A stretch of DNA of 64,000 nt from assembly GCF_026241195.1 (NCBI RefSeq), contig NZ_JAPFQO010000009.1, positions 62,001-126,000 of the forward strand, given 5' to 3'. The DNA is from Pontibacter anaerobius (lineage in GTDB: Bacteria > Bacteroidota > Bacteroidia > Cytophagales > Hymenobacteraceae). Every line of letters begins with the position of its first letter. The first letter of the stretch is position 1. The notes below the pieces were generated by a model, which was not told where the DNA came from, made no database searches, and saw only the letters and a list, made by a program, of their open reading frames with translations. The position numbers and the translations under genes were made by a program. Below are positions 1 through 64,000 of this stretch, in pieces.

Positions 1-229
1 CCAGGTCGGCATCGAACACATCGTTGAAAACCACGCCGCCCCCGTAAAGGCCGATAGTAGCCAGTACGAGCCAGCCCAGCAAGTATAAATTGCCAGACTC
101 AAACCCATTCTCCCAGAGTTGCAGCGACAGCAGAGCGCCTGAGGCAGCGTAACCCAGCATGATATCGGCCACAGCGGTCACGATATTGGCCGGGCGCATC
201 AGGCGCAGGTAAGCTTTAAGTGTACTCAT
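1..229 (-). CDS. eboC: UbiA-like prenyltransferase EboC, 5' part only
   Basis: The first 76 residues are present and the rest lies beyond the window edge. Translation from the ATG at 229 gives MSTLKAYLRLMRPANIVTA, a hydrophobic helix, and then the NDVFDADLD stretch, which is the Asp-rich NDxxDxxxD prenyl-diphosphate/Mg site of UbiA enzymes. It begins 3 nt after the stop of the TatD-like gene, so the two are surely co-transcribed. In ebo clusters the UbiA-like member is EboC. Its substrate is not established. The cluster as a whole is linked to moving a precursor to the periplasm in scytonemin-producing cyanobacteria. The family call is firm; the ebo assignment depends on the neighbours. Confidence 0.82.
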   Translation of the reverse strand, partial: MSTLKAYLRLMRPANIVTAVADIMLGYAASGALLSLQLWENGFESGNLYLLGWLVLATIGLYGGGVVFNDVFDADL

Positions 230-232
230 GCC

Positions 233-1228
233 TTAGCGAACAATATTAGACTCCAGGTCGCCGGAGGCTGCCACATCGCCAACCACTGGTGTCTGGCCGC
301 CTCTAAGCACAGAGTTATCTGAAAATTTCTCGCGTTGATCTACGGTAGTTCCCTGCAGCCAGTCCGACTCATGCATCTGGCCGCTTTTGCCGAAGGAGTC
401 AAGAGCGTTCTGGTAGCAGGTTTTGCGCACATTCTCAAGGCTGATGCCGCGCTCCAGCATCAGGGAAGCGGTTTTAGGAACCGACAGCGGATCACTTACG
501 CCCCAATCGGCAGAGCTGTTCACGATGATGCGCTCTGAGCCATATTGTTTCACGATCTCCACCATGCGCTCGTTGCCCATTTTGGAGTTCGGGTAGATGG
601 TGAAGGCGGCCCAGAAGCCTCTGTCCAGCACATCTTTCACGGTTTCCTCGTTGTTATGGTCAATCACCACCATATCCGGGGCAATTCCGTGCTCCAGGCA
701 CACTTCCATACTTTTGATCGTGCCGGCTTTCTTATCGCGGTGCGGGGTGTGTACCTGCACCGGCATGTTCACCTCCTTGGCCAATTCCAGTTGAGCCCTG
801 AAGTACTTGTCCTCAATTGGCGTCTGGTCGTCGTAGCCGATCTCACCAACGCCTACCACACCCTCTTTGCACACAAACAGCGGCAGCAGCTCCATCACCT
901 GCTCCGCCAGCGGCTCGTTGTTGGCCTCTTTAGAGTTCAGGCCGATGGTGCAGTAGTGCTTAATGCCGAACTGGCTTGCCCGGAAGCGCTCCCAACCTAC
1001 CAGGCTGCTGAAGTAATCTTTAAAAGACCCGGCCTCGGTGCGTGGCTGGCCCAGCCAGAAAGCGGGTTCGATTATGGCCACAATGCCTGCCTGGCGCATA
1101 CGCTCATAATCGTCGGTGGTGCGGGAGGTCATGTGGATATGCGGATCTATGAGCATCAGGTTATGCGTGTTCATATAGTAATGGGTTTGGGTTGGAATGT
1201 GATTTATACTATGCGTGGAGTTAACCAT
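233..1228 (-). CDS. eboB: TatD-family metal hydrolase EboB
   Basis: A 331-residue amidohydrolase-fold protein of the TatD type. Metal-ligand candidates appear in order: the HIH pair just after LMLIDP near residue 30, the Glu of VGVGEIGYDD, the His residues of QVHTPHRDKK, the His of VVIDHNNEE, and the Asp of SSADWGVSDP near the C-terminus. In ebo operons the TatD-like member (EboB) sits between EboA and the UbiA-like EboC, exactly as here. The start is uncertain: Met19 (position 1174, MNTHNLMLIDP) fits the family N-terminus better than the first Met. The substrate is unknown. It lies 48 bp downstream of eboA. Confidence 0.85.
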   Translation of the reverse strand: MVNSTHSINHIPTQTHYYMNTHNLMLIDPHIHMTSRTTDDYERMRQAGIVAIIEPAFWLGQPRTEAGSFKDYFSSLVGWERFRASQFGIKHYCTIGLNSKEANNEPLAEQVMELLPLFVCKEGVVGVGEIGYDDQTPIEDKYFRAQLELAKEVNMPVQVHTPHRDKKAGTIKSMEVCLEHGIAPDMVVIDHNNEETVKDVLDRGFWAAFTIYPNSKMGNERMVEIVKQYGSERIIVNSSADWGVSDPLSVPKTASLMLERGISLENVRKTCYQNALDSFGKSGQMHESDWLQGTTVDQREKFSDNSVLRGGQTPVVGDVAASGDLESNIVR

Positions 1229-1276
1229 GCACCTATAACGAGCTACAAGTAAAGTTAGCGCGAAAAAGTATGGCTT

Positions 1277-2284
1277 CTAAGCCAGTTGCAGGTTTTTTTC
1301 GCCGATGTGGTTCCAGGTTATCTCCCCGTTCTCTACCCGTGCCTTCAGCTGCGGGTGCGCATTAAGTAGTTCTTTGGCTGTGGAGCTGTTGCTTTGGGCA
1401 CAGGCCAGAGCGGCTGCTTCCTGCTCCAACTCATTAGGCTGCGAGAAAAGTTTCTGAATATCGGCAAGCAGCACCTCATCTATAAAAGGCCCGACAGGGC
1501 GCCAAAGTTCCGGTGACACGGGCCGACCGGCCGCCCAGCGCTCGTGGGCATAGTCAGAAAGTATGCGTGCCAGCTTGGCGTTGCTGCGTTTCTCTATGCC
1601 ATAGATGCGGAAGATGGGCTTGCCCACAAACAGCGTTTTAAGAACCATGTTGTTCCAGGCATCCTCTTCCATGTAATCGGCAGGGTAGGGGTTGTTGAGC
1701 GCTACGGCCTCAAACACATCGCCCATGTTGGTGCGGAACCCCTCGGCGGCGCGCATCCTGAAAAGTTCAGGGTGCGGCAGCAGTGGCAGGGCCGCATACA
1801 GTGCCACCTGTTCCCCCATATCGGCGGTGTTAAACAGCGTTTCTATCTGTTTCTGGAAAGCCTGGGCATCCTGGTGGGGCAGCGAAAGTAGAAGCAGGGT
1901 ACGTGCGGCCTGGGCGGCGCTCCAATGGCCCGGGTTAAAGCCCGGCCTTATGGTATCAGCCTTTTCCTGCTCCTGCTGCGATAGCTGCAGCTGCTCTTTG
2001 CCGATAAAGCGCGGTGCGGCACTAAAGGCAAGGTATAAATCTTTGGGTTGTGCTTTCTCAGAGCCTATCAGCTCCATTTTCTGCGTGAGCCACTCCAGAC
2101 CCTGTTTGGTGGTGCTGCGCTCCAGCAGTTCTTTCAGGAAGGTGGTTGTTGCGTGGATGTCTGCCTGGTACACGTGTGTATAAGGGTTAAGGTAGTAAGA
2201 CAATCCGGCCTTCTGCTTTGGTATAATAGCTAAAAGCGGCGCCTTCCCCGGAAAACCGAAAAAATAGTTGCCAGCCTGAAACAA
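1277..2284 (-). CDS. eboA: EboA-like protein, first gene of an ebo operon
   Basis: About 335 residues, helical and rich in Ala/Leu/Gln, with no catalytic motif that I recognise. It has the look of the EboA family: alpha-helical, repeat-like, with phrases such as NNPYPADYMEEDAWNNMVLKTLF. The identification rests on that and on the order eboA-eboB-eboC, which is characteristic of ebo clusters. Those clusters are found in cyanobacteria, some Bacteroidota and Proteobacteria, and eustigmatophyte plastids. The start is weakly defined. The frame opens with TTG at 2284, no ATG lies close by, and the frame stays open for some way upstream, so the true N-terminus may be longer. Role in the pathway unknown. 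Confidence 0.68.
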   Translation of the reverse strand: MFQAGNYFFGFPGKAPLLAIIPKQKAGLSYYLNPYTHVYQADIHATTTFLKELLERSTTKQGLEWLTQKMELIGSEKAQPKDLYLAFSAAPRFIGKEQLQLSQQEQEKADTIRPGFNPGHWSAAQAARTLLLLSLPHQDAQAFQKQIETLFNTADMGEQVALYAALPLLPHPELFRMRAAEGFRTNMGDVFEAVALNNPYPADYMEEDAWNNMVLKTLFVGKPIFRIYGIEKRSNAKLARILSDYAHERWAAGRPVSPELWRPVGPFIDEVLLADIQKLFSQPNELEQEAAALACAQSNSSTAKELLNAHPQLKARVENGEITWNHIGEKNLQLA

Positions 2285-2764
2285 ATTAATGCAGAAACCG
2301 CTATATAGTTTTGTTCTACTGCTACCTGAACTTTTACGAGCCTACAAGAAGAATGTTCATGCCTCTGCGGCTCTTACAGCAAAAGTTACAGCAGTACATA
2401 CTGCAATATATATTATTATTTCTGAAAGGCTGTATGTTATACCTTCGATCTGGTATAAACACGCCGAAAATTTCTTCTAAAGTTGCCAATAGCTGTATGA
2501 CTGCCCAGTACGTAGCCTGAACCGGTGCAATTCTGCGTTGGTCTGCTGCTGCCGTTGTAACAAAGCTGCTGCTCCAGAACAAGATCAGAAAATGGGTTCT
2601 TCCGGAGCCACCAGGTATAGCAGAAAATTAATTGCATCTATCTAGGCTGCATTCACATTATTTTTAGAGTCATTTACCCTTTTCAGGTAAATTATTGTGA
2701 TATTCTTTTCTATACTTGAACTATAATCACTGCCGGGATGTATATCCTGTAGAAGCTTAATACT
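2285..2764. other. 480-bp gap between divergent eboA and a small gene
   Basis: AT-rich, with only short overlapping frames on both strands that show no conserved features. It should hold the promoters for the ebo operon (minus) and the 89-residue gene (plus). I see no riboswitch, repeat or tRNA. One TATACTT word lies near 2711. Confidence 0.5.
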
Positions 2765-3034
2765 ATGAAAGAATTAGAAAGAATCGAGAAAGGATTAAAG
2801 AAAAGCAACACATTGCTGTACAAAACTGATGACAAAGGCTTAGCATGCTCTTTTGTGAACGGGGGCTTGGTAGTAGATTCTTTTGTGATCGAAGACCATG
2901 TGATTGCCGATGCGCTTACCAAAAAGGGCATGAATGGTGTGGTGGAGGGAAGTAATTTCAATATGCTCCGCAATAACTATGACTGGTTTTCGCTGCACGT
3001 GAAAACGAAAAAGCTTTACGAAACCCTCAAGTAA
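2765..3034 (+). CDS. Conserved small protein of unknown function (89 aa)
   Basis: Begins MKELERIEKGLKKSNTLLYK. Soluble and mildly basic, with no signal peptide or membrane segment. I do not recognise the family. Support for it being real: an ATG start, sensible codon use, and a strong intrinsic terminator only 2 nt after the stop. It is divergent from the ebo operon and convergent with the YczE-like gene. Confidence 0.65.
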   Translation: MKELERIEKGLKKSNTLLYKTDDKGLACSFVNGGLVVDSFVIEDHVIADALTKKGMNGVVEGSNFNMLRNNYDWFSLHVKTKKLYETLK

Positions 3035-3036
3035 CA

Positions 3037-3062
3037 AAAAAGCAGCCCACCGGCTGCTTTTT
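3037..3062. terminator. Bidirectional intrinsic terminator
   Basis: An 11-bp perfect stem AAAAAGCAGCC / GGCTGCTTTTT with a 4-nt loop. It has A and T tracts on its two sides and lies between convergent genes ending at 3034 (plus) and 3078 (minus), so it can serve both. Confidence 0.85.
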
Positions 3063-3077
3063 CGCTTTTATAGCGGT

Positions 3078-3740
3078 TTATACGTTCACCTTCTCCGGCT
3101 TCTCCTCGCTCAGCGCCTCCCGCAGTTTCACAAATACATTAAGCGACACCTGGAAAACAGGGCTCAGGATAAACGTGTACAGAAACGTTACCACATGTAC
3201 CGGCCCACCCAGCAGGAATCCGATCACCAAAACCATACTTTCCACGGCAATCCGGGCTTTGCTTACCGATAGTTTTGTGCGGTCGGAGATAGTCAGCATA
3301 AAGCCGTCGCGCGGGCCGGCGCCAATGCCACCCGCCACATAGAGGCCGCCTGCCATGCCGATGATCAGGATCGCTAACAATAGCCACACGTAATCGAACC
3401 AGGTATGGCTGGCCTCTGGAAGTATATCCAGCCACAGGAAGAAGTCCATGAAGGGGCCGATGAGCAGGGCGTTGAGGAAGGTGCCGATGTTGATGTACTT
3501 CCTGCTGATGAAGAGCGAGATAAGTATGAGCACCATACCCACGATAACGCTCCAGGTGCCGATGCTGAGCCCAAACTTATCCGAGAAGGCCACGTTCAGG
3601 ACGTCCCAGGGGTGCAGGCCCAGGTGGCGTACCTTTACCGAAATCGCGATGCCGAGGCCAAACAGTATCAAGCCCAGGAAAAAGAAAGTATAGCGAATCA
3701 CCCAGTTGCGCAGGGTATCAGAATTAGTAGACAAAGCCAT
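3078..3740 (-). CDS. YczE/YyaS/YitT-family membrane protein
   Basis: A 220-residue polytopic protein with about five or six hydrophobic helices. The phrases LGLHPWDVLNVAFSDKFGLSIGTW and GGIGAGPRDGFML are typical of the YczE/YitT group, whose transport substrate is not known. A short cytoplasmic N-terminus precedes the first helix (residues about 12-32), and a charged tail ends EEKPEKVNV. It is monocistronic as far as I can see, facing the terminator at 3037-3062. Confidence 0.8.
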   Translation of the reverse strand: MALSTNSDTLRNWVIRYTFFFLGLILFGLGIAISVKVRHLGLHPWDVLNVAFSDKFGLSIGTWSVIVGMVLILISLFISRKYINIGTFLNALLIGPFMDFFLWLDILPEASHTWFDYVWLLLAILIIGMAGGLYVAGGIGAGPRDGFMLTISDRTKLSVSKARIAVESMVLVIGFLLGGPVHVVTFLYTFILSPVFQVSLNVFVKLREALSEEKPEKVNV

Positions 3741-3881
3741 ACTGCAAGCTTAAGCAAATCTGCCCATTCGGCCATTGCCTTTTGCTAAAAAACACGTGTT
3801 GCCGCTAAAAAGAAATCCCCGCCAAGCTGGTAGGGATTTCCGGTAGATAGAGTAGTAGGTAGTAGTGTATACTTTTGAGAC

Positions 3882-6398
3882 TTACATGCCGCCGGCACCG
3901 CCGTTGCTGTCGCCTTGCTTGGTATCGTCGTTGCGGATGCTGCGCTTGCGGCGAGGCTTCTGCTTCTCCATTTTACCGAAGCGGTAATCGAAGGTAACAC
4001 GGGCGCCGCGGTTGTAGTTGTTGATACGGATGTTCTGCTGATACTCCAGGTCGCCCTCCTTGTTGTAAACCGCCACATCGTTCTTCATTTTCATGCTCTT
4101 ACGGAACGGGTTGTCCAAGCCGACGCTCAGGCCGCCCTTGCCACCGAACAGCTCTTTCTTAAATGCCAGGTTGTGGTAAGAGAAAGAGGCGAAGGAGCCC
4201 AGTAGGTTAATGCGTTGCGAGTTAAAGCCGCCGTTAAACTGCGCACTGAAACCTTTCCCAAAGTCGTAAGATGAGTTAAGGTTGATGTTGTACATCCAGC
4301 CGCTGTTGGAAACGGTGTCGCTTTTCAGGTCTACGAAGTATACATTGGTTGAGCCGCCCACTGTCCATTTGTTCACGGGCTTCACCGAACCGTAAAGACT
4401 CATGCCGTAGGTTTTATTTTTGGCCACGTTGTCGAAGGTCAGAATGGTAACGCCCTCGCTGATCTGGCTGTTGTCGGTAACCGTTTCAATGGCATTGTCA
4501 GTCTGGCGCATGTACAGGTTGGCGCTGATGGACGAGGTTTTGAAGTACGTGCTATAGCCCAGCTCCAGCAGGTTGGTAAGCTCCGCGTCGATCTTAGGGT
4601 TGCCGCGTACCACCGTGCCTGGCGCCTGCTCCTGGTCAAAAGGGTTCAGGTAAAAAAGCGACGGCCGCTGGATGCGCTGCGTGAAGTTAGCCTTCAGGGT
4701 ATGCTTCTCCTTCAGGGTATAAGAGAAAGCCACGCTCGGAATCAGGTTGTTGTAGCTGTCTGAGAAGGAGGTGCGCGAAGGAGTTCCTTCCACATCTTCC
4801 TTGTAATAGGTAGCGTCGATCTCCGTCTGCTCGAAGCGCGCGCCCAGTTTCACGTTCACTTTCTTCAGGGCGAAGCCGTAGGTGGCATAAGAAGCGTACA
4901 CATCCTGGCCATAGTCAAAGTTGAGTACCTCCTCCTCCTGAAAGTCCTCGAAAATATCACGTGATAAACCGTCGCTTTTCACATCGCGCAGGATCGATTT
5001 GGCACCGAGTTCCAGGTTTGTCTTATTTTCAAACGGATGCACATAGTCTACCTGCACGGTAAACTCGTTGTTTACGCCATCGTTGTTGTTTCGCTGTAAC
5101 TGGAAAGGGGCCTCGCCCAGGGTATAGCGGTCCTGGTTATTGCGGGTGTCGGCGTCCGTCATGGTGTACTGCGAGAGGATGGCCAGCTCCTGCCCGGGCT
5201 TCTCGAAAGTATGCACGAAGTCCAGGTTCAGGTCAGTGCCAACGCGCTGGTTACGGTTCTCGATGTCGGTGTTAAAGCTGCCCTGCGGATCCTCGGTACC
5301 ATTTACAAGGTAAAGCTGACGCTGGTTATTCTCCATACGAAACTCACCTCCGTTGCGTCGTACGCTGCCTGAGATGCTGTTCTTCGGTGAAAGTTCGTAG
5401 TCGAAGCCCAATAGCCCGTTATAGAACCCGCCTCTGATCTCGGTGTTGCCGCTTTGGTCGCGCACAGCCTGGTTTGGCTGATAGAACCGGGTGATGTTAG
5501 ACATGTCGCCGTGGTTGTAGAACTGGAAGGTGCTGGCACTGGCATTGATGCCCAATTTGCCCCTGCGCACGTTCAGGCTGCCATTGCCATTACTGGCGCG
5601 TGTACCGCCGGTAAGTGCCACAGAGCCGCTCACGCCCTCCAGACCACTGTCTTTTTTGGTAATGATGTTGATGATGCCGGCCGTTCCCTCAGCGTCATAC
5701 TTGGCAGAAGGGCTCGTGATCACCTCCACAGACTTGATCATGTCTGCAGGGATCTGCTTCAGGGCATCCGACACGCTGCCCGCCATGATAGAGGAGGGCT
5801 TGTTGTTGATTAGCACGCGCACGTTACTGCTGCCGCGCAGTTGTACGTTTCCGTCCGTATCTACACTAAGTGAGGGCACTTTCTGCAGCACGTCGGCCGC
5901 GTTTCCGCCTGCATTGGTAATGTCTTTCTCGGCGTTGTATACCGTGCGGTCTATCTTCTCCTCCACCAGCGGCTTCTCGCCTGTAATCACAACCTCGCTG
6001 AGCTTTTTGGCATCTGTGGCCAGGGAAATTGTACCCACATTCACCTCAGCATTGTCGGAGGCAACGGTTACATTCTCCACCGCCTGCTGCACGTATCCCA
6101 GAAAAGAAATGTTGAGTTTATACTTGCCAGCCGCCACTTTTTGGATGGTAAAGCGGCCTTTGTCATCGGCCATAGACCCATCGATTGGTTTGCCGGTGTT
6201 CAGGTTAATAAGCGCCACTGTCGCAAACTCAATAGGCTGTTTCGTTTCAGAGTCCACTACCACGCCACTGATCTTAGCGTTCCCCCTCGGAGCCGGCATG
6301 CTTGCCTGCTGCTGTTGCGGACTTGCCTGCTGTGGCGCCTGCGCCAGTACTGCCTGGGTGCTCAGACCCAGTAGAATCAATAGTAAATGCTTCTTCAT
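3882..6398 (-). CDS. TonB-family outer-membrane beta-barrel receptor
   Basis: An 838-residue protein in four parts. It has a signal peptide (MKKHLLLILLGLSTQAVLAQ), then a Gln/Pro/Ala-rich spacer. Next is a CarboxypepD_reg-like beta-sandwich (about residues 42-125, KISGVVVDSETKQPIEFA). A plug domain follows (about 140-260), with VLQKVPSLSVDTDGNVQLRG and the SPSAKYDAEGTAGIINIIT signature. A long C-terminal barrel of the outer-membrane beta-barrel family closes it, ending in a charged tail and GDSNGGAGGM. It should sit in the outer membrane and bind or import a large ligand with TonB energy. No SusD-like partner or FecR/sigma pair lies next to it, so the ligand cannot be guessed. The open antisense frames over this gene are shadows. 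Confidence 0.9.
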   Translation of the reverse strand: MKKHLLLILLGLSTQAVLAQAPQQASPQQQQASMPAPRGNAKISGVVVDSETKQPIEFATVALINLNTGKPIDGSMADDKGRFTIQKVAAGKYKLNISFLGYVQQAVENVTVASDNAEVNVGTISLATDAKKLSEVVITGEKPLVEEKIDRTVYNAEKDITNAGGNAADVLQKVPSLSVDTDGNVQLRGSSNVRVLINNKPSSIMAGSVSDALKQIPADMIKSVEVITSPSAKYDAEGTAGIINIITKKDSGLEGVSGSVALTGGTRASNGNGSLNVRRGKLGINASASTFQFYNHGDMSNITRFYQPNQAVRDQSGNTEIRGGFYNGLLGFDYELSPKNSISGSVRRNGGEFRMENNQRQLYLVNGTEDPQGSFNTDIENRNQRVGTDLNLDFVHTFEKPGQELAILSQYTMTDADTRNNQDRYTLGEAPFQLQRNNNDGVNNEFTVQVDYVHPFENKTNLELGAKSILRDVKSDGLSRDIFEDFQEEEVLNFDYGQDVYASYATYGFALKKVNVKLGARFEQTEIDATYYKEDVEGTPSRTSFSDSYNNLIPSVAFSYTLKEKHTLKANFTQRIQRPSLFYLNPFDQEQAPGTVVRGNPKIDAELTNLLELGYSTYFKTSSISANLYMRQTDNAIETVTDNSQISEGVTILTFDNVAKNKTYGMSLYGSVKPVNKWTVGGSTNVYFVDLKSDTVSNSGWMYNINLNSSYDFGKGFSAQFNGGFNSQRINLLGSFASFSYHNLAFKKELFGGKGGLSVGLDNPFRKSMKMKNDVAVYNKEGDLEYQQNIRINNYNRGARVTFDYRFGKMEKQKPRRKRSIRNDDTKQGDSNGGAGGM

Positions 6399-6843
6399 AG
6401 TTTATGCGATATGGTAGACGGTAATTTTTATACTAGGTGAATCCTTCATAAGTGCTTTAGCGAGTTCTTTACACTACAAAGTAATACTGAAGTTTTGTAC
6501 TGCTAAAACAGAATATACCAATGCACCCCATTTCTATATGAATAGGCAATGCTGGACGATTAGCCGTTGGTAGGTGTATTCCGGGGCTTGGTCGGGAACA
6601 GCGTACAACATGGGGGAAGCAGTGCAAGAAAAAAGAAGCTAAAAGCCATTTTAAAGCAGATAACAGTAGAAAATTTTAGAAGAAGGGGATGGAAAAGTAT
6701 AATCTGTAGGCGGGTCCATACTTCGTTTCAGGCTTCAGAATTAAGCTGGTTTTCAGGTATGTGTATACCGTAGCGCCAGAACAGGTTTTAGGGGCGGATC
6801 AAAAAAATAAAGGAAGGTTAGTATCTTTTCTCCTGTTCTTTAG
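6399..6843. other. 445-bp gap between divergent TonB receptor and sulfur-operon promoter
   Basis: No convincing gene. The frames seen here have no family features. It carries the receptor promoter on the minus strand and one AAGTATA word near 6695. I see no repeat or RNA element before the promoter at 6844. Confidence 0.5.
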
Positions 6844-6851
6844 TAAGTTTG
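6844..6851 (+). promoter_or_regulatory. Likely -7 box (TAAGTTTG) of the sir operon
   Basis: Matches the Bacteroidota -7 consensus TAnnTTTG exactly. It would place transcription start about 20 nt before the S-box riboswitch. The -33 region is weak. The minus-strand sulfur operon has an equivalent box at a similar distance, which supports it. Confidence 0.45.
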
Positions 6852-6878
6852 CAGCGAATAGTATTGCCACGCGCAAGA

Positions 6879-6980
6879 AGTTTATAGACGAAGAGGCGAG
6901 AGAACAGGCTCCCTGACCCTCTGGCAACCATCCTCATGGAAAGGTGCCACATCCTGCCCAACGAAGGGAAAATATAAATT
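6879..6980 (+). ncRNA. S-box (SAM-I type) riboswitch upstream of the sir operon
   Basis: Shows the S-box core in order: AGAGGCGAGAG, then GGCTCCCTGACCC, CTGGCAACC, AAAGGTGCCACATCC, and a closing arm. The terminal P1 helix pairs GTTTATA (6880-6886) with TATAAAT (6973-6979). A second copy with the same core lies at 17737-17839 on the other strand, before cysH. The unusual point is that the P1 3' arm ends only about 8 nt before the ATG of a polycysteine mini-ORF. SAM binding would therefore more naturally block translation start of that leader than form a terminator. Known for the family: it binds S-adenosylmethionine and usually switches sulfur genes off. SAM-IV or SAM-I/IV variants share this core and are not excluded. 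Confidence 0.85.
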
Positions 6981-6988
6981 ACAAAACC

Positions 6989-7099
6989 ATGAACACAACA
7001 AATCTCATCCCAGCATCTGCAAACGCTAACGTAAGCTTTGCCCCACACAGTGCCGCCACTACTGCTGTGATGTGTTGTTGTTGCTGTTGTTCCTGCTAA
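6989..7099 (+). CDS. Polycysteine leader peptide 1 (36 aa, ends Cys6-Ser-Cys)
   Basis: A mini-ORF starting ATG AAC ACA ACA directly after the SAM riboswitch. The peptide begins MNTTNLIPASANANVS and ends VMCCCCCCSC-stop: six consecutive Cys codons (mostly TGT), one Ser, one Cys, then TAA. It has no signal peptide, and seven of its last eight residues are Cys, so it makes little sense as a structural protein. It makes good sense as a cysteine-sensing leader whose translation reports Cys-tRNA supply. An independent leader before cysH has the same Cys6-X-Cys-stop ending. Polycysteine attenuating leaders are known from mycobacterial sulfur operons; that this one works the same way is inference. 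Too short for standard gene callers. Confidence 0.8.
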   Translation: MNTTNLIPASANANVSFAPHSAATTAVMCCCCCCSC

Positions 7100-7252
7100 G
7101 GGAGCCCCCCATCCCGTTTCTGGCCTAAACTAATGTCGCTGCTCCCGGAGTAGCCCATCCGGCCGTTTTATCCCGGTTTCAATTCTTGCGTTCGAGGCAT
7201 CAGTAAGGTAAAGTATACCTGTGCTGGTGGCAGAGCGCTTAGCAACAACAGT

Positions 7253-7393
7253 ATGCGTACAGCAGCAAAATCTCCTTCTTTATACTTCTCCGGTAACCTG
7301 GCTACAACAACTGCCAATGCCTATACTTCTTTTATGCCGATAGGTGCCTGCTGTTGCTGTTTGCACCAGTTCACGGGCATGCGCGCCTGTTAG
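7253..7393 (+). CDS. Second leader ORF of the sir operon (46 aa, internal Cys4)
   Basis: Starts at ATG 7253 (MRTAAKSPSLYFSGN) and runs to TAG. It contains GACCCCL at residues 32-37 and ends GMRAC-stop, so a four-Cys run is followed by a last Cys at the stop. It lies between leader 1 and the sulfite reductase gene, with about 150 nt before it and 116 nt after it. No riboswitch precedes it directly. It overlaps a longer in-frame opening of the sulfite reductase frame, but in a different frame. It is probably a second cysteine checkpoint or a decayed copy of the first. Less certain than leaders 1 and 3 because the Cys run is shorter and internal. Confidence 0.6.
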   Translation: MRTAAKSPSLYFSGNLATTTANAYTSFMPIGACCCCLHQFTGMRAC

Positions 7394-7509
7394 GTTTAGC
7401 CTATACTTTGAGCCTTTCCTCAGCGCTGCCGCTTTTGGCCGTGCCGGGCGCCCTTATACTTTATTTTACCCGAAGCCGCTTCTTGCCGGCTACTCATACT
7501 TCAAACAAC

Positions 7510-9603
7510 ATGCAAAGCTTCAGAACAGAAATAGAAAACCCCATAGTAGAAAAAGATATCATTGAACTGGAGCGGAAGATCCGGGAATACCGCGAAGGAA
7601 AGCTCCAGGAGGATAAGTTCAAGAGCTTGCGCCTGGCCCGCGGCGTGTACGGGCAGCGCCAGCAGGGAGTGCAGATGGTGCGCATCAAGCTTCCGTTCGG
7701 TAAACTGACCACGCAACAACTGCTGCGCATCGCCGCCATCTCCGACGAGTACTCCACCGGCAACCTGCACCTGACCACGCGCCAGGACATCCAGGTCCAT
7801 TATGTGAGACTGGACAGAACCCCGGAGCTTTGGGCCAAGCTGGAGCAAGACGACATTACCCTGCGCGAGGCCTGCGGAAACACGGTGCGTAACGTTACGG
7901 CATCGCCGGAGGCAGGCATCAACCCGAATGAACCCTTCGACGTGTCGCCCTATGCAGATGCGGTGTTTAGATACTTTCTCCGCAACCCGATCTGCCAGGA
8001 AATGGGGCGCAAGTTTAAGATGTCCTTCTCCTCCAGCGATGCGGATACGGCCCTGTCGTACATGCACGACCTGGGCTTTATCCCGAAGTTACAAGACGGT
8101 AAGCGTGGCTTTAAAGTGATGATCGGTGGAGGGCTGGGCGCACAGCCTGCCCTGGCGCACACGGCTTTCGAGTTTCTGGAAGAGGACAAAGTAATCCCCT
8201 TCATCGAGGGCGTGCTTCGGATTTTTGACCGCCACGGCGAGCGCAACAACCGCAACAAAGCCCGGTTCAAATACCTCATCGCCAAACTGGGCCTGGAGAA
8301 GGTTCTGAGCTTGGTGAACGAGGAGTACAAGGCGCTTAAATCACAGGCTTTCGGGATAGACAAAAGTATAAACTTTGATCCTGCCGCGCCTGCGCCGGGG
8401 GAGATTCCGGATTACGTGATAGAGGATACGGATAAGTATGATAAATGGCTCCGGACGAATGTATTCAGGCAGAAGCAGGAAGGATTTTACGGAATCTACT
8501 TGAAAGTGCAGCTTGGCGACATCAGCAGCGACACCGCCCGGGAACTGGTGCCGCTGGTGCAGGGGTTTGCCGCCAACGATATACGTGTGACGCAGGGGCA
8601 GAACCTGCTGCTGAAGTACGTGCGCCAGGAGGCACTCCCATACTTGTTTTCTCAACTGGATGCGATTGGCCTTGCCGAGCCGGGCTTTAATAGCCTGGCC
8701 GACATCACTGCCTGTCCCGGCACCGACACCTGTAACCTGGGCATCTCCAACAGCACCAACATTACCAAAGTGCTGGAGCAGGTGATCGTGGAGGAGTACC
8801 CGGAAATGCTGTTCAACACCGATTTTAAGATCAAGATCAGCGGCTGTATGAACTCCTGCGGGCAGCATGGCATGGCGAGCCTGGGCTTTCATGGGTCCTC
8901 TCTGAAAAGCGGCAAGAACGTGCTTCCGGCCCTGCAGGTGCTTTTAGGAGGCGGCACGGTAAGCAACGGGCAGGGGCGCATCGCGCAGAAACTTCTGAAG
9001 GTGCCGAGCAAGCGCGGGCCGGAGGTGCTGCGCTTTGTGCTGAACGATTACCTGGCGAACAGGCAGGAAAACGAGCACTTCAATGCCTACTACGACCGCA
9101 ACGGCAAGGACTATTTCTACCAGCTGCTGAAGCCGCTCACTGACCTGACCACCCTGACACCGGATGACTTCATTGACTGGGGCCATCAAGATGGCTTCCA
9201 ACCGGAAATCGGGGTGGGCGAGTGTGCCGGCGTGATGATAGACCTGGTGGCCACCCTGCTCTACGAGGCCGACGAGAAGCTGGAGTGGGCCGGCGAAGCA
9301 CTGGAGGAGCAACGCTACGCGGACTCTGCCTACTACAGCTATGCCGCCTTCGTGAGCACGGCCAAAGCCCTGCTGCTCGATAAAAACGTGAGCACCAACA
9401 CGCAGCACAACATCCTGCAGGAGTTCGATGCGCACTTCGTGGCACCGGGCATCTTCAGGTTTGAGCCTGACTTTACGAGCAGGGTGCTGCAAATAAACCA
9501 GAACGAGCCAAGCCAGACTTTTGCTACTGACTACCTGAGCCAGGCGCTGGTGTTCCTACAGGAGGCAAACCGCTACAGGAAAGAGAAAGTCGTGAATGCG
9601 TGA
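7510..9603 (+). CDS. sir: Siroheme [4Fe-4S] sulfite reductase with C-terminal HEPN-like domain
   Basis: A 697-residue one-chain nitrite/sulfite reductase from ATG 7510 (MQSFRTEIENPI). The frame is open further upstream, but that part overlaps leader ORF 2 and is not conserved-looking. Two ferredoxin-like half-domains and two siroheme-binding domains fill about residues 1-550. The cluster ligands are Cys402 and Cys408 (CPGTDTC) and Cys446 and Cys450 (SGCMNSCGQH), the canonical CX5C...CX3C set. After about residue 555 comes an all-helical extension (VGECAGVMIDLVATLLYEAD to VVNA) that looks like a HEPN domain, found in some Bacteroidota relatives. It reduces sulfite to sulfide, the step before MetZ. 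Nitrite as substrate is possible from sequence, but the siroheme and cys neighbours favour sulfite. Confidence 0.9.
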   Translation: MQSFRTEIENPIVEKDIIELERKIREYREGKLQEDKFKSLRLARGVYGQRQQGVQMVRIKLPFGKLTTQQLLRIAAISDEYSTGNLHLTTRQDIQVHYVRLDRTPELWAKLEQDDITLREACGNTVRNVTASPEAGINPNEPFDVSPYADAVFRYFLRNPICQEMGRKFKMSFSSSDADTALSYMHDLGFIPKLQDGKRGFKVMIGGGLGAQPALAHTAFEFLEEDKVIPFIEGVLRIFDRHGERNNRNKARFKYLIAKLGLEKVLSLVNEEYKALKSQAFGIDKSINFDPAAPAPGEIPDYVIEDTDKYDKWLRTNVFRQKQEGFYGIYLKVQLGDISSDTARELVPLVQGFAANDIRVTQGQNLLLKYVRQEALPYLFSQLDAIGLAEPGFNSLADITACPGTDTCNLGISNSTNITKVLEQVIVEEYPEMLFNTDFKIKISGCMNSCGQHGMASLGFHGSSLKSGKNVLPALQVLLGGGTVSNGQGRIAQKLLKVPSKRGPEVLRFVLNDYLANRQENEHFNAYYDRNGKDYFYQLLKPLTDLTTLTPDDFIDWGHQDGFQPEIGVGECAGVMIDLVATLLYEADEKLEWAGEALEEQRYADSAYYSYAAFVSTAKALLLDKNVSTNTQHNILQEFDAHFVAPGIFRFEPDFTSRVLQINQNEPSQTFATDYLSQALVFLQEANRYRKEKVVNA

Positions 9604-9702
9604 TGGAGTGAATGAGTGAATTTTCAGGAAATAACTACAGCCAGAATATTCACCATACACGCGCACTCATTCAGTCATTCACTCATTCAAAATTTTGCAA
9701 AA

Positions 9703-10542
9703 ATGGCATCAAGAAGAAAAGAAATACGAACAACCGCTGCAGCACAGCAGCCATCTATAACAAAGTATAAACTGCCAAAACTGACGCTTGTGGGCGCCGG
9801 CCCCGGCGATGAGGACCTGATCAGCCTGAAAGGGGTGAAGGCACTGCAGCAGGCCGACGTGGTGCTGTATGACGCGCTGGTAAACTCGGAGCTGCTGAAG
9901 TATGCGCCGGCCGGTGTGCCGAAGATCTATGTAGGCAAACGCGCCGGGGCGCATTCCCTGAAGCAGGGCGAGATTAACAACCTGATCGTGGATTTTGCCT
10001 TCTCGCACGGGCACGTGGTGCGCCTCAAAGGCGGCGACTCCTTTGTGTTTGGCCGGGGCTACGAGGAGCTGGAGCATGCCGACAAGTTCAACATCGAGAC
10101 GGCGGTGGTGCCAGGCATCTCCAGTTCCATTGCGGTGCCCGAGCTGCAGCAGATTCCGCTTACCATCCGGGGCGTGAACGAGAGTTTCTGGGTGATTACG
10201 GGTACCACCAGCTCCGGGGAGATTTCCTCTGACGTGGTGCTGGGCGCGCAATCCAATGCCACCGTGATCATTTTAATGGGGGTGAGCAAACTGGCCCAGA
10301 TAGCAGCCATCTTCAGCGCCGCAGGCAAGGCCGACACACCCGTAGCGGTGATCCAGAACGGCTCGCTGCCCGACGAGCGGATTGCCTTGGGCAATGTGCA
10401 CAACATCGTGGAGCGCGTGGAGGCGCAGCAAGTTGGTGCCCCGGCCATCATCGTGATAGGAGAGGTGGTGAATTTTCATCCGGCTTTGCGCTACACGCTT
10501 GGTCTGCAGAAGCAGCAGGAGCTGGTGGCACTGAGCGCATAA
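9703..10542 (+). CDS. cobA: Uroporphyrinogen-III C-methyltransferase
   Basis: A 279-residue SAM-dependent methyltransferase that makes precorrin-2, the first committed step to siroheme. Motifs: LVGAGPGDEDLISLKGVKAL (N-terminal glycine loop), VVRLKGGDSFVFGRGYEEL, VPGISSSIAVPELQQIPLT and VIGEVV. The start is set at ATG 9703 (MASRRKE). A GTG at 9616 in the same frame would add 29 residues made of a repetitive TGAATGAGTGAA tract that also recurs inverted near 9680, so that longer form is unlikely. It follows sir and precedes the siroheme synthase fusion by 15 nt, completing the cofactor supply for the reductase. Confidence 0.92.
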   Translation: MASRRKEIRTTAAAQQPSITKYKLPKLTLVGAGPGDEDLISLKGVKALQQADVVLYDALVNSELLKYAPAGVPKIYVGKRAGAHSLKQGEINNLIVDFAFSHGHVVRLKGGDSFVFGRGYEELEHADKFNIETAVVPGISSSIAVPELQQIPLTIRGVNESFWVITGTTSSGEISSDVVLGAQSNATVIILMGVSKLAQIAAIFSAAGKADTPVAVIQNGSLPDERIALGNVHNIVERVEAQQVGAPAIIVIGEVVNFHPALRYTLGLQKQQELVALSA

Positions 10543-10557
10543 TTAAGTATTAGCCAC

Positions 10558-12084
10558 ATGGATAACATTCGGGAAGAGTATACTTCGGAGGCCATCCCTC
10601 AGGGCCGCTCCGCCTCAGCTAACCCGCTATTCCCGGTTTTTCTGAAACTGGAGCAACTGCGGACGCTGGTGGTGGGTGGCGGCTTTGTAGGGCTGGAAAA
10701 GCTATCGGCCATACTTGCCAACAGCCCCAGGGCAAAGGTTAGGCTGGTTGCCCCGCAGATAGAAACGGAGATCTGGGCTTTGGTAGCAAACTACCCGCAC
10801 GTAGAGCTGGTGGTGCGCGAGTTTCAGGAGGAGGATCTGGCGGATAGGGATTTGGTGCTGGTCGCCACAGACGATAAGGTGCTGAACAAGGCTATCCGAG
10901 ATCTGGCAAAATCCAGGAAGATCCTTGCCAACGTGGCCGATACGCCCGAGCAGTGTGATTTTTACCTGGGATCGGTGGTGCAGAAAGGCAGCCTGAAAAT
11001 GGGTATCTCCACCAACGGGCAGTCGCCTACGGTGGCCAAGCGCGTGAAGGAGGTGCTGAACGAAGCATTCCCGGAAGAGATAGACCAGGTGCTGGGCAAA
11101 ATGGGCAGGATAAGGGCGCAGCTCAACGGCGACTTTGCCGAAAAGGTAAAGCGGCTGAATGAACTGACGGAAGGCTTGGTGGCACCCGTACAGCAGAAGA
11201 AACCAAAGTATAAAATGACGTCGGTGTTGGTGATGGTGTTTGCCGCCATCGCGCTAATGGTAACCGGCCATCTGCTGTTCACCTACATCCCGTTCCGGAC
11301 CATTGGTAACACCGCCCTGAACCTTGCTGGGCAGGTAGACTCCGATATCCTGATTTTTATACTTGCCGGTTTTGTGGCGCAGCTGATTGACGGTGCCCTG
11401 GGGATGGCCTACGGGGTGAGCGCGACCACTTTCCTGCTGAGTTTTGGCGTTAGCCCTGTGGCGGCCAGCGCCAGCGTGCACGCTTCGGAGATCTTTACCT
11501 CTGGCGTGTCGGGTTGGATGCACCTGAAGTTCGGTAACGTGAACAGCAAGCTGTTTAAGAACATTGTGCTGCCCGGCGTTCTGGGGGCCATACTTGGGGC
11601 CTACCTGCTGTTCAGTTTTGAGGAGTATCTGTACATCATCAAGCCTATTGTAGCGGCTTATACGTTGGTGCTGGGTATACTTATTTTGCGGAAAGTGCTG
11701 CGCAAGAAAGTAAAGAAAAAACCGGTGAAGCGGCTGGGCTTTCTGGCTACGGCAGGCGGTTTCCTGGATGCCATTGGCGGCGGGGGCTGGGGCCCGATCG
11801 TGTCATCCACGCTGATTGCCAAAGGCCGTAATCCGATGTATACCATTGGCTCGGTGAACCTGGCAGAGTTTTTTGTGTCGATTGCCAGTTCATCCACTTT
11901 TGTTGCTTTTGCAGGTATCTCGCACTGGCAGATTATAGTAGGACTCATACTTGGCGGCTCTATCTCAGCCCCCATCGGGGCCATAATGGCGCGTCGCTTG
12001 CCGGTTAAAACCATGATGATCATTGTGGGCATCGTGGTGATCATCGTGAGCCTTAGGCTGATCGTGATGACACTGCCTTTTTAA
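10558..12084 (+). CDS. Fusion: precorrin-2 dehydrogenase/siroheme synthase domain + TauE/SafE (TSUP) permease
   Basis: A 508-residue two-part protein. Residues about 20-210 are a CysG-N/Met8-like NAD-binding domain: VVGGGFVGLEKLSA nucleotide loop, VLVATDDK with the expected catalytic Asp, and KMGISTNGQSPTVAKRVKE. This part oxidises precorrin-2 and may insert iron to give siroheme. Residues about 220-508 are a TSUP membrane permease with seven or eight helices, including GFVAQLIDGALGMAYGVSATT and GGFLDAIGGGGWGPIVSS repeats. TSUP proteins move sulfite, sulfate or organosulfonates. The join has no frameshift or stop, so this is a true fusion. It links cofactor making to sulfur-anion transport in the sir operon. 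Confidence 0.9.
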   Translation: MDNIREEYTSEAIPQGRSASANPLFPVFLKLEQLRTLVVGGGFVGLEKLSAILANSPRAKVRLVAPQIETEIWALVANYPHVELVVREFQEEDLADRDLVLVATDDKVLNKAIRDLAKSRKILANVADTPEQCDFYLGSVVQKGSLKMGISTNGQSPTVAKRVKEVLNEAFPEEIDQVLGKMGRIRAQLNGDFAEKVKRLNELTEGLVAPVQQKKPKYKMTSVLVMVFAAIALMVTGHLLFTYIPFRTIGNTALNLAGQVDSDILIFILAGFVAQLIDGALGMAYGVSATTFLLSFGVSPVAASASVHASEIFTSGVSGWMHLKFGNVNSKLFKNIVLPGVLGAILGAYLLFSFEEYLYIIKPIVAAYTLVLGILILRKVLRKKVKKKPVKRLGFLATAGGFLDAIGGGGWGPIVSSTLIAKGRNPMYTIGSVNLAEFFVSIASSSTFVAFAGISHWQIIVGLILGGSISAPIGAIMARRLPVKTMMIIVGIVVIIVSLRLIVMTLPF

Positions 12085-12125
12085 TGATGAATGAAGAATT
12101 AGGAATTATAAATATGAAATAGCGC

Positions 12126-12157
12126 TCGCTCGGACAGGTCGCGACCTGTCCGAGCGA
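12126..12157. repeat. Perfect 32-bp palindrome between the TSUP fusion and metZ
   Basis: Both arms are TCGCTCGGACAGGTCG read on opposite strands, with no loop. There is no T-run on either side, so it is a poor intrinsic terminator. It looks more like a REP-type element or protein site. A related GGACATCCCTGTCC-type palindrome occurs at about 45315. Confidence 0.6.
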
Positions 12158-12288
12158 ACAGCCAAAAAGTATCAGAATACCGGCTAAGTAATGCTAGCTT
12201 GCTCTTTATAAATCTTGTCCATCATTAAATCCTGTAAATCCTGATTCAGACAATACATTATCTAACCTAACTAGAAAACCAATAATTC

Positions 12289-13455
12289 ATGAGTGACAAC
12301 ACCACCGGGGCTATACGCCTCCAGACGCCACGATCACACTACCGGGAGCACTCGGTGCCTTTATACTTAACCTCCAGCTTTGTTTTTGAGGATGCCGAGC
12401 AGGCGCGCGCCGTGTTTGCCGAGGAGGAGCAGGGCCAGGTATACTCCCGCTATGCCAACCCGAACGTAGACGAGTTGCTGGAAAAGATGTGCCACCTCGA
12501 GAAGGCTGAGGATGGCTTTGCCTTCGCCTCCGGGATGGGCGCTATTTTCGGCAGCCTGGGGGCGCTGCTGCAGTCCGGCGACCATGTGCTGGCCTGCCGT
12601 TCGCTGTTCGGCTCCACCCATCAGTTGCTCACCAATATTTTCCCGAAATGGGGGGTAACCTATACTTACGCCGATGCTAGCAAGCCGGAGGAATGGGAGA
12701 GCCTGATCAAGCCGGAGACCAAACTTATACTTATCGAAACGCCCTCTAACCCGGGCCTGGAGCTGATCGACCTGGCCTGGCTGGGTGAGCTGAAACGTAA
12801 ACATAATTTACTGTTACTGGTGGATAACTGCTTTGCCACGCCTGTACTGCAGAACCCAACCGATTTCGGCGCTGAACTGGTGCTGCACTCCGCCACGAAG
12901 TTTATCGATGGGCAGGGGCGCGTGCTGGGAGGAATTGCCGTGGGCAGCAAGGAGCTGATCGCGCAGGTACGGTACTTTGCGCGTCATACCGGCCCGGCCA
13001 TGTCGCCGTTTAATGCCTGGGTGCTGTCAAAGAGCCTCGAGACGCTGAGCCTGCGGGTGGAGAAGCACTGTGAAAATGCCCTGAAGCTGGCGGAGGCACT
13101 GGAAGGAAACCCGGCGCTGGAGAAGGTGAATTACCCGTTCCTGCCGTCGTTCCCGCAATATGAGCTGGCTAAAAAGCAGATGCGTCAGGGCGGTGGCATC
13201 GTGACGCTGGAGGTGAAGGGCGGCTATGACGCAGCCAAGCGTTTCATCGATAACCTGCAGATGGCCAGCATCAGCGCCAACCTCGGCGATACCCGCACCA
13301 TCGTCACGCACCCGGCCTCTACCACGCACTCCAAATTGACGGAGGAAGAGCGTGCCGCCACGGGCATCACGCCGGGGCTGGTACGGGTTTCGGTGGGCCT
13401 GGAAAGTATAAACGACATCATCGAAGACATAAAACAGGCGCTGGAGCGAGTGTAG
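12289..13455 (+). CDS. metZ: O-succinylhomoserine sulfhydrylase (Cys/Met metabolism PLP enzyme)
   Basis: A 388-residue fold-type I PLP enzyme of the trans-sulfuration family. It starts MSDNTTGAIRLQTPRSHYRE, and Lys204 in LHSATKFIDGQGRVLGG is the PLP lysine. Other marks are YSRYANPNVDELLEKMCHLE, SGMGAIFGSL and LVDNCFATPVLQNP. The family makes homocysteine from an acylated homoserine and sulfide (MetZ), or cystathionine with cysteine (MetB). Placement downstream of sulfite reductase favours direct sulfhydrylation, so MetZ is preferred. A 204-nt gap with a palindrome separates it from the fusion gene, so it may have its own promoter. Confidence 0.8.
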   Translation: MSDNTTGAIRLQTPRSHYREHSVPLYLTSSFVFEDAEQARAVFAEEEQGQVYSRYANPNVDELLEKMCHLEKAEDGFAFASGMGAIFGSLGALLQSGDHVLACRSLFGSTHQLLTNIFPKWGVTYTYADASKPEEWESLIKPETKLILIETPSNPGLELIDLAWLGELKRKHNLLLLVDNCFATPVLQNPTDFGAELVLHSATKFIDGQGRVLGGIAVGSKELIAQVRYFARHTGPAMSPFNAWVLSKSLETLSLRVEKHCENALKLAEALEGNPALEKVNYPFLPSFPQYELAKKQMRQGGGIVTLEVKGGYDAAKRFIDNLQMASISANLGDTRTIVTHPASTTHSKLTEEERAATGITPGLVRVSVGLESINDIIEDIKQALERV

Positions 13456-13799
13456 GTATTCGGTTCTGCAGGTGTAAGCCTGCATTAGGGCCGAATATTT
13501 TGATCTGTTCAAGTCACCTTTTTCGGGGCATGCCCACTTTCATTTTGTCATTCTGAAAGGATCTTGTTGGCTGGTAGTATAAGCTTAACCTCCCTTCGAC
13601 CAAGGTTCCTCACAGAATGACAGAGGTTATTTAAAGTTTTTAACAGGAACTTAACAGCCCTGCCCGAACCGTAGGCCTTGGAAGGGGGGATGACGTGTTC
13701 TGAACAATTAGCCTCGGCTGTCGCTTTAACATAAACAGTAAGTATAAACTTGCTTCGCACCGCCTTCAGGTGTAGTTTGCAAGTATAAGATAATGATTC
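13456..13799. other. 344-bp gap holding an inverted repeat
   Basis: No gene. It contains the inverted repeat at 13546-13622 and two AAGTATA words just before the OsmC gene (near 13740 and 13783). Probably holds the metZ transcription end and the osmC promoter. Confidence 0.5.
13546..13622. repeat. Inverted repeat (TGTCATTCTG ... CAGAATGACA)
   Basis: The ends at 13546-13555 and 13613-13622 are exact reverse complements flanking a 57-bp centre that begins AAAGGATCTTG. The CATTCTGAAAGGATCT phrase is of a kind often seen as short intergenic repeats in Bacteroidota. It may be a MITE-like or REP-like relic. There are no coding features inside. Confidence 0.55.
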
Positions 13800-14219
13800 A
13801 TGGAAGTTAACCTTATACGCGTAGACCAGGACTACCACTTTGTGGCGGCAGGAGCCTCAGGCGTAGAAATTAATATTGACGGTTCACCAGCCATAGGAGG
13901 CCATAACGCCGGGGCGCGCCCTATGGAGTTGTTGCTGATGGGCCTGGGCGGCTGCAGCGCCATTGATGTGATTCAGATTCTGAAAAAGAAACGGCAGCAG
14001 ATCGACTCCTTCAACATCAATATCAAAGCAGAGCGGGTAGAGGGGGAGATTCCTTCCTTATTTAAGCAGATACACGTGCACTTTATACTTGGCGGACCGC
14101 TGGAGGAGCTAAAGGTGCAGCAGGCCATCAAGTTATCGATGGATAAGTACTGCTCGGTGGCAGCTATACTTTATAAAACGGCCAGCATTTCCTACAGCTA
14201 CGAAGTGGTGCTGATGTAG
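13800..14219 (+). CDS. OsmC/Ohr-family protein
   Basis: A 139-residue protein of the OsmC-like fold. The two family cysteines are visible: Cys52 in MGLGGCSAIDVIQIL and Cys117 in MDKYCSVAAIL, the pair that reduces organic hydroperoxides or persulfide-like species. Full length for the YhfA/OsmC branch. It lies between the two sulfur operons, transcribed toward cysN, with its own upstream region. A link to sulfur metabolism is plausible from position only. Confidence 0.85.
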   Translation: MEVNLIRVDQDYHFVAAGASGVEINIDGSPAIGGHNAGARPMELLLMGLGGCSAIDVIQILKKKRQQIDSFNINIKAERVEGEIPSLFKQIHVHFILGGPLEELKVQQAIKLSMDKYCSVAAILYKTASISYSYEVVLM

Positions 14220-14231
14220 TTGGTGCCTGCC

Positions 14232-14325
14232 GCAAGCTTTCAGCTTGTGGCGCTGCATGGGGCAAGCTTGCAGCTTGCGTTAGAGGGCAACATAAAAAGT
14301 CATACTTGTGCTAGCTGAAAGCTTG
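14232..14325. repeat. Three hairpin-like CAAGCTTnCAGCTTG units
   Basis: CAAGCTTTCAGCTTG (14233-14247), CAAGCTTGCAGCTTG (14263-14277) and AGCTGAAAGCTTG (14313-14325) lie in 94 bp after osmC. Each is an imperfect palindrome of the same word, and the last is in reverse sense. A short intergenic repeat cluster of unknown role. Confidence 0.5.
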
Positions 14326-14369
14326 CCGTATCTGTGCTCCATGTTGAAAGCCTGAAGCAGGTGTGAAAT

Positions 14370-14410
14370 AGCAAAGGCCGCTGCAGTTTATACTTGCAGC
14401 GGCCTTTGCT
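14370..14410. terminator. Bidirectional terminator between osmC and cysN
   Basis: A 16-bp perfect stem AGCAAAGGCCGCTGCA / TGCAGCGGCCTTTGCT with a 9-nt loop. It lies between genes ending at 14219 (plus) and 14455 (minus). The loop is GTTTATACT, so a TATACTT word starts in the loop and runs into the stem. Confidence 0.75.
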
Positions 14411-14454
14411 ATAATGACCTCACAGTGTCTTCCAGGCCTGTGAGCGTCTGGGTT

Positions 14455-15711
14455 CTAGTACTCGATTTCGGCTACCATGCCCGCGCCTACCGTGGCGAAC
14501 GAGGTTTCATCCACAAGTATAAAGCCGCCGTTGGAACGGTTGTCGGCATACTTGTCCAGCAGCAATGGGGAGGCCGTTTTGATCTGCACGCGGCAGATGT
14601 CGTTCAGCTGTACCTGGTCCACATCCTCCAGGTGGTCGAGGGTGTTGATGTCGATCTTATACTCGATGTGGCGCACCACGCAGCGGGTCTCGGTAGAGTT
14701 GTGTCGAAGCAGCAGCTTGGCTCCCGGCTTCAGGGCCTTGTTGTGCATCCAGCATATCTCGGCCTCAAACTCCTGCGCTGCCTCCAGCCCGTCAGCAGCC
14801 TTCACAATCACGTCGCCTCTGCTAATGTCCACTTCATCTTCCAACTGCAGCACCACCGACATCGGCGCAAACGCCTCCTCCAGCTCCTTGCCGCCTAACT
14901 CCACGAATTTCACCGTAGTCATCTGCCCGGATGGCTGTACGGTTACTTTATCGCCTGCTTTGTAGGTGCCGCTGATCACTTTGCCGGCATAGCCACGGTA
15001 ATCCTGGTGCTCTGCTGTGAGCGGGCGAATTACGTACTGCACCGGAAAACGGGAATCGTCCAGGTTAAAGTCCTGCGAAACCGGCACCTGCTCAAGGTGC
15101 TCCAGCAGGCTAGGCCCCTGGTACCACGGCATCGTCAGCTCAGAGCCCTCCACAATGTTGTCGCCTTTCAGCGCACTGACAGGGATGAAGGTCACGTCTT
15201 TGGCCTGCAGCTTTCTGGCGAACTGCTTGTAGTCCTCCACAATCTGGTTGTACACCTGCTCATCGTAGCCCACCAGGTCCATTTTGTTGATACAGATAAC
15301 CAGGTGCGGGATGCCCAGCAGCGAGGAGATGATGGAGTGTCGGCGCGTCTGCTCCTGCACACCTTTGCGGGCATCCACCAGTATGATGGACAGGTTGGAG
15401 TTGGACGCACCCGTTACCATGTTGCGCGTGTACTGGATGTGGCCCGGCGCATCGGCGATGATGAACTTGCGCTTCTCAGTAGAGAAGTACTTGTAGGCCA
15501 CATCGATGGTGATGCCCTGCTCGCGCTCCGCCTTTAGACCGTCCGTTAGCAGCGACAGGTCTACCTGGCCGTCCTCGTTCACGCGGCCGGAGCTCTCGAT
15601 GGCTTCCAGCTGGTCTGCAAAGATCTGCTTGGTGTCGTAGAGCAGCCTGCCGATGAGGGTGCTCTTGCCGTCGTCGACGTTGCCGGCGGTGATAAATCGT
15701 AGTATGTCCAT
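14455..15711 (-). CDS. cysN: Sulfate adenylyltransferase subunit 1 (GTPase)
   Basis: A 418-residue translation-factor-like GTPase that drives APS synthesis by CysD. P-loop GNVDDGKSTLIGRLLYD begins at about residue 11; the switch II region is DAPGHIQYTRNM and the base-recognition motif NKMDLVGY. Beta-barrel domains II and III fill the second half. At 418 residues it ends after domain III, so there is no fused APS kinase (CysC). The ATG overlaps the cysD stop (TAATG), showing translational coupling. Last gene of the cysH-cysD-cysN operon. Confidence 0.95.
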   Translation of the reverse strand: MDILRFITAGNVDDGKSTLIGRLLYDTKQIFADQLEAIESSGRVNEDGQVDLSLLTDGLKAEREQGITIDVAYKYFSTEKRKFIIADAPGHIQYTRNMVTGASNSNLSIILVDARKGVQEQTRRHSIISSLLGIPHLVICINKMDLVGYDEQVYNQIVEDYKQFARKLQAKDVTFIPVSALKGDNIVEGSELTMPWYQGPSLLEHLEQVPVSQDFNLDDSRFPVQYVIRPLTAEHQDYRGYAGKVISGTYKAGDKVTVQPSGQMTTVKFVELGGKELEEAFAPMSVVLQLEDEVDISRGDVIVKAADGLEAAQEFEAEICWMHNKALKPGAKLLLRHNSTETRCVVRHIEYKIDINTLDHLEDVDQVQLNDICRVQIKTASPLLLDKYADNRSNGGFILVDETSFATVGAGMVAEIEY

Positions 15712-16619
15712 TAAAAATATCCTCCTTTCTTGCGGTCTTCCATCGCCGTTTCCGACAGTTTATCATCGATGCGGGTGGCGCCACGTTCACTTATTTTAGA
15801 CTCCAGAATCTCGGCGATTACACCGTCAATGTCATGGGCTATACTTTCCACGGCAGCCGTACAGGTCATGTCGCCCACGGTGCGGAAGCGTACCTGCCTG
15901 GTCACTACCTCATCGTCTGGCTCCTGGTAGATAAAGTCCGACCAGGCCATCAGTTTGCCGTCGCGCACCAGGCATTCGCGTTCGTGGGTGTAGTAGATGT
16001 TGGGTAAGGCGATTTCCTCACGCTTGATGTAGTTCCACACATCCAGCTCTGTCCAGTTGGAGATCGGGAACACACGCACGTTCTCGCCTTTGCTGATGCG
16101 GCCGTTAAAGGTGTTCCAGAGCTCCGGGCGCTGGCGTTTCGGGTCCCACTGGCCAAACTCATCGCGCACCGAGAAAATGCGCTCCTTGGCACGCGCCTTT
16201 TCCTCGTCGCGGCGGGCCCCGCCGATGCAGGCGTCAAAGCCAAACTCCTCGATCGTTTCGAGCAGGGTATGGGTTTGTAGCGCGTTGCGGCTGGCGTAGC
16301 GGCCCTTCGGCTCCGACAGGTTTTTGCGCAGGATGGTGTCCTCCACGTGGCGCACGATCAGCTTCTCGCCCAAGCGCTCAGCCAGCTCATCGCGGTAGCG
16401 GATGGCCTCCGGAAAGTTGTGGCCCGTGTCTATGTGCACGAGCGGAAACGGGAACTTGCCCGGACGAAAGGCTTTCTCTGCCAGCCGCACCAGCGTGATT
16501 GAGTCCTTGCCTCCTGAAAAAAGCAGGGCCGGCTTCTCGAACTGCCCCGCCACCTCGCGCATGATGTGGATGGCTTCCGCCTCCAGTTGGTCAAGGTAAT
16601 CCAGATATCTCTTTGTCAT
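15711..16619 (-). CDS. cysD: Sulfate adenylyltransferase subunit 2
   Basis: A 302-residue ATP pyrophosphatase-type enzyme that adenylates sulfate to APS. The PP-loop is LLFSGGKDSITLVRL (about residues 32-46). Other marks: HIDTGHNFPEAIRYRDEL, CIGGARRDEEKARAKERIFS and the WTELDVWNYI motif. Full length for the family. It lies 79 nt after cysH and overlaps cysN by one base. With CysN it forms the two-subunit ATP sulfurylase. Confidence 0.96.
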   Translation of the reverse strand: MTKRYLDYLDQLEAEAIHIMREVAGQFEKPALLFSGGKDSITLVRLAEKAFRPGKFPFPLVHIDTGHNFPEAIRYRDELAERLGEKLIVRHVEDTILRKNLSEPKGRYASRNALQTHTLLETIEEFGFDACIGGARRDEEKARAKERIFSVRDEFGQWDPKRQRPELWNTFNGRISKGENVRVFPISNWTELDVWNYIKREEIALPNIYYTHERECLVRDGKLMAWSDFIYQEPDDEVVTRQVRFRTVGDMTCTAAVESIAHDIDGVIAEILESKISERGATRIDDKLSETAMEDRKKGGYF

Positions 16620-16697
16620 ATAATTTTGAATGAGTGGATGAGTGATTGTGCGAATGAGGGAACCACTTTGTAACTCTCTAAATTTTAACTTTCTAAC

Positions 16698-17417
16698 TTA
16701 TCTTGCGTGTAGCCCACACTCTTTCTTGGAGTTATCCTCCCACCACCAACGCCCGGCGCGGAAGTCCTCACCCTCGGCTATGGCCCGGGTACAAGGGGCG
16801 CATCCTATACTTACGAATCCTTTGTCGTGCAGTGGGTTGTAGGGGATGTGCAGCGCTTTTACATCGGCTCTTACCTGTTCCAAAGTATAGTCCAGCAGCG
16901 GGTTATACTTGATGAGCTGGTGCGCCTCGTCCCACTCCAGCAGCTGCAGGTCCTGGCGCGCCCCCGATTGGTCGGCGCGGATACCGGTCACCCAGATCTG
17001 CACACCGTGCAGGGCGCGGTTCAGGGGCTCCACCTTGCGGATGAAGCAGCAAGCTTTGCGGTCGTCGATGGAGTTGTAAAAGCTCATTGGGCCCTTCTCG
17101 TTCATCAGCTGCTCCACGGCCTCGTGCCTCGGGAAGTATACCTCTATCTTCCTGCCGTAGTGGTTGTTGGTCTTGTGCAGCAACGTATAGCTCTCGTTAA
17201 ATAGGCGGCCGGTGTCCAGCGTGAACACGCGGATGGGCAGGTCCTGCTCAAAGATGTGGTGCGTGATGAGCTGGTCTTCCACACCTAGGCTAGAGGAGAA
17301 AGCAATGTTTCCCTCAAATTCCTGAGTCAGGCGGCGAAGCCCCGCTGCAGCCGGTAAACTAGCCAGAGAGGCACGCAAGGAGTCCAACCTGGTTAGTAAT
17401 TCCTGTGATAAATCCAT
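16698..17417 (-). CDS. cysH: Adenylyl-sulfate (APS/PAPS) reductase
   Basis: A 239-residue reductase started at ATG 17417 (MDLSQELLTRLDSLRA). A longer in-frame opening to 17474 has no family similarity and overlaps the leader region. SSSLGVEDQLITH is the nucleotide loop. KACCFIRKVEPL gives the CC pair and IGCAPCTRAIAEGEDFRAGRWWWE gives the CxxC, together the four ligands of an [4Fe-4S] cluster; ECGLH near the end holds the catalytic Cys. A four-Cys cluster marks APS rather than PAPS reductases, in keeping with the lack of a cysC in the window. Reduces APS to sulfite. First structural gene behind riboswitch 2 and leader 3. Confidence 0.93.
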   Translation of the reverse strand: MDLSQELLTRLDSLRASLASLPAAAGLRRLTQEFEGNIAFSSSLGVEDQLITHHIFEQDLPIRVFTLDTGRLFNESYTLLHKTNNHYGRKIEVYFPRHEAVEQLMNEKGPMSFYNSIDDRKACCFIRKVEPLNRALHGVQIWVTGIRADQSGARQDLQLLEWDEAHQLIKYNPLLDYTLEQVRADVKALHIPYNPLHDKGFVSIGCAPCTRAIAEGEDFRAGRWWWEDNSKKECGLHAR

Positions 17418-17486
17418 ATAACTAAAAATAGTGATGCAAGGTAAAGCCAGCGTACCATAAGCGGATTCTGGCAAAATAGAACCGTT

Positions 17487-17509
17487 GCTCCACCTTTTGC
17501 AGGTAGAGC
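17487..17509 (-). promoter_or_regulatory. Hairpin between polyCys leader and cysH, candidate attenuator
   Basis: On the minus strand GCTCTACCT (loop GCAAA) AGGTGGAGC forms a 9-bp stem with one G-U pair. It lies about 86 nt after the leader stop and 70 nt before the cysH ATG. A U-containing stretch (GGTTCTATTTT) follows but does not abut the stem. It is placed where an attenuator or translation-blocking structure would act. Function not shown. Confidence 0.4.
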
Positions 17510-17594
17510 GGTAAAGAAAGCCCTTTTAATGCTGCTGACCGGCAGCAATGCCTGAGTTAAAGTTCAGGACAGTGCAAAATGTAGAAGTGCTGGA

Positions 17595-17726
17595 TTAGCA
17601 CATACAACAGCAGCAACAACAGTACCCGTGTGTGGTGTGGGCGCTGTCGAGAATAAGGGTAGCCTGAGCAGTGGCGAATCCACGGCCGGCTATACTTGGT
17701 GCTGGTATGTGTTGGTAGGTTTGCAT
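17595..17726 (-). CDS. Polycysteine leader peptide 3 (43 aa, ends Cys6-Met-Cys)
   Basis: A mini-ORF from ATG 17726, about 10 nt after riboswitch 2. It begins MQTYQHIPAPSIAGRGF and ends HGYCCCCCCMC-stop. Six consecutive Cys codons (TGT TGT TGC TGC TGT TGT), one Met, one Cys, then TAA mirror leader 1. The bodies of the two peptides are not alike, so only the Cys tail and the distance to the riboswitch are shared, as expected if selection acts on Cys codons near the stop. It lies about 177 nt upstream of cysH with a candidate hairpin between. The longer overlapping frame on this strand is a shadow. Confidence 0.82.
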   Translation of the reverse strand: MQTYQHIPAPSIAGRGFATAQATLILDSAHTTHGYCCCCCCMC

Positions 17727-17736
17727 GTTGTTGTCT

Positions 17737-17839
17737 ATTTATATCTCCCGAACTAACCGGGCTAGGATGTGGCACCTTTCTAAACCAGATGGTTGCCAGA
17801 GGGTCAGGGAGCCTATTCTCTCGCCTCTTCTCTATAAAT
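17737..17839 (-). ncRNA. S-box (SAM-I type) riboswitch upstream of cysH-cysD-cysN
   Basis: Read on the minus strand it has AGAGGCGAGAGAATAGG, CTCCCTGACCCTCTGGCAACC in two pieces, AAAGGTGCCACATCC and a closing P1 helix ATTTATA / TATAAAT (17833-17839 with 17737-17743). The core is nearly identical to the copy at 6879-6980. P3/P4 loops differ, as expected for two conserved structured RNAs. The P1 3' arm again ends about 10 nt before a polycysteine mini-ORF. Confidence 0.85.
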
Positions 17840-17872
17840 TTTTACGGACGTTTCCGTCTTTTACTATCGGTG

Positions 17873-17880
17873 CAAAATTA
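17873..17880 (-). promoter_or_regulatory. Likely -7 box (TAATTTTG) of the cysHDN operon
   Basis: Exact match to TAnnTTTG on the minus strand, with start of transcription expected 20-30 nt before the riboswitch. A TTTAC stretch lies about 18 nt further upstream as a possible -33 element. Confidence 0.45.
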
Positions 17881-17936
17881 CAGCTTTTTCTGAGTTGTGT
17901 AAATTTTGAGTAAAATTTATTCTTAAGGAGGGCGTT

Positions 17937-18656
17937 TCAGGCAGCCAGCCGGGTGACATACTTTACCAGCGAGCGCTTGGCAATGGGCAGCAGCGACTGC
18001 TCCAGCGGCACCGGGTAGCTGGACACGGCGGCAAAAGTGGCAGGGTTTGGCAACTCCTTCCGTTCCTTTATCAGCTGTGCCTTCAGGTGCTCATGCGTAA
18101 GGGTAAGGCCGCGGCGTACCGTCTGCAGGTGTTGGGTGCTGATTCCCCGGTACTTCTCGTAGGTATTCTCAAAAACGGTGATGTGGTAAACGTACACGCG
18201 CGTCTCCTTGCCCGGGTAGCTCTCCAGAAACAGGTAGCCCTCGTTATGGTAAATCGGCGTGATGCCCACCGGGCTGATCTCGAGGTGGCGCTCCACAAAG
18301 TCATACAGTTCCTTACCCTCCTCCAGCGCCTGGCTGAAGAGTGGCGTGGCATACTGTATAATCTCTTCGATCTGCTCCATTGTTTCATCGTCCTGCACGA
18401 TTTTCTTATACACCAGTTCCAGTTTCTCAAAGTCGGCCCGGCTGATGCGCTGCGGAAAAGACTCGTACACCAGTTGCTTGTGCTCTTTCACCTGCATCAA
18501 GTTACGGTAGTGCATGATCAAATCAGAGAAGATAGGGTAAAGGCGCTGCTTCCCAAACTCAGTTTTGGCAGCTTGCAGGTACGCCAGCAGGAGGTATTTT
18601 TTATACTCAAAATCCAGAAGCCCCTCGGTAAGCCAGTTGACGGGTAGGGTGTTCAT
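17937..18656 (-). CDS. Conserved protein of unknown function (239 aa)
   Basis: Soluble and rich in Glu, Lys, Leu and Tyr, beginning MNTLPVNWLTEGLLDFEYKK. No signal peptide, membrane segment or catalytic motif that I know. Helical first half (residues 10-130) and probable beta strands in the middle (GITPIYHNEGYLFLESYPG). I do not recognise the family. Its codon use and length argue that it is real. It stands alone, with its stop about 60 nt from the promoter of the cys operon. Confidence 0.75.
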   Translation of the reverse strand: MNTLPVNWLTEGLLDFEYKKYLLLAYLQAAKTEFGKQRLYPIFSDLIMHYRNLMQVKEHKQLVYESFPQRISRADFEKLELVYKKIVQDDETMEQIEEIIQYATPLFSQALEEGKELYDFVERHLEISPVGITPIYHNEGYLFLESYPGKETRVYVYHITVFENTYEKYRGISTQHLQTVRRGLTLTHEHLKAQLIKERKELPNPATFAAVSSYPVPLEQSLLPIAKRSLVKYVTRLAA

Positions 18657-19061
18657 AAGCCTTCAACGCTAATGATTTATACTTTTGGTATTAAACGAAA
18701 CAGGGGAAGGGGAGGGTTGGAGAAGAAAGTATGAAATTAGCCTTAAACCGGGCTTGGGGCTGTTCTGCTCCTCTGGCCTTGCAACTCTTTCAGCATAAGC
18801 TATACAAGAAAGCCGGGCATAGAAACCAGTTGCTACTTGTGCTGTAACTTGCTCAACTGTTGATTAGATATAAAATCTTGTATATAAGTGTCTAAATAAA
18901 ATGTAGTTTAAGTATTTTATTTTATATTAGTGATTGCTGTTGGCACATTAGACAGAGAATAAGCACCGCTATCCCCCTGTTTTTTCACTGCCTTACAACA
19001 CAGCATTAAGGTACAGTTTCACCATGATGGATACACTAACAATCACCTTTACTAAGACTAA
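18657..19061. other. 405-bp gap before the ThuA gene
   Basis: No gene seen. AT-rich in its second half (around 18860-18940). It holds divergent promoters for the 239-aa gene and the ThuA multidomain gene. One TATACTT word lies at about 18678. Confidence 0.5.
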
Positions 19062-22000
19062 ATGACATCGAAAGCTCCCTTCAAAAAGGCCTTTTTCCTG
19101 TTAACAGCGGGCCTTTTTACGTTCTTTTCCTGTAGCGACAAACGCTCCGGCGACCCGAAAGTACTCGTGTTCAGCAAGACCAGCGGCTTTCACCACAATT
19201 CTATCGAAGCCGGTAACGCTGCCCTCCAAAAGCTTGGGCAGGAGAATGGCTTTGAGGTGGATACCACGACCAATGCCGGCATGTTTCACGAGGATTCTCT
19301 GAAGCAGTACTCGGCCGTAATTTTCCTGAACACTACCGGCGATGTGCTCAACAACTATCAGGAAGCCGATTTTGAGCGTTACATACAGGCCGGTGGTGGC
19401 TATGTAGGCATACACGCTGCCTCAGATACAGAGTATGACTGGGGTTGGTATGGCAGGCTGGTTGGCGGTTACTTTGAAAGTCATCCGGAGCCGCAGGAGG
19501 CTACCTTAAACGTGGTAGATAAAACGCATGGTGCTACAGAGCACCTGCCGGATGAGTGGAAGAGGAAGGACGAGTGGTATAACTTTAAAAACCTGAACAA
19601 GGATAACAAAGTGCTGCTCACTATTGATGAGAAAAGCTACAAGGGCGGCACCAATGGTGCGTCTCACCCGATGTCGTGGTACAAGGAGTATGATGGTGGC
19701 CGTGCTTTTTACACCGCTTTGGGGCATACCGACGAGTCTTACCAGGACCCGCAGTACCTGAAGCATGTGCTGGGTGGTATAAAATATGCGATAGGAGAGA
19801 ACAAGGAACTGGATTACGAGAAAGCAACAGTTCAGCGTGTGCCGGAAGCCGACCGTTTTGTAAAAGTACAACTGAACAGCGGAGCCTTCTTTGAACCGAC
19901 AGAAATGGCCATTCTCCCGAACCTGGACATCCTGGTAGCCCAGCGAAGGGGCGAACTGATGCTGTATAACCACGAAACTGGCGATGTGAAGGAGGTAGGC
20001 GCCCTGGATGTGTACCATAAAACAACAGTGCCCGATGTAAACGCAGAGGAAGGCCTGATGGGCCTGGCTACTGATCCGGACTTTAGCAAGAACAACTTTA
20101 TTTACTTGTTCTACAGCCCGGCAGATACCTCTGTAAACCGCCTCTCAAGGTTTGTGTTCAGGAACGGCAAACTGGATAAAGCTTCCGAGAAAATTGTGCT
20201 GCAGTTTTACTCCCAGCGTAATATCTGCTGCCACACCGGCGGCTCCATTGCCTTTGGCCCTGATAACATTTTATACCTATCCACCGGTGATAACTCCACA
20301 CCGTTCAACGAGAAAGGGCAGCCTTATGTAAACAACGGTTATGCACCACTCGATGATCGCCCGGGGCATGAGCAGTATGACGCCCGCAGAACTTCTGCTA
20401 ACACAAACGACCTGAGAGGTAAAATCCTCCGCATCAAAATAAAAGAAAACGGTACCTACGAGATACCGGAGGGGAACCTATTCCCTGGCGAGAACTCAAA
20501 GGCACGTCCTGAAATTTACACGATGGGCCACCGTAACCCTTATCGCATCTCCGTAGATCAGAAAAAGGGAGTCCTGTACTGGGGTGAGGTAGGACCGGAT
20601 GCTGCAGGCGATAGCCTTGAGGTGCGTGGCCCCAGAGGGTATGACGAGGTGAACCAGGCGCGTAAAGCAGGTAACTATGGCTGGCCGATGTTTATTGGTA
20701 AAAACTACGCCTATAACCGTTACGACTACGGAAAAGGCTTCACCGGCCCTGCTTTTGACCCGAAAAAGCCTGTAAACGACTCGCGCAACAACACAGGCTT
20801 GCAGGAGCTGCCGCCGGTGCAGCAGGCCCTGATCTGGTATCCTTACGCCGAGTCGCCAGATTTTCCGCAGGTAGGCACTGGGGGGCGTAATGCTATGGCT
20901 GGCCCAGTCTATTATTCTGAGATGTTCCCGGAGGAAACCCGCTACGCCTCTTACTACGATGGCAAACTCTTTATCTATGACTGGATGCGTAATTGGATAA
21001 AGGTTGTAACGATGACGGAGGATGGCAGTTTTGATAAGATGGAGCCTTTTATGCCTGACATCAAGCTGACAGGAGCCATCGATATGGAAGTGGGGCCTGA
21101 TGGCAGGCTGTATGTACTGGAGTATGGCTCCGGCTGGTTTGCCAAAAACGATGACTCGGGCTTGGCCCGGATCGATTACCTGGCAGGCAACCGTCCGCCA
21201 AAGGTTACAGACCTAACCGTAGACAAAATGAGCGGTAAAACACCACTTACGGTTACGGCCACAGTAGAGGCGAAAGACCCCGAAAACGATAAAATGCGCT
21301 ATGTATGGAATGTGGGCGGCAAAACAAAGGAGACCACGGAACCTACTCTGCAGCATACATTCACCAGCACAGGCGATCAGAATATCAGTGTTACTGTGTA
21401 TGATGATAAAGATGCCTCAACCAAGAGCAAGGTGCTAACACTGTATGCAGGCAATGAGCAGCCGCAGGTAAATATAGCATTGCAAGGCAACCGCAGCTTC
21501 TACTTTGAGGGGCAACCCGTAAAGTATAACGTGAAGGTAACCGACCAGGATGGTACGGTGGATATGGCCAACCTCTTTGTTTCTGCGGATTATGTGGAAG
21601 GCACAGACCTGGCAGGCGCTTCCAGAGGCCACCAGATTGTGTCGGAGGTGATGCTGGGCAAAAACCTGATGCTGAGCTCCGACTGTAAGGCCTGCCACGC
21701 GATCAACGAGAAATCGATCGGGCCAACGTATATGCAAGTGGCAGAGCGTTACCAGAAAGACCGTGAAGCGACGAGCCACCTAACCAACAAGATAATTAAA
21801 GGTGGTAGCGGCGTATGGGGTGCCGCCTCTATGCCTGCACACCCGAATATGCCGGAGTCTGATGCCAGGCAGATTGTAAAATGGATCCTGTCTTTGGGCA
21901 ACAGCGCGAACACCAGGAAGTCTTTGCCTGCCAGTGGGGAGGTTATGCCAAAGCTGGATGAAAAGCAGAAAGACAACACTGTTTTGAAACTTACTGCCAC

Positions 22001-22484
22001 ATACACCGACCAGGGCGCCACAGGTATAAAACCGCTTGCCGGCACCGGGGTTGCTTACCTCCGAAACAATGCGATGGATGCGGCCGATTTTACTTCGCTG
22101 AAGGGCTTTAACAGTGTTGAGTTCGGCGGTGCTACTTACCTGATCTTCCCTGGCACCAGTGGTTGGGTGAAAGCTGAGCAGTTGGACTTGGCTAACCTTG
22201 GTAGCCTGGAACTGATGGGCATCGGAAACGGTGAGGCCGCCGATTATCAGGTAGAGGTGCGGCTTGATGCGCCAGATGGCACTAAGGTTGGAGAGGGAAA
22301 ACTGACCCTTAGTGGCGAAAGAAAACCGGGCACCGGCACTGTCACCCTCCAGAAGCTGCCGGACAGCAAACTGCACGACGTGTACCTCGTGTTTCAAAAA
22401 ACCAGCAGCACAACCGGTCAAAACCACGTCCTGAAAACGGTGCGGTTTATACCTGCAGTTGGTAAATCGTTAAGCAGGCAATAG
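19062..22484 (+). CDS. Multidomain lipoprotein: ThuA + sugar/sorbosone dehydrogenase + PKD + cytochrome c
   Basis: An 1140-residue exported protein. The lipobox is LFTFFSCSDK (Cys near residue 24). ThuA-like domain about 30-245 (VLVFSKTSGFHHNSIEAG, GGGYVGIHAASDTEYDW). Glucose/sorbosone dehydrogenase-type beta-propeller about 265-715 (HTGGSIAFGPDNILYLSTGD, MGHRNPYRISVD). PKD-like domain about 725-800. A cytochrome c domain has heme motif Cys875-Lys-Ala-Cys878-His879, with a likely distal Met in AASMPAHPN. A carbohydrate-binding-like beta domain closes it. The set suggests periplasmic sugar or polyol oxidation passing electrons to its own heme. Such proteins are frequent in Bacteroidota and their substrates are unclear. 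No partner gene is adjacent. Confidence 0.88.
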   Translation: MTSKAPFKKAFFLLTAGLFTFFSCSDKRSGDPKVLVFSKTSGFHHNSIEAGNAALQKLGQENGFEVDTTTNAGMFHEDSLKQYSAVIFLNTTGDVLNNYQEADFERYIQAGGGYVGIHAASDTEYDWGWYGRLVGGYFESHPEPQEATLNVVDKTHGATEHLPDEWKRKDEWYNFKNLNKDNKVLLTIDEKSYKGGTNGASHPMSWYKEYDGGRAFYTALGHTDESYQDPQYLKHVLGGIKYAIGENKELDYEKATVQRVPEADRFVKVQLNSGAFFEPTEMAILPNLDILVAQRRGELMLYNHETGDVKEVGALDVYHKTTVPDVNAEEGLMGLATDPDFSKNNFIYLFYSPADTSVNRLSRFVFRNGKLDKASEKIVLQFYSQRNICCHTGGSIAFGPDNILYLSTGDNSTPFNEKGQPYVNNGYAPLDDRPGHEQYDARRTSANTNDLRGKILRIKIKENGTYEIPEGNLFPGENSKARPEIYTMGHRNPYRISVDQKKGVLYWGEVGPDAAGDSLEVRGPRGYDEVNQARKAGNYGWPMFIGKNYAYNRYDYGKGFTGPAFDPKKPVNDSRNNTGLQELPPVQQALIWYPYAESPDFPQVGTGGRNAMAGPVYYSEMFPEETRYASYYDGKLFIYDWMRNWIKVVTMTEDGSFDKMEPFMPDIKLTGAIDMEVGPDGRLYVLEYGSGWFAKNDDSGLARIDYLAGNRPPKVTDLTVDKMSGKTPLTVTATVEAKDPENDKMRYVWNVGGKTKETTEPTLQHTFTSTGDQNISVTVYDDKDASTKSKVLTLYAGNEQPQVNIALQGNRSFYFEGQPVKYNVKVTDQDGTVDMANLFVSADYVEGTDLAGASRGHQIVSEVMLGKNLMLSSDCKACHAINEKSIGPTYMQVAERYQKDREATSHLTNKIIKGGSGVWGAASMPAHPNMPESDARQIVKWILSLGNSANTRKSLPASGEVMPKLDEKQKDNTVLKLTATYTDQGATGIKPLAGTGVAYLRNNAMDAADFTSLKGFNSVEFGGATYLIFPGTSGWVKAEQLDLANLGSLELMGIGNGEAADYQVEVRLDAPDGTKVGEGKLTLSGERKPGTGTVTLQKLPDSKLHDVYLVFQKTSSTTGQNHVLKTVRFIPAVGKSLSRQ

Positions 22485-22501
22485 TATACTTTATTTTCCC
22501 A

Positions 22502-22545
22502 TAAACCAGAAGAGGCTTTTCGTGAGAGAAGCCTCTTCTGGTTTA
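22502..22545. terminator. Strong hairpin after the ThuA gene
   Basis: A 16-bp stem TAAACCAGAAGAGGCT / AGCCTCTTCTGGTTTA with a 12-nt inner part, 18 nt after the stop. The T-tract is weak, so termination may depend on the long stem. Confidence 0.6.
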
Positions 22546-22699
22546 AACGCGTAATGTGGACTGACGGAAAGTGTAGGTTTGCGTCTCTGTAGAATGAACG
22601 CTTTACTAAATATAAATACAGACTTTGCCCTATGACATAAAGTTATTACAACTAAGTAGAGCCACTACTGGATAGTGATTTGATCTAAGAGGTTTAAAG

Positions 22700-23251
22700 T
22701 TATTTGGGCCAGTTTCTGGGCATTTTCGCCTTCTGTGCCTGAACGATGGCTACCTTCCCGTGAAGTTGCTGCAGCACATAATTCACATCCTCCTCATACT
22801 CCACATAGAGGTCTTCGTGTAGTTTATCCAGCTTTTGCAGCACAAACAGCATCCTTTTTACCAGATAGTCCTGCAGCGTGTCGGCTCGGAAGAGGTGTGC
22901 CACTATAAATACCAAGTGCTCCTCCAGGAAGCGGCGCAGCAACAGCAGTGTGAGCTGCACTTCGCCTTCTTTATCTTTGGTGTACTTCACGTGGCGCGTA
23001 ATCATGCCATTAACAGCGCGCATGTCCATCATAAGGTAGCCCGGGGAGTATGGCTCAAACTGCACCTGCCGCTCAATGGCCTCTGCCACCTGCTCGCGCC
23101 GCTGCTGCAGCGTATCGCCCTGCTCCACCAGCTCAAATTGCAGCCGCTCGCACAGGTCTGGGTCTTTACGCAGCAGCCGGAAAAGCAGCTTGTCCTTTTC
23201 CTTGTGTGACAGGCTGCCAATGGCTTTCTTGAGATCGTCAGAGAGGGGCAT
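22700..23251 (-). CDS. Conserved protein of unknown function (183 aa)
   Basis: Begins MPLSDDLKKAIGSLSHKEKD. Fully helical, highly charged and soluble, with a basic C-terminus ending KMPRNWPK. Leucine-rich amphipathic stretches (about residues 95-165) could form a coiled coil or helical bundle. No motif gives a function. Genes on either side do not help, as the radical SAM gene is separated by about 200 nt. Confidence 0.7.
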   Translation of the reverse strand: MPLSDDLKKAIGSLSHKEKDKLLFRLLRKDPDLCERLQFELVEQGDTLQQRREQVAEAIERQVQFEPYSPGYLMMDMRAVNGMITRHVKYTKDKEGEVQLTLLLLRRFLEEHLVFIVAHLFRADTLQDYLVKRMLFVLQKLDKLHEDLYVEYEEDVNYVLQQLHGKVAIVQAQKAKMPRNWPK

Positions 23252-23458
23252 GTAGTGGTTCGTTTGGCATTTAAATTTATTACTTAGAAGATAATTTAAA
23301 GTTTAGTATATTGTATCTGCTCTTCTGTTCTTTGACCTGTTGTTGTGATTTGATTTCAGAGATTTAAAGTATAAAATCCTCTTCTGAATTCTCTGCCTTT
23401 GTCTGGGGCTAATAATGGGAGAAGCTCATTTTTTTTTTAAATTTGCATACATTGCTCT

Positions 23459-24901
23459 CTAGTCCTGTAAGATAGGCAACTGTTGCACAAACGTATTTGA
23501 CTGAATTTCTTCTACATCCGCTGCTGGCACACCTTTGCCTTCCGTTTTAACTTTCGACAAAATGGACTCCAGCACAGGAAGCATACTATTCAAACTGTTC
23601 GTCTTAATCAGGAAGTTCCAAACCGGCTCAAACTTCTTCCAGCCTCCAGTATAGAAGAAGTGCTTTAGCTTATGTTTGTGAGATTGATGGTTGAGACTAG
23701 ACTTAAAGATATTGGACCAACTGTAAAACTCTTTGTAGGCCCAGTCATATCCATTCTTTAGCTCTTCGGCAGTCAGGTTAGTAGTTTGGTAAACTACGTT
23801 TCTGGTGTCGTACAGGTCCCAGTTCCTTGTCAGGATGCGCCCCTGTTGCTCCATGTCTTTGAAAAGCTGCGTGCCTGGATAAGGAGTCAAAACATGATAG
23901 GTAGAAGTGGTGAGGGCGTTCTGCACTCCCCAGTCAACGGTTCTTTTAAAAACATCTTTATCGTCTTCATCAAGTCCGAAAACAAAACTGCCGTTGATCA
24001 TGATGCCTAACGAATGGAGCCTGTTAACAGCTTTTACGTAGTCTTTTTGCAGGTTTTGCTTTTTGTTGCTTTGTTTCAGGTTAGCCGGCGAGAAGGTCTC
24101 GAAGCCAACAAACAGGCTTCTTAGTCCTGCCTCTGCCGCTTTTTCGATCAGGTTCCCCCTCAGCACAGAGTCTACGGTGGCCGCAGCCTGAAATACCCTG
24201 TTCATCCCTTTCATCCCTCCAAAAAGCTCAGAAGCAAACTTTGCGTTGCCTAGCAGGTGGTCATCAAGGAAGTAGAGGTGTCGGCCTGGCAGTCTGTCAA
24301 TTTCGGCTAAGGCATCATCCACAATTTGGGTGTAGAAGCCCCTTCCACCTTCAAAAAATGCATCTTTATAACAGAAGTTACAATGGTGAGGGCAACCCCT
24401 TGTAACAACTATGGAGTTTGGCACCAAATATTTACTTCTTTTGATGAGGTCCCTTCTGATTGGCGGGATCTTGTCAAGTGTTCTGATGCTGGAGCTGTAT
24501 ACTTTCTTCGGTGTTTTGTTCTTAAAGTCCTTCAGGAACTGCTGAAAAGTTTCTTCGCCGGGACCAAGAAAAATGGTATCTGCGTGTGGGGCAGCCTCAT
24601 GCGGAAGAGACGTAACATGCAGGCCGCCCAACAGAACGTAAGCACCTCGCTTTCTGTAATGATCAGCAATCGCATAGGACCTGTACGCATTTGTGATGTA
24701 TACCTGAATAACCACCAGATCGGGATGGTCATTCAGGTTTAATTCTTCTACGTGCTGGTCCTGTAAATCAATCTCATCATCAGGCGATAAGTAAGCGGCT
24801 AAAGTAGCCAGCCCAAGAGGAGGGAATAAGGAATATTTGATCGGCCTCCAAAATGGGCTCTCAGCTTCTGCGAGTGCGGGTAAAATGAGCTTTACTTTCA
24901 T
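23459..24901 (-). CDS. B12-binding-domain radical SAM protein
   Basis: A 480-residue enzyme. The N-terminal B12-binding-like domain spans about residues 1-135, with DLVVIQVYITNAYRSYAIAD and GAYVLLGGLHVTSLPHEA followed by LGPGEET. The radical SAM core holds Cys170-Pro-His-His-Cys174-Asn-Phe-Cys177, the three [4Fe-4S] ligands. HLYFLDDHLLGN and GLRSLFVGFETF belong to the barrel. The C-terminal helical part (about 370-480) is of the DUF4070 kind. Members modify lipids, hopanoids or secondary metabolites; the substrate here cannot be read. No classical DxHxxG cobalamin motif is evident, so B12 may be bound base-on or not at all. Last gene of the minus-strand run from 28611. Confidence 0.87.
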   Translation of the reverse strand: MKVKLILPALAEAESPFWRPIKYSLFPPLGLATLAAYLSPDDEIDLQDQHVEELNLNDHPDLVVIQVYITNAYRSYAIADHYRKRGAYVLLGGLHVTSLPHEAAPHADTIFLGPGEETFQQFLKDFKNKTPKKVYSSSIRTLDKIPPIRRDLIKRSKYLVPNSIVVTRGCPHHCNFCYKDAFFEGGRGFYTQIVDDALAEIDRLPGRHLYFLDDHLLGNAKFASELFGGMKGMNRVFQAAATVDSVLRGNLIEKAAEAGLRSLFVGFETFSPANLKQSNKKQNLQKDYVKAVNRLHSLGIMINGSFVFGLDEDDKDVFKRTVDWGVQNALTTSTYHVLTPYPGTQLFKDMEQQGRILTRNWDLYDTRNVVYQTTNLTAEELKNGYDWAYKEFYSWSNIFKSSLNHQSHKHKLKHFFYTGGWKKFEPVWNFLIKTNSLNSMLPVLESILSKVKTEGKGVPAADVEEIQSNTFVQQLPILQD

Positions 24902-25011
24902 CTGTTACTCGAGTTCGGTTTAGGAAAAACTGAAGGTATTAAGCGGTAGGTTTCCCGGCAGCTTTGTTAAGCTGTATTAAGTTTTAGCTCAACTTCTAGG
25001 TAGCGGTTCGG

Positions 25012-25278
25012 CTAATCAATCATATCTCCAAGATCGCTTACACCTAAGGTGAACCAAATTACAGCAATGCCCAGCATAACCTTTGCTACTGGCGGGACGG
25101 TAAACCCGAACCTGTTCAGGAGAAATACATTTGTCTGCGGAGCATAGAGCAGAGAGAGCATTAGAAAAACCGTACCCGGAACTGCATGCACCAAAAACAG
25201 ATTCAGTATCCCTATTGCAAAAACAGCAGTACCAAATATCCAGCTGACTATTTGCGATGGTAAGAACTGGCTTTTCAT
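25012..25278 (-). CDS. Small membrane protein (88 aa), paralogue of the gene at 25629
   Basis: Three hydrophobic segments in 88 residues. It shares a clear pattern with the 95-residue protein at 25629-25916: IGI.N.F at the second half of helix 1, LSLLYAPQ against LSLVYFPQ, P...K..LG....W..LGV, and a final D.ID. The two are therefore duplicates on either side of an unrelated small membrane protein. Family unknown. It sits between the 96-residue gene and the radical SAM gene, all on the minus strand. Confidence 0.7.
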   Translation of the reverse strand: MKSQFLPSQIVSWIFGTAVFAIGILNLFLVHAVPGTVFLMLSLLYAPQTNVFLLNRFGFTVPPVAKVMLGIAVIWFTLGVSDLGDMID

Positions 25279-25290
25279 GGTTATGCCTCC

Positions 25291-25581
25291 TTAGCTTCCG
25301 GCGAAAGGGGTTCCGAAAATGCCAACTGCAAGCTCAGCCCAAATAAGGAAGAATGCCAGCAGAATACCTGCGATGATCAGCAAGCGGTAATCCTTATTCT
25401 TTACTCTTCTCATCACGAACTCAGCTGTGAGACCAGTGCCTAGCAGAAGGATCCCCATCACTATAAAGTCGAACAGACTCCAGTCTACTTGGTTAGTTAA
25501 CAGCATACCCATTAGAGGTATAAGCAAAAGAAACGCTACTGTGAGCAAAATGCCGATAAGTCTTTTGTTTTGCGTAATCAT
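25291..25581 (-). CDS. Small membrane protein (96 aa)
   Basis: Starts MITQNKRLIGILLTVAF. Three predicted helices: about residues 7-26, 35-55 and 66-90. The centre has VMGILLLGTGLTAEFVMRRVKNKDYR, which resembles small Bacteroidota proteins of unknown function. It lies 12 nt upstream of the next gene and 47 nt downstream of the previous one, which supports an operon. Confidence 0.68.
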   Translation of the reverse strand: MITQNKRLIGILLTVAFLLLIPLMGMLLTNQVDWSLFDFIVMGILLLGTGLTAEFVMRRVKNKDYRLLIIAGILLAFFLIWAELAVGIFGTPFAGS

Positions 25582-25628
25582 AGGTTTTGTGTTTTGGTTA
25601 TGAATGATTTATTATAGTAGTCGAAAAA

Positions 25629-25916
25629 TTAAAAGCTATTCACCATCAGGTCTATCTTATCAAATAATTCACCCACACCTAATGCAGTCCAAAGTATAAA
25701 TAGGCCCAACAGGATTTTTACTAGCAGGGGAATGGATCTGCCAGTTACTTTTTTGAATAAGCTTGCTGCCTGGGGAAAGTATACCAGCGAAAGTAAAAAG
25801 ATGAAGATTCCGTAACCCGGGTCATTCACCCAGAATGTGTTTATGATGCCTATCGCCATAGCAATTAAGCCAACTAGTGAACCGATGATACTTCCGATGT
25901 TGAGTGTTCTTTCCAT
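25629..25916 (-). CDS. Small membrane protein (95 aa), paralogue of the gene at 25012
   Basis: Starts MERTLNIGSIIGSLVGL. Three hydrophobic segments, with LSLVYFPQAASLF in the middle and LVKILLGLFILWTALGVGELFDKID near the end. It aligns over its full length with the 88-residue protein two genes downstream. Function unknown. It lies 47 nt downstream of the polytopic membrane gene. Confidence 0.7.
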   Translation of the reverse strand: MERTLNIGSIIGSLVGLIAMAIGIINTFWVNDPGYGIFIFLLSLVYFPQAASLFKKVTGRSIPLLVKILLGLFILWTALGVGELFDKIDLMVNSF

Positions 25917-25963
25917 GATCTTATTCTTGTAAACTTAAAATTTGTGAATACCCATAGAGTGAA

Positions 25964-27208
25964 TTATCTAAAGCCGAACAGCAGGGGAAAGAGGAAAACC
26001 ACCACGATTGTCCAGATAAAGTAAACAGGTATGTAGAGTACAATGGACCTGCCGACTTCACCTAAGGCTGCTTTCTTCGTGGCTGCTTTAAACAGCATCA
26101 CTGTCACGAGTAGCAGGTGAATCAGGATCAAAACATTGGCGCCGAGCACAGCCACGCGGTTAGGCGTGATTCCCCACTCTGATATCCGGAAAGAAATAGC
26201 AGAGAGTGCAATGCCATTTACCACAATGGTAACCACAGATAACAGCAGCAGCACCCACACACTAGAAGCAGCGGTTGACTTGGCAGAGCTTTCGGCAACG
26301 GAGAAGAAAATCAGGGCCATTACCCCGATCAGGAGCACGTTAAAAAGCAGCAGGAACTCTCTGTCGTTGTAGGGGTCTTTGCCCGAAAAAAGGATGGCGC
26401 CCAGGTAAATAACCAGCATAACCAGAACCAGCGGACTGAAGAGTTTAGCAATAACCGGCGATACTTTGTTAACCAGTTGCGGGTTGGTTTGGGTAAGGGA
26501 AGTAGCCACCAGGGGTACTGCGGGTAAACCGAAAGCCACTATATACTCGAAGTAAAACTGCTCGATCTGGAAACCGATCAGCTCAAACAACCCGATTGTT
26601 ATGCCTGTCATCAGTATTCCAGCTAAGACCAACATGGCAGACATCACGGCCAGGTCACCGTTAAAGCGAAGGAAGTCAAGGCGCTTTGTGTAGTTGCCGA
26701 GTTCATCGCCCGCAAACGAAACTCCAAGTATAACCCACAGCAGCAAAGGCAAATGGATACAGGCTAACAGCAGGGTATCGCTGCTAGTGTCGTTTGGCAG
26801 GATGTTGATGTACACTAGGCAAACGGCTATAATCCCACCGATAAAGGCTAGTATGGTAACCGGTAATTTGTTTTTCCAGGCGAAGTATGCTGTTAAAAAC
26901 GGGAACACCAGAAAGCTGATGTTTCGCGGGTAAAAGAACTCCTCGCTGATATGGAAGAAGGCTGGCAGTTTGGCAAGTATGCCGGCAAGTATAGCTGCCA
27001 ACGCTACAAACAGCAACTCGCTTCTGGAGCCCCATGAAATAGCATCGGATTCGTAGTTCAGGCGCTCGTTCCAGAACTCAGCCAGTACATTACCGCTAAG
27101 TTGTGGGTAGATGCCACTGAATTCCTGTTTAAAGAGTGCCTTGTTCGCCCTGTACAGTTTTTCGAGTTGGCCGGGGTTGTTTAGCTGGGAAAGTATTTGC
27201 TCTCGCAT
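25964..27208 (-). CDS. Polytopic membrane protein, DUF4153-like
   Basis: 414 residues. A soluble N-terminus of about 60 residues (MREQILSQLNNPGQLEKLYR) is followed by about ten or eleven hydrophobic helices to the end (VFLFPLLFGFR). The general layout, with many short loops and a YFAWKNKLPV turn, resembles DUF4153 proteins, but I am not certain of the family. No catalytic residue can be named. It follows the 114-residue membrane gene by 50 nt and continues the run of membrane genes under the winged-helix regulator. Confidence 0.7.
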   Translation of the reverse strand: MREQILSQLNNPGQLEKLYRANKALFKQEFSGIYPQLSGNVLAEFWNERLNYESDAISWGSRSELLFVALAAILAGILAKLPAFFHISEEFFYPRNISFLVFPFLTAYFAWKNKLPVTILAFIGGIIAVCLVYINILPNDTSSDTLLLACIHLPLLLWVILGVSFAGDELGNYTKRLDFLRFNGDLAVMSAMLVLAGILMTGITIGLFELIGFQIEQFYFEYIVAFGLPAVPLVATSLTQTNPQLVNKVSPVIAKLFSPLVLVMLVIYLGAILFSGKDPYNDREFLLLFNVLLIGVMALIFFSVAESSAKSTAASSVWVLLLLSVVTIVVNGIALSAISFRISEWGITPNRVAVLGANVLILIHLLLVTVMLFKAATKKAALGEVGRSIVLYIPVYFIWTIVVVFLFPLLFGFR

Positions 27209-27258
27209 GGTTTTATACTTTAAAGTGTCGTGGTAAATACATTAAAAACCGATGCCGT

Positions 27259-27603
27259 TTAATTCCACAGCGTGCCGTCTAAACCCAAAACAAATCCAAG
27301 CCATAAACCAAGGATAAATACAACTACGCTTAAAATCACAGCAACAGCCTTGCTCACACCTGCCTTGTGGTGAAAACGAACAAAGAAGTAATTACACAAG
27401 CCCCCGATTGCTCCGGCAAAGGGAACGATGACCAACGGCCTTATCGTCCATAACTTTTCCCAACCTGGGTCTGGTGCTCCAACGCCGACCAGAAAAAGTG
27501 AGATCAGGACTACCCCTATCACTGCGCCCGCTAACATGCGTTTCCCGGATGCAGCCATGTTCACTGGCTGGTTTTGTATTTCGTTTTGCTGTACCATCAT
27601 CAT
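27259..27603 (-). CDS. Small membrane protein (114 aa)
   Basis: Starts at the first of three ATG codons (MMMVQQNEIQNQPVNM). Hydrophilic for about 20 residues, then three helices (AGAVIGVVLISLFLVGVG, LVIVPFAGAIGGLCNYFF, AVAVILSVVVFILGLWLGF). The final segment ends VLGLDGTLWN. Function unknown. It lies between the regulator gene and the polytopic membrane gene. Confidence 0.7.
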   Translation of the reverse strand: MMMVQQNEIQNQPVNMAASGKRMLAGAVIGVVLISLFLVGVGAPDPGWEKLWTIRPLVIVPFAGAIGGLCNYFFVRFHHKAGVSKAVAVILSVVVFILGLWLGFVLGLDGTLWN

Positions 27604-27671
27604 TTTTTTAGGTTAATAGCTTTTGGTTTTTTTTAAAGTACTTTGAAGTTCAAAGTGTATGTATAAAAAAA

Positions 27672-27980
27672 TTAGTCGTTTGGCCGATTGTTCAAAATTA
27701 GCTGCTCCAGGGCATCTAAATGGCTTTTAAATGCCTCGCGGCCAGCATCAGTTGCATGGTACGTAGTGTTTGGTTTTCGGCCAACAAACTGCTTTTCTAC
27801 GCGCAGGTATTCTGCTTCTTCCAGTGCCCGCAGGTGGCTGGCCAGGTTACCGTCCGTCAGTTGCAGGGTTTCTTTCAGGGTGTTAAAGTCTACCTTGTCT
27901 TCCACCATCAGTACCGACATAATGCCAAGCCGCGCCCTGCTCTCGAAGGCTTTGTTTATATTTTCAAGATACTCTTTCAC
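27672..27980 (-). CDS. Winged-helix transcriptional regulator
   Basis: About 102 residues from GTG 27980 (VKEYLENINKAFESRARLG). The frame opens earlier, but that part lies inside the upstream membrane gene. MSVLMVEDKVDFNTLKETLQLTDGNLASHLRALEEAEYLRVEKQFVGRKP is a standard winged helix (broken here in the middle by the recognition helix TDGNLASHLRALE); NTTYHATDAGREAFKSHLDALEQLI is the wing and dimer helix. This is the compact HTH_34/PadR-like type, often autoregulating a linked membrane-protein operon. It is 8 nt after the 207-residue membrane gene. Confidence 0.85.
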   Translation of the reverse strand: MKEYLENINKAFESRARLGIMSVLMVEDKVDFNTLKETLQLTDGNLASHLRALEEAEYLRVEKQFVGRKPNTTYHATDAGREAFKSHLDALEQLILNNRPND

Positions 27981-27987
27981 AGGTCTG

Positions 27988-28611
27988 CTAGCGTTCGTAT
28001 TTAAAGTACACCAACGCGCCATACACGATGTGCAGCACTCCAAAGCCTAGTGTCCAGGCCAGCAAACCATAGCCAACAAATATGCTTGCCAGCAAACCAA
28101 GTATAATCTCAAAAATACCCAGGTAGCGAATATCGCCCAAGGTATACTTGCTGCCGTTTAGCAGCGCCAGACCGTAAAAAAGGAGCATGGCAGGGGCCAC
28201 CAGGTATAAAAGGTTATGGTAAATAAGTATCGCGCAAAAAACACCTCCGGCGGCTAAAGGTATAGCCAGGTTCACAAGCAGGCGTTTCGACTGGTTGTCC
28301 CAGGTGCGGTGGTTCTTTTTGCGGGTGTTGCGAACAGTAAAGTACGTAGCCGTGCAAAAGGCAAGTATAAGAACAGCCGCCGCAACCGCTACCATAAAAA
28401 GTACATTATCGCGGGTTAGTTGGCTACCCAGGTTATTATAATAGTTGATGTTGTGTTGTGTAAAGTACCACTTCACCACAGCTGCGCCAGCAAGCGCCGA
28501 GAGGCCTGCAAAAACTCCGGACAATCCGCTCAGGGAGATAAAGCGGGAAGAGCGATCCATGATGTTTCGGATCTCGCGTAGGTCGGCTAACTGTTCGTGC
28601 TGCTGATTCAT
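27988..28611 (-). CDS. Membrane protein paired with the winged-helix regulator (207 aa)
   Basis: Starts MNQQHEQLADLREIRNIMDR, then about six hydrophobic segments ending FGVLHIVYGALVYFKYER. The cytoplasmic N-terminus of 25-30 residues contains the LREIRNIMDRSSRFISLSG phrase common to membrane proteins co-encoded with HTH_34 regulators in Bacteroidota. First gene of the minus-strand run. It may act as the sensor or anti-regulator partner; that is inference from position. Confidence 0.75.
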   Translation of the reverse strand: MNQQHEQLADLREIRNIMDRSSRFISLSGLSGVFAGLSALAGAAVVKWYFTQHNINYYNNLGSQLTRDNVLFMVAVAAAVLILAFCTATYFTVRNTRKKNHRTWDNQSKRLLVNLAIPLAAGGVFCAILIYHNLLYLVAPAMLLFYGLALLNGSKYTLGDIRYLGIFEIILGLLASIFVGYGLLAWTLGFGVLHIVYGALVYFKYER

Positions 28612-28857
28612 TTATAAAGTACTTTGAGTTTCAAAGTTAATATTGCTTTACGGAAAGTCAAGTGTTTTGATTAAAATTATGGAGACAATTTTTGAGCAAG
28701 CATTTCAGAGTTTAGACATGGGAATGACGTTGAAGCCGCGCGCTTTCATAAAACGGGAGCCTAACCAAAGCCCCCGCCTTACGTTTAAATGCCAGTACCT
28801 GAAACGGGAAGTACAAAGTATAGCTTCCCTTTCATCTTAATCAGAAACAAACAGACT

Positions 28858-29163
28858 ATGAACTACACAGAGCATTACGAAGGCATTAAATTAGACGTAC
28901 AGGCCGTTGATATAGAGATTTCAGACGCCATCCAGCAAAGCGTGCGCGACACGATCAACAAGATCAAACGCCACATCAAAAAGATAGACTCCGTGGATGT
29001 ATACTTTAAGGAGGAGGCCAGCCACGCCACAAAATCTAAGAGCGTGCACATGCGCGTGGGTATACCCGGTAACGATGTGTTTGCACAGGACGAAGGCGAC
29101 AACTGGTACGAACTGCTGAAAAACGTGGAGGAAAAACTGAAGCGCCAGCTCGAGAAACGATAA
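28858..29163 (+). CDS. HPF/RaiA-family ribosome hibernation factor
   Basis: A 101-residue protein from ATG 28858 (MNYTEHYEGIKLDVQAVDIEI). It has the beta-alpha-beta-beta-beta-alpha pattern of the family: ISDAIQQSVRDTINKIKRHI as helix 1, SVDVYFKEEAS and SVHMRVGIPG as strands, and DNWYELLKNVEEKLKRQLEKR as the basic last helix. It would bind the small ribosomal subunit in stationary phase. Short form without the long-HPF dimerisation domain. The longer frame that begins upstream adds non-conserved residues. A terminator follows at once. Confidence 0.88.
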   Translation: MNYTEHYEGIKLDVQAVDIEISDAIQQSVRDTINKIKRHIKKIDSVDVYFKEEASHATKSKSVHMRVGIPGNDVFAQDEGDNWYELLKNVEEKLKRQLEKR

Positions 29164-29185
29164 ACTCCGGGCGGAAACGCAGGGC

Positions 29186-29238
29186 AAACCCACAGCACTT
29201 TCAGGGGAAATCCTGCTAAGGCTGTGGGTTTTCTCTTT
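29186..29238 (+). terminator. Intrinsic terminator of the HPF gene
   Basis: Stem AAACCCACAGC (29186-29196) with GCTGTGGGTTT (29221-29231), then TTCTCTTTTA. It lies 23 nt after the stop. The 24-nt loop is long for a simple terminator. Confidence 0.7.
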
Positions 29239-29346
29239 TATACCGAGTACTTTTCCGACAGCACAAATTTATACTTCCGCTGATCTGAGTCTAAGAATCC
29301 AAACACGCAGTTTAGTACCTGCAGTACATTTACTAAAGTATAAACC

Positions 29347-30129
29347 ATGGATAACTTCTATTACCATAATAAAACTGTTTTGATCACTGGCGGGGCACAG
29401 GGCATTGGCCTGGGTATGGCGCTGGCTTTTGCACAGGCAGGGGCCAACGTTGTGCTAACCGATAAAGACAAAGAAGCAGGGCAGCAGGCGGAGCAGTGGC
29501 TGCAGGGGCAGAGCCTGAAAGTAGCATTTATACCTTGCGATGTAAGCCAGGAAACCGAGGTGCAGGCGCTGATGCAGCAGGTGGGGGAGAAGTATAAATG
29601 TATAGACGCACTCATCAACAACGCCGGAATCGCTGACCCGTTTCAGGGGCCGCTGCAGGAGCTGGATGTGGCTGCTTTTGATAAGGTGCTGGCCGTGAAC
29701 CTGCGCGGGCCCTTGCTTTGTGCCAAGTATGCCCTTCCGCTTTTGCAGGAGGCGGAGCACCCTGCAATTCTGAATATCTCCAGCACCCGCGCCTTTATGT
29801 CGGAGCCTGAAACATTTGCTTACTCTGCCTCCAAAGGCGGACTTGAGGCGCTTACACACTCCCTTGCTGTTAGTCTTTCCAGGGAGCGGGTGCGGGTTAA
29901 TGCCATTGCCCCCGGCTGGATCGAGACAGGCAACTGGAAGAGGGCAAGCGAAAAGTATACCCCACAGCACACGCAGGAAGACAAGGAGCAGCATCCCGTA
30001 GGCCGGGTGGGAGAACCTCAGGATATAGCCGAAGCCGCTTTGTTCCTCTGCTCCGATAAGGCTGGTTTTATTACGGGCCAGAGCCTGACCATAGACGGGG
30101 GCATGACCGTAAAGATGATCTATGCATAG
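29347..30129 (+). CDS. Short-chain dehydrogenase/reductase (SDR)
   Basis: A 260-residue classical SDR. The Rossmann motif is TGGAQGIGLGMA (about residues 14-25). DKDKEAG after strand 2 suggests NAD(H) preference (acidic end of beta 2), and NNAGIAD is the NNAG motif. Catalytic Ser is in NISSTRAF and the YxxxK is YSASK (about residues 158-162). Typical ending FITGQSLTIDGGMTVKM. The substrate cannot be told. It appears monocistronic, 90 nt ahead of the DsbA-like gene. Confidence 0.9.
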   Translation: MDNFYYHNKTVLITGGAQGIGLGMALAFAQAGANVVLTDKDKEAGQQAEQWLQGQSLKVAFIPCDVSQETEVQALMQQVGEKYKCIDALINNAGIADPFQGPLQELDVAAFDKVLAVNLRGPLLCAKYALPLLQEAEHPAILNISSTRAFMSEPETFAYSASKGGLEALTHSLAVSLSRERVRVNAIAPGWIETGNWKRASEKYTPQHTQEDKEQHPVGRVGEPQDIAEAALFLCSDKAGFITGQSLTIDGGMTVKMIYA

Positions 30130-30218
30130 CGCTGGAACGCTTAAAAGTTAATCCTATCCGAAAGCTAACAACCAATGCCCCGCCGCTCGTAGAAGTATAG
30201 GAATAGCGTTGAACCAAG

Positions 30219-30848
30219 ATGAGAGACCTGCAAAATAACCTTTCGCTGCTTTATGTAACTAACCCCATGTGTGCCTGGTGCTATGGTTTTACGCCAGTGG
30301 TGCGTCGTTTGCGGGCTTTGTGGCAGGGGCAGGTACAGGTGCAGGTGCTATTCGGCGATCTGCAGGCGCACGAAACACAGCCACTGGAGCACGGCCAGAA
30401 AGAGCAGCTTGCCCTGAGCTGGCATCGGGTGCAGGAGCGGACTTACCTGCCTTTTGAGTACCGTTTTTTCATTCAGCGGAGCTTTGTGTACAACACAGAA
30501 CCTGCCTGCCGTGCCATGCTCTGTGTGCGGCTACTGCGGCCCGTGCTTACCCTGGAGGTGCTGCGGGCCATGCACTCCGCCTTTTTCGTAGATAACATTG
30601 ACCTGAAGGACACCCGCGAACTGGTACGGCTTGTGGGGCTTTTTGGTATTCCGGAGAATCTTTTCCTCACCTTGTTTGAGTCTGAGGAGATTATGCAGCA
30701 GCTCGAGGATGAGTTTGCATTCGTAGACAGTATCGGAGCCACCACCTTCCCCAGCATTTTCCTGAACACCGAGGATGGTCCGCAGCGCCTTACGGCCGGC
30801 TACGTAGACCTCGAAGAGCTAGAGCAGCGCATGCTGCAGCTTCTGTAG
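30219..30848 (+). CDS. DsbA-family (FrnE-like) thioredoxin-fold protein
   Basis: A 209-residue protein with the active-site pair Cys18-Ala-Trp-Cys21 (TNPMCAWCYGF) right after the first strand. A helical insertion follows (about 60-150) and then GATTFPSIFLN with the cis-Pro loop at about residue 180. No signal peptide, so a cytosolic oxidoreductase or isomerase of the COG3531/FrnE type is likely. Same strand as the SDR, 89 nt downstream; they could share a transcript. Confidence 0.87.
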   Translation: MRDLQNNLSLLYVTNPMCAWCYGFTPVVRRLRALWQGQVQVQVLFGDLQAHETQPLEHGQKEQLALSWHRVQERTYLPFEYRFFIQRSFVYNTEPACRAMLCVRLLRPVLTLEVLRAMHSAFFVDNIDLKDTRELVRLVGLFGIPENLFLTLFESEEIMQQLEDEFAFVDSIGATTFPSIFLNTEDGPQRLTAGYVDLEELEQRMLQLL

Positions 30849-31006
30849 GCACTTTGCCGAAGTTTTATACTTTATCAATATATATTACTCAATATATAGG
30901 CCTTTTTAAGCATCTATAACAACCCGTTTGCTTAATTTGACGTATATTAAAACTTCAGTATATTTAAGTGTTCTTGAGTTTAATCAAGTTAGAGAACCAG
31001 ACCCCT

Positions 31007-31366
31007 ATGAGAAGCAAAACAACCACAAACCAAGTTGATGAGTATGTAGACAAGCTGTCCCCGGAGAAGCAGCTACTGGCTCAGGAAGTTCGCCGCATCA
31101 TTAATGCCTCCGTAGCCCACCTGGAGGAGTGCGTGCGCTGGGACTGCGCCTGTTACTTCTTCTACGGCCCGGTATGCTACTTTGCCTCCTCGCGCAGCGG
31201 TATTCATTTGGGTTTTTTCCGGGGTAAGGAGCTGGCAGATCCGCACCGCCGTTTGGTAAGCCGCAACGGGCAGTATCCGCACGTTAAGATCCGTACCATC
31301 GCTGATATTGACGAGACGTACTTTGCTGATCTGGTACGCGAGGCAGTGCTTCTGAACCAGAACTAA
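31007..31366 (+). CDS. DUF1801-family protein
   Basis: 119 residues from ATG 31007 (MRSKTTTNQVDEYVDKL). The frame opens earlier, but the added residues are not typical. VDEYVDKLSPEKQLLAQEVRRIINASVAHLEECVRWDCACYFF is the family's helical start, split here by strands, followed by CYFASSRSGIHLGFFRG and a C-terminal helix. This is the YdhG/frataxin-like fold, of unknown role. Monocistronic, convergent with the CDF gene whose end lies 3 nt away. Confidence 0.82.
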   Translation: MRSKTTTNQVDEYVDKLSPEKQLLAQEVRRIINASVAHLEECVRWDCACYFFYGPVCYFASSRSGIHLGFFRGKELADPHRRLVSRNGQYPHVKIRTIADIDETYFADLVREAVLLNQN

Positions 31367-31369
31367 GGC

Positions 31370-32278
31370 TTACAGGCTACCCTCGTGGGTACATTCCTCG
31401 CCCGGGCTTTCCAACTCCATGGTAACATGCTGTATGTCCATGTCTGCCATGGCACTGCGCACTCTTTTCTTCAGTTCCGCCGCCTGGTTTACGGGCAACG
31501 CAGTGTCAACAACCGCATGCATGGTCAGTACATTATAAGTGCCATCCAATGTCCAGATATGCAGGTCGTGCACCGATGCGATGTCCGGTATCTGCTGTAG
31601 CTTTGCCTCAACCTCTTCGGGCTTAATGTGGGTGGGAGAGGCCTGTAGCAGGATGTTCATGGTTTCGCGCAGGTTACGTACCACGTTGTAGAGCACGTAA
31701 AGGGTAATCACCACCGACAGCAGCGGGTCAATCCATGGCAGGTCGAAGAAGTAAAGTATGATACCGCCTATCAGCACGGCTACCCAACCCAACACATCCT
31801 CCATCAGGTGCAGGCGCACGACACGCTCGTTCAGCGATTCGCCTTTTTTGAGGCGAAGCACAGCGGCCCCATTAACCAGTATGCCTAACACGGCAAAGCC
31901 TATCATGCCCGGAGCGTGTACTTCCTGCGGGTCCCAGATGCGGGGTACCGCCTCCGATAGTATAATAAAGGAACCTACCAGCAGCACCACCGAGTTGATG
32001 ACAGCTCCAAGCAGTGAGAAGCGCTTGTAACCAAACGTGTACTTCTGGTCGCGGCCACGTTTTGCCACATGCTCAAAGTACCAGGCCAGACCCAGTGAGA
32101 GGGAGTCGCCGAGGTCGTGCAGCGCATCCGAAAGTATGGCAACGCTGTTAATCCAGATGCCACCCGCTATCTCCAGCAGGGTAAACCCCAGGTTCAGAAA
32201 AAATGCGACCTTTATATTGCTGCCGGCCCCGTGGTGATGGTGGCCATGTCCGCCGTGGTGGTTATGATCGTGTGCCAT
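31370..32278 (-). CDS. Cation diffusion facilitator (Zn/Co/Cd efflux)
   Basis: A 302-residue CDF transporter. The His-rich N-terminus starts MAHDHNHHGGHGHHHHGAG and suits metal capture. Six helices follow; the metal site appears as SDALHDLGDSLSLG in helix 2 and HLMEDVLGWVAV in helix 5, giving the HxxxD pattern. The C-terminal cytoplasmic domain (about 215-302) has SVHDLHIWTLDG and ends SPGEECTHEGSL. It should export zinc or cobalt by proton antiport. It is divergent from the two-component system. Confidence 0.93.
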   Translation of the reverse strand: MAHDHNHHGGHGHHHHGAGSNIKVAFFLNLGFTLLEIAGGIWINSVAILSDALHDLGDSLSLGLAWYFEHVAKRGRDQKYTFGYKRFSLLGAVINSVVLLVGSFIILSEAVPRIWDPQEVHAPGMIGFAVLGILVNGAAVLRLKKGESLNERVVRLHLMEDVLGWVAVLIGGIILYFFDLPWIDPLLSVVITLYVLYNVVRNLRETMNILLQASPTHIKPEEVEAKLQQIPDIASVHDLHIWTLDGTYNVLTMHAVVDTALPVNQAAELKKRVRSAMADMDIQHVTMELESPGEECTHEGSL

Positions 32279-32415
32279 AGTATAAATCTAGAACGGTAAA
32301 CAGGTTATAAGGATACCAGCCTGAGGTGCAGTTGCTGTTTAGCGTATAGGTTGTACATTTGTAAGTCGTGCTCACGTACTACTACCTTAGAGCGATTACG
32401 CAAACACAATCACCC

Positions 32416-33099
32416 ATGAAGATACTGCTTATTGAGGACGAACCCAAGGTTGCCTCTTTTATAAAGAAAGGGCTGGAGGAGCAGAGCTATGAAGTGGATC
32501 AGGCCTATGATGGCACCCTTGGCATCAGGCTGGCGCTTCAGAAGGAGTATGACCTGATCATCCTCGACATCATCCTGCCAAACATGAACGGATTGGATGT
32601 TTGCCGCGAGATACGGCGACACAACACCACCGTGTCCATACTTATGCTTACGGCGCTGGGCACCACCGATGACAAGATCATAGGCCTGGACGCCGGGGCC
32701 GATGATTACCTGACCAAACCCTTTGAGTTTAAGGAGTTACTGGCCCGCATCCGCGCCATATCCAGGAGGAGCAGTGAGAGCAGTGTAGGAGAGAAACTAA
32801 GTATAGCCGACCTGGAGATGGATGTGGTGGCGAAGACCGTGACGCGCGGCGGCAAGCCCCTTAACCTGACTGCGCGGGAGTTTGCCCTGCTGCATTACCT
32901 GCTGCGTAACAAGGGCCGGGTTTTGTCCAGGGTTGATATAACAGAGCAGGTGTGGGAGACCTCTTTTGACACCGGCAGCAACGTGATTGACGTCTACATC
33001 AACTTTCTCCGCAAAAAAGTGGACAAAGGCTATGCTGCTAAGCTGATCCATACGCTAGTGGGCATGGGCTATGTACTGAAAGAACAAAAAGAAGTATGA
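32416..33099 (+). CDS. OmpR-family response regulator
   Basis: A 227-residue protein from ATG 32416 (MKILLIEDEPKVASFIKK). Receiver domain with acidic pocket E7-D8, phospho-acceptor Asp51 (LIILDIILPNMNG), the TALGTTDD switch Thr and the LTKPFEF Lys. The winged-helix trans_reg_C domain is at about residues 130-225, ending LVGMGYVLKEQKEV. The stop overlaps the kinase ATG by 4 nt, so the pair is translationally coupled. It lies upstream of SulP and carbonic anhydrase, which may be targets. Confidence 0.94.
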   Translation: MKILLIEDEPKVASFIKKGLEEQSYEVDQAYDGTLGIRLALQKEYDLIILDIILPNMNGLDVCREIRRHNTTVSILMLTALGTTDDKIIGLDAGADDYLTKPFEFKELLARIRAISRRSSESSVGEKLSIADLEMDVVAKTVTRGGKPLNLTAREFALLHYLLRNKGRVLSRVDITEQVWETSFDTGSNVIDVYINFLRKKVDKGYAAKLIHTLVGMGYVLKEQKEV

Positions 33100-34481
33100 A
33101 AATACGCTCTAAGCTGATGCTACAGTTTGCCAGCATCTTTGCCCTATTGCTGGTGCTGTTCTCGCTCGTGGTCTACTACTTTACCTCCCTTTACCGGCAG
33201 GACGACTTTTACAAGCGCATTCTGCGGAGAGCGGAGGTGGCTGCCCGGCATGTGCTGGAGGCTGATGAAGTAGGAGAGGCGAACCGGCGGCAGAACCTGA
33301 TAGAGTTTTATCATGAGTTACCTTACGAGGCCGTGCGGATCTACAACAGCGGCGGCGACCTTGTATTCGCGCATGGGGAGGGAGACCTGGGGGTATCCCC
33401 TGCCACCCTGGAGCGCATACGCCGGCAAGGCTCCATGGAGTATGACAACGACGTGCGGCAGGTGGTGGGAATGCGTTACCTGGATGACGGGCATGAATTT
33501 GTGGTGCTTGCCTCCAGTATAGATGCCTACAGCCTGCGCAAGCTCCAAAACCTGAAAATCATACTTATAGTGGGCTTCCTGGGCTCTATGGTAGTGGTGG
33601 TGCTGGCTGGTTGGGTGTTTGCCAAGCAGGCGCTGCGGCCTATTACCAAGGTGGTGAGCGAGGTAGAGAAGATAAGCGCCAGCGACCTGCACCTGCGCCT
33701 AAGCAATGCTGATGGCAAAGACGAGCTATCACACCTGGCCCAAATATTTAACAAGATGCTGGACCGGCTGGAGCAGTCTTTTGAGATGCAGAGCACCTTT
33801 GTTTCCAATGCCTCGCATGAGCTCCGTACACCCCTCACCACCATGATAGGGGAACTGGAAGTGGCTCTGATGAAACCGCGCGAACCGGAAGAGTACCAGC
33901 GGGTGCTGCAAAGCACCTTGGAGGATGCTCGCTTGCTTACCGAACTCTCCAATGGCCTGCTGCAAATTGCCCAGGCAAGTATAGATCCTTCTAAAGTCAA
34001 GCTGTCGCTGCTGCGTTTTGATGAACTGGTGTGGATGGCCCGCGACCAAGCCCTGAAGCGCCAGCCGAAAGCCCGGATCGATATAGACTTTGCCAGCTTT
34101 CCGGATGATGAGAACCGCCTGATGGTACGCGGCAACGAAGCCCTGCTGCTGATAGCGGTGGTAAACGTGCTGGAGAATGCCCTTAAGTTCTCCCCGAACG
34201 GGCAAGTGGCCATGGGGCAGATAGAAGTGCAAAAGTATGATGTGGTGCTACGCGTGCAGGACCGCGGCCTGGGTATTGCCCCGGAAGACCTGAAGCATGT
34301 TTTCGTACCTTTCTTCAGGGCAGAGAACGTACGCAACATTACCGGCCATGGCATAGGCTTGCCGCTTACAGAGCGTATACTTAAGTTGCACAAAGGTAGC
34401 ATTGCGGTACACTCCCAGATCAACAAAGGCACCGAGGTTACTATTTCGCTGCCGCAGGCTTACCTCACAGTGCCTGCTTAA
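33096..34481 (+). CDS. Sensor histidine kinase
   Basis: A 461-residue membrane kinase. TM1 is about residues 9-30, a periplasmic sensor about 31-150, TM2 about 153-175. HAMP is about 176-230 (WVFAKQALRPITKVVSEVE). HisKA holds the phospho-His241 in SNASHELRTPLTTM. HATPase_c is about 340-455 with NVLENALKFSPNG (N box), VQDRGLGIAPEDL (G1) and NITGHGIGLPLTERI (G2). The ligand is unknown; the sensor region lacks a recognised domain. Partner of the regulator just upstream. Confidence 0.94.
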   Translation: MKIRSKLMLQFASIFALLLVLFSLVVYYFTSLYRQDDFYKRILRRAEVAARHVLEADEVGEANRRQNLIEFYHELPYEAVRIYNSGGDLVFAHGEGDLGVSPATLERIRRQGSMEYDNDVRQVVGMRYLDDGHEFVVLASSIDAYSLRKLQNLKIILIVGFLGSMVVVVLAGWVFAKQALRPITKVVSEVEKISASDLHLRLSNADGKDELSHLAQIFNKMLDRLEQSFEMQSTFVSNASHELRTPLTTMIGELEVALMKPREPEEYQRVLQSTLEDARLLTELSNGLLQIAQASIDPSKVKLSLLRFDELVWMARDQALKRQPKARIDIDFASFPDDENRLMVRGNEALLLIAVVNVLENALKFSPNGQVAMGQIEVQKYDVVLRVQDRGLGIAPEDLKHVFVPFFRAENVRNITGHGIGLPLTERILKLHKGSIAVHSQINKGTEVTISLPQAYLTVPA

Positions 34482-34643
34482 CTATAATTTTAATCTCTTT
34501 TTAATGTCGTTTTAATTCCACCTTAATCTTGCCATTGTAGGTTTGCAGAAGTTAGGTGAGACAGGTTTAGCTACGCCTGCATTTTAGCTGAGGCGGATGC
34601 AGGCGTAATAGCTTGAGAACAGAGATTAAGATTAAATCGACAT

Positions 34644-36209
34644 ATGACAGGAGTAAAACCAAATTATTTAGCCAACCTTAAGAAAGATATCCCTTCAGGT
34701 TTGGTCGTGTTCTTCGTGGCTCTGCCACTTTGTTTGGGTATTTCCCTCGCATCGGGAGCCCCGCTTTTATCCGGGCTTGTAACAGGTATAGTAGCCGGTG
34801 TGCTTGTATCGTGGCTTAGCGGTTCTGAACTGGCGGTAAGCGGGCCCGCAGCCGGCCTTACCGTTATCGTGCTCAACGGCATCGAGACATTGGGTACTTT
34901 TGAGGCGTTCCTGCTGGCTGTGGTCATCGCAGGTTTTATACAACTGGTGCTGGGCTTTCTGAAGGCAGGCGTTATCGGCCTTTATTTCCCATCTTCTGTT
35001 ATTAAAGGTATGCTTGCCGCTATCGGCCTTATACTTATTCTCAAGCAGATACCCCACTTCCTGGGCGCCGATGAGGATTTTTTTGGGGAGATGGAGTTTT
35101 TCCAGGCAAACGGGCGCAACACGTTCTCGGAGATCGGCCATGCCTTTTCAAGTATAGAAGTGGGCGCGCTGCTGATAGGCATTATCTCGCTGGCCATACT
35201 GCTGTTGTGGGATAACCCTAAAATCAAGAACAATAAAATACTTAGCCTTGTACCTGGTGCGCTGGTTGCCGTGGTGCTTTCCATCGCGATAAATGCATTT
35301 TTTGCCAGTTTTATGCCTGAGCTTGCCGTGGCGTCCAGCCATCTGGTAAGCATTCCGATCATAAATGGCTTCAGCGATTTAAGCACCGAGCTTCAGTTCC
35401 TGGACCTGGAGGCTATCACGAACCCGTCTGTTTATATTGTTGCCTTTACCATCGCCATTGTGGCCAGCCTGGAAACGCTGCTAAGTATAGAGGCGATAGA
35501 CAAGCTTGACCCTCATAAGCGACGCAGCAACACCAACCGTGAGTTAAAGGCGCAGGGCGTGGGAAATATGGTGGCCGGCCTGGTTGGCGGCCTGCCCATG
35601 ACTGCCGTAATCGTGCGTGGCTCTACAAACGTAGCCGCTGGCGCACAGACCAGGGTGTCAAGTTTTGTGCACGGCTCGTTCCTGGCGCTTTCTGTCTTCC
35701 TGTTGGCATCCCTGATGAACCAAATCCCGTTATCGGCCCTGGCAGCCGTGCTGCTGGTGGTGGGTTTCAAACTTACCAAACCATCTCTCTACAGGTCGCA
35801 GTTAAAACTTGGCTCCGAGCAGTTTATACCTTTCATTGTAACAGTAGTGGCTATCATGTTCACGGACCTGCTGATCGGTATCTGCGTGGGCCTTGCGGTA
35901 GGTGTATTCTACATCCTGAAGGCTAACTACAAATCGCCATACTTCTTCCACAAGGAGGAGCACCGCGAGCGGGAGATTATCCGCATCAGGCTAAGCGAGC
36001 ACGTTTCGTTCCTGAACAAGGCGAGCATCGTGCTTACGCTGGACCATATGCCGGAGAATAGCCACGTCATAATAGATGGGGAGAACTCAGCCTTTATAGA
36101 CTACGATGTGCTGGAGGCGATACAGGAGTTTAAGAAAACTGCCCACGAGCGCAATATTCAGGTAGAGCTGGTTAATATTAAGGATGTAGAGGTGATGGAC
36201 CTGCACTAA
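34644..36209 (+). CDS. SulP-family anion transporter (likely bicarbonate)
   Basis: 521 residues. A Sulfate_transp-type core of ten to fourteen helices (PSGLVVFFVALPLCLGIS, SGPAAGLTVIVLNGIET) is followed by a short STAS-like C-terminal domain (about 440-521, ASIVLTLDHMPENSHVIIDG). SulP proteins carry sulfate, bicarbonate or other anions. Here a beta-carbonic anhydrase starts 51 nt downstream, and that pairing favours bicarbonate uptake, as in BicA-like systems. A two-component system lies just upstream (163-nt gap). Sulfate is a possible alternative given the sulfur genes in the window. Confidence 0.87.
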   Translation: MTGVKPNYLANLKKDIPSGLVVFFVALPLCLGISLASGAPLLSGLVTGIVAGVLVSWLSGSELAVSGPAAGLTVIVLNGIETLGTFEAFLLAVVIAGFIQLVLGFLKAGVIGLYFPSSVIKGMLAAIGLILILKQIPHFLGADEDFFGEMEFFQANGRNTFSEIGHAFSSIEVGALLIGIISLAILLLWDNPKIKNNKILSLVPGALVAVVLSIAINAFFASFMPELAVASSHLVSIPIINGFSDLSTELQFLDLEAITNPSVYIVAFTIAIVASLETLLSIEAIDKLDPHKRRSNTNRELKAQGVGNMVAGLVGGLPMTAVIVRGSTNVAAGAQTRVSSFVHGSFLALSVFLLASLMNQIPLSALAAVLLVVGFKLTKPSLYRSQLKLGSEQFIPFIVTVVAIMFTDLLIGICVGLAVGVFYILKANYKSPYFFHKEEHREREIIRIRLSEHVSFLNKASIVLTLDHMPENSHVIIDGENSAFIDYDVLEAIQEFKKTAHERNIQVELVNIKDVEVMDLH

Positions 36210-36260
36210 GCGAGGCCTTGTCAGAAGTACAGACTAAGAAGTGTAATTGTATAAAAGTAC

Positions 36261-36902
36261 ATGGAAAAGATATTTGAGAACAATAAGAAGTGGGTGTCAG
36301 ATAAACTGGCCGAAGACAGCGACTTCTTCCTGAAACTGGCCAACGGGCAAAAGCCACGTTACCTCTACATTGGCTGCTCCGATAGCCGTGTGCCGGTAAA
36401 TGAGATTACAGGCACAGGCCCGGGCGAGATTTTCGTGCACCGCAACATCGCCAACATGGTGGTGCATACGGATATAAACATGCTGTCGGTGCTGCAGTAT
36501 GCCGTGGAGGTGCTTAAAGTGAAAGATATTATTGTGTGCGGCCACTACGGTTGCGGCGGTGTGGCTGCGGCAGCTAGTAACGACCAGTTCGGTCTGCTTG
36601 ACAACTGGCTCCGCAACATTAAAGATGTGATCCGCCTGCACGAGCGGGAGTTTACAAGTATAGATAACGAAGAGGCGCGTCTGCGCCGCCTGGTGGAGCT
36701 GAACATAATTGAGCAGGTGCATAACCTGTCCAAGACCTCTATTATCCAGAATGCCATGCTTACCGATACGCCACCGAGGCTTTGGGGATTGGTGTATGAT
36801 ATTAAAGAGGGACTGCTACGCGACCTGAAAGTGGATGTGAACAGCTTTAAACAGTTCGACCACATCTACAGCGTAACCGGCGAAGCAACGACTACTGCTT
36901 AA
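36261..36902 (+). CDS. Beta-carbonic anhydrase
   Basis: 213 residues, a full-length prokaryotic beta-CA. Zinc ligands Cys39 (IGCSDSRVP), His95 and Cys98 (CGHYGCGG), with Asp41 and Arg43 as the catalytic dyad; FVHRNIANMV is the family signature. It interconverts CO2 and bicarbonate in the cytosol. It is co-directional with and 51 nt from the SulP gene, and a strong terminator follows, which ends the operon. Confidence 0.96.
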   Translation: MEKIFENNKKWVSDKLAEDSDFFLKLANGQKPRYLYIGCSDSRVPVNEITGTGPGEIFVHRNIANMVVHTDINMLSVLQYAVEVLKVKDIIVCGHYGCGGVAAAASNDQFGLLDNWLRNIKDVIRLHEREFTSIDNEEARLRRLVELNIIEQVHNLSKTSIIQNAMLTDTPPRLWGLVYDIKEGLLRDLKVDVNSFKQFDHIYSVTGEATTTA

Positions 36903-36920
36903 GTACTGCTTATATGCTTT

Positions 36921-36965
36921 TAACTAAAAAGTGCCTCCTGCAACACAGGAGGCACTTTTTAGTTA
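36921..36965. terminator. Strong terminator with 20-bp stem
   Basis: TAACTAAAAAGTGCCTCCTG (36921-36940) pairs fully with CAGGAGGCACTTTTTAGTTA (36946-36965) around a 5-nt loop, leaving T5 on the plus side and its complement on the minus side. It ends the carbonic anhydrase transcript and probably also the porin-like gene coming from the other side. Confidence 0.9.
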
Positions 36966-36973
36966 CTGGTACC

Positions 36974-37582
36974 TTAGAAGTTCGGCACATAGCTTAGGGT
37001 AAGCTGGAAAGAGGTGTTTCGGCGCTCTCTCCCTTCAAACCCGCCTTCATCATCGATATTCTTTAGGCCGCCGTTGTAGCGCAGACCCAAGCCGATGCCA
37101 CTTGGTGCACGGTAACCCAGGCCCGCAGCGTAACCAAAGTCGATAGGGTAGGGATTGTCCGTAATATCGCGCTCGGTAGTAGTGGTGGTGTTAGCCCGGC
37201 TTACCTCTACAATTTGATTTCCCTTCAGCAGGAAAGATACCTGTGGGCCAGCTTCAAAGAACAAGCCGCTTACCTGTAGGTGCAGCAGTACGGGAATATC
37301 AAGGTAGTTCAGGCGCAGGCGCTCTTCTGTTTCAATGTCGCTGGTGTGGTACGTGCGCTTCGATCCTTTAGAAGTATAAAGCGCTTCCGTTTGTATGCCG
37401 ATCATGTCGTTAAAGCCATAGCGGGCGGTTATGCCTGCTGTATAGCCGGGGCGGTAATCGTAATTGTCAGCATCGGCACCTCTGAGGGTGGTGTAGTTAA
37501 GTCCGGCTTTTATGCCCATCGTTTGGGCGCTGGCGGTGCCGGCCAATAAGGCAAGGCCTACGCCTAGTATCAATTTCTTCAT
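36974..37582 (-). CDS. PorT-like outer-membrane beta-barrel protein
   Basis: 202 residues. Signal peptide MKKLILGVGLALLAGTASAQ, then alternating strand pattern (MGIKAGLNYTTLRG, YTAGITARYGFNDMIGIQTEALYTS in two pieces) to the terminal FQLTLSYVPNF, which ends in aromatic Phe as barrel proteins do. It belongs to the small outer-membrane beta-barrel family of Bacteroidota; function unknown. Its gene faces the terminator after carbonic anhydrase. Confidence 0.85.
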   Translation of the reverse strand: MKKLILGVGLALLAGTASAQTMGIKAGLNYTTLRGADADNYDYRPGYTAGITARYGFNDMIGIQTEALYTSKGSKRTYHTSDIETEERLRLNYLDIPVLLHLQVSGLFFEAGPQVSFLLKGNQIVEVSRANTTTTTERDITDNPYPIDFGYAAGLGYRAPSGIGLGLRYNGGLKNIDDEGGFEGRERRNTSFQLTLSYVPNF

Positions 37583-37688
37583 GGTAAAGTATAAATTTAA
37601 AGCTTTAAATAAGAGGCTAGGGGTAAGGATAACAGCCTGCCTACCCGCAAAAGTATAAAAAGCTTTGAATATAGCCAGCGTAAATATA

Positions 37689-37720
37689 AAAAGCCCTGCT
37701 ACTTAGGTAGCAGGGCTTTT
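37689..37720 (-). terminator. Intrinsic terminator of the SWFGD protein gene
   Basis: AAAAGCCCTGCTAC / GTAGCAGGGCTTTT, a 14-bp perfect stem with a 4-nt loop, about 77 nt beyond the stop of the minus-strand gene ending at 37797. Confidence 0.85.
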
Positions 37721-37796
37721 GTGTGGAGTTACATCCACTATCCTTAGGTAGGTTTACCGATAGTAGCCGCTTGAAAACGGTTGCCTATAGGTGTTT

Positions 37797-38753
37797 CTAC
37801 CACTCATAGTCTCTTCTCGAAGATGATCCGTAAGAGTAGGGAGGTCCGCTATAGGTGTTTCCGTAGCTAGAGCTGCTCCCATACCGGTTGCGCGATCCAT
37901 AGTTGTGCTCACGGTCTCTGTCGCGGTCACGCATCTCGTCCATTCTTCTGCGGCGCTCTGCCTCTTCGTCACCGAACCAGGATTTTACTTCGTCTCCTGC
38001 GCGGTCAAAGAAGCCTCTTTCGTGATCACGGTCTCTGTCTCTGTCGTAGTTCGAAGAGTAACGGTCTCTGTCGTAGCTGCTGTTGCCGTAACCTGATGAT
38101 CTGTAAGCAGAAGAGTCTCTGTCAGATGTGCCACCATAGCCGCTGGTAGTATAACCAGTGCCGTAGGTGCCCATGCCGTAGCTACTGCCGCTTCCGCCGC
38201 TTCCATAGCTTCCGCTATAGTTGGAGCCGCTGCTATATGATGAGCTTGGGTTATAAGAAGACCCGCTGCTGTAAGACGAGCCTGGGCTGTAAGACGAGCC
38301 GGAGCCATAAGAAGATCCTGACTTATAGCCTGAAGAGCCGTAGCCGCTGCTACCCCAACGGTCGCTGTCGCGGTCGCGCATCTCATCTCTTCTTCTGCGG
38401 CGCTCTGCGTCGTCATCGCCAAACCAAGATTTTACCTCATCTTTTGAGCGGTCCCATGCATCACGGTCGCCACGGCGGCTTCTGTCATAGTCTGAACTGT
38501 AGCCATAGTTAGAGCCGGCAGAACGGCCATAGGAAGAAGTATTGCCATAGCCTGAACTGGAATAGGCATCGGTGCCGGTGCCTAAGCTTGAGTTACGGCT
38601 GCCGTAGCCACTCGAAGTGTTGTCGTAACCTGTGCGGCGGTTTCTGTTAGTTATATCGTAATCACCTGAATAGTAATTCCTGGCAGATCCTCTTGTCTGG
38701 GACCTGTCATTTTCATTGTACGGGTTATAACCCGAGTTCTCATAGCTTCTCAT
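37797..38753 (-). CDS. Ser/Gly/Tyr-rich low-complexity protein with two SWFGD motifs
   Basis: 318 residues. Two copies of a charged helical module: DEVKSWFGDDDAERRRRRDE at about 105-124 and DEVKSWFGDEEAERRRRMDE at about 255-275, each followed by an RDRD-rich stretch. These are the SWFGD motif seen in stress-linked bacterial proteins, often with BON domains, which are absent here. Between and around them lies a Ser-, Gly- and Tyr-rich tract with repeats such as SSYSSGSSYNPSS. No signal peptide. The tract resembles FUS-like prion-type sequences that can condense; whether it does so is inference. Codon use in the tract is repetitive. Monocistronic with its own terminator. Confidence 0.8.
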   Translation of the reverse strand: MRSYENSGYNPYNENDRSQTRGSARNYYSGDYDITNRNRRTGYDNTSSGYGSRNSSLGTGTDAYSSSGYGNTSSYGRSAGSNYGYSSDYDRSRRGDRDAWDRSKDEVKSWFGDDDAERRRRRDEMRDRDSDRWGSSGYGSSGYKSGSSYGSGSSYSPGSSYSSGSSYNPSSSYSSGSNYSGSYGSGGSGSSYGMGTYGTGYTTSGYGGTSDRDSSAYRSSGYGNSSYDRDRYSSNYDRDRDRDHERGFFDRAGDEVKSWFGDEEAERRRRMDEMRDRDRDREHNYGSRNRYGSSSSYGNTYSGPPYSYGSSSRRDYEW

Positions 38754-39310
38754 AGGTTCTATTTGTTTTTAATTTAAAGATGTTTACAGTATTTAAGAAC
38801 GTTTGTTAAAAGGGTTCTTTAATATCCTTTCGACGTGTTTTTTTACGGTAGTAAGACTGATATGTTATATATCGGCAGGTTTTCGTGGTTTCCTGCGCTA
38901 TTCACCTAGCTTCTGGATTACACACTACATCATACTATATTACTGTATACAGCGCGTTTAGAGGCAGTACAATTTATACTTCTGCCAGGTTGAAGCTGAT
39001 GCTTCAGTAGTTTTATTTATTAAATTGTATTTTGTTTATACGTGTTGTGATTAAGGCCTTGGGTTTATTTATATATTATATTTTAAATATTTCGCAATTG
39101 CTTGATATTGTGCTGAGTGAAAAGATGGATGTTTGTCCATCTTTTATTGCTGGATTATGATTTTTTATAGAGAGGTGCTTGGTTAATTGTTTTGCGTTTT
39201 ATAATTTTGAGGCTGTTGATTATGTGTGGCTGCGGTAATTGCTTGCTTAAAAGTACAATTCTTATTGCGTGCCACTGGATAACTGCAATAAACTTTTAGC
39301 TAAATTACCT
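38754..39310. other. 557-bp AT-rich gap with an orphan hairpin
   Basis: No coding frame of note. It holds the divergent promoters of the SWFGD gene and the lipoprotein and a perfect hairpin at 39120-39145. Its low GC differs from the flanking genes. A small RNA ending at the hairpin is possible, but nothing else supports it. Confidence 0.45.
39120..39145 (+). terminator. Orphan terminator-like hairpin
   Basis: AAAAGATGGA / TCCATCTTTT, a 10-bp perfect stem with a 6-nt loop and T-rich tail ATTG. No annotated gene is transcribed toward it from either side, since both neighbours read away. Confidence 0.5.
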
Positions 39311-39712
39311 ATGAAACTTAGAACAATGCTGGCCTCTTTGGTTGCTGTAGTAATGTTTACAGCCTGTGAGGATATCTTTGAAGGTGGAGACCTGCAGCCC
39401 GATGGTTCTAACCCTAGTCTAACCATCAACAACCCAAGTAAAAATCAGTCTGTTACTGCTACCAGCGGACTGCGCGTGAATATTACGGCTGTTGACAAAG
39501 ACAACGTAGAGCGACTTAACGTAGCCTTGCAAGGAGAGGAGGCTGAAAAAGCTGTAATCAACTTCAGCACAGAGCCCGGCAGAAAAGTTGTAGAGTACGA
39601 TACGACTCTTAGTGTAGCCGGTATAGCACCCGGAGTGTACAAACTGCTGATCTCTGCTACTGATAAGCGCGCTAACCTGAGCACTCAGGAGGTGACGGTG
39701 AACGTAAAGTAA
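39311..39712 (+). CDS. Small lipoprotein with an Ig-like domain
   Basis: 133 residues from ATG 39311 (MKLRTMLASLVAVVMF). Lipobox VVMFTACEDI puts the acylated Cys near residue 19. After it comes a single beta-sandwich of about 95 residues (LTINNPSKNQSVTATSG to STQEVTVNVK), of the Big/Ig type. Exported and probably outer-membrane bound. Function unknown. A terminator follows. Confidence 0.8.
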   Translation: MKLRTMLASLVAVVMFTACEDIFEGGDLQPDGSNPSLTINNPSKNQSVTATSGLRVNITAVDKDNVERLNVALQGEEAEKAVINFSTEPGRKVVEYDTTLSVAGIAPGVYKLLISATDKRANLSTQEVTVNVK

Positions 39713-39740
39713 GCTTTAATAAGACATACTTACCTGTCTG

Positions 39741-39772
39741 GGCGGCTATGAGGAATCATAGCCGCCTTTTTT
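39741..39772 (+). terminator. Intrinsic terminator of the lipoprotein gene
   Basis: GGCGGCTATGA / TCATAGCCGCC with a 4-nt loop and a T6 tract, 29 nt after the stop. The downstream topoisomerase gene comes from the other side and ends at 39790. Confidence 0.9.
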
Positions 39773-39789
39773 GGGCCTGGTAGTTTAGG

Positions 39790-42237
39790 TTAGAATTGGT
39801 ATACCACCTGCCACTGCTCGTTTAATGAGAGGGCAGCGTCAAAAGGCTCCCCTGTTTTCTGGGAAATAAAACCTTTGATCTTCGGAGTTTTACCCTTTAG
39901 CAGCAGCGAGGCTAGCTGCTTGTCTGTTAGCTGCTTGCCGCCCATCTCGAACGGCACCACAAACTGGCAGCCTTCTCTAAACCTGCTACAGCCGTAAGCA
40001 GCCTTGCCCTTTAGGAGTTTACCTTGCTTGCAGCGCGGGCATTGGGCAAACGGGTCTTTGGCAACGACTTTCTCCACCTGCTCTACTACCAGTTGGTTGT
40101 TGCTGTCGAGTTTAAGTATGCCATCTAAACTTTCGCCCTGCTCGTTTTTAAAACCTTTGATAATAGGCGTCTTGCCTTTGCTTAGCAGCGCCTGCACCTG
40201 CTTTTCAGTCAGTTCCTTCCCATGCTGCTCTATCGGGATCAGGAAGCGGCACCCCTCTTTGTAGCGGATGCAGCCATAGGCTTTAGAGCCTTTCAGGATG
40301 TGGCCCTCTTTGCAGGCAGGGCAGGGGCCAAGGCCTTTTGTTGGGGCAGCCACTACTTTTTCAGTTGGTTTTATACTTGCAGGCTTCTTCTTGCCCTTTG
40401 CGGCTGGCTTCTCCTCCTGCTGCGGCTCCAGCGTTACGGTGGCGCGGTCATACTTCACCTCCTGCACCAGGCTCATCACAAACTCCTGCAGCTCCTGCAG
40501 AAATGCGGACGCCTTGAACTCACCTCCCTCTATCTGACGCAGCTTGCGCTCCCACTGGCCCGTCATCTCCGCCGATTTCAGGGTTTCGTTCTTGATCACG
40601 CCGATTAAGTCTATGCCCATTTGCGTCGGCACGATCTTCTTTTTCTCCTTGCGGATATACTGGCGCTTGAACAGCGTCTCGATGATGGCGGCACGGGTGG
40701 AGGGGCGGCCAATGCCGTTTTCTTTCAGCGCTTCTTTCAGTTCCTCATCGTCCACCTGCTTGCCGGCAGTTTCCATGGCGCGCAGCAGCGTGGCCTCGGT
40801 GTACTCCTTGGGCGGGTTGGTCATTTTCTTCTCCAGCAGCGGCTCGTGCGGACCATGCTCTCCTTTCTCAAAGTGCGGTAATACACCGGCGGCTTCTTCC
40901 TCTTCCTTACCATCCTTGCCAGTTGGCGCATCTGACGATTTTATATCCTCAGCCCCGTACAGTACACGCCAGCCCGGCTCCAGGATCTGCTTGCCCCGAA
41001 CCCGGAAAGTATAGCCTGCCGACTCCGCCATTACGGTGGTGTTGCTCACGATACAGTCCGGGTAAAAGGTGGCGATGAAACGGCGCGTGATGATGTCGTA
41101 TACATCTGCCTCACGGCCATATAAATTACCAGCCGAAGCGCCAGTCGGGATGATGGCGTGGTGATCGGTTACTTTGTTGTTGTTAAAGACCTTTTTCGTT
41201 TTGCGGATTTTGCTTTGCAGCAGCGGCTCTACTTCTTGCCTATAGTTGCTCAGGCCCTGCAGAATGCCAGGTATCTTGGGGTAGATGTCATCCGGTAGGA
41301 AGGTAGTGTCTACGCGCGGGTAGGAGACCACCTTTTTTTCGTACAGGCTCTGCACCGTCTTCAGCGTTTCGTCGGCAGAGAGGCTAAGCTTGTTGTTGCA
41401 CTCGATCTGCAGCGAGGTCAGGTCGAAAAGCTTGGGCGGCGACTCGGTGCCTTTCTTCGTCTCCACGTCCGTAATGGTCAGCTCATCCTGCTTGATGGCC
41501 TCCATGATCTTCTGCGCCTCCTCTTCTTTCTGGAAGCGGCCGTTGGTGCTGGAGAAGGTGGTGTCGCGGTAAACCGTTTTAAGCTCCCAGAAAGGCTGCG
41601 GCACAAAGTTGGCAATCTCGTGGTGGCGGTTCACCAGCATGGCCAGCGTAGGCGTTTGCACCCGGCCGATGGAGAGCGTCTGGCGGCTGCCATTGGCATA
41701 CTTCAGCGTGAACAGGCGCGTGGCGTTCAGGCCCAGTAGCCAGTCGCCGATGGCGCGGCTCTTGCCCGCCTGGTACAGCGAGTCGAACTCTGAGCCCTCC
41801 TTTAACTTGGCAAAGCCCTGGCGGATAGCGTCTTCAGTTAGCGAGGAGATCCAGAGGCGCTTAAAGGGTTTTCTATACTTGGCCTCCGTGAGTACCCAGC
41901 GCTGTATCACTTCCCCTTCCTGGCCGGCGTCACCACAGTTTATCACCTCCTCGGCATTATCCAGCAACTTTTTAATGATGCCGAACTGCTTCTGCACGCC
42001 ACTGTCCTTCATCAGCTTGATGCCGTACTTCTCGGGCAGCATGGGCAGGTCGTAGAGGCTCCAGCGCTTCCACTCGGGGCGGTAATCATCGGGCTCACGC
42101 AGGGTGCAGAAGTGGCCGAAGGTCCAGGTTACCTGGTAGCCATTGCCCTCAAAATAGCCGTCTTTCTTGGTTTTGGCACCAAGCACCATGGCTATCTCGC
42201 GGGCTACGCTCGGTTTCTCAGCAATGCAGACTTTCAA
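39790..42237 (-). CDS. topB: DNA topoisomerase III
   Basis: An 815-residue type IA topoisomerase. Toprim domain at the N-terminus (MKVCIAEKPSVAREIAMVLG, then NCGDAGQEGEVIQRW). The active-site Tyr is in VVSYPRVDTTFLPDD at about residue 315. TOPRIM acidic residues and GIGRPSTRAAIIETLFKR are typical. The C-terminus has two or three repeats of a small module (GPCPACKEGHILKGSKAYGC and QCPRCKQGKLLKGKAAYGC), each with CxxC pairs for zinc, plus KGKTPIIKGF / KGKTPKIKGF repeats. Relaxes and decatenates DNA. Monocistronic. Confidence 0.95.
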   Translation of the reverse strand: MKVCIAEKPSVAREIAMVLGAKTKKDGYFEGNGYQVTWTFGHFCTLREPDDYRPEWKRWSLYDLPMLPEKYGIKLMKDSGVQKQFGIIKKLLDNAEEVINCGDAGQEGEVIQRWVLTEAKYRKPFKRLWISSLTEDAIRQGFAKLKEGSEFDSLYQAGKSRAIGDWLLGLNATRLFTLKYANGSRQTLSIGRVQTPTLAMLVNRHHEIANFVPQPFWELKTVYRDTTFSSTNGRFQKEEEAQKIMEAIKQDELTITDVETKKGTESPPKLFDLTSLQIECNNKLSLSADETLKTVQSLYEKKVVSYPRVDTTFLPDDIYPKIPGILQGLSNYRQEVEPLLQSKIRKTKKVFNNNKVTDHHAIIPTGASAGNLYGREADVYDIITRRFIATFYPDCIVSNTTVMAESAGYTFRVRGKQILEPGWRVLYGAEDIKSSDAPTGKDGKEEEEAAGVLPHFEKGEHGPHEPLLEKKMTNPPKEYTEATLLRAMETAGKQVDDEELKEALKENGIGRPSTRAAIIETLFKRQYIRKEKKKIVPTQMGIDLIGVIKNETLKSAEMTGQWERKLRQIEGGEFKASAFLQELQEFVMSLVQEVKYDRATVTLEPQQEEKPAAKGKKKPASIKPTEKVVAAPTKGLGPCPACKEGHILKGSKAYGCIRYKEGCRFLIPIEQHGKELTEKQVQALLSKGKTPIIKGFKNEQGESLDGILKLDSNNQLVVEQVEKVVAKDPFAQCPRCKQGKLLKGKAAYGCSRFREGCQFVVPFEMGGKQLTDKQLASLLLKGKTPKIKGFISQKTGEPFDAALSLNEQWQVVYQF

Positions 42238-42539
42238 GCTCTTAAGGATTTAAATGGGTGTGATACAGAATTCAAATTTAACGTTTTTGCGCCTCATCTG
42301 CGAATAAAATCTATACTTATACTTGCCGCTTCACCTCAGCGAAGCAGAAACATTTATAAGAGTCTCCTGTTAGATTATCACAATCTTATAATAAGTATAG
42401 CGGCTAACACTATACAAGTATGGCATTAATATTATATTCTGATATTTAGGGTATAAGCTAAAATATTAAGGATTAAGTGCTAAACATAAAGCAGGTTGAT
42501 GCTGTAAAAAACACTAAAGAAAGACGACTACTATAAAAC
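42238..42539. other. 302-bp gap between divergent topB and phosphoesterase genes
   Basis: AT-rich, without a gene. It holds three AAGTATA-type words within about 80 bp, two of them overlapping in tandem (TATACTTATACTT near 42311). Promoters for both directions are expected here. Confidence 0.5.
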
Positions 42540-43370
42540 ATGCTGCCTATAAAAAAATGGTATAGCCGGGCCTTGTTGGCTGCGGGTATATGCTCGCTGG
42601 CATTGCTAAGCCAGGCTTGCGAGGAGTTCGAGTACAGCCCTTACGAGATCAGGCTGAGCGAGGACGAAAAGAACATCAACAGCCGCAACATCGAAAAGAT
42701 AAAGGCCCTCAATATCTCACCCACAGACACCCTCCGTTTTATACTTACCGCCGACACCCAGGGCTTTTATGAGGAGAACGAGCAGGTGGTGGCGCACATC
42801 AACCAGCGCAACGACATTGCCTTTGTTTTGATTGGGGGCGACCTGACAGATTTTGGCCTGGCCAAGGAGTTTAAGCTGGTGCACGAGGATTTTAAGACGC
42901 TTAAAGTGCCGTATGTGGCGGTGGTGGGCAACCACGACGCCATCAACAACGGCAAGCAGGTGTTCACGGCCATGTACGGCGACTACGACGTGAGCTTTTC
43001 TGTGGGCAATTCCCGGTTTATACTTCTGAACACCAACTACCTGGAGTTTGACGAGCAGGTGCCCGACCTGGGCTGGTTGGAGGCGGAGCTGCAGGCTTCT
43101 GAAGGCTATGAAAACATTTTTGTGATCTCGCATATCCCGCCCACCAACACCGAGTTCGGGGAGGAGAACGCGGTGCGCTATGGGCAGTTGATGAACCAAT
43201 ATAACGTTACTTACTCGCTGCACGGCCACAACCACAACCATAAATTCCACTTTCCTTTCGGGGAGGGGGTGCCGGTGCTGGAGACAGCCGCCACCGAAAA
43301 GCTGGAGTACATCGTGTTTACGGTGGTGAGGGATGAGGTGAATTTTGAGCGTGTAAAAATCCAGCCATGA
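42540..43370 (+). CDS. Calcineurin-like metallophosphoesterase (lipoprotein)
   Basis: 276 residues. The N-terminal hydrophobic stretch and lipobox ALLSQACEEF indicate export and lipidation. Metal-site motifs appear in order: ADTQGFY (an Asp with Gln where DxH has His), IGGDLTDFG, VVGNHDAINN, VISHIPPT and LHGHNHNH. The DxQ in the first motif is unusual but the rest of the di-metal site is complete. The substrate cannot be told. The stop overlaps the next gene by 4 nt, so the two are coupled. Confidence 0.88.
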   Translation: MLPIKKWYSRALLAAGICSLALLSQACEEFEYSPYEIRLSEDEKNINSRNIEKIKALNISPTDTLRFILTADTQGFYEENEQVVAHINQRNDIAFVLIGGDLTDFGLAKEFKLVHEDFKTLKVPYVAVVGNHDAINNGKQVFTAMYGDYDVSFSVGNSRFILLNTNYLEFDEQVPDLGWLEAELQASEGYENIFVISHIPPTNTEFGEENAVRYGQLMNQYNVTYSLHGHNHNHKFHFPFGEGVPVLETAATEKLEYIVFTVVRDEVNFERVKIQP

Positions 43371-43960
43371 AGCTAAAACTACTGATACCCATATTTTGCC
43401 TCCTCAGCCTGCCATTTTATACTTTTGCGCAGGATGCCGATGACCGCAAATGGTATGCCCCTGATGGGCTAACGCTGCAGTTTGCCGGCAACGTGGGCAT
43501 GTTTGCATTTGGCCCCAACTACAGCTTTGCCCGCGACAAGGTAAACGCGGAGCTTCTCTATGGTTTCGTGCCTAAGTTTGATGCCGAGGAGGTGCTGCAC
43601 GTGCTCACTATCCGAGGTATCTACAAGCCAGTTAAGAAACTTGAACTGAGCGAGAAGTATAAACTCACGCCCCTGCGCATGAACCTGGGCCTAAGCTATT
43701 ATTTCCGTGACCAGTTCTCCACCTCCTGGGACAGCTCTTACCCCAAAAACTACTACTGGTGGACCAGCAGCCTGCGCGTAACAGGAGGGCTGGGGGCAGA
43801 GCTGCACCGCCCCATTTCCAACAGCCGAAGTATAAAGCAGCTGACGCTATATGGCGAAGTGGGTACCTATGACCTGATCGTGACCTCCGCCGTAAAAGAC
43901 CCAACCCTTACTGCCTGGGATATCATGAGTTTTGCCGTAGGCGTGCGGGCAGGTTTTTAG
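43367..43960 (+). CDS. Exported protein of unknown function, possibly outer-membrane
   Basis: 197 residues. Signal peptide MKLKLLIPIFCLLSLPFYTFAQ, then beta-rich sequence with aromatic-ended strands (LTLQFAGNVGMFAFGPNYSF in part, MNLGLSYYFRDQF, RVTGGLGAEL) ending VGVRAGF. That pattern suits a small outer-membrane barrel. Starts inside the stop of the phosphoesterase gene (ATGA overlap). Confidence 0.75.
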   Translation: MKLKLLIPIFCLLSLPFYTFAQDADDRKWYAPDGLTLQFAGNVGMFAFGPNYSFARDKVNAELLYGFVPKFDAEEVLHVLTIRGIYKPVKKLELSEKYKLTPLRMNLGLSYYFRDQFSTSWDSSYPKNYYWWTSSLRVTGGLGAELHRPISNSRSIKQLTLYGEVGTYDLIVTSAVKDPTLTAWDIMSFAVGVRAGF

Positions 43961-43994
43961 GAATATCGTAAAGTATAAGCAACACACAGAACAG

Positions 43995-44216
43995 ATGCAA
44001 CCGATCGGGAAAACGATTGTTATACTTGGGGTTATACTTGTCGTGATTGGGCTGGTGGTGTGGATGGCAGGCGATAAGTTCAACTGGTTTGGCCACCTGC
44101 CCGGCGATATACGTGTGGAGAAGAAGAACATGCGCTTCTACGCACCCATCACCAGCATGATCCTGCTCAGTATCCTGCTCTCGCTGGTGCTGTGGCTGCT
44201 GCGGAAGTTCTTTTAG
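43995..44216 (+). CDS. DUF2905 small membrane protein
   Basis: 73 residues with two helices (GKTIVILGVILVVIGLVVW and a C-terminal SMILLSILLSLVLWLL). The centre FNWFGHLPGDIRVEKKNMRFYAPI is diagnostic of DUF2905. Function unknown. Lies 34 nt after the previous gene on the same strand. Confidence 0.9.
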   Translation: MQPIGKTIVILGVILVVIGLVVWMAGDKFNWFGHLPGDIRVEKKNMRFYAPITSMILLSILLSLVLWLLRKFF

Positions 44217-44276
44217 GCCGCTTTTATACTTTGGCCATACTTTCCTAACTTGCCGCCGCCAAAGTCTAAACCCCTG

Positions 44277-44357
44277 ATGAAAGTTAAAATCCACAAAGAC
44301 CTGTATGCTTTGCTGGCAATGGTGCTGGTGTTCCTGATGCTTTGGCTTTTGTTCTGA
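44277..44357 (+). CDS. Possible 26-residue single-helix membrane peptide
   Basis: ATG at 44277, MKVKIHKDLYALLAMVLVF continuing to a Leu/Trp/Phe end, TGA. A basic start followed by one full hydrophobic helix is a plausible small membrane protein. It fits neatly between the DUF2905 and DUF218 genes, ending 3 nt before the next ATG. Only length and fit support it; no RBS is distinguishable. Confidence 0.4.
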   Translation: MKVKIHKDLYALLAMVLVFLMLWLLF

Positions 44358-44360
44358 GCC

Positions 44361-45125
44361 ATGTTCTTTATACTTTCCAAAACCCTCGATTTCCTGCTGA
44401 TGCCCCTGGTGTGGGTGCTGCTGCTGCTGTTTCTGGCAGTTTTTCTGAAGTCAGCCAAGTGGCGGCGCATCAGCCTGATCAGTGCGCTGGCAATGCTGCT
44501 GTTCTTTACCAATCCGTTCATCAGCAACCTGGCCTGGCGTGCCTGGGAGGCAAAACCGGTGCCCGTGAGTGAGGTAGGCAACTATGACGTGGCCGTGGTG
44601 CTTACTGGGGTCACATCCTTTAAGCCTGATATTAAAGATCGTGTGCACACCAACAAAGGCGCAGACCGTTTTCTGCACACGCTGCAACTCTACCGGATGG
44701 GGAAGGTGGAAAAGATCCTGATAACCGGAGGCAAAGGTTTTCTGCTGGACGAAATGCCACCGGAGGCGGAGCAGCTGAAGCGTATCATGCTCATGGCCGG
44801 GGTGCCCGAGGAGGATTTGGTCATCGAGACCGGTGCTGTAAACACCCGTGAGAATGCCCTGTACGCAGCCGAAGTGCTGCGCCAGCACCCAAGCTGGAAA
44901 AAGGTGCTCCTAGTTACCTCGGCCTTCCACATGCGCCGCTCCGAAGGCTGCTTCCGGAAAGTAGGAGTCACTTTCGATAGTTATCCTACTGATTTCTACT
45001 CCTCCGAGCCTGTTTTAACCCCTGATTATACTTTCATGCCTACACCTGTCGCTTTCGAGGCCTGGCACCACCTGATACATGAGGTAGCGGGGTATGTGGT
45101 GTATAAGGTGTTAGGGTATTGTTAA
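44361..45125 (+). CDS. YdcF/ElyC-family (DUF218) membrane protein
   Basis: 254 residues. Two N-terminal helices (FLLMPLVWVLLLLFLAVFL and the following ISALAMLLFFTNPF), then a DUF218 domain of about 170 residues: NYDVAVVLTG, KILITGGKGFLL, AVNTRENALYAAEVL, KVLLVTSAFHMRRS. The family includes E. coli ElyC and SanA, tied to envelope or peptidoglycan upkeep. Ends at TGT TAA after a hydrophobic tail. Same strand as the preceding small membrane genes. Confidence 0.88.
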   Translation: MFFILSKTLDFLLMPLVWVLLLLFLAVFLKSAKWRRISLISALAMLLFFTNPFISNLAWRAWEAKPVPVSEVGNYDVAVVLTGVTSFKPDIKDRVHTNKGADRFLHTLQLYRMGKVEKILITGGKGFLLDEMPPEAEQLKRIMLMAGVPEEDLVIETGAVNTRENALYAAEVLRQHPSWKKVLLVTSAFHMRRSEGCFRKVGVTFDSYPTDFYSSEPVLTPDYTFMPTPVAFEAWHHLIHEVAGYVVYKVLGYC

Positions 45126-45372
45126 ATGGCTGCATTGTTAAATTGTTGGGATGAAGACTTAAAGTATGACATTGAGGTATAATTTTCTCTAGCCCTCTTC
45201 CTTTTCTGGCGCAAGTCTTCAGACTTGTGTCTTTTTATGGTGTTGAGTTTGTAAATCAACTGTAGCCATACTTTATACTTGGGCTGCACTTTGCACCTGT
45301 CAATTTCGCTGTTCCGGACATCCCTGTCCGGAACCTGTCTGCCGCGGATTTCCAAAACCGCATACTTATCCA

Positions 45373-45508
45373 TAGCCGCTGCTTCCCGCAACTTGACACA
45401 TGCTATCCTTTCTAGCCTCTGCTTATCCTCAGTCTTACGAGCTCAAAGTTTCACCTCTGGCTTTGGCTCCCTCCAGCCCGGGAGGGCTCGTCTTCCCGCA
45501 TCGCGCTG
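45373..45508. repeat. Dispersed 136-bp repeat, copy 1
   Basis: Begins TAGCCGCTGCTTCC and ends CATCGCGCTG. Its last 45 bp, from TTGGCTCCCTCCAGCC, are identical to positions 63899-63943. The first third also aligns without gaps, and the middle is diverged. CCCTCC/GGAGGG forms a small stem inside. A TATACTT-like word sits just before both copies. Confidence 0.8.
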
Positions 45509-45625
45509 TGTTCCCTCCTGCGCCAGGGCGCTGCCGCATGCGCGGCACCGGATCTCACAAGGCGCTCAACGGAAAGACTGGGATCAGTTTCAATAGCTGC
45601 TGCCTTTGCTATGGAACAAGTATGA

Positions 45626-45783
45626 TTCCCCTCCTCGGAGGGGTTAGGGGTGGGTTTACAACTGCAGAAGCTCCCCTCCTCTGGACTAGCCAAAACGAGA
45701 GTTTTGAGCTAGCGAGCGTAGCTCTTGGGGTGGGTTTAGATCTGCAAAACTCCCTTTCTTGGACAAGAAGGGGCAGGGGTGAT
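45626..45783. repeat. Tandem degenerate repeat (CTCCC...GGGGTGGGTTTA type)
   Basis: Three related units: TTCCCCTCCTCGGAGGGG, then AGGGGTGGGTTTACA; CTCCCCTCCTCTGGA ... TTGGGGTGGGTTTAGA; CTCCCTTTCTTGGACAAGAAGGGG ... Each unit can form a hairpin. This resembles short intergenic repeats common in Cytophagales genomes. Confidence 0.55.
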
Positions 45784-45845
45784 TGGATACGATATTGCTG
45801 AAATCCCGCCCTATTAAGAGGTTAAAAATTTACGCCTACCATAAT

Positions 45846-47210
45846 CTACTCCACCCAGATACTCTTCTGGTTTACAAACTCACGAATGCCCAGGTAAGAT
45901 AGCTCACGGCCGTAGCCGGATTTCTTGATGCCGCCGAAAGGCATCTCTGGTGAGGAGGCTACCAAAGCGTTCACGAACATGGCGCCTGTTTCTACTTTGC
46001 GGGCCACACGCAGGCCACGCTTCCTGTCCTGCGTCCAGACGGCGCCACCGAGGCCGAAGCGTGAGTCATTGGCTACCTTTATGGCCTCTTCCTCGTCCTT
46101 TACCACCATCACGGCTGCTACCGGGCCAAACATCTCTTCTTCGTAGGCTGGCATGCCGGGCTTCACGTTTTTGAGGATCATCGGCTTAAAGTAGGCGCTG
46201 TTTTTATCCTCGCGGCCACCTTCCAGCACCACCTCAGCCCCTTGTTTTATAGACTCCTGTACCTGCTTCTCCAGGTCCTCGGCCAGGTCAACGCGTGCCA
46301 GGGGGCCGTAGTCGATCTTGTCCTTTAGCGGGTCGCCTGTCTTTAGGTTCTGCATTTTCGCCTTAAATTTCTGTAGAAAGGCATCGGCTATACTTTCTTC
46401 TACTATAAAGCGCTTGGCGGCAATGCAGCTCTGGCCCACATTCACCATCCTCGATTTTGCCGCAGTCTCGGCGGCTTTCTCCAGGTCGGCATCGTTCAGC
46501 ACAATAAAGGCGTCGCTGCCGCCAAGCTCCAGCACCGTTTTCTTTATCTCCTGCCCGGCCTTTTCAGCTACCTTAGAGCCTGCGCCCTCACTTCCTGTTA
46601 AAGTAACGGCCTTCACATGCGGGTGCTCTATTACGGCATTTACCGCACCGGAGCCAATCAGCAAAGTCTGGAACACATTGTCAGGGAAGCCGGCCTTGCG
46701 CACGATCTCTTCAATAGCCAGGGCGCACTGCGGCACGTTAGAGGCATGCTTGAGCAGACCAACGTTGCCAGCCATCAGGGCAGGGGCCAGGAAACGGTAG
46801 GCCTGCCAGAACGGGAAGTTCCAAGGCATAATGGCCAGCACCACACCCAGTGGCTCAAAAGCGATCAGGCTGCGCTCAGCCTTGGTCTCTACCTCTTCGT
46901 CGGCCAGAAAATCTTCCGCGTTCTCGGCATAGTAGCGGCAGGCAAGGGCGCACTTCTTTACCTCGGCTATGGCATCTTTCAGCGGTTTTCCCATCTCCAG
47001 TGAAATAATGCGGCCATATTTCTCAGCCTCATTTTCCAGAATCTCAGCCTGCCTGTTCATGTACCTGGTACGCTCTTCAAAGCTAGTGTCGCGCCAACTC
47101 TGGAAGGCTTGCTCGGCAGCCTCGATTTTCTGTTTTACTTCTTTAGGGGTATGCGGGGTAAAGGTTTTTAGCACCTCTCCGGTGGCTGGGTTCACTGTTT
47201 CTATGGCCAT
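45846..47210 (-). CDS. NAD(P)-dependent aldehyde dehydrogenase (succinate-semialdehyde type)
   Basis: 454 residues, a full ALDH without extra domains. Catalytic Glu in LELGGSDAFIVL and nucleophile Cys in VGQSCIAAKRFIV; MPWNFPFWQAYRFLAPALMAGN and the TGSEGAGSKVAEKAG cofactor motif are normal. The short form with NPATGEVLKTF at the N-terminus is the GabD-like/YneI group of succinate-semialdehyde dehydrogenases. Substrate by family only. It stands alone. Confidence 0.9.
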   Translation of the reverse strand: MAIETVNPATGEVLKTFTPHTPKEVKQKIEAAEQAFQSWRDTSFEERTRYMNRQAEILENEAEKYGRIISLEMGKPLKDAIAEVKKCALACRYYAENAEDFLADEEVETKAERSLIAFEPLGVVLAIMPWNFPFWQAYRFLAPALMAGNVGLLKHASNVPQCALAIEEIVRKAGFPDNVFQTLLIGSGAVNAVIEHPHVKAVTLTGSEGAGSKVAEKAGQEIKKTVLELGGSDAFIVLNDADLEKAAETAAKSRMVNVGQSCIAAKRFIVEESIADAFLQKFKAKMQNLKTGDPLKDKIDYGPLARVDLAEDLEKQVQESIKQGAEVVLEGGREDKNSAYFKPMILKNVKPGMPAYEEEMFGPVAAVMVVKDEEEAIKVANDSRFGLGGAVWTQDRKRGLRVARKVETGAMFVNALVASSPEMPFGGIKKSGYGRELSYLGIREFVNQKSIWVE

Positions 47211-47446
47211 AGTTTTATGATTTCAGGTTGCGTTGTAAATATACGGAACAAGCCGCACGTGGGCTATGCATGGAGGTTTTGCTTTCTCCTGCCCCAAAGG
47301 AAACAATCTAAACTAAGGCTTGGTTTTTGAATGGGTTCTCTATAATATTTTTTAATTTGGTGGTGTGTGTTTGAACCTGCTGCGCTCCAGGCAGTAAGTT
47401 AAGAGACGACACGCCAGAACCAAGTATACTTTTATACACGATCACA

Positions 47447-47965
47447 TTGAAAAAACTACTGCTTTTAAGCGCCTTCTGCTGGCTCATACTGCTACAGGCC
47501 TGTGGCCAAACCACAGACAAAGCTTATGCGCTGATGCTGAAGGGGCTATACAAAAACACCGTGCCTACAATAAAGCCCGCGCAACTGAAAGCCATACTTA
47601 CTGCTGATACGGTGCAGCCATTGCTGCTCGATACGCGCCAACCGGAGGAGTACAACATCAGCCACCTGAGCGGTGCAAAGCTCGTCGAGTATGAAGCTTT
47701 TAAAGTTGAGCAGCTGCGCGAGATACCCAAAGATACCCCGATCATACTTTACTGCTCGGTGGGCTACCGCAGTGAGCGGGTGGGGGAGCAACTGCGGGAG
47801 GCCGGCTACACGAACGTACGGAACCTGTACGGGGGCATTTTTGAGTGGGTAAACCAGGGACAACCTGTTTACGATAGCAACGGAAAAACGAACAAGGTGC
47901 ACGCTTACTCCAAATCATGGGGAGTGTGGTTACAGAAAGGAGATAAAGTATATGGCAAAGAATAA
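47447..47965 (+). CDS. Rhodanese-like lipoprotein
   Basis: 172 residues starting at TTG 47447 (KKLLLLSAFCWLIL). Lipobox LILLQACGQT puts it on a membrane facing the periplasm. The rhodanese domain is about residues 55-150: LLLDTRQPEEYNISHL, then active-site Cys in ILYCSVGYRSERVG with a CxxGxR-type loop, and VRNLYGGIFEWVNQG. It moves sulfane sulfur or acts as a sensor. The stop lies inside the next gene (14-bp overlap), so they are coupled. Confidence 0.85.
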   Translation: MKKLLLLSAFCWLILLQACGQTTDKAYALMLKGLYKNTVPTIKPAQLKAILTADTVQPLLLDTRQPEEYNISHLSGAKLVEYEAFKVEQLREIPKDTPIILYCSVGYRSERVGEQLREAGYTNVRNLYGGIFEWVNQGQPVYDSNGKTNKVHAYSKSWGVWLQKGDKVYGKE

Positions 47966-48560
47966 ACTACTGCTGCTTTTTGTGCGCAACCCGGAGTTGG
48001 GTAAGGTAAAAACCCGGCTGGCCGCCACAGTAGGCCCAGAGGTGGCCCTGGAAGTATACCTTCACCTGCTGCGGCACACCAGGCAGGTAACAGAGGGGCT
48101 GCCTGTAGATAAGCTGGTGTACTATGTGGGCGGCGTGAACAAGGATGACATCTGGCCCAACGATATTTATGAGAAGCGCGAGCAGATAAGCGGCGACCTC
48201 GGCCAACGCATGCAGGCTGCTTTCGCCGCCGCATTTCTGGAAGGTTATACTTCGGTAGTGATCATCGGGAGCGACTGCCTGCAGCTCACTCCTGAAATCA
48301 TTAGGAGGGCTTACCAGGAACTGGAGACGCATGACGTGGTAATTGGTCCGGCACTGGACGGGGGCTATTACCTGATCGGGATGAACTGCCTGTACCCCCA
48401 ACTCTTCCAGGACAAACGCTGGAGCACCGAGCATGTCTTTCCGGACACGCTGGAGGATGTAAAGCGCATGCGCCTATCGTATGCCCTGCTGCCCAGCCTC
48501 TCAGACGTAGACCACGCCGAGGACCTAGACGAAGAAATGCTGGGCAATTTGGGTTTATAG
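47952..48560 (+). CDS. TIGR04282-family glycosyltransferase (arsenosugar type)
   Basis: 202 residues with the nucleotidyl/glycosyltransferase A-like fold: LLLFVRNPELGKVKTRLAATVG at the start, VVIIGSDCLQLTPEIIRRA, and GPALDGGYYLIGMN. The family, annotated as DUF2064, includes the arsenosugar biosynthesis enzyme ArsS's glycosyltransferase partner; no arsenic genes are adjacent, so the arsenosugar role is not certain. It overlaps the rhodanese gene by 14 bp. Confidence 0.87.
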   Translation: MAKNKLLLLFVRNPELGKVKTRLAATVGPEVALEVYLHLLRHTRQVTEGLPVDKLVYYVGGVNKDDIWPNDIYEKREQISGDLGQRMQAAFAAAFLEGYTSVVIIGSDCLQLTPEIIRRAYQELETHDVVIGPALDGGYYLIGMNCLYPQLFQDKRWSTEHVFPDTLEDVKRMRLSYALLPSLSDVDHAEDLDEEMLGNLGL

Positions 48561-48757
48561 TCGATTCATACTTGCGCCAGGGGTTTAATCAAGCTTGTAA
48601 CTCCTGGCACTTATCACCTTAAGGCCAACCCCCTCTTCCTGTCCTCCTGAAAGATGTTTGCGATAAGTAAGGGATAGCAGGAGCCGCAAAGTATAAACTT
48701 CGTTAAGTCATCATTGCTTCTCCTCTTTGTTTAGAGAGGGTAGGCAAGTGGTCTCCG

Positions 48758-49915
48758 CTATTGCTGCAGCGTCATGTCCAACAAGGCGTCGTATCCATAC
48801 ACATCATCCCGGAAATGAACCTCCATCTGCTCGGTAACCCAAGAGGTAAAGTATACTATGTGCAGGGGTACGGGCTTTTTTACCCGAATGTAATGATTGG
48901 GCTTGCCCGCTTGCCAAAGTTCATCCACCCGTTGTGTAGTATAGCCAGAGCCTCTTTTCAGGAGGTAGTATGCCAGTTCTACAGGTTTCTCCAGCCGGAT
49001 GCAGCCGTGGCTGAAGGCACGGTTCGCGTGGTTAAACAATGATTTAGAGGGCGTGTCGTGGAGGTACTGCGGCAAGTGGTTTGGAAAAGGAAACTTCACT
49101 TGTCCCAGCTCATTTTCCGGACCGCTGAGCTGCACAATGCGGTAGTTAAAATTAGATCTGTTTATACTTTGCCAGTCCACGCTCCACGGGTTGACGCGCA
49201 CCCATCCCTGCTCCGTAAACGTCTCCATCACCATGTTCTTTTTGGAAAGGTAACCCGGGTTACGGCGCAGAATAGGCACAATCTCGTTTACGGCAATGGA
49301 GGTGGGTACGTACCAGTACGGGTTCAGCACCACCATATCGAGCCGTGAGCGAATGGGGTAGGTCTTAAGGCCGGGCTTGCCCACGATCACGCGCATACGC
49401 AGGTACGTTTTGCCGCTATCCACCACCTGCAACAAAAACTCCGGAAGGTTGATGATGGCGTAAGGCTCCTGCTTCTCCGTAAAAACAGAGTCGAAGCGGG
49501 TGAGGTTGATGCGTAACTGCTCCAAACGCCTGTCCGGCGACACGTTAAGGGCAGAGACCGTATTAGGGCCAACCACGCCATCGGCGGATAATCCGTGACG
49601 CGCCTGGAACCGCTGTACAGCCGTAGTTATTTTTAAAGTATAATCGGTGGCGTTGGTGGCGGCGTCTACCGAAAGGTCGCCGGTGAGAAGCAGGTTTTCC
49701 TCCAGTTGCGGCACAAACTGACTGCTGTCGCCGGGGCGGAGCAGGAGCGTGGCGGGGAAAGTATGCCAGTGGTTGGAGTGGGCAATAGCCTCATACTGAA
49801 GTACGGCCTGCTCCAGGCGCTCCTTGCTGTAGGGTTGGTAAGTTGGCTGCTCCTGCGCATACACCCCCATCGCCCAGAAACAAAGGAGTACTAGTATGTG
49901 TACAAAGCGGTGCAT
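48758..49915 (-). CDS. L,D-transpeptidase, YcbB-like
   Basis: About 385 residues from ATG 49915 (MHRFVHILVLLCFWAMGVYAQ, a signal peptide). A longer reading would put 25 polar residues before the signal and is rejected. PG_binding_1 helix bundle about residues 90-135 (TAVQRFQARHGLSADGVVGP). YkuD domain about 165-330 with the His and Cys of NHANRAFSHGCIRLEKP as the catalytic pair. The C-terminal part holds a typical capping subdomain. It makes 3-3 peptidoglycan cross-links. Shorter than E. coli YcbB. Confidence 0.9.
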   Translation of the reverse strand: MHRFVHILVLLCFWAMGVYAQEQPTYQPYSKERLEQAVLQYEAIAHSNHWHTFPATLLLRPGDSSQFVPQLEENLLLTGDLSVDAATNATDYTLKITTAVQRFQARHGLSADGVVGPNTVSALNVSPDRRLEQLRINLTRFDSVFTEKQEPYAIINLPEFLLQVVDSGKTYLRMRVIVGKPGLKTYPIRSRLDMVVLNPYWYVPTSIAVNEIVPILRRNPGYLSKKNMVMETFTEQGWVRVNPWSVDWQSINRSNFNYRIVQLSGPENELGQVKFPFPNHLPQYLHDTPSKSLFNHANRAFSHGCIRLEKPVELAYYLLKRGSGYTTQRVDELWQAGKPNHYIRVKKPVPLHIVYFTSWVTEQMEVHFRDDVYGYDALLDMTLQQ

Positions 49916-50057
49916 GGAGAACTGTAAAGTATATATACTAGTATACGAAGCAAAACTGCTGCTAGCCGTAGGCTGTTTATTTTTCATCACCGGCTAAGGT
50001 AGTAGCTTTGTTCACTCTAAAAAATGACATTTATCGCTGTAGATAAATCACACAAGT

Positions 50058-50747
50058 ATGCCATCCACTATTGATAAGAATACCCTGAGTTTCCTGGCTG
50101 ATCTGGCCCAAAACAATACCCGCGAGTGGTTCGCTGATAACAAGCCCCGCTACGAGAAAGCACGTAAAAACTACATCAGTTTCCTGGATGAGCTGCTACA
50201 GGAGATGCAGCACTTTGAGCCTGCCGCACGAGGCCAGCATGGTAAGGAAACGGTGTTCCGCATTTACCGCGATGTGCGCTTCTCCAGCGACAAGCGGCCC
50301 TACAAAGACCATTTCGGGGCGTATGTGGCCGAGGGGGGTAGAAAATCCATACTTCCGGGCTACTACCTGCACCTGGCCGGTAACAATAAGTCTTTCCTGG
50401 CTGGGGGATTGTGGTACCCGCCAGCTCCGGAGCTGAAGGCCGTGCGGCAGGAGATCGACTATAATCTGGATGCGTTTAAGGCGCTGGTGGAGTCGGAGGA
50501 GTTCCGGAAGAAGTTCGGGGGCATAGAGGGGGAGCAGCTGAAAACCACGCCCAAAGGCTACGACAGGGACAACCCGGCCATCTATTACCTGCGCTTCAAG
50601 AGTTGGAACGCCGTAATGCCCCTCCCGGATGAGACCGTGCTTCGCCCGGACTTCCTACAGGTAGTGCTGGATGGTTTTCAGGCACTGAAACCGTTGAATG
50701 ATTTTCTGACGCAGCCGATCAGGGATATCGGGGGAGAGGAAGGATAA
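50058..50747 (+). CDS. DUF2461-family protein
   Basis: 229 residues. LSFLADLAQNNTREWFADNKPRY, VFRIYRDVRFSSDKRPYKDHF and FLAGGLWYPPAPELKAVRQE are characteristic of DUF2461 (TIGR02453). Soluble. The role is unknown. Starts ATG 50058; monocistronic, facing the ClC gene. Confidence 0.9.
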   Translation: MPSTIDKNTLSFLADLAQNNTREWFADNKPRYEKARKNYISFLDELLQEMQHFEPAARGQHGKETVFRIYRDVRFSSDKRPYKDHFGAYVAEGGRKSILPGYYLHLAGNNKSFLAGGLWYPPAPELKAVRQEIDYNLDAFKALVESEEFRKKFGGIEGEQLKTTPKGYDRDNPAIYYLRFKSWNAVMPLPDETVLRPDFLQVVLDGFQALKPLNDFLTQPIRDIGGEEG

Positions 50748-50826
50748 AGTATAGCTGCCTGGGTTTATTCGTCAGGGTGCCGTTTGCAGCAGGTACAAAG
50801 TATAAGTCCGGGTGTTTTTTAGAAGA

Positions 50827-52128
50827 CTACTGCTGCCGTTTATACTTTATTTCGGACAGGGGCAAACCCTTATGCCTGCCAAACAGCAAATGCTTGGGGC
50901 TGCCCACAATCTGGGACGAATATATGCCTGTGTGCCCGGAGAAAAGGTAAGCCGTAACACAGGCGATGGCGATGAAAACGCCGCCCTCTATCCCGAAAAG
51001 CTCAATGCCCATGACTGTGCAGGCGATAGGGGTGTTGGTAGCTCCCGAGAACACCGCCACAAAGCCCATGCCCGCCAGTAGCGCCACCGGCAGCGGCATA
51101 AACCAGGCCAGCGCGTTGCCCAGGGTGGCCCCCACAAAGAAGAGCGGTGTTACCTCGCCTCCCTTAAAGCCAGCGCCCAGGGTAAACGTGGTGAAAAGGA
51201 TTTTCAGCAAGAAATCATAGCTGGGCAGATCCTGGCTGAAGGCGGCCACGATGGTAGGCACGCCTAGGCCGATATACTTGGTAGTGCCCATGGCAAACAC
51301 CAGCGCCGCCAGCACCACGCCGCCCACCACAGGGCGCAGCGGCGGGTAGCCGATCCTAGCCTTAAACAGGTCGGTCCAGAAGTGGGCGAGCTTGGAGAAG
51401 GTAAGTGCCGCCAGCCCGAAAAGTATACCTGCCATCAGGGCCCATAGCAGGTTTACCGGCGTTAGCTCAGGCACCAGGTCAATGCCATAAGCTGTGTGCG
51501 GCACATGCCAGAGGTGGCTGACGTAATTGGCAAGTATGGCCGCCAGGAAACTTGGGATAACGGCATCAAGCAGGATGCGGCCCAGCACCAACACCTCCAG
51601 CGCAAAGATGGCCCCGGCCAGCGGCGTGCCGAACACAGAGGCGAAGCCGGCGCTGATACCTGCTATCAGCAGCACCTTGCGATCGCGGGGTTTCAGGCGT
51701 AGCAGTTTGGTGAGCCTGTCGGCTATGGCGCCGCCTACCTGTACGGCAGTGCCCTCACGACCGGCCGAGCCTCCGAACAAATGGGTAAGTATGGTGCCGA
51801 ACAGCACCAGTGGGGCCATCCGGAATGGGATAATGTCTTTGGGTTGGTGCAGTTCCTCCAGCAGCAGGTTATTGCCTTTTATAACGCTGCTGCCCCACAG
51901 ATGGTAGCTCAGGCCGATGATAAATCCACCGAGCGGCAACAGGGCAATAATCCAGATATGGCTTTCGCGCCAGTCGGTGGCCCACTGCAATGAGAACAGG
52001 AAAAAGGCCGAGGCCGTGCCAACGAATAACCCCAGGCCGGCGCATATCAGCAGCCACTTCAGCAGGTAAACTAATGCAGGAATTTGTTCGATGGAGGCAA
52101 GATGTCTTTTTATTTCCCTGAGGTTCAT
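50827..52128 (-). CDS. ClC-family chloride channel or antiporter
   Basis: 433 residues with about eleven helices. FGGSAGREGTAVQVGGAIADR is the ClC signature with the gating Glu in GREG. GTPLAGAIFALEVL follows, with the outer Glu in the second half of the protein; GAGFKGGEVTPLFFVGA completes the pore motifs. Without a C-terminal CBS domain. GREGT instead of GREGP is a normal variant. Antiporter versus channel is not decidable by eye. Confidence 0.9.
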   Translation of the reverse strand: MNLREIKRHLASIEQIPALVYLLKWLLICAGLGLFVGTASAFFLFSLQWATDWRESHIWIIALLPLGGFIIGLSYHLWGSSVIKGNNLLLEELHQPKDIIPFRMAPLVLFGTILTHLFGGSAGREGTAVQVGGAIADRLTKLLRLKPRDRKVLLIAGISAGFASVFGTPLAGAIFALEVLVLGRILLDAVIPSFLAAILANYVSHLWHVPHTAYGIDLVPELTPVNLLWALMAGILFGLAALTFSKLAHFWTDLFKARIGYPPLRPVVGGVVLAALVFAMGTTKYIGLGVPTIVAAFSQDLPSYDFLLKILFTTFTLGAGFKGGEVTPLFFVGATLGNALAWFMPLPVALLAGMGFVAVFSGATNTPIACTVMGIELFGIEGGVFIAIACVTAYLFSGHTGIYSSQIVGSPKHLLFGRHKGLPLSEIKYKRQQ

Positions 52129-52389
52129 ATTAGCAAGTATAAAACGATTCTACTTCAGCCTCTTTTGGAAGCCAGTTAAGTAGACGTCATCAGCTCTGTG
52201 GCAGAGCGGTTCCAGGCAGACATCATTGCCGGTTGTGGTTGCGAATTTAGGATATTTTTCTGAAAGGTGAGGGCGGTTTTTGGGGATAGTTTTCGTTTGG
52301 AAAAGGCCATACTTCTGTTTGAAGCACTTTATCATCAGCCGTAGGCCTCCCGCCCTGCTTATGCAAAGTAAACTTCTTACTGGACCACT

Positions 52390-53109
52390 TTACCTCCAGA
52401 GGCTATATCTCCTTGACAGTTGCGTTTCCTTTAATTCGCCATTATCTAATCGTACCAAATACTTTACAATAAGAAGTACGGTTATCGGTACGCCCCATAA
52501 ACTGATCAAAGAAAACCAATCGCTTATCATGTTTCCACCACTTGAGACTAACAATCCGTCACCCAATGGCCCTTTGGAAAAAATGGTGTTGAATGTAAAG
52601 TTCCAGCCAAGATGGAGACCTATGGGCATGAAAATGGAGTGAGTTTTTGAGAACGCTAAAGCCCATGCATACCCCATCAACCCTGTACCGATAAACACAA
52701 ACAGCATGGGTATAATATTCCCGAAAATACCGAACGAAAACCAATGGTAAATACCAAATGCAACTGCAGAAACCACAATGCCTTTCTCGGAACCGAATCT
52801 TCTTAACAAAATATACAGCAGGGCTCCTCTAAAAATCAGTTCTTCAGTAAGTACTGATTTAAAATCCCACCAGAACATACTTAACAGCAAACTGGCATTC
52901 AGTTTCTTATTCAGAAACAAGTGCGAAGATGTCAGCAAGGCCTCTAAAGACTGTACTCCGATACAAAGTACAGCTGTAATCAGGAATCCGATCACAAACT
53001 GTTTTAAACGTTTGATGAGTGGTAAAAACCCTAATGACAGTATACTTCTCTTCTCAATCAGATAAAGCAATATCCAGGAGATAGTCAGGGTCACTAAGAT
53101 GCCAATCAT
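52390..53109 (-). CDS. CPBP-family intramembrane metalloprotease
   Basis: 239 residues, about six helices. The ABI/CPBP motifs are LTEELIFRGALLYIL (EExxxR), FGIYHWFSFGIFG and MPIGLHLGWNF (His). The family processes prenylated or bacteriocin-like peptides, and in many bacteria the substrate is unknown. It is markedly more AT-rich than the neighbours ClC and GntP, which suggests separate acquisition. Confidence 0.87.
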   Translation of the reverse strand: MIGILVTLTISWILLYLIEKRSILSLGFLPLIKRLKQFVIGFLITAVLCIGVQSLEALLTSSHLFLNKKLNASLLLSMFWWDFKSVLTEELIFRGALLYILLRRFGSEKGIVVSAVAFGIYHWFSFGIFGNIIPMLFVFIGTGLMGYAWALAFSKTHSIFMPIGLHLGWNFTFNTIFSKGPLGDGLLVSSGGNMISDWFSLISLWGVPITVLLIVKYLVRLDNGELKETQLSRRYSLWR

Positions 53110-53137
53110 TGTTGTCCCGTTTTTTCAGAATTTCCTT

Positions 53138-54487
53138 TTACAAAACCACACTCAGCAGGAGCACCATCCCGAAGCCGGTGAGGGCGATCAGGGTGGTCAT
53201 GACGGTCCAGGAGCGGAGGGTCTGGCGCTCGGTGAGGCCGAAGTACTTGCTCACCAGCCAGAAGCCGCTGTCGTTTACGTGCGAAAGTATACTTGCCCCG
53301 GACGCGATGGCGATCACTACCAGGGCGCGGTGCATGTCGGTAAAGGCAGATCCTTCCAGGAAAGCGGCCGTCATGCCGGCGGCCGTGATCATGGCCACCG
53401 TGGAGGAGCCCTGCATGATGCGGATAGCGGCTGCCGTGAGAAAGGCGAAGAAGAAGGCGGAGAGGCCGTAACCCGTCATCACCTCGGCCAGCATCTGGCC
53501 CGCCCCGGTTTCGGTGAGTATCTGCTTAAACACCCCGCCCGCACCGGTTATAAGTATGATCAGGCCAGCCGGACCCAACGAACTGGAGGTGATGGAAAGC
53601 AGCTCTTGTCGGCTGAAGCCTCTCCTCACGCCCAGCAGGTACCAGGCCAGCAGGTTCGCCAGAATCAGCGCCACAAACGGGTGCCCCAGCATCTTGATCC
53701 AGCTTATTGCTCTTTCAGAAAGGGGAATGCCGGCTCCCAACGGACTATCGAGATACGTGTTCATCAGGATGAGCAGCAGCGGGAGCCCCACCAGGCCCAG
53801 GATCATACTTGAGGATGGAAGTTTCTGCGCCGTGGCCTCTGCCTCCATAAAAGAAGCAGGCGTCTCGACATGGATTCTTTTGGAGATGAAGCTGGCAAAC
53901 AGCGGCCCGCCCACGATGGTAGCGGGTATACCGGCCATAAAGCCCGCCGCAATCACCATGCCCAGGTCTGCACCGAGTATATCAGCTACGGCCACAGGGC
54001 CCGGCGTGGGCGGGATGAATGCATGCGTGACGGCCAAACCGGTAAGCAGCGGTATACCGTAAAACAGCAGAGAGCGACCAGTTTTCTTCTGCAGGGCATA
54101 CACCACCGGCACCAGAATCACGAAGGCCACATCAAAGAAAACCGGTATGCTGACCAGAAAGCCCGTAGCCGCCAGCGCCCACGAAGCACGCTTCTCGCCG
54201 GTCCTACGAAGTATAAAAGCCGCCAGAGACTGCACTCCTCCTGAAGTCTCCAAAATAGCGCCGAACATGGCTCCCAAACCCACCACCACAGCTATAAACC
54301 CAAGCGTGCTCCCCATGCCTTTCTGGATGTTCAGGATGATATCCATGGCAGGCATACCCGCCAGCAAACCCACCGCAATACTGGCTATGAGCAGCGACAG
54401 AAAAGCCTGCAGTTTAAAGTATAAAATCAGGAAGAGCAGCAGGGCAATACCAGCAATAACGGCAAGCAGCAGGGTGTAGTCGATCAT
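53138..54487 (-). CDS. GntP-family gluconate:H+ symporter
   Basis: 449 residues, about twelve helices. It opens with LLLAVIAGIALLLFLILYFKLQAFLS, broken by charged positions, and VTHAFIPPTPGPVAVADILG and QGSSTVAMITAAGMTAAFL are typical of GntP. Carries gluconate or related sugar acids. No gluconate kinase is adjacent, so the substrate is by family only. Confidence 0.92.
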   Translation of the reverse strand: MIDYTLLLAVIAGIALLLFLILYFKLQAFLSLLIASIAVGLLAGMPAMDIILNIQKGMGSTLGFIAVVVGLGAMFGAILETSGGVQSLAAFILRRTGEKRASWALAATGFLVSIPVFFDVAFVILVPVVYALQKKTGRSLLFYGIPLLTGLAVTHAFIPPTPGPVAVADILGADLGMVIAAGFMAGIPATIVGGPLFASFISKRIHVETPASFMEAEATAQKLPSSSMILGLVGLPLLLILMNTYLDSPLGAGIPLSERAISWIKMLGHPFVALILANLLAWYLLGVRRGFSRQELLSITSSSLGPAGLIILITGAGGVFKQILTETGAGQMLAEVMTGYGLSAFFFAFLTAAAIRIMQGSSTVAMITAAGMTAAFLEGSAFTDMHRALVVIAIASGASILSHVNDSGFWLVSKYFGLTERQTLRSWTVMTTLIALTGFGMVLLLSVVL

Positions 54488-54571
54488 TTTATTCTTTGTT
54501 TTCGGGGTGAGAAAGTATGGGTACTAGAAGTTAGTTTTAAATCTGGTCTTCTTTGGAAGTGGTTTTCAGGT

Positions 54572-54982
54572 TCAGGAAGTTACTTGCATGTTAACAAAGT
54601 AAGTTGCCAGGAAAATAAAGCTTAAGTATGACCACATGAAAGCGAAAAGCACATGCACAGCCGTTTCAAATATCTTGCCTTTCCAGAGGTCCGAAGAGTA
54701 ACCAAAAAACTGAAAATAAAGCCGGATTGCCCAGAATACTCCAAGCCCCAGGGACACCTTTTTACCAAGGTCTGATGTAACCAGCTCATAGGAGGAAGTC
54801 AGGCAGAGTACGCCCATCAGGAAAACCACTAGGGCAATAAAGAAAGTATGCACGGTCATCATTTGTCTGTTTACCAGGCTCAAACGCTTCAGCTCTTCAC
54901 CCCAATTGAAATACCTGGGGAATATAGCGTGAGCCAGTGCCAACAGAATCAGCAGTACACCGATTATCTTAAAGTGTATTTC
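54572..54982 (-). CDS. Small membrane protein (136 aa)
   Basis: Four hydrophobic segments from ATG 54982 (MEIHFKIIGVLLILLALAHA). MTVHTFFIALVVFLMGVLCL and the LFAFMWSYLSFIFLATYF tail are helices. The start overlaps the end of the methyltransferase gene by 14 nt, so the two are coupled. Function unknown. Confidence 0.68.
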   Translation of the reverse strand, partial: EIHFKIIGVLLILLALAHAIFPRYFNWGEELKRLSLVNRQMMTVHTFFIALVVFLMGVLCLTSSYELVTSDLGKKVSLGLGVFWAIRLYFQFFGYSSDLWKGKIFETAVHVLFAFMWSYLSFIFLATYFVNMQVTS

Positions 54983-55727
54983 CATTTTTGTCAAGTATAA
55001 AGGTTGATACAAAGGGCGTGAGTTTTATTTCTTGCCTGATGTTAAGGTTTGCGTTACGGAACACTTTAAGCCAGGAGCCCCTGCTATAGAAGTGACAGAA
55101 GCCAATGTTGTAGGCAACGAAATTAGGCAAATCTCTCAGGTGTTCGGTAATATAGATCTGCCCTTGCGGCTTTAGAACTCTGGCCAATTCTTGGAAGAAC
55201 AGGGCCCGCTCCTTTATATTCCTTATCTCATGGGCCGAAAAAATTACGAATATCTTGTCAGCCGAACAGGTTTGCAGCTGCAAATCACTGGTTTCTACCT
55301 GTTTTGTTTTTGAGAAAGGGGGATAGGCCTTCCTTGCCCGTTTTATAGAAACCTCCGTGTGCTTTTGTGGATCGTAAAAATCAAGCACTTCTAGTGCGCT
55401 GTTCCTGAACTTGTCTTTCAGCAGGGCGCTGGTCTCGTCAAACCCGGCATGGATGTTTAGTATCTGGCTTTCTGTGTTTTGTGGGGTTATCCAATTCAGC
55501 CTGTACAGTCCCGAAAGGTCATAAACATAGAGCGATGCCAGCAGGGAAAGTACTATTGAGCCTGAAACCAGCCCGCAAAAAGTATAAATGATTGGCTGTA
55601 GAGAGCTATCGAGGTAAGTGGCCGTGAGCATTAAAAGTATAACCATCATTAGGGCGATGGCATAAAAATGCCAGTTGAACCTGATGATGTTGGTTACTCC
55701 CTGAAAAGGCTTTCTCATCGCTCCCAT
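54969..55727 (-). CDS. Class I methyltransferase-like membrane protein
   Basis: 252 residues. Two N-terminal helices (FNWHFYAIALMMVILLMLTA and the following IYTFCGLVSGSIVLSLLASL) anchor it. The soluble part reads as a Rossmann methyltransferase: ILNIHAGFDETS is motif I (with IHAGFDE in place of the common DxGxGxG), FSAHEIRNIKERALFFQELARVLKPQG lies around motifs IV-VI (given here in two pieces), ending FVSTFILDKN. The glycine loop is weakly conserved, so SAM binding is not assured. Overlaps both neighbours. Confidence 0.72.
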   Translation of the reverse strand: MGAMRKPFQGVTNIIRFNWHFYAIALMMVILLMLTATYLDSSLQPIIYTFCGLVSGSIVLSLLASLYVYDLSGLYRLNWITPQNTESQILNIHAGFDETSALLKDKFRNSALEVLDFYDPQKHTEVSIKRARKAYPPFSKTKQVETSDLQLQTCSADKIFVIFSAHEIRNIKERALFFQELARVLKPQGQIYITEHLRDLPNFVAYNIGFCHFYSRGSWLKVFRNANLNIRQEIKLTPFVSTFILDKNGNTL

Positions 55728-56455
55728 TTCTCAATTTTGCCCTTTTTCCAGTAATATGGGATGTTTTCTAGTATAAAAGCATTCGCCAGAACAGGGTTGC
55801 TGAGATCTAGTGAATGCAGGTATGGGAAACTGTGGGCTACCACCCTTACCGGTTTTGGAGTCCAGTTTTGTCTTACACCCTCAATGATCAGTACTTCTTT
55901 TGTGTCAGGACTATAGGTAAAGGTGTAAGGCAGGGGGCCGGCAAAACGTCTTGCTTCTTTCCAGTCAGCAAACGGTGATTGCTTGGGAAGGAGAGCGGCT
56001 TCTTCAGAGTTGTCAATTGTAACTTTAAACCCGGAATGGTTTGAGCGTATTTCTGTTGAATGTCCCTGGTCTGATTGCTCTATGTCTGTTGTAGTGTAGT
56101 TGTAGTGGGTGAAAACATTGCCCATGATCTCCATTCTCTTCTGATCTGTTTCAGATTTCAGAATATATAAACCGCGCAGTCTTTTTCCAGCCTTGTTGGT
56201 GTATTTTACAAACACTCTATAGCCGATCAGGAAAAAATCGTTGCCCATAAATTTCGGCAGCCCCTTCGGCCTAAGACCATTTGTCCTGACCATCGCAACG
56301 GCCACAAACGCCCACGTATCGTTAAATGTGTCTAATTGCAGGCACTCCGGGATAAGACTCTGAAGCTGATTTTTGGGAACAGCGTACGTTAAGACAAGCG
56401 ACCTTTCAAAAAAGGCTTCCACGGCAAATGGGTGATTTTTAAGTGAGGCAAGCAT
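55715..56455 (-). CDS. DUF2071-family protein
   Basis: 246 residues with the DUF2071/YqjF look: VAVAMVRTNGLRPKGLPKFMGNDFFLIGYRVFVKY in two pieces, GLYILKSETD, and a C-terminal domain with GPLPYTFTYSPDT. Soluble, unknown role. The gene overlaps its downstream neighbour by 13 nt, and the DoxX-like gene lies 1 nt upstream, so it is part of one coupled operon. Confidence 0.78.
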   Translation of the reverse strand: MLASLKNHPFAVEAFFERSLVLTYAVPKNQLQSLIPECLQLDTFNDTWAFVAVAMVRTNGLRPKGLPKFMGNDFFLIGYRVFVKYTNKAGKRLRGLYILKSETDQKRMEIMGNVFTHYNYTTTDIEQSDQGHSTEIRSNHSGFKVTIDNSEEAALLPKQSPFADWKEARRFAGPLPYTFTYSPDTKEVLIIEGVRQNWTPKPVRVVAHSFPYLHSLDLSNPVLANAFILENIPYYWKKGKIEKWER

Positions 56456-56456
56456 A

Positions 56457-56840
56457 CTACACTTCCTGAGGTAATTCTTTGTTCAGCCCAAACTCGTTGT
56501 AGTATACAATAAGTATAAACAAAACCGCAAAAAGTAAGTTAAGCTTGCCCCACAGCAACAGATCAGGCACAAGTATGAACTCAAGGATGTTCATAGTGGC
56601 TACTATAAAGATTTGGGTTATAGCATTCAGGCGTGACTTAAAACCGATTAAAATCCATAGAGCCATACCGATTTCTGAAAGACCGATCAATAAGGTTAGC
56701 TGCCGCGAATAACCGCTCCCGAGAATCCCGGATACTATTTGCTCGTGTCGGGTAACCAGGTTAAGAACCTTACAAAATAATCCGTTTACTAACCAAACGG
56801 CTGCGATGCAGTAGGTCAGGGCTATATGCAAGTTTCTCAT
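56457..56840 (-). CDS. DoxX-like membrane protein
   Basis: 127 residues from ATG 56840 (MRNLHIALTYCIAAVWLVNG). Four helices; ILGSGYSRQLTLLIGLSEIGMALWIL is typical of the DoxX-like family, which pairs with DUF2071 in many bacteria. A longer reading would run into the upstream gene. The start overlaps the upstream stop by 4 nt. Confidence 0.8.
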   Translation of the reverse strand: MRNLHIALTYCIAAVWLVNGLFCKVLNLVTRHEQIVSGILGSGYSRQLTLLIGLSEIGMALWILIGFKSRLNAITQIFIVATMNILEFILVPDLLLWGKLNLLFAVLFILIVYYNEFGLNKELPQEV

Positions 56841-57445
56841 TTTCTTTCGAATTCTGGAAAACACTGAGGGCCAATCGCACCACCACCGTATTCTAAAACA
56901 ACATTGTCCTTATAAAAAATGTACATGCATCCACCATTATACTCTGCTATTAAACTGTCATTTAAGTTTTGGGTAAAAATGTTATAAAAGAACTTGCCCA
57001 TTCCACTTCGCTGCCAACCAATCCTGACAGGGTTTCCACTTGCTACTGAAATGCAGTTTGCGTTGTCCAACTTATCTTCCAGAAGTTTTAAGTCCTGTTT
57101 GTTCCAGCCAATGATGTTTAGAAGGGAATCGGCTTTTTGTGAATCGATATCCAAGTTCCAGTTGCTATCATGCTTTCCGCCCTTTTCAACGTGAAATATA
57201 CCAAGCTCTCCGTTCTCGAATTCAATATCCACGTAAGTATCAGCCGGCACCTTTGAATTGATATAGTTACTAAGTTCAATTATTTCACTTTTCTTGCTTT
57301 GGAAATTCTCAATCAGATCCTGCTTGTCATAAAAAGGGCCGGTGAAGATTCCGTTAAATGCAATGTGAATAAAAAGAAAAAGTCCGCCAATTACTGTTAT
57401 AAAGACTCCAAGGATTATCAACAGAATTTTTAGTAGTCGATTCAT
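56837..57445 (-). CDS. Membrane-anchored protein of unknown function (202 aa)
   Basis: One N-terminal helix (LLKILLIILGVFITVIGGLF) then a soluble domain of about 170 residues rich in Asn, Asp and Lys, ending IGPQCFPEFERK. No family that I recognise. It is more AT-rich than the glycosyltransferase genes upstream. First gene of the coupled run down to 54572. Confidence 0.7.
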   Translation of the reverse strand: MNRLLKILLIILGVFITVIGGLFLFIHIAFNGIFTGPFYDKQDLIENFQSKKSEIIELSNYINSKVPADTYVDIEFENGELGIFHVEKGGKHDSNWNLDIDSQKADSLLNIIGWNKQDLKLLEDKLDNANCISVASGNPVRIGWQRSGMGKFFYNIFTQNLNDSLIAEYNGGCMYIFYKDNVVLEYGGGAIGPQCFPEFERK

Positions 57446-57560
57446 TTGTTTAAAGACTGCAGCTAACGAGGCTACAAGAAGAACACTACTCCCTCTACCA
57501 CCCCTATTCTGTAGCTACCCGAAATAGCTTTCTCTAAATATAGTAAATTCTAATTATACT

Positions 57561-58898
57561 TTACTCATTCAAGTTGGCATGATGGCGGCGCTGGCGGTAG
57601 AGGTACAGCTCAACCATCAGCCAGAGCAGTACCATGGTATACTCCAGCGTAACTAGCAGCAGGTCTTCGTGGTAGGTGGGGGTGCGGTAGGCGGCATACG
57701 AAAGCATGGCCAGTCCGGACCAGGTGATGGCGAAGCGGAAGTGGCTCATCACGGTTAGGGCCAGCAGCGTGGACAGGTACCAGGGATGCACGGTGGTGGA
57801 GAGCAGCAGGTATACCGTGAGGGCGGCCGCCATGTAGCCAGCCAGCCTTCTTACGGAGCCAAGCTTTTTTACTGAGGCCATACTTAAGATAGTGACCAGT
57901 GTAACGAGCGAGAGCAACGGGCCAAGTATGGAAATGAGGTTATAGCCCGCCAACCGGAAACCCAGCCAGCGCAGCAGGTAATAAACGCTGGCGTTAAACT
58001 CAAAACGCTGAAAGTATAGATCCAGGCTCTGGAAAATGTGCTGCAGCACATCCTGGTTTATAAGCGGCGCAAACTGGGCCACTACTGTAATCAAGACCAC
58101 CGTGCCGTAAAGTATAAACTGGCGCCAACCCAGCCTCCGGAGCACGAAGGGCAGGAACATGAGCGGCAGCAGCTTGGTGCCTATGGCCAGCCCGAACGCA
58201 AACCCCGACCACACCAGCCGGTGGTAAAACAGCTGGTACAGCGCCAGCAGCAGGAAAAAGATCATCAGGGCCTCAAAGTGCAGGTTCCCCACCAGTTCCA
58301 GGATCACCAGCGGGTTTAGGGCATAGAGCAGCACGTGCTTTTCGGGGAGGGCCATTTTGCGGAGGAGGCGCCAGAGCAGCAGTACACTTCCTGCCTCGGC
58401 CAGCAAAAGTATAAGCCGCATCACCACCACACTGCCTGTTACACTTTGCGGCGAGGGCAGTGCCGCCAGCCAGAACACCGCCTGCGACACCGGCGGATAC
58501 ACGCTGTAGTAGCCCTGCGAGTTCAGCTGCGCAAACAGCTCCTGTGTAAGGCCTGGCACCAGCGGCGCTTCCGGCTGCATAAAATACTGCGGCAAGTATA
58601 AGTAGGGATTCTGCCCCGCCGCCAGCAACCGTCCATCCCACACAAATCGGAAATAATCATCGGATAGGGCAGGGGTGGCAAAAAGGAAAATGAGCCGGAA
58701 AAATATGGCTGCCACTATGCCGTGCCACAGGTTAAAGCGCTGGTTAGTTACGTAAAGGTAAGCCACAAACACCACCGCGTAGAGTAGGAGCAGCTGCGTA
58801 AAGTTGGAACGGGGCGTGGCATAAGCCAAGGCTGCATAAGCCGCTGCCGAAACAGCCAGCGCTGCGTAGCTGAGTATGTTATGCTTTGAGGGTGCCAT
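57561..58898 (-). CDS. GT-C type polytopic glycosyltransferase (mannosyltransferase-like)
   Basis: 445 residues with about ten to twelve helices. ATPALSDDYFRFVWDGRLLA contains the acidic loop-1 motif typical of GT-C polyprenol-phosphate sugar transferases (MptB/GT87-like). ALNPLVILELVGNLHFEALM and the LLSTTVHPWYLSTLLAL stretch belong to the family. It likely moves mannose or glucose onto an envelope lipid or glycan outside the membrane. It runs in the same direction as the GT2 gene 57 nt upstream, which may make the lipid-linked donor. Confidence 0.85.
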   Translation of the reverse strand: MAPSKHNILSYAALAVSAAAYAALAYATPRSNFTQLLLLYAVVFVAYLYVTNQRFNLWHGIVAAIFFRLIFLFATPALSDDYFRFVWDGRLLAAGQNPYLYLPQYFMQPEAPLVPGLTQELFAQLNSQGYYSVYPPVSQAVFWLAALPSPQSVTGSVVVMRLILLLAEAGSVLLLWRLLRKMALPEKHVLLYALNPLVILELVGNLHFEALMIFFLLLALYQLFYHRLVWSGFAFGLAIGTKLLPLMFLPFVLRRLGWRQFILYGTVVLITVVAQFAPLINQDVLQHIFQSLDLYFQRFEFNASVYYLLRWLGFRLAGYNLISILGPLLSLVTLVTILSMASVKKLGSVRRLAGYMAAALTVYLLLSTTVHPWYLSTLLALTVMSHFRFAITWSGLAMLSYAAYRTPTYHEDLLLVTLEYTMVLLWLMVELYLYRQRRHHANLNE

Positions 58899-58955
58899 AC
58901 CTAGGGTGGTGCTTATGCTGCTTTCATCTGGTTTTACCCGATACGAAAACTTTGC

Positions 58956-59648
58956 CTACAGGTATTTAAATACAGTCAGGATGATCTTATAACCCGCCAT
59001 CACGGTGCCTTTTAACGTGCCAGATACTTTGGAAACGCCGATGCGCCTGCGGTAAGAAACGGGCAGTTCGGTATACTTTACTTTCTGCTTTGCCGCCTTT
59101 GCCTGCATCTCCACCGTCCAGCCATAGTTGCGGTCGCGCATGCCCAGGGCCAGCAGCGTGTCCAGCTTTATGGCCCGGAACGGCCCAAGGTCGGTAAAAC
59201 GGGCGCCATAAAGTATGCGGATCAAGGTGGTGGCCAGCCAGTTGCCGAAAATCTGCTGCGGCATCATGGAGCCGCTCTCCCGTTTCCCCAGCGCTCTGGA
59301 GCCGATCACCATATCAGCCTGGCCCTGTACAATGGGCTGCACCAGCTGCACCATCTCCTGAGGGTAGTCGGAGTAGTCGCCATCGAGGAACACGATGATG
59401 TCGGGGCGAGACGAGGCGGGCTTGGCGGCGGCGTAGGCGATACCTTTCAGGCAAGCGTTGCCGTAGCCGGGATTTGGCTCGTGCAGCACGGTAGCACCAG
59501 CATCTGCGGCAACATGCGGGGTGAGGTCTGTGGAGTTATTGTTCACCACAATCACCTCGGCTACCATATCTTTTGGGATGTCCTGCACCACGTGGGCAAT
59601 GGATTGTTCTTCGTTGTAGGCAGGAATAATGACGTTAATTCGGGGCAT
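58956..59648 (-). CDS. GT2-family glycosyltransferase (DPM1/polyprenol-phosphate-mannose type)
   Basis: About 230 residues from ATG 59648 (MPRINVIIPAYNEEQSIAHV). VIIPAYNEEQSI, VIVVNNNSTDLT and the DGDYSDYP donor-metal motif show a GT2 fold. FRAIKLDTLLALGMRDRNYGWTVEMQ gives the acceptor region. Ends in a hydrophobic helix (MAGYKIILTVFKYL). Same direction as the GT-C gene; the two are plausibly a donor maker and user. Confidence 0.9.
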   Translation of the reverse strand: MPRINVIIPAYNEEQSIAHVVQDIPKDMVAEVIVVNNNSTDLTPHVAADAGATVLHEPNPGYGNACLKGIAYAAAKPASSRPDIIVFLDGDYSDYPQEMVQLVQPIVQGQADMVIGSRALGKRESGSMMPQQIFGNWLATTLIRILYGARFTDLGPFRAIKLDTLLALGMRDRNYGWTVEMQAKAAKQKVKYTELPVSYRRRIGVSKVSGTLKGTVMAGYKIILTVFKYL

Positions 59649-59798
59649 AGGTAACATACGGGGACAAAGATGCCCAAAATCCGTCACACCTACGTAATAT
59701 TGGTTTTTTTCTTTGAAATTCTGGCATGTGCGGCACTACCTTTGCGGTAAACTTTATGCCTGTGAGCAGGTTAGTTATTTTAAAACAACACAACAAGT

Positions 59799-60290
59799 AT
59801 GAAAGAGGAAGCCATAAAGGTAGGAGATAAAGCACCTGATTTTGAGCTGGAGCGCCAGGATGGTGGTTTTTTTCGCCTGTATGATCTGTTAGGGGAGAAA
59901 AACGTTGTGCTATACTTTTACCCGAAAGACAGCACTCCGGGCTGCACCAAGCAAGCCTGCGAGTTCCGCGACCAATACGAGGTTTTTAAAGAGCATGGGG
60001 CTGAGGTAGTAGGCATCAGTTCTGATAGCGTGGAGTCGCATCAGAAGTTTGAGAAGAGCTATAAACTGCCTTTCAAGCTGTTAAGCGACAAAGGCGGACG
60101 CGTCAGAAAGCTTTTCGGGGTGCCTAAAAAATTAGGGTTGCTGCCAGGCCGTGTTACCTATATTATTGATCATGAGGGAGTGGTGCGCTACGTTTTCAAC
60201 TCCATGACTAAGCCGCTGGAGCACGTTAGCACGGCACTGGAAGTGCTGCAAGAGATCAACAGCGAAGAGACGCATTTTAAGAAAGCATAG
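59799..60290 (+). CDS. bcp: Peroxiredoxin of the BCP/PrxQ type
   Basis: 163 residues. Peroxidatic Cys49 and resolving Cys54 in DSTPGCTKQACEFRD, the CX4C of PrxQ. FYPKDSTPGCT and VTYIIDHEGVVRYVFNSM complete it. Full length. Reduces hydroperoxides with thioredoxin. Its terminator lies just downstream. Confidence 0.95.
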   Translation: MKEEAIKVGDKAPDFELERQDGGFFRLYDLLGEKNVVLYFYPKDSTPGCTKQACEFRDQYEVFKEHGAEVVGISSDSVESHQKFEKSYKLPFKLLSDKGGRVRKLFGVPKKLGLLPGRVTYIIDHEGVVRYVFNSMTKPLEHVSTALEVLQEINSEETHFKKA

Positions 60291-60307
60291 TTAGTTTAAA
60301 CAGAAGC

Positions 60308-60348
60308 AAAAAAGGGGCAGCCGTTATACTTACGGCTGCCCCTTTTTT
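60308..60348. terminator. Intrinsic terminator, loop holds the TATACTT word
   Basis: AAAAAAGGGGCAGCCGT (60308-60324) pairs with ACGGCTGCCCCTTTTTT (60332-60348) over 17 bp around a 7-nt loop, so it is bidirectional between the peroxiredoxin and the lipoprotein. The loop starts TATACTT. Confidence 0.9.
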
Positions 60349-60373
60349 GCTTTGTGGCTGTTGCTATACTCCA

Positions 60374-60958
60374 TTACTTGCTTTTCAGTTCTACCAGCTC
60401 AAGCTTTTTGCCATTGTACAGTTCTACCTTCAAAAAGCCCTTGTCTTTGCTAAAGTATACTTCTTTCGGGCTGTCGGCGGCGGTGCTGTCGGCCTCGAAT
60501 ACATAGGCGTTGTTGTACGTGATCTGGCTTTCTCCCTCGCCCACGGTTACGGTCTGTGTCTGATCGGTGTCTTTAATATCCCAGGCGTTTTTATTGCCCA
60601 CCCCGATTTTCACAATCAGTGAGTCTGGCTTTTTCAGGATGTAGGTGCCTAGGTACGGCATTTTTCTTTCCTTGTCTTCAATGATGTTGGTTACCTGCGT
60701 GTTGCGTTTGTCGATACAGTCGTCGGAGATAGAGTAGCCATCGCCGGGCACGTTCTGGGCGTAGATGCCGGTGCGCAGATAGGTAATAGTGGCGCCAGCC
60801 TCGTTACGGAACAGAGCAGTATCACCGGTGCCGTATACCAGCCACTGGCTGTCTTCGGTGCTAGGCTCAGTAATGCTTATGTCTCCGCAGTTGTCGCAGG
60901 CTGCCAGAGTGGCGGAGGCAAACATCAGTAAAAAGAAAGATTTAACGGTAGTCTTCAT
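60374..60958 (-). CDS. Lipoprotein of unknown function (194 aa)
   Basis: Begins MKTTVKSFFLLMFASATLAACDNCGD, with the acylated Cys near residue 21 and a second Cys three residues on. The body is a beta-rich domain (AGATITYLRTGIYAQNV, TYILKKPDSLIVKIGVG) ending LYNGKKLELVELKSK. No family recognised. Monocistronic. Confidence 0.78.
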   Translation of the reverse strand: MKTTVKSFFLLMFASATLAACDNCGDISITEPSTEDSQWLVYGTGDTALFRNEAGATITYLRTGIYAQNVPGDGYSISDDCIDKRNTQVTNIIEDKERKMPYLGTYILKKPDSLIVKIGVGNKNAWDIKDTDQTQTVTVGEGESQITYNNAYVFEADSTAADSPKEVYFSKDKGFLKVELYNGKKLELVELKSK

Positions 60959-61027
60959 TGTGGTCGGAAAATGGGTTTAGTGTTCGTAAGTTATCAAATA
61001 TATAATTGATATGTATCAGACAGACCC

Positions 61028-61960
61028 CTATTGGGTAGGAGAGGGTTGCATGGCTGCCGCATTTTTTAACCACGCCACCACCTCCGGGAAGTGATCCTGC
61101 TCAGCGTCGGGGTGGGTAAGTATGTTGATGTGGCCATAGTTGTGGCGGTAGCCGTTGTCTGTGCTAAGTAATCGAAACTCGCTGCGGCTGCAGCCCGTTT
61201 CCTGCATCAGTTGCTTCACATCCACAGGGTGGCCCAGCACATCGTCGTTGGCGCCAGTTAAGTATAAAGTGGGCGGCAGCTGCATTTTTTGCAGGGTTTT
61301 GGCATAATCATACTTATCGTGCCAGTCTAGCCAGCGGCGCTGCACCACCCACTGGTGTGTCTGCCGGTGTGTGTGCTTTGTCTCGCTATCGGAGCCCATT
61401 TTCAGCTGCCTGGCATATAAAGCGCCCGATACAGCCACCGTGGCTTTGGCAAACCAGTTCCACATCACATCCACCATAATAAACTTCTTCAGGCTGCGGA
61501 TGCTGATGCGGCGCTTGCTCCCGAAAAAGGCCATCGCCTGCACCTGCACCGGCAGCACAGGGCGTGCTAGGTAAGCCAGCATCAGCACACCGCCCCAGGA
61601 GTGAGCTATCCAGTACTGCGGCACATCGCCCTTCAGCTCCTTTATTTTGCGGATGAAAGCGGGGAAATCCTCCTGCAAGGTATGGCTCAGCCCGAATTTG
61701 GATTTGGCTGATATGGCCGGTCTGCTCTGTCCACGGCCTCTCAGGTCGGCCACAAAAACATCGTAACCCTGCCGTGCCAGCCAAGGCGCAAAGCCTTTAC
61801 CGGAGTTGGAGTAGAAGATGCGGCCATTTTCGATGGAGCCGTGCACCAGGAAAACCGGCGGCCCATGCCGATCTTGGCTAAACCGCTTGAGATGGAGGGT
61901 ATCGGTGGGGGTAACAGGTATAAATATAGACTCCTGTTGGATGTCCTGGTGTTTAGTCAT
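61028..61960 (-). CDS. Alpha/beta hydrolase
   Basis: 310 residues. The nucleophile elbow is IAHSWGGVLML (AHSWGG, Ala in the first Gly place). Oxyanion-hole FLVHGSIENG at about residue 38. LYLTGANDDVLGHP gives the Asp, and YGHINILTHP gives the catalytic His. Substrate unknown. It overlaps the patatin gene by 8 bp (shared ATGACTAA), so a coupled lipase pair is likely. Confidence 0.88.
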   Translation of the reverse strand: MTKHQDIQQESIFIPVTPTDTLHLKRFSQDRHGPPVFLVHGSIENGRIFYSNSGKGFAPWLARQGYDVFVADLRGRGQSRPAISAKSKFGLSHTLQEDFPAFIRKIKELKGDVPQYWIAHSWGGVLMLAYLARPVLPVQVQAMAFFGSKRRISIRSLKKFIMVDVMWNWFAKATVAVSGALYARQLKMGSDSETKHTHRQTHQWVVQRRWLDWHDKYDYAKTLQKMQLPPTLYLTGANDDVLGHPVDVKQLMQETGCSRSEFRLLSTDNGYRHNYGHINILTHPDAEQDHFPEVVAWLKNAAAMQPSPTQ

Positions 61961-63011
61961 GCTTGATGGGTTGGATTCTGCTCATAAACGCCTGCACGCC
62001 TTTGCGGCCGCTCGCCAGCAAAGTGCCTTTTTCCGCTTCGCTTAGTTTACGTACGCGCGGGCTGAAGCCGGCCGTGCTGATCGAGATGGTTCGGTCCCAG
62101 TCCTGTGGTTGCAGGTGCTGCCGGTTCAGGCTTTCCTTTACAATCGTATAAAACGCGCCCATGTAATCGCTGAACCCGTTGATGCTGTAAGGGGCGAGCC
62201 CTGCCTGCTGCTCATCAAACGTAATCTGCTCATCGCGGTCTAGCCGGAGCCCAAGCGTCTGGTGGTTGTAATAGGATTCCGCTGTATCCTTACACAGGGC
62301 AGTGGAGTCCAGGTATTTAGGATCATCAAACAGCGTGATAGGGAAATTTGCCAGTACACCACCATCAACCAGCACATCCACCTGCTGCCCCTTTTGCGGG
62401 TTGGTCACTACGTTCCCTTCCTGGTCCAGGAGTACGGCGCGGTAGTATAATGGAATGGACATGGAGATGCGCACCGCATGCTTTAGCTGCATGTTCGGGA
62501 AAGTTTCGTGGGAGAACACCATCACGCACTGGTCTGTCAGGTTGGTGCCGGTCACGTACAGGTCTTTGGCTTTGTTTTGCAGGGTAAGCTTGTGCAGCTC
62601 AGCGAAGGTGAGGTCGGCATTTCCTGTTTTGGCCTTTATCTGCTGGCCAAGCCAGTCTGTGAATTTATCTCCCCGGTACCAGCCATACTGCTTAAAAAGC
62701 CGGCTGGTGCCGCCAAAAAAGATAAAGCGCCCGTCGTTAAACTTCTGCACCGGGGTAGAAAAGGTAATTTCTGTTATTTCCTGTGGAGTATAGCCCACGG
62801 CCAGAAACGCCGCCTGTATGGCTCCGGCCGAAGTGCCGGCCACACGCTCAATCTGTGGTAGTATACCCAGCGAGTCCAGCTCGTTTAAGGCTCCACCGTA
62901 GGCAATGCCCCTGATCCCGCCGCCCTCCAGCACCAGGTTACGATACGCTTGCTGCTGCGCCACAACAGTTAAACTAAGAAGAAGGCAAAGGCCAAAGAGC
63001 AAAGGTTTCAT
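61953..63011 (-). CDS. Patatin-like phospholipase, exported
   Basis: 352 residues. Signal peptide MKPLLFGLCLLLSLTVVAQ. Ser-Asp dyad: LEGGGIRGIAYGGAL (GGGxRG), VAGTSAGAIQA (GxSxG) and VDGGVLANFPI (DG-G). Acts on lipid esters in the envelope or outside. It precedes the hydrolase with 8-bp overlap. Confidence 0.92.
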   Translation of the reverse strand: MKPLLFGLCLLLSLTVVAQQQAYRNLVLEGGGIRGIAYGGALNELDSLGILPQIERVAGTSAGAIQAAFLAVGYTPQEITEITFSTPVQKFNDGRFIFFGGTSRLFKQYGWYRGDKFTDWLGQQIKAKTGNADLTFAELHKLTLQNKAKDLYVTGTNLTDQCVMVFSHETFPNMQLKHAVRISMSIPLYYRAVLLDQEGNVVTNPQKGQQVDVLVDGGVLANFPITLFDDPKYLDSTALCKDTAESYYNHQTLGLRLDRDEQITFDEQQAGLAPYSINGFSDYMGAFYTIVKESLNRQHLQPQDWDRTISISTAGFSPRVRKLSEAEKGTLLASGRKGVQAFMSRIQPIKHD

Positions 63012-63166
63012 ACACGGGTAGATTTATACACCTCAAATATAAGCACTTTGCCCTACTTGCCATAGGCTGCTCAACTTCTCCCGGTTGCTTAAGTAGGTGC
63101 AAAACAAAACAGCTAACAACACCGAATGCCGTTAGCTGTATTTCTTACATCGTCTGAGGTTTATAG

Positions 63167-63400
63167 CTAATTCCTGACCGGTATAGGCTGGGGCTTCAGC
63201 TTTGGTCTGAGAAGCAGCCATGCAAGGGCACCGGCGATAGTACCCGAAAAGAAGGTCATCCCGGCGATTACCCAGCCGTTCAGGCCGCGCTGCTCGGCAT
63301 CAAAGTATACATATGCTAAAATCATCCCCAGCAGCACCAGGTAAAGCCCGATCAACATCAGGAAAAGCACATTGGTTAAATCTATTATCATCAGTTCCAT
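63167..63400 (-). CDS. Small membrane protein (77 aa)
   Basis: From ATG 63400 (MELMIIDLTNVLFLMLIGL). Two or three helices, with a hydrophilic YFDAEQRGLNGWV turn between them, ending LRPKLKPQPIPVRN. No family known. The frame opens 7 codons earlier, but ATG 63400 is the better start. Confidence 0.65.
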   Translation of the reverse strand: MELMIIDLTNVLFLMLIGLYLVLLGMILAYVYFDAEQRGLNGWVIAGMTFFSGTIAGALAWLLLRPKLKPQPIPVRN

Positions 63401-64000
63401 AACTCCATATCTAAATTGCACTTGCTCAGAGGTATACCTGCCCCTGTTATACTTTATTAAACCGATTTCAGGAATTATAGTTTATCACTTTAAGAAGAAT
63501 ACTATAGGATTGTAAGGTAATTTAGAGGAGATTATTGTATTGTGGAATATTGAGAGAGTAAGGACTATTCTTAAGAGGTTGTATCGCTTAAACAAAAGTT
63601 GATTTCCAGGTTTTGGGTAAAGCAGTTGGGTGGTATGATTTTTTATCTATACTTAATAGGATAGGCTGTGGAATCACAGTTTGTACTTTGGCTGTGTTTG
63701 TTAGCTGGAGTTGGATCTCTATTTATACTTTGGGCACGGTTTCCTGCCCCTTCTGGCGCATGTGTAAATGCTTGGCTATACTTTATACTTGTCGATTTAT
63801 ACTTCCCTAGCCGCTGCTTCCTGCAACTGGAAACAAGCTATCCTTACTAGCCGCCGTTCATCCTCAGTCTTACAAAGGCTACCGTTGCATCTCCGCCTTG
63901 GCTCCCTCCAGCCCGGGAGGGCTCGTCTTCCCGCATCGCGCTGGGACCTTTTCCTTTGCTCCTACGTCGCAATGCCTCGCTGCCGCTCGTCACCGGAAAA
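63401..64000. other. 600-bp right end of the window, repeats and no clear gene
   Basis: Two small frames around 63613-63850 have no family features and overlap the repeat. Holds at least six TATACTT words and the second copy of the 136-bp repeat. Confidence 0.55.
63808..63943. repeat. Dispersed 136-bp repeat, copy 2
   Basis: Begins TAGCCGCTGCTTCC, ends CATCGCGCTG, same length as copy 1 at 45373-45508. Last 45 bp identical; the middle is diverged. Both copies are intergenic and in the same orientation. Confidence 0.8.

Follow-up and report, generated by a model that had tools for sequence, protein, structure and literature searches.

Classical attenuators such as those of trp, his and leu carry regulatory codons for the amino acid of their own pathway, and alternative RNA pairings start from those codons. 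In mycobacteria, cys operons are preceded by leaderless polycysteine short ORFs (sORFs) (Canestrari et al., 2020, cited in PMC9094748); reportedly, the Cys run lies near the stop codon, an obvious terminator is absent and Rho has been suggested. Candidate polycysteine leaders have also been reported in Actinobacteria (PMC1262725). In Rhodobacterales, the uORFC-8-2 motif upstream of cysS is an upstream ORF (uORF) with tandem Cys codons, for which ribosome-mediated attenuation has been proposed (PMC8632094). Further, riboswitch-gated uORFs are known in Mycobacterium tuberculosis, namely Mbox/rv1805A (PMC12810186) and those of B12 riboswitches (PMC11260477), where an aptamer regulates how a short upstream ORF is translated, with coupling to the expression of what lies downstream. 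Transcriptomics of Flavobacterium psychrophilum has given clues for leader-peptide attenuation before amino-acid operons generally (PMC9723704).

In the present locus, a SAM-I riboswitch aptamer (S-box) is followed by a polycysteine leader ORF upstream of sulfur genes. By covariance model the aptamer is the same as that of other SAM-I riboswitches (RF00162), which likewise precede sulfur genes, whereas a codon-reading leader ORF appears to serve as the expression platform in place of a terminator or blocked gene start. The ORF resembles the mycobacterial sORFs in being short, in its Cys run near the stop and in its position, but those are leaderless, actinobacterial and reportedly without an aptamer, while the present ORF follows an S-box and is enriched in Met codons as well. 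The criterion of leaderless translation is not met, as S-box and promoter element both lie upstream of the ORF. The uORFC-8-2 motif differs in having two Cys codons only, an intrinsic terminator, no riboswitch and a host from another phylum, and the M. tuberculosis uORFs in having no reported amino-acid-sensing codon run and Mg2+ or B12 as ligand. In contrast to the classical attenuators, translation of the leader would itself be under a metabolite aptamer, and a canonical terminator has not been demonstrated. Each component is thus known separately, and the combination is apparently undescribed: the original prediction had stated that no such coupling was known in Bacteroidota, and we found no published case of an S-box with a polycysteine leader in openly accessible literature, although an earlier description in subscription papers or preprints, which lay outside the search, is not excluded.

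The window is the whole stretch of DNA analysed, 64,000 nucleotides from Pontibacter anaerobius (Table 1). A SAM riboswitch had been predicted from the sequence about 8 nt before a 36-codon ORF ending in Cys6-Ser-Cys-stop. All of this holds: RF00162 matches the aptamer, the gap from P1 to the ATG measures 8 nt, and the ORF (ATG at 6989, stop at 7097-7099) reads MNTTNLIPASANANVSFAPHSAATTAVMCCCCCCSC. Both S-boxes of the window score above the RF00162 gathering score of 44.4 bits. The sulfite reductase context was also correct, with a SiR/NirA gene at 7510, but the device is not confined to sulfite reductase. A further S-box and polycysteine leader, which the prediction did not include, lies on the opposite strand (17840-17595) before a cysH-cysD-cysN operon divergent from the sulfite reductase operon. 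Its ATG is 9 nt past P1 and its tail is Cys6-Met-Cys-stop. The cysH start was set at an internal ATG because the gap then fits that in relatives.

Table 1. Features of the two S-box and leader loci and their operons (positions count from the first letter of the window)
Feature	Position	Strand	Basis or remark
TAnnTTTG promoter element before S-box 1	6844..6851	+	exact match TAAGTTTG
S-box 1, SAM-I riboswitch aptamer	6879..6980	+	RF00162, 58.9 bits, E 4.3e-11
Leader ORF 1, 36 codons, end CCCCCCSC-stop	6989..7099	+	position and tail conserved in relatives
Sensor codons Cys6-Ser-Cys, leader 1	7073..7096	+	direct sequence reading
Small stop-spanning hairpin TTCC-tgctaa-GGGA, leader 1	7090..7103	+	stop codon within the loop; function inferred
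AGCAACAACA, complement of leader 1 Cys codons	7241..7250	+	z -2.9 vs shuffled spacers
Sulfite reductase (NirA/SiR family), first gene of operon	7510..9603	+	NCBIfam matches below equivalog cut-offs
Uroporphyrinogen-III C-methyltransferase (siroheme synthesis)	9616..10542	+	
O-succinylhomoserine sulfhydrylase-like (MetZ-like) gene	12289..13455	+	
TAnnTTTG promoter element before S-box 2	17873..17880	-	exact match TAATTTTG
S-box 2, SAM-I riboswitch aptamer	17736..17840	-	RF00162, 67.7 bits, E 1.2e-13
Leader ORF 2, 43 codons, end CCCCCCMC-stop	17595..17726	-	conserved in Pontibacter relatives
Stop-spanning hairpin GTGC-taatcca-GCAC, leader 2	17587..17601	-	followed by T-rich stretch 17586-17576
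CAGCAGCA, pairs with leader 2 Cys codons in predicted fold	17530..17537	-	fold z -3.47
cysH (APS/PAPS reductase)	16698..17417	-	start at internal ATG
cysD and cysN (sulfate adenylyltransferase)	14455..16619	-	

The window also encodes a 508-aa protein (10558-12084, +), whose residues 1-200 correspond to the precorrin-2 dehydrogenase domain (siroheme synthase N-terminal) and whose remainder resembles a membrane transporter, possibly a fusion. Between leader 1 and sulfite reductase, at 7253-7393 (+), there is another short ORF that contains a run of Cys (…GACCCCLHQFTGMRAC-stop). An ATG recurs about +127 to +153 past the first stop in most SiR relatives, but a conserved second leader in SiR operons is not claimed, as neither sequence nor Cys content is conserved there among relatives.

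A pattern scan of a genome collection returned at least 120 stretches, and a simple motif test finds both an S-box and a Cys-run ORF in frame in most of them. Frequencies cannot be taken from these loci, since the scan pattern already requires an S-box core together with Cys codons. The device occurs in Pontibacter, Hymenobacter, Mucilaginibacter, Saprospiraceae and Flavobacteriales, at no fewer than about 110 loci, and among the matches listed all named carriers are Bacteroidota except L059 (Verrucomicrobiales). In an Rfam check of 18 diverse, distant loci, 17 had an S-box; the exception was L059, which fits the simple motifs but was rejected as a member for want of an Rfam S-box match. The leader set comprises at least 111 sequences; it contains L059 and a few leaders whose start codon is uncertain, which makes counts from it approximate.

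An unbiased estimate came from RF00162 matches in 119 genomes of the class, chosen regardless of leaders. The original prediction had proposed searching Bacteroidota S-boxes for downstream Cys-rich ORFs, and the outcome favours it: a leader follows 11 of the 15 S-boxes that precede MetZ-like or cysH genes and none of the 83 that precede metH, metY or hom (Fisher p 1e-11). The four sulfur-gene S-boxes without a clear leader count against a two-stage model. MetZ-like here means the best match to the MetZ of the window within a small reference set; the gene so named is an O-acetylhomoserine sulfhydrylase at L260 and probably at most other loci. The arrangement is not due to chance, as gauged by how often a short ORF with four or more Cys among its last 14 residues has its start codon 5-20 nt from a given position. 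At random positions in the same loci 253 of 162,600 (0.16%) pass, an overestimate because real leaders are included; the passes are 12 of 110 for S-boxes class-wide and three of four in this genome. Lack of conservation would have refuted the original prediction, and instead three features persist across Bacteroidota: the Cys run, a start codon shortly past P1 and the association with sulfur genes.

The leader device also stands before other genes. In Hymenobacter, L053 (2149-3594, +) has an S-box and a nearly Met-free Cys leader before an amino-acid permease, as do L018, L026, L038, L061, L084, L100 and L116; this permease, of the BcaP/cationic-transporter type, is a candidate Cys or cystine importer. 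Elsewhere the device precedes TonB-dependent receptors, a protein unmatched in Pfam and a pyridine-nucleotide disulfide oxidoreductase (L088 142-2706, -; L241 699-3695, +; L150 1851-2864, -; L041 644-1690, -), which are candidate members of the sulfur regulon with unknown role.

The anatomy of the loci fits the predicted gating of the leader by SAM. The S-boxes with a leader precede genes of methionine or cysteine metabolism, as SAM-I membership requires. Across leader loci the start codon is mostly 7-15 nt past P1, which leaves no space for a terminator of the aptamer itself. Bacteroidota do not use Shine-Dalgarno pairing at initiation. In Flavobacterium johnsoniae, initiation is tuned by adenines at -3, -6, -12 and -13 (PMC6847099), and the leaders agree at -12 (A in 85%) and -3 (purine in 91%). 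The P1 3' strand, at about -10 to -18 relative to the start codon, forms their A-rich stretch and supplies the A-rich element at -10 to -14 with which Bacteroidota ribosomes initiate; P1 overlaps the initiation region as in a riboswitch-gated uORF. P1 also departs from that of other SAM-I riboswitches: its 3' strand is GATAAG in methionine-class S-boxes, while in the leader class it is A/U-rich, mostly TATAAA. From this geometry we infer that P1, stabilised by SAM, conceals the start signal and blocks translation of the leader; binding of SAM is likewise inferred. A TAnnTTTG promoter element, the Bacteroidota -7 box, is present in the 70 nt that precede the S-box at 80 of 104 leader loci, compared with 4 in a control window.

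We propose a two-stage RNA sensor wired in series, in which an S-box and then a codon-reading leader switch sulfur genes; we consider this likely, in the absence of any experiment. In the first stage, P1 with bound SAM would occupy the A-rich start signal and keep ribosomes off the leader. In the second, low SAM would allow translation of the leader, and ribosomes would stall on its Cys- and Met-rich last codons when charged tRNA-Cys or tRNA-Met is scarce. The stalled ribosome would prevent the codons from pairing with the RNA past the stop, and the freed RNA would pair further downstream, letting transcription continue into the sulfur genes; the pairings rest on comparison and the switching is inferred. 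If the leader is untranslated or quickly finished, the stop-spanning hairpin would form and transcription would presumably end at the following T-rich tract or beyond. Full expression of the sulfur genes would require a shortage of SAM and of Cys/Met at the same time. With somewhat less assurance, we lean towards the broader reading that SAM, charged tRNA-Cys and charged tRNA-Met are integrated on one transcript throughout Bacteroidota, with P1 serving as the start signal and the codon mix tuned to the pathway.

Evidence for the pairings comes from a swap test, in which the pairing of leader codons with their own post-stop RNA was compared with their pairing with the post-stop RNA of other leaders. 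The codons pair better with their own RNA (pairing 1:2; z -4.4 after dereplication, reversed control +1.1), and so do the next two neighbouring segment pairs, 2:3 (z -8.6, control -1.7) and 3:4 (z -5.1, control -1.4). The test is not free of background, as a control at +100..118 reached z -2.2, and its own-versus-swapped comparison of 1:2 gave no signal when Mucilaginibacter or Hymenobacter was considered separately. By the whole-set swap test, the loci nevertheless meet the attenuator criterion of alternative structures that start at the regulatory codons. Relative to shuffles, folds are most stable in windows whose 3' end is about +10 to +20 or +45 to +60 past the stop; stability rises again near +80 and then fades toward the gene, and T content is maximal at +15 to +29. 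Motifs resembling the stop-spanning hairpin of leader 1 (TTCC..GGAA or TTCC..GGA) occur in five of six SiR relatives, hairpins like that of leader 2 occur in L020, L123, L139 and L153, and in L046 and L107 the Cys codons lie within strong hairpins with a T tract after them. In Mucilaginibacter, the segment AACACGT has two alternative partners, the Met-Cys-Cys codons and a downstream ACGTGTT; column covariation there is weak. Consensus folding of small clade sets found a shared structure in Saprospiraceae and none among the Hymenobacter permease leaders.

Two further generalisations about structure were set aside. Long-range pairing of the Cys run downstream, though seen in both leaders of the window, has a mean z of only -0.48, and a strict per-leader search for three regions (1:2 versus 2:3) was weak outside Mucilaginibacter. 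Flavobacteriales (L048, L052, L081, L110, L126) carry a hairpin-like element around AGGGCC(C), about 60 nt past the leader stop, with flanking stem sequences that vary by species.

How transcription is ended is less clear. A scan for generic intrinsic terminators downstream of leaders rose barely above shuffles, and the enrichment of terminators built on leader codons fell short of significance (p 0.11). This absence of clear enrichment is among the observations that make a Rho-dependent off-step possible, and we hold that version tentatively. A ribosome stalled near the stop would keep Rho from loading onto the C-rich spacer, as in E. coli tnaC, and an untranslated or finished leader would leave the loading site exposed so that Rho ends transcription; gating by the S-box and sensing of Cys/Met are retained. 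Spacer composition agrees with it, as C exceeds G in 90% of leader loci and in 29% of methionine-class S-box spacers (p 9e-16), a contrast weakened by the differing species mixes of the two sets. The sensor codons adjoin the stop codon, as this version would have it. There is precedent in the M. tuberculosis Mbox, where a riboswitch-gated uORF acts with Rho (PMC12810186), and candidate Rho sites have been proposed at actinobacterial Cys leaders (PMC1262725). Rho alone, however, leaves unexplained the T peak past the stop and the co-varying pairings 1:2, 2:3 and 3:4. The choice between an intrinsic and a Rho-dependent off-step remains open, and both routes share the two stages of the proposed sensor.

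The codon stage of the two-stage sensor is supported by the composition of the leader tails. Cys makes up 50% of the last 12 residues and 1% of the rest of the leader, and Met 10.6% compared with 1.3%, an eight-fold enrichment. In the last 42 nt, 154 ATG triplets are in frame and 5 and 7 are in the other frames, and the Cys codons are of both kinds (421 TGT, 280 TGC). These patterns point to decoding and not to a nucleotide motif, as far as sequence can tell. Within the final 14 residues, the proportion of Met varies with the gene downstream: it is 21% in leaders of metX, 10% in those of the MetZ-like/metY group, 8% for cysH, 4% for SiR and 1% for the Hymenobacter permeases. The leaders thus meet the criterion of a leader-peptide attenuator, a short ORF with regulatory codons for the pathway amino acid. 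The ribosome that reads Cys, as originally predicted, agrees with codons, co-varying downstream RNA and target genes, but the prediction was too narrow in that Met codons are apparently read too; the response is inferred in either case.

The same patterns bear on whether SAM is the only signal, with the leader acting for the S-box as a mere expression platform whose translation or non-translation sets termination, and the Cys run having no sensing role. Such an arrangement exists in M. tuberculosis, where riboswitch-controlled uORFs lack a regulatory codon run (PMC11260477, PMC12810186), yet we regard it as improbable here, given that the peptides are dissimilar apart from the Cys run, their only conserved feature, that Met content tracks the target gene and that methionine-class S-boxes have no leader. 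Even less credence is due to the view that the peptide functions as a microprotein, for example by binding metals or thiols, and merely happens to be produced under SAM control: Cys-rich tails could bind metals and the ORFs show good Bacteroidota start context, but the clades share almost no sequence besides the tail, which is a near-homopolymer at the extreme C-terminus, Met varies with the downstream gene, and the codons pair with the post-stop RNA. The sequence facts are solid and the two-input reading is well supported by comparison; the biochemical response remains an inference.

If the two-stage sensor is true, it would be a natural switch of two sensors in series, a metabolite aptamer and then a codon-reading ribosome, conserved across a phylum that initiates without Shine-Dalgarno pairing and whose RNA regulation is little known. 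S-box control in Bacteroidota would be divided, with methionine genes under SAM only and sulfur-assimilation genes under SAM and Cys/Met, and a riboswitch helix would be able to carry a non-Shine-Dalgarno start signal. Annotators would gain about a hundred leader genes with a sharp signature.

The 4.65 Mb Bacteroidota genome from which the window is taken has four S-boxes, three of them with a Cys leader. The fourth, before metH, has no leader. The third (L260) lies outside the window; its leader has the tail MRTTMCVMRGCCC and is followed by metY-metX-hom. The window itself also carries a fluoride riboswitch at 52174-52239 (-) (RF01734, 52.3 bits).
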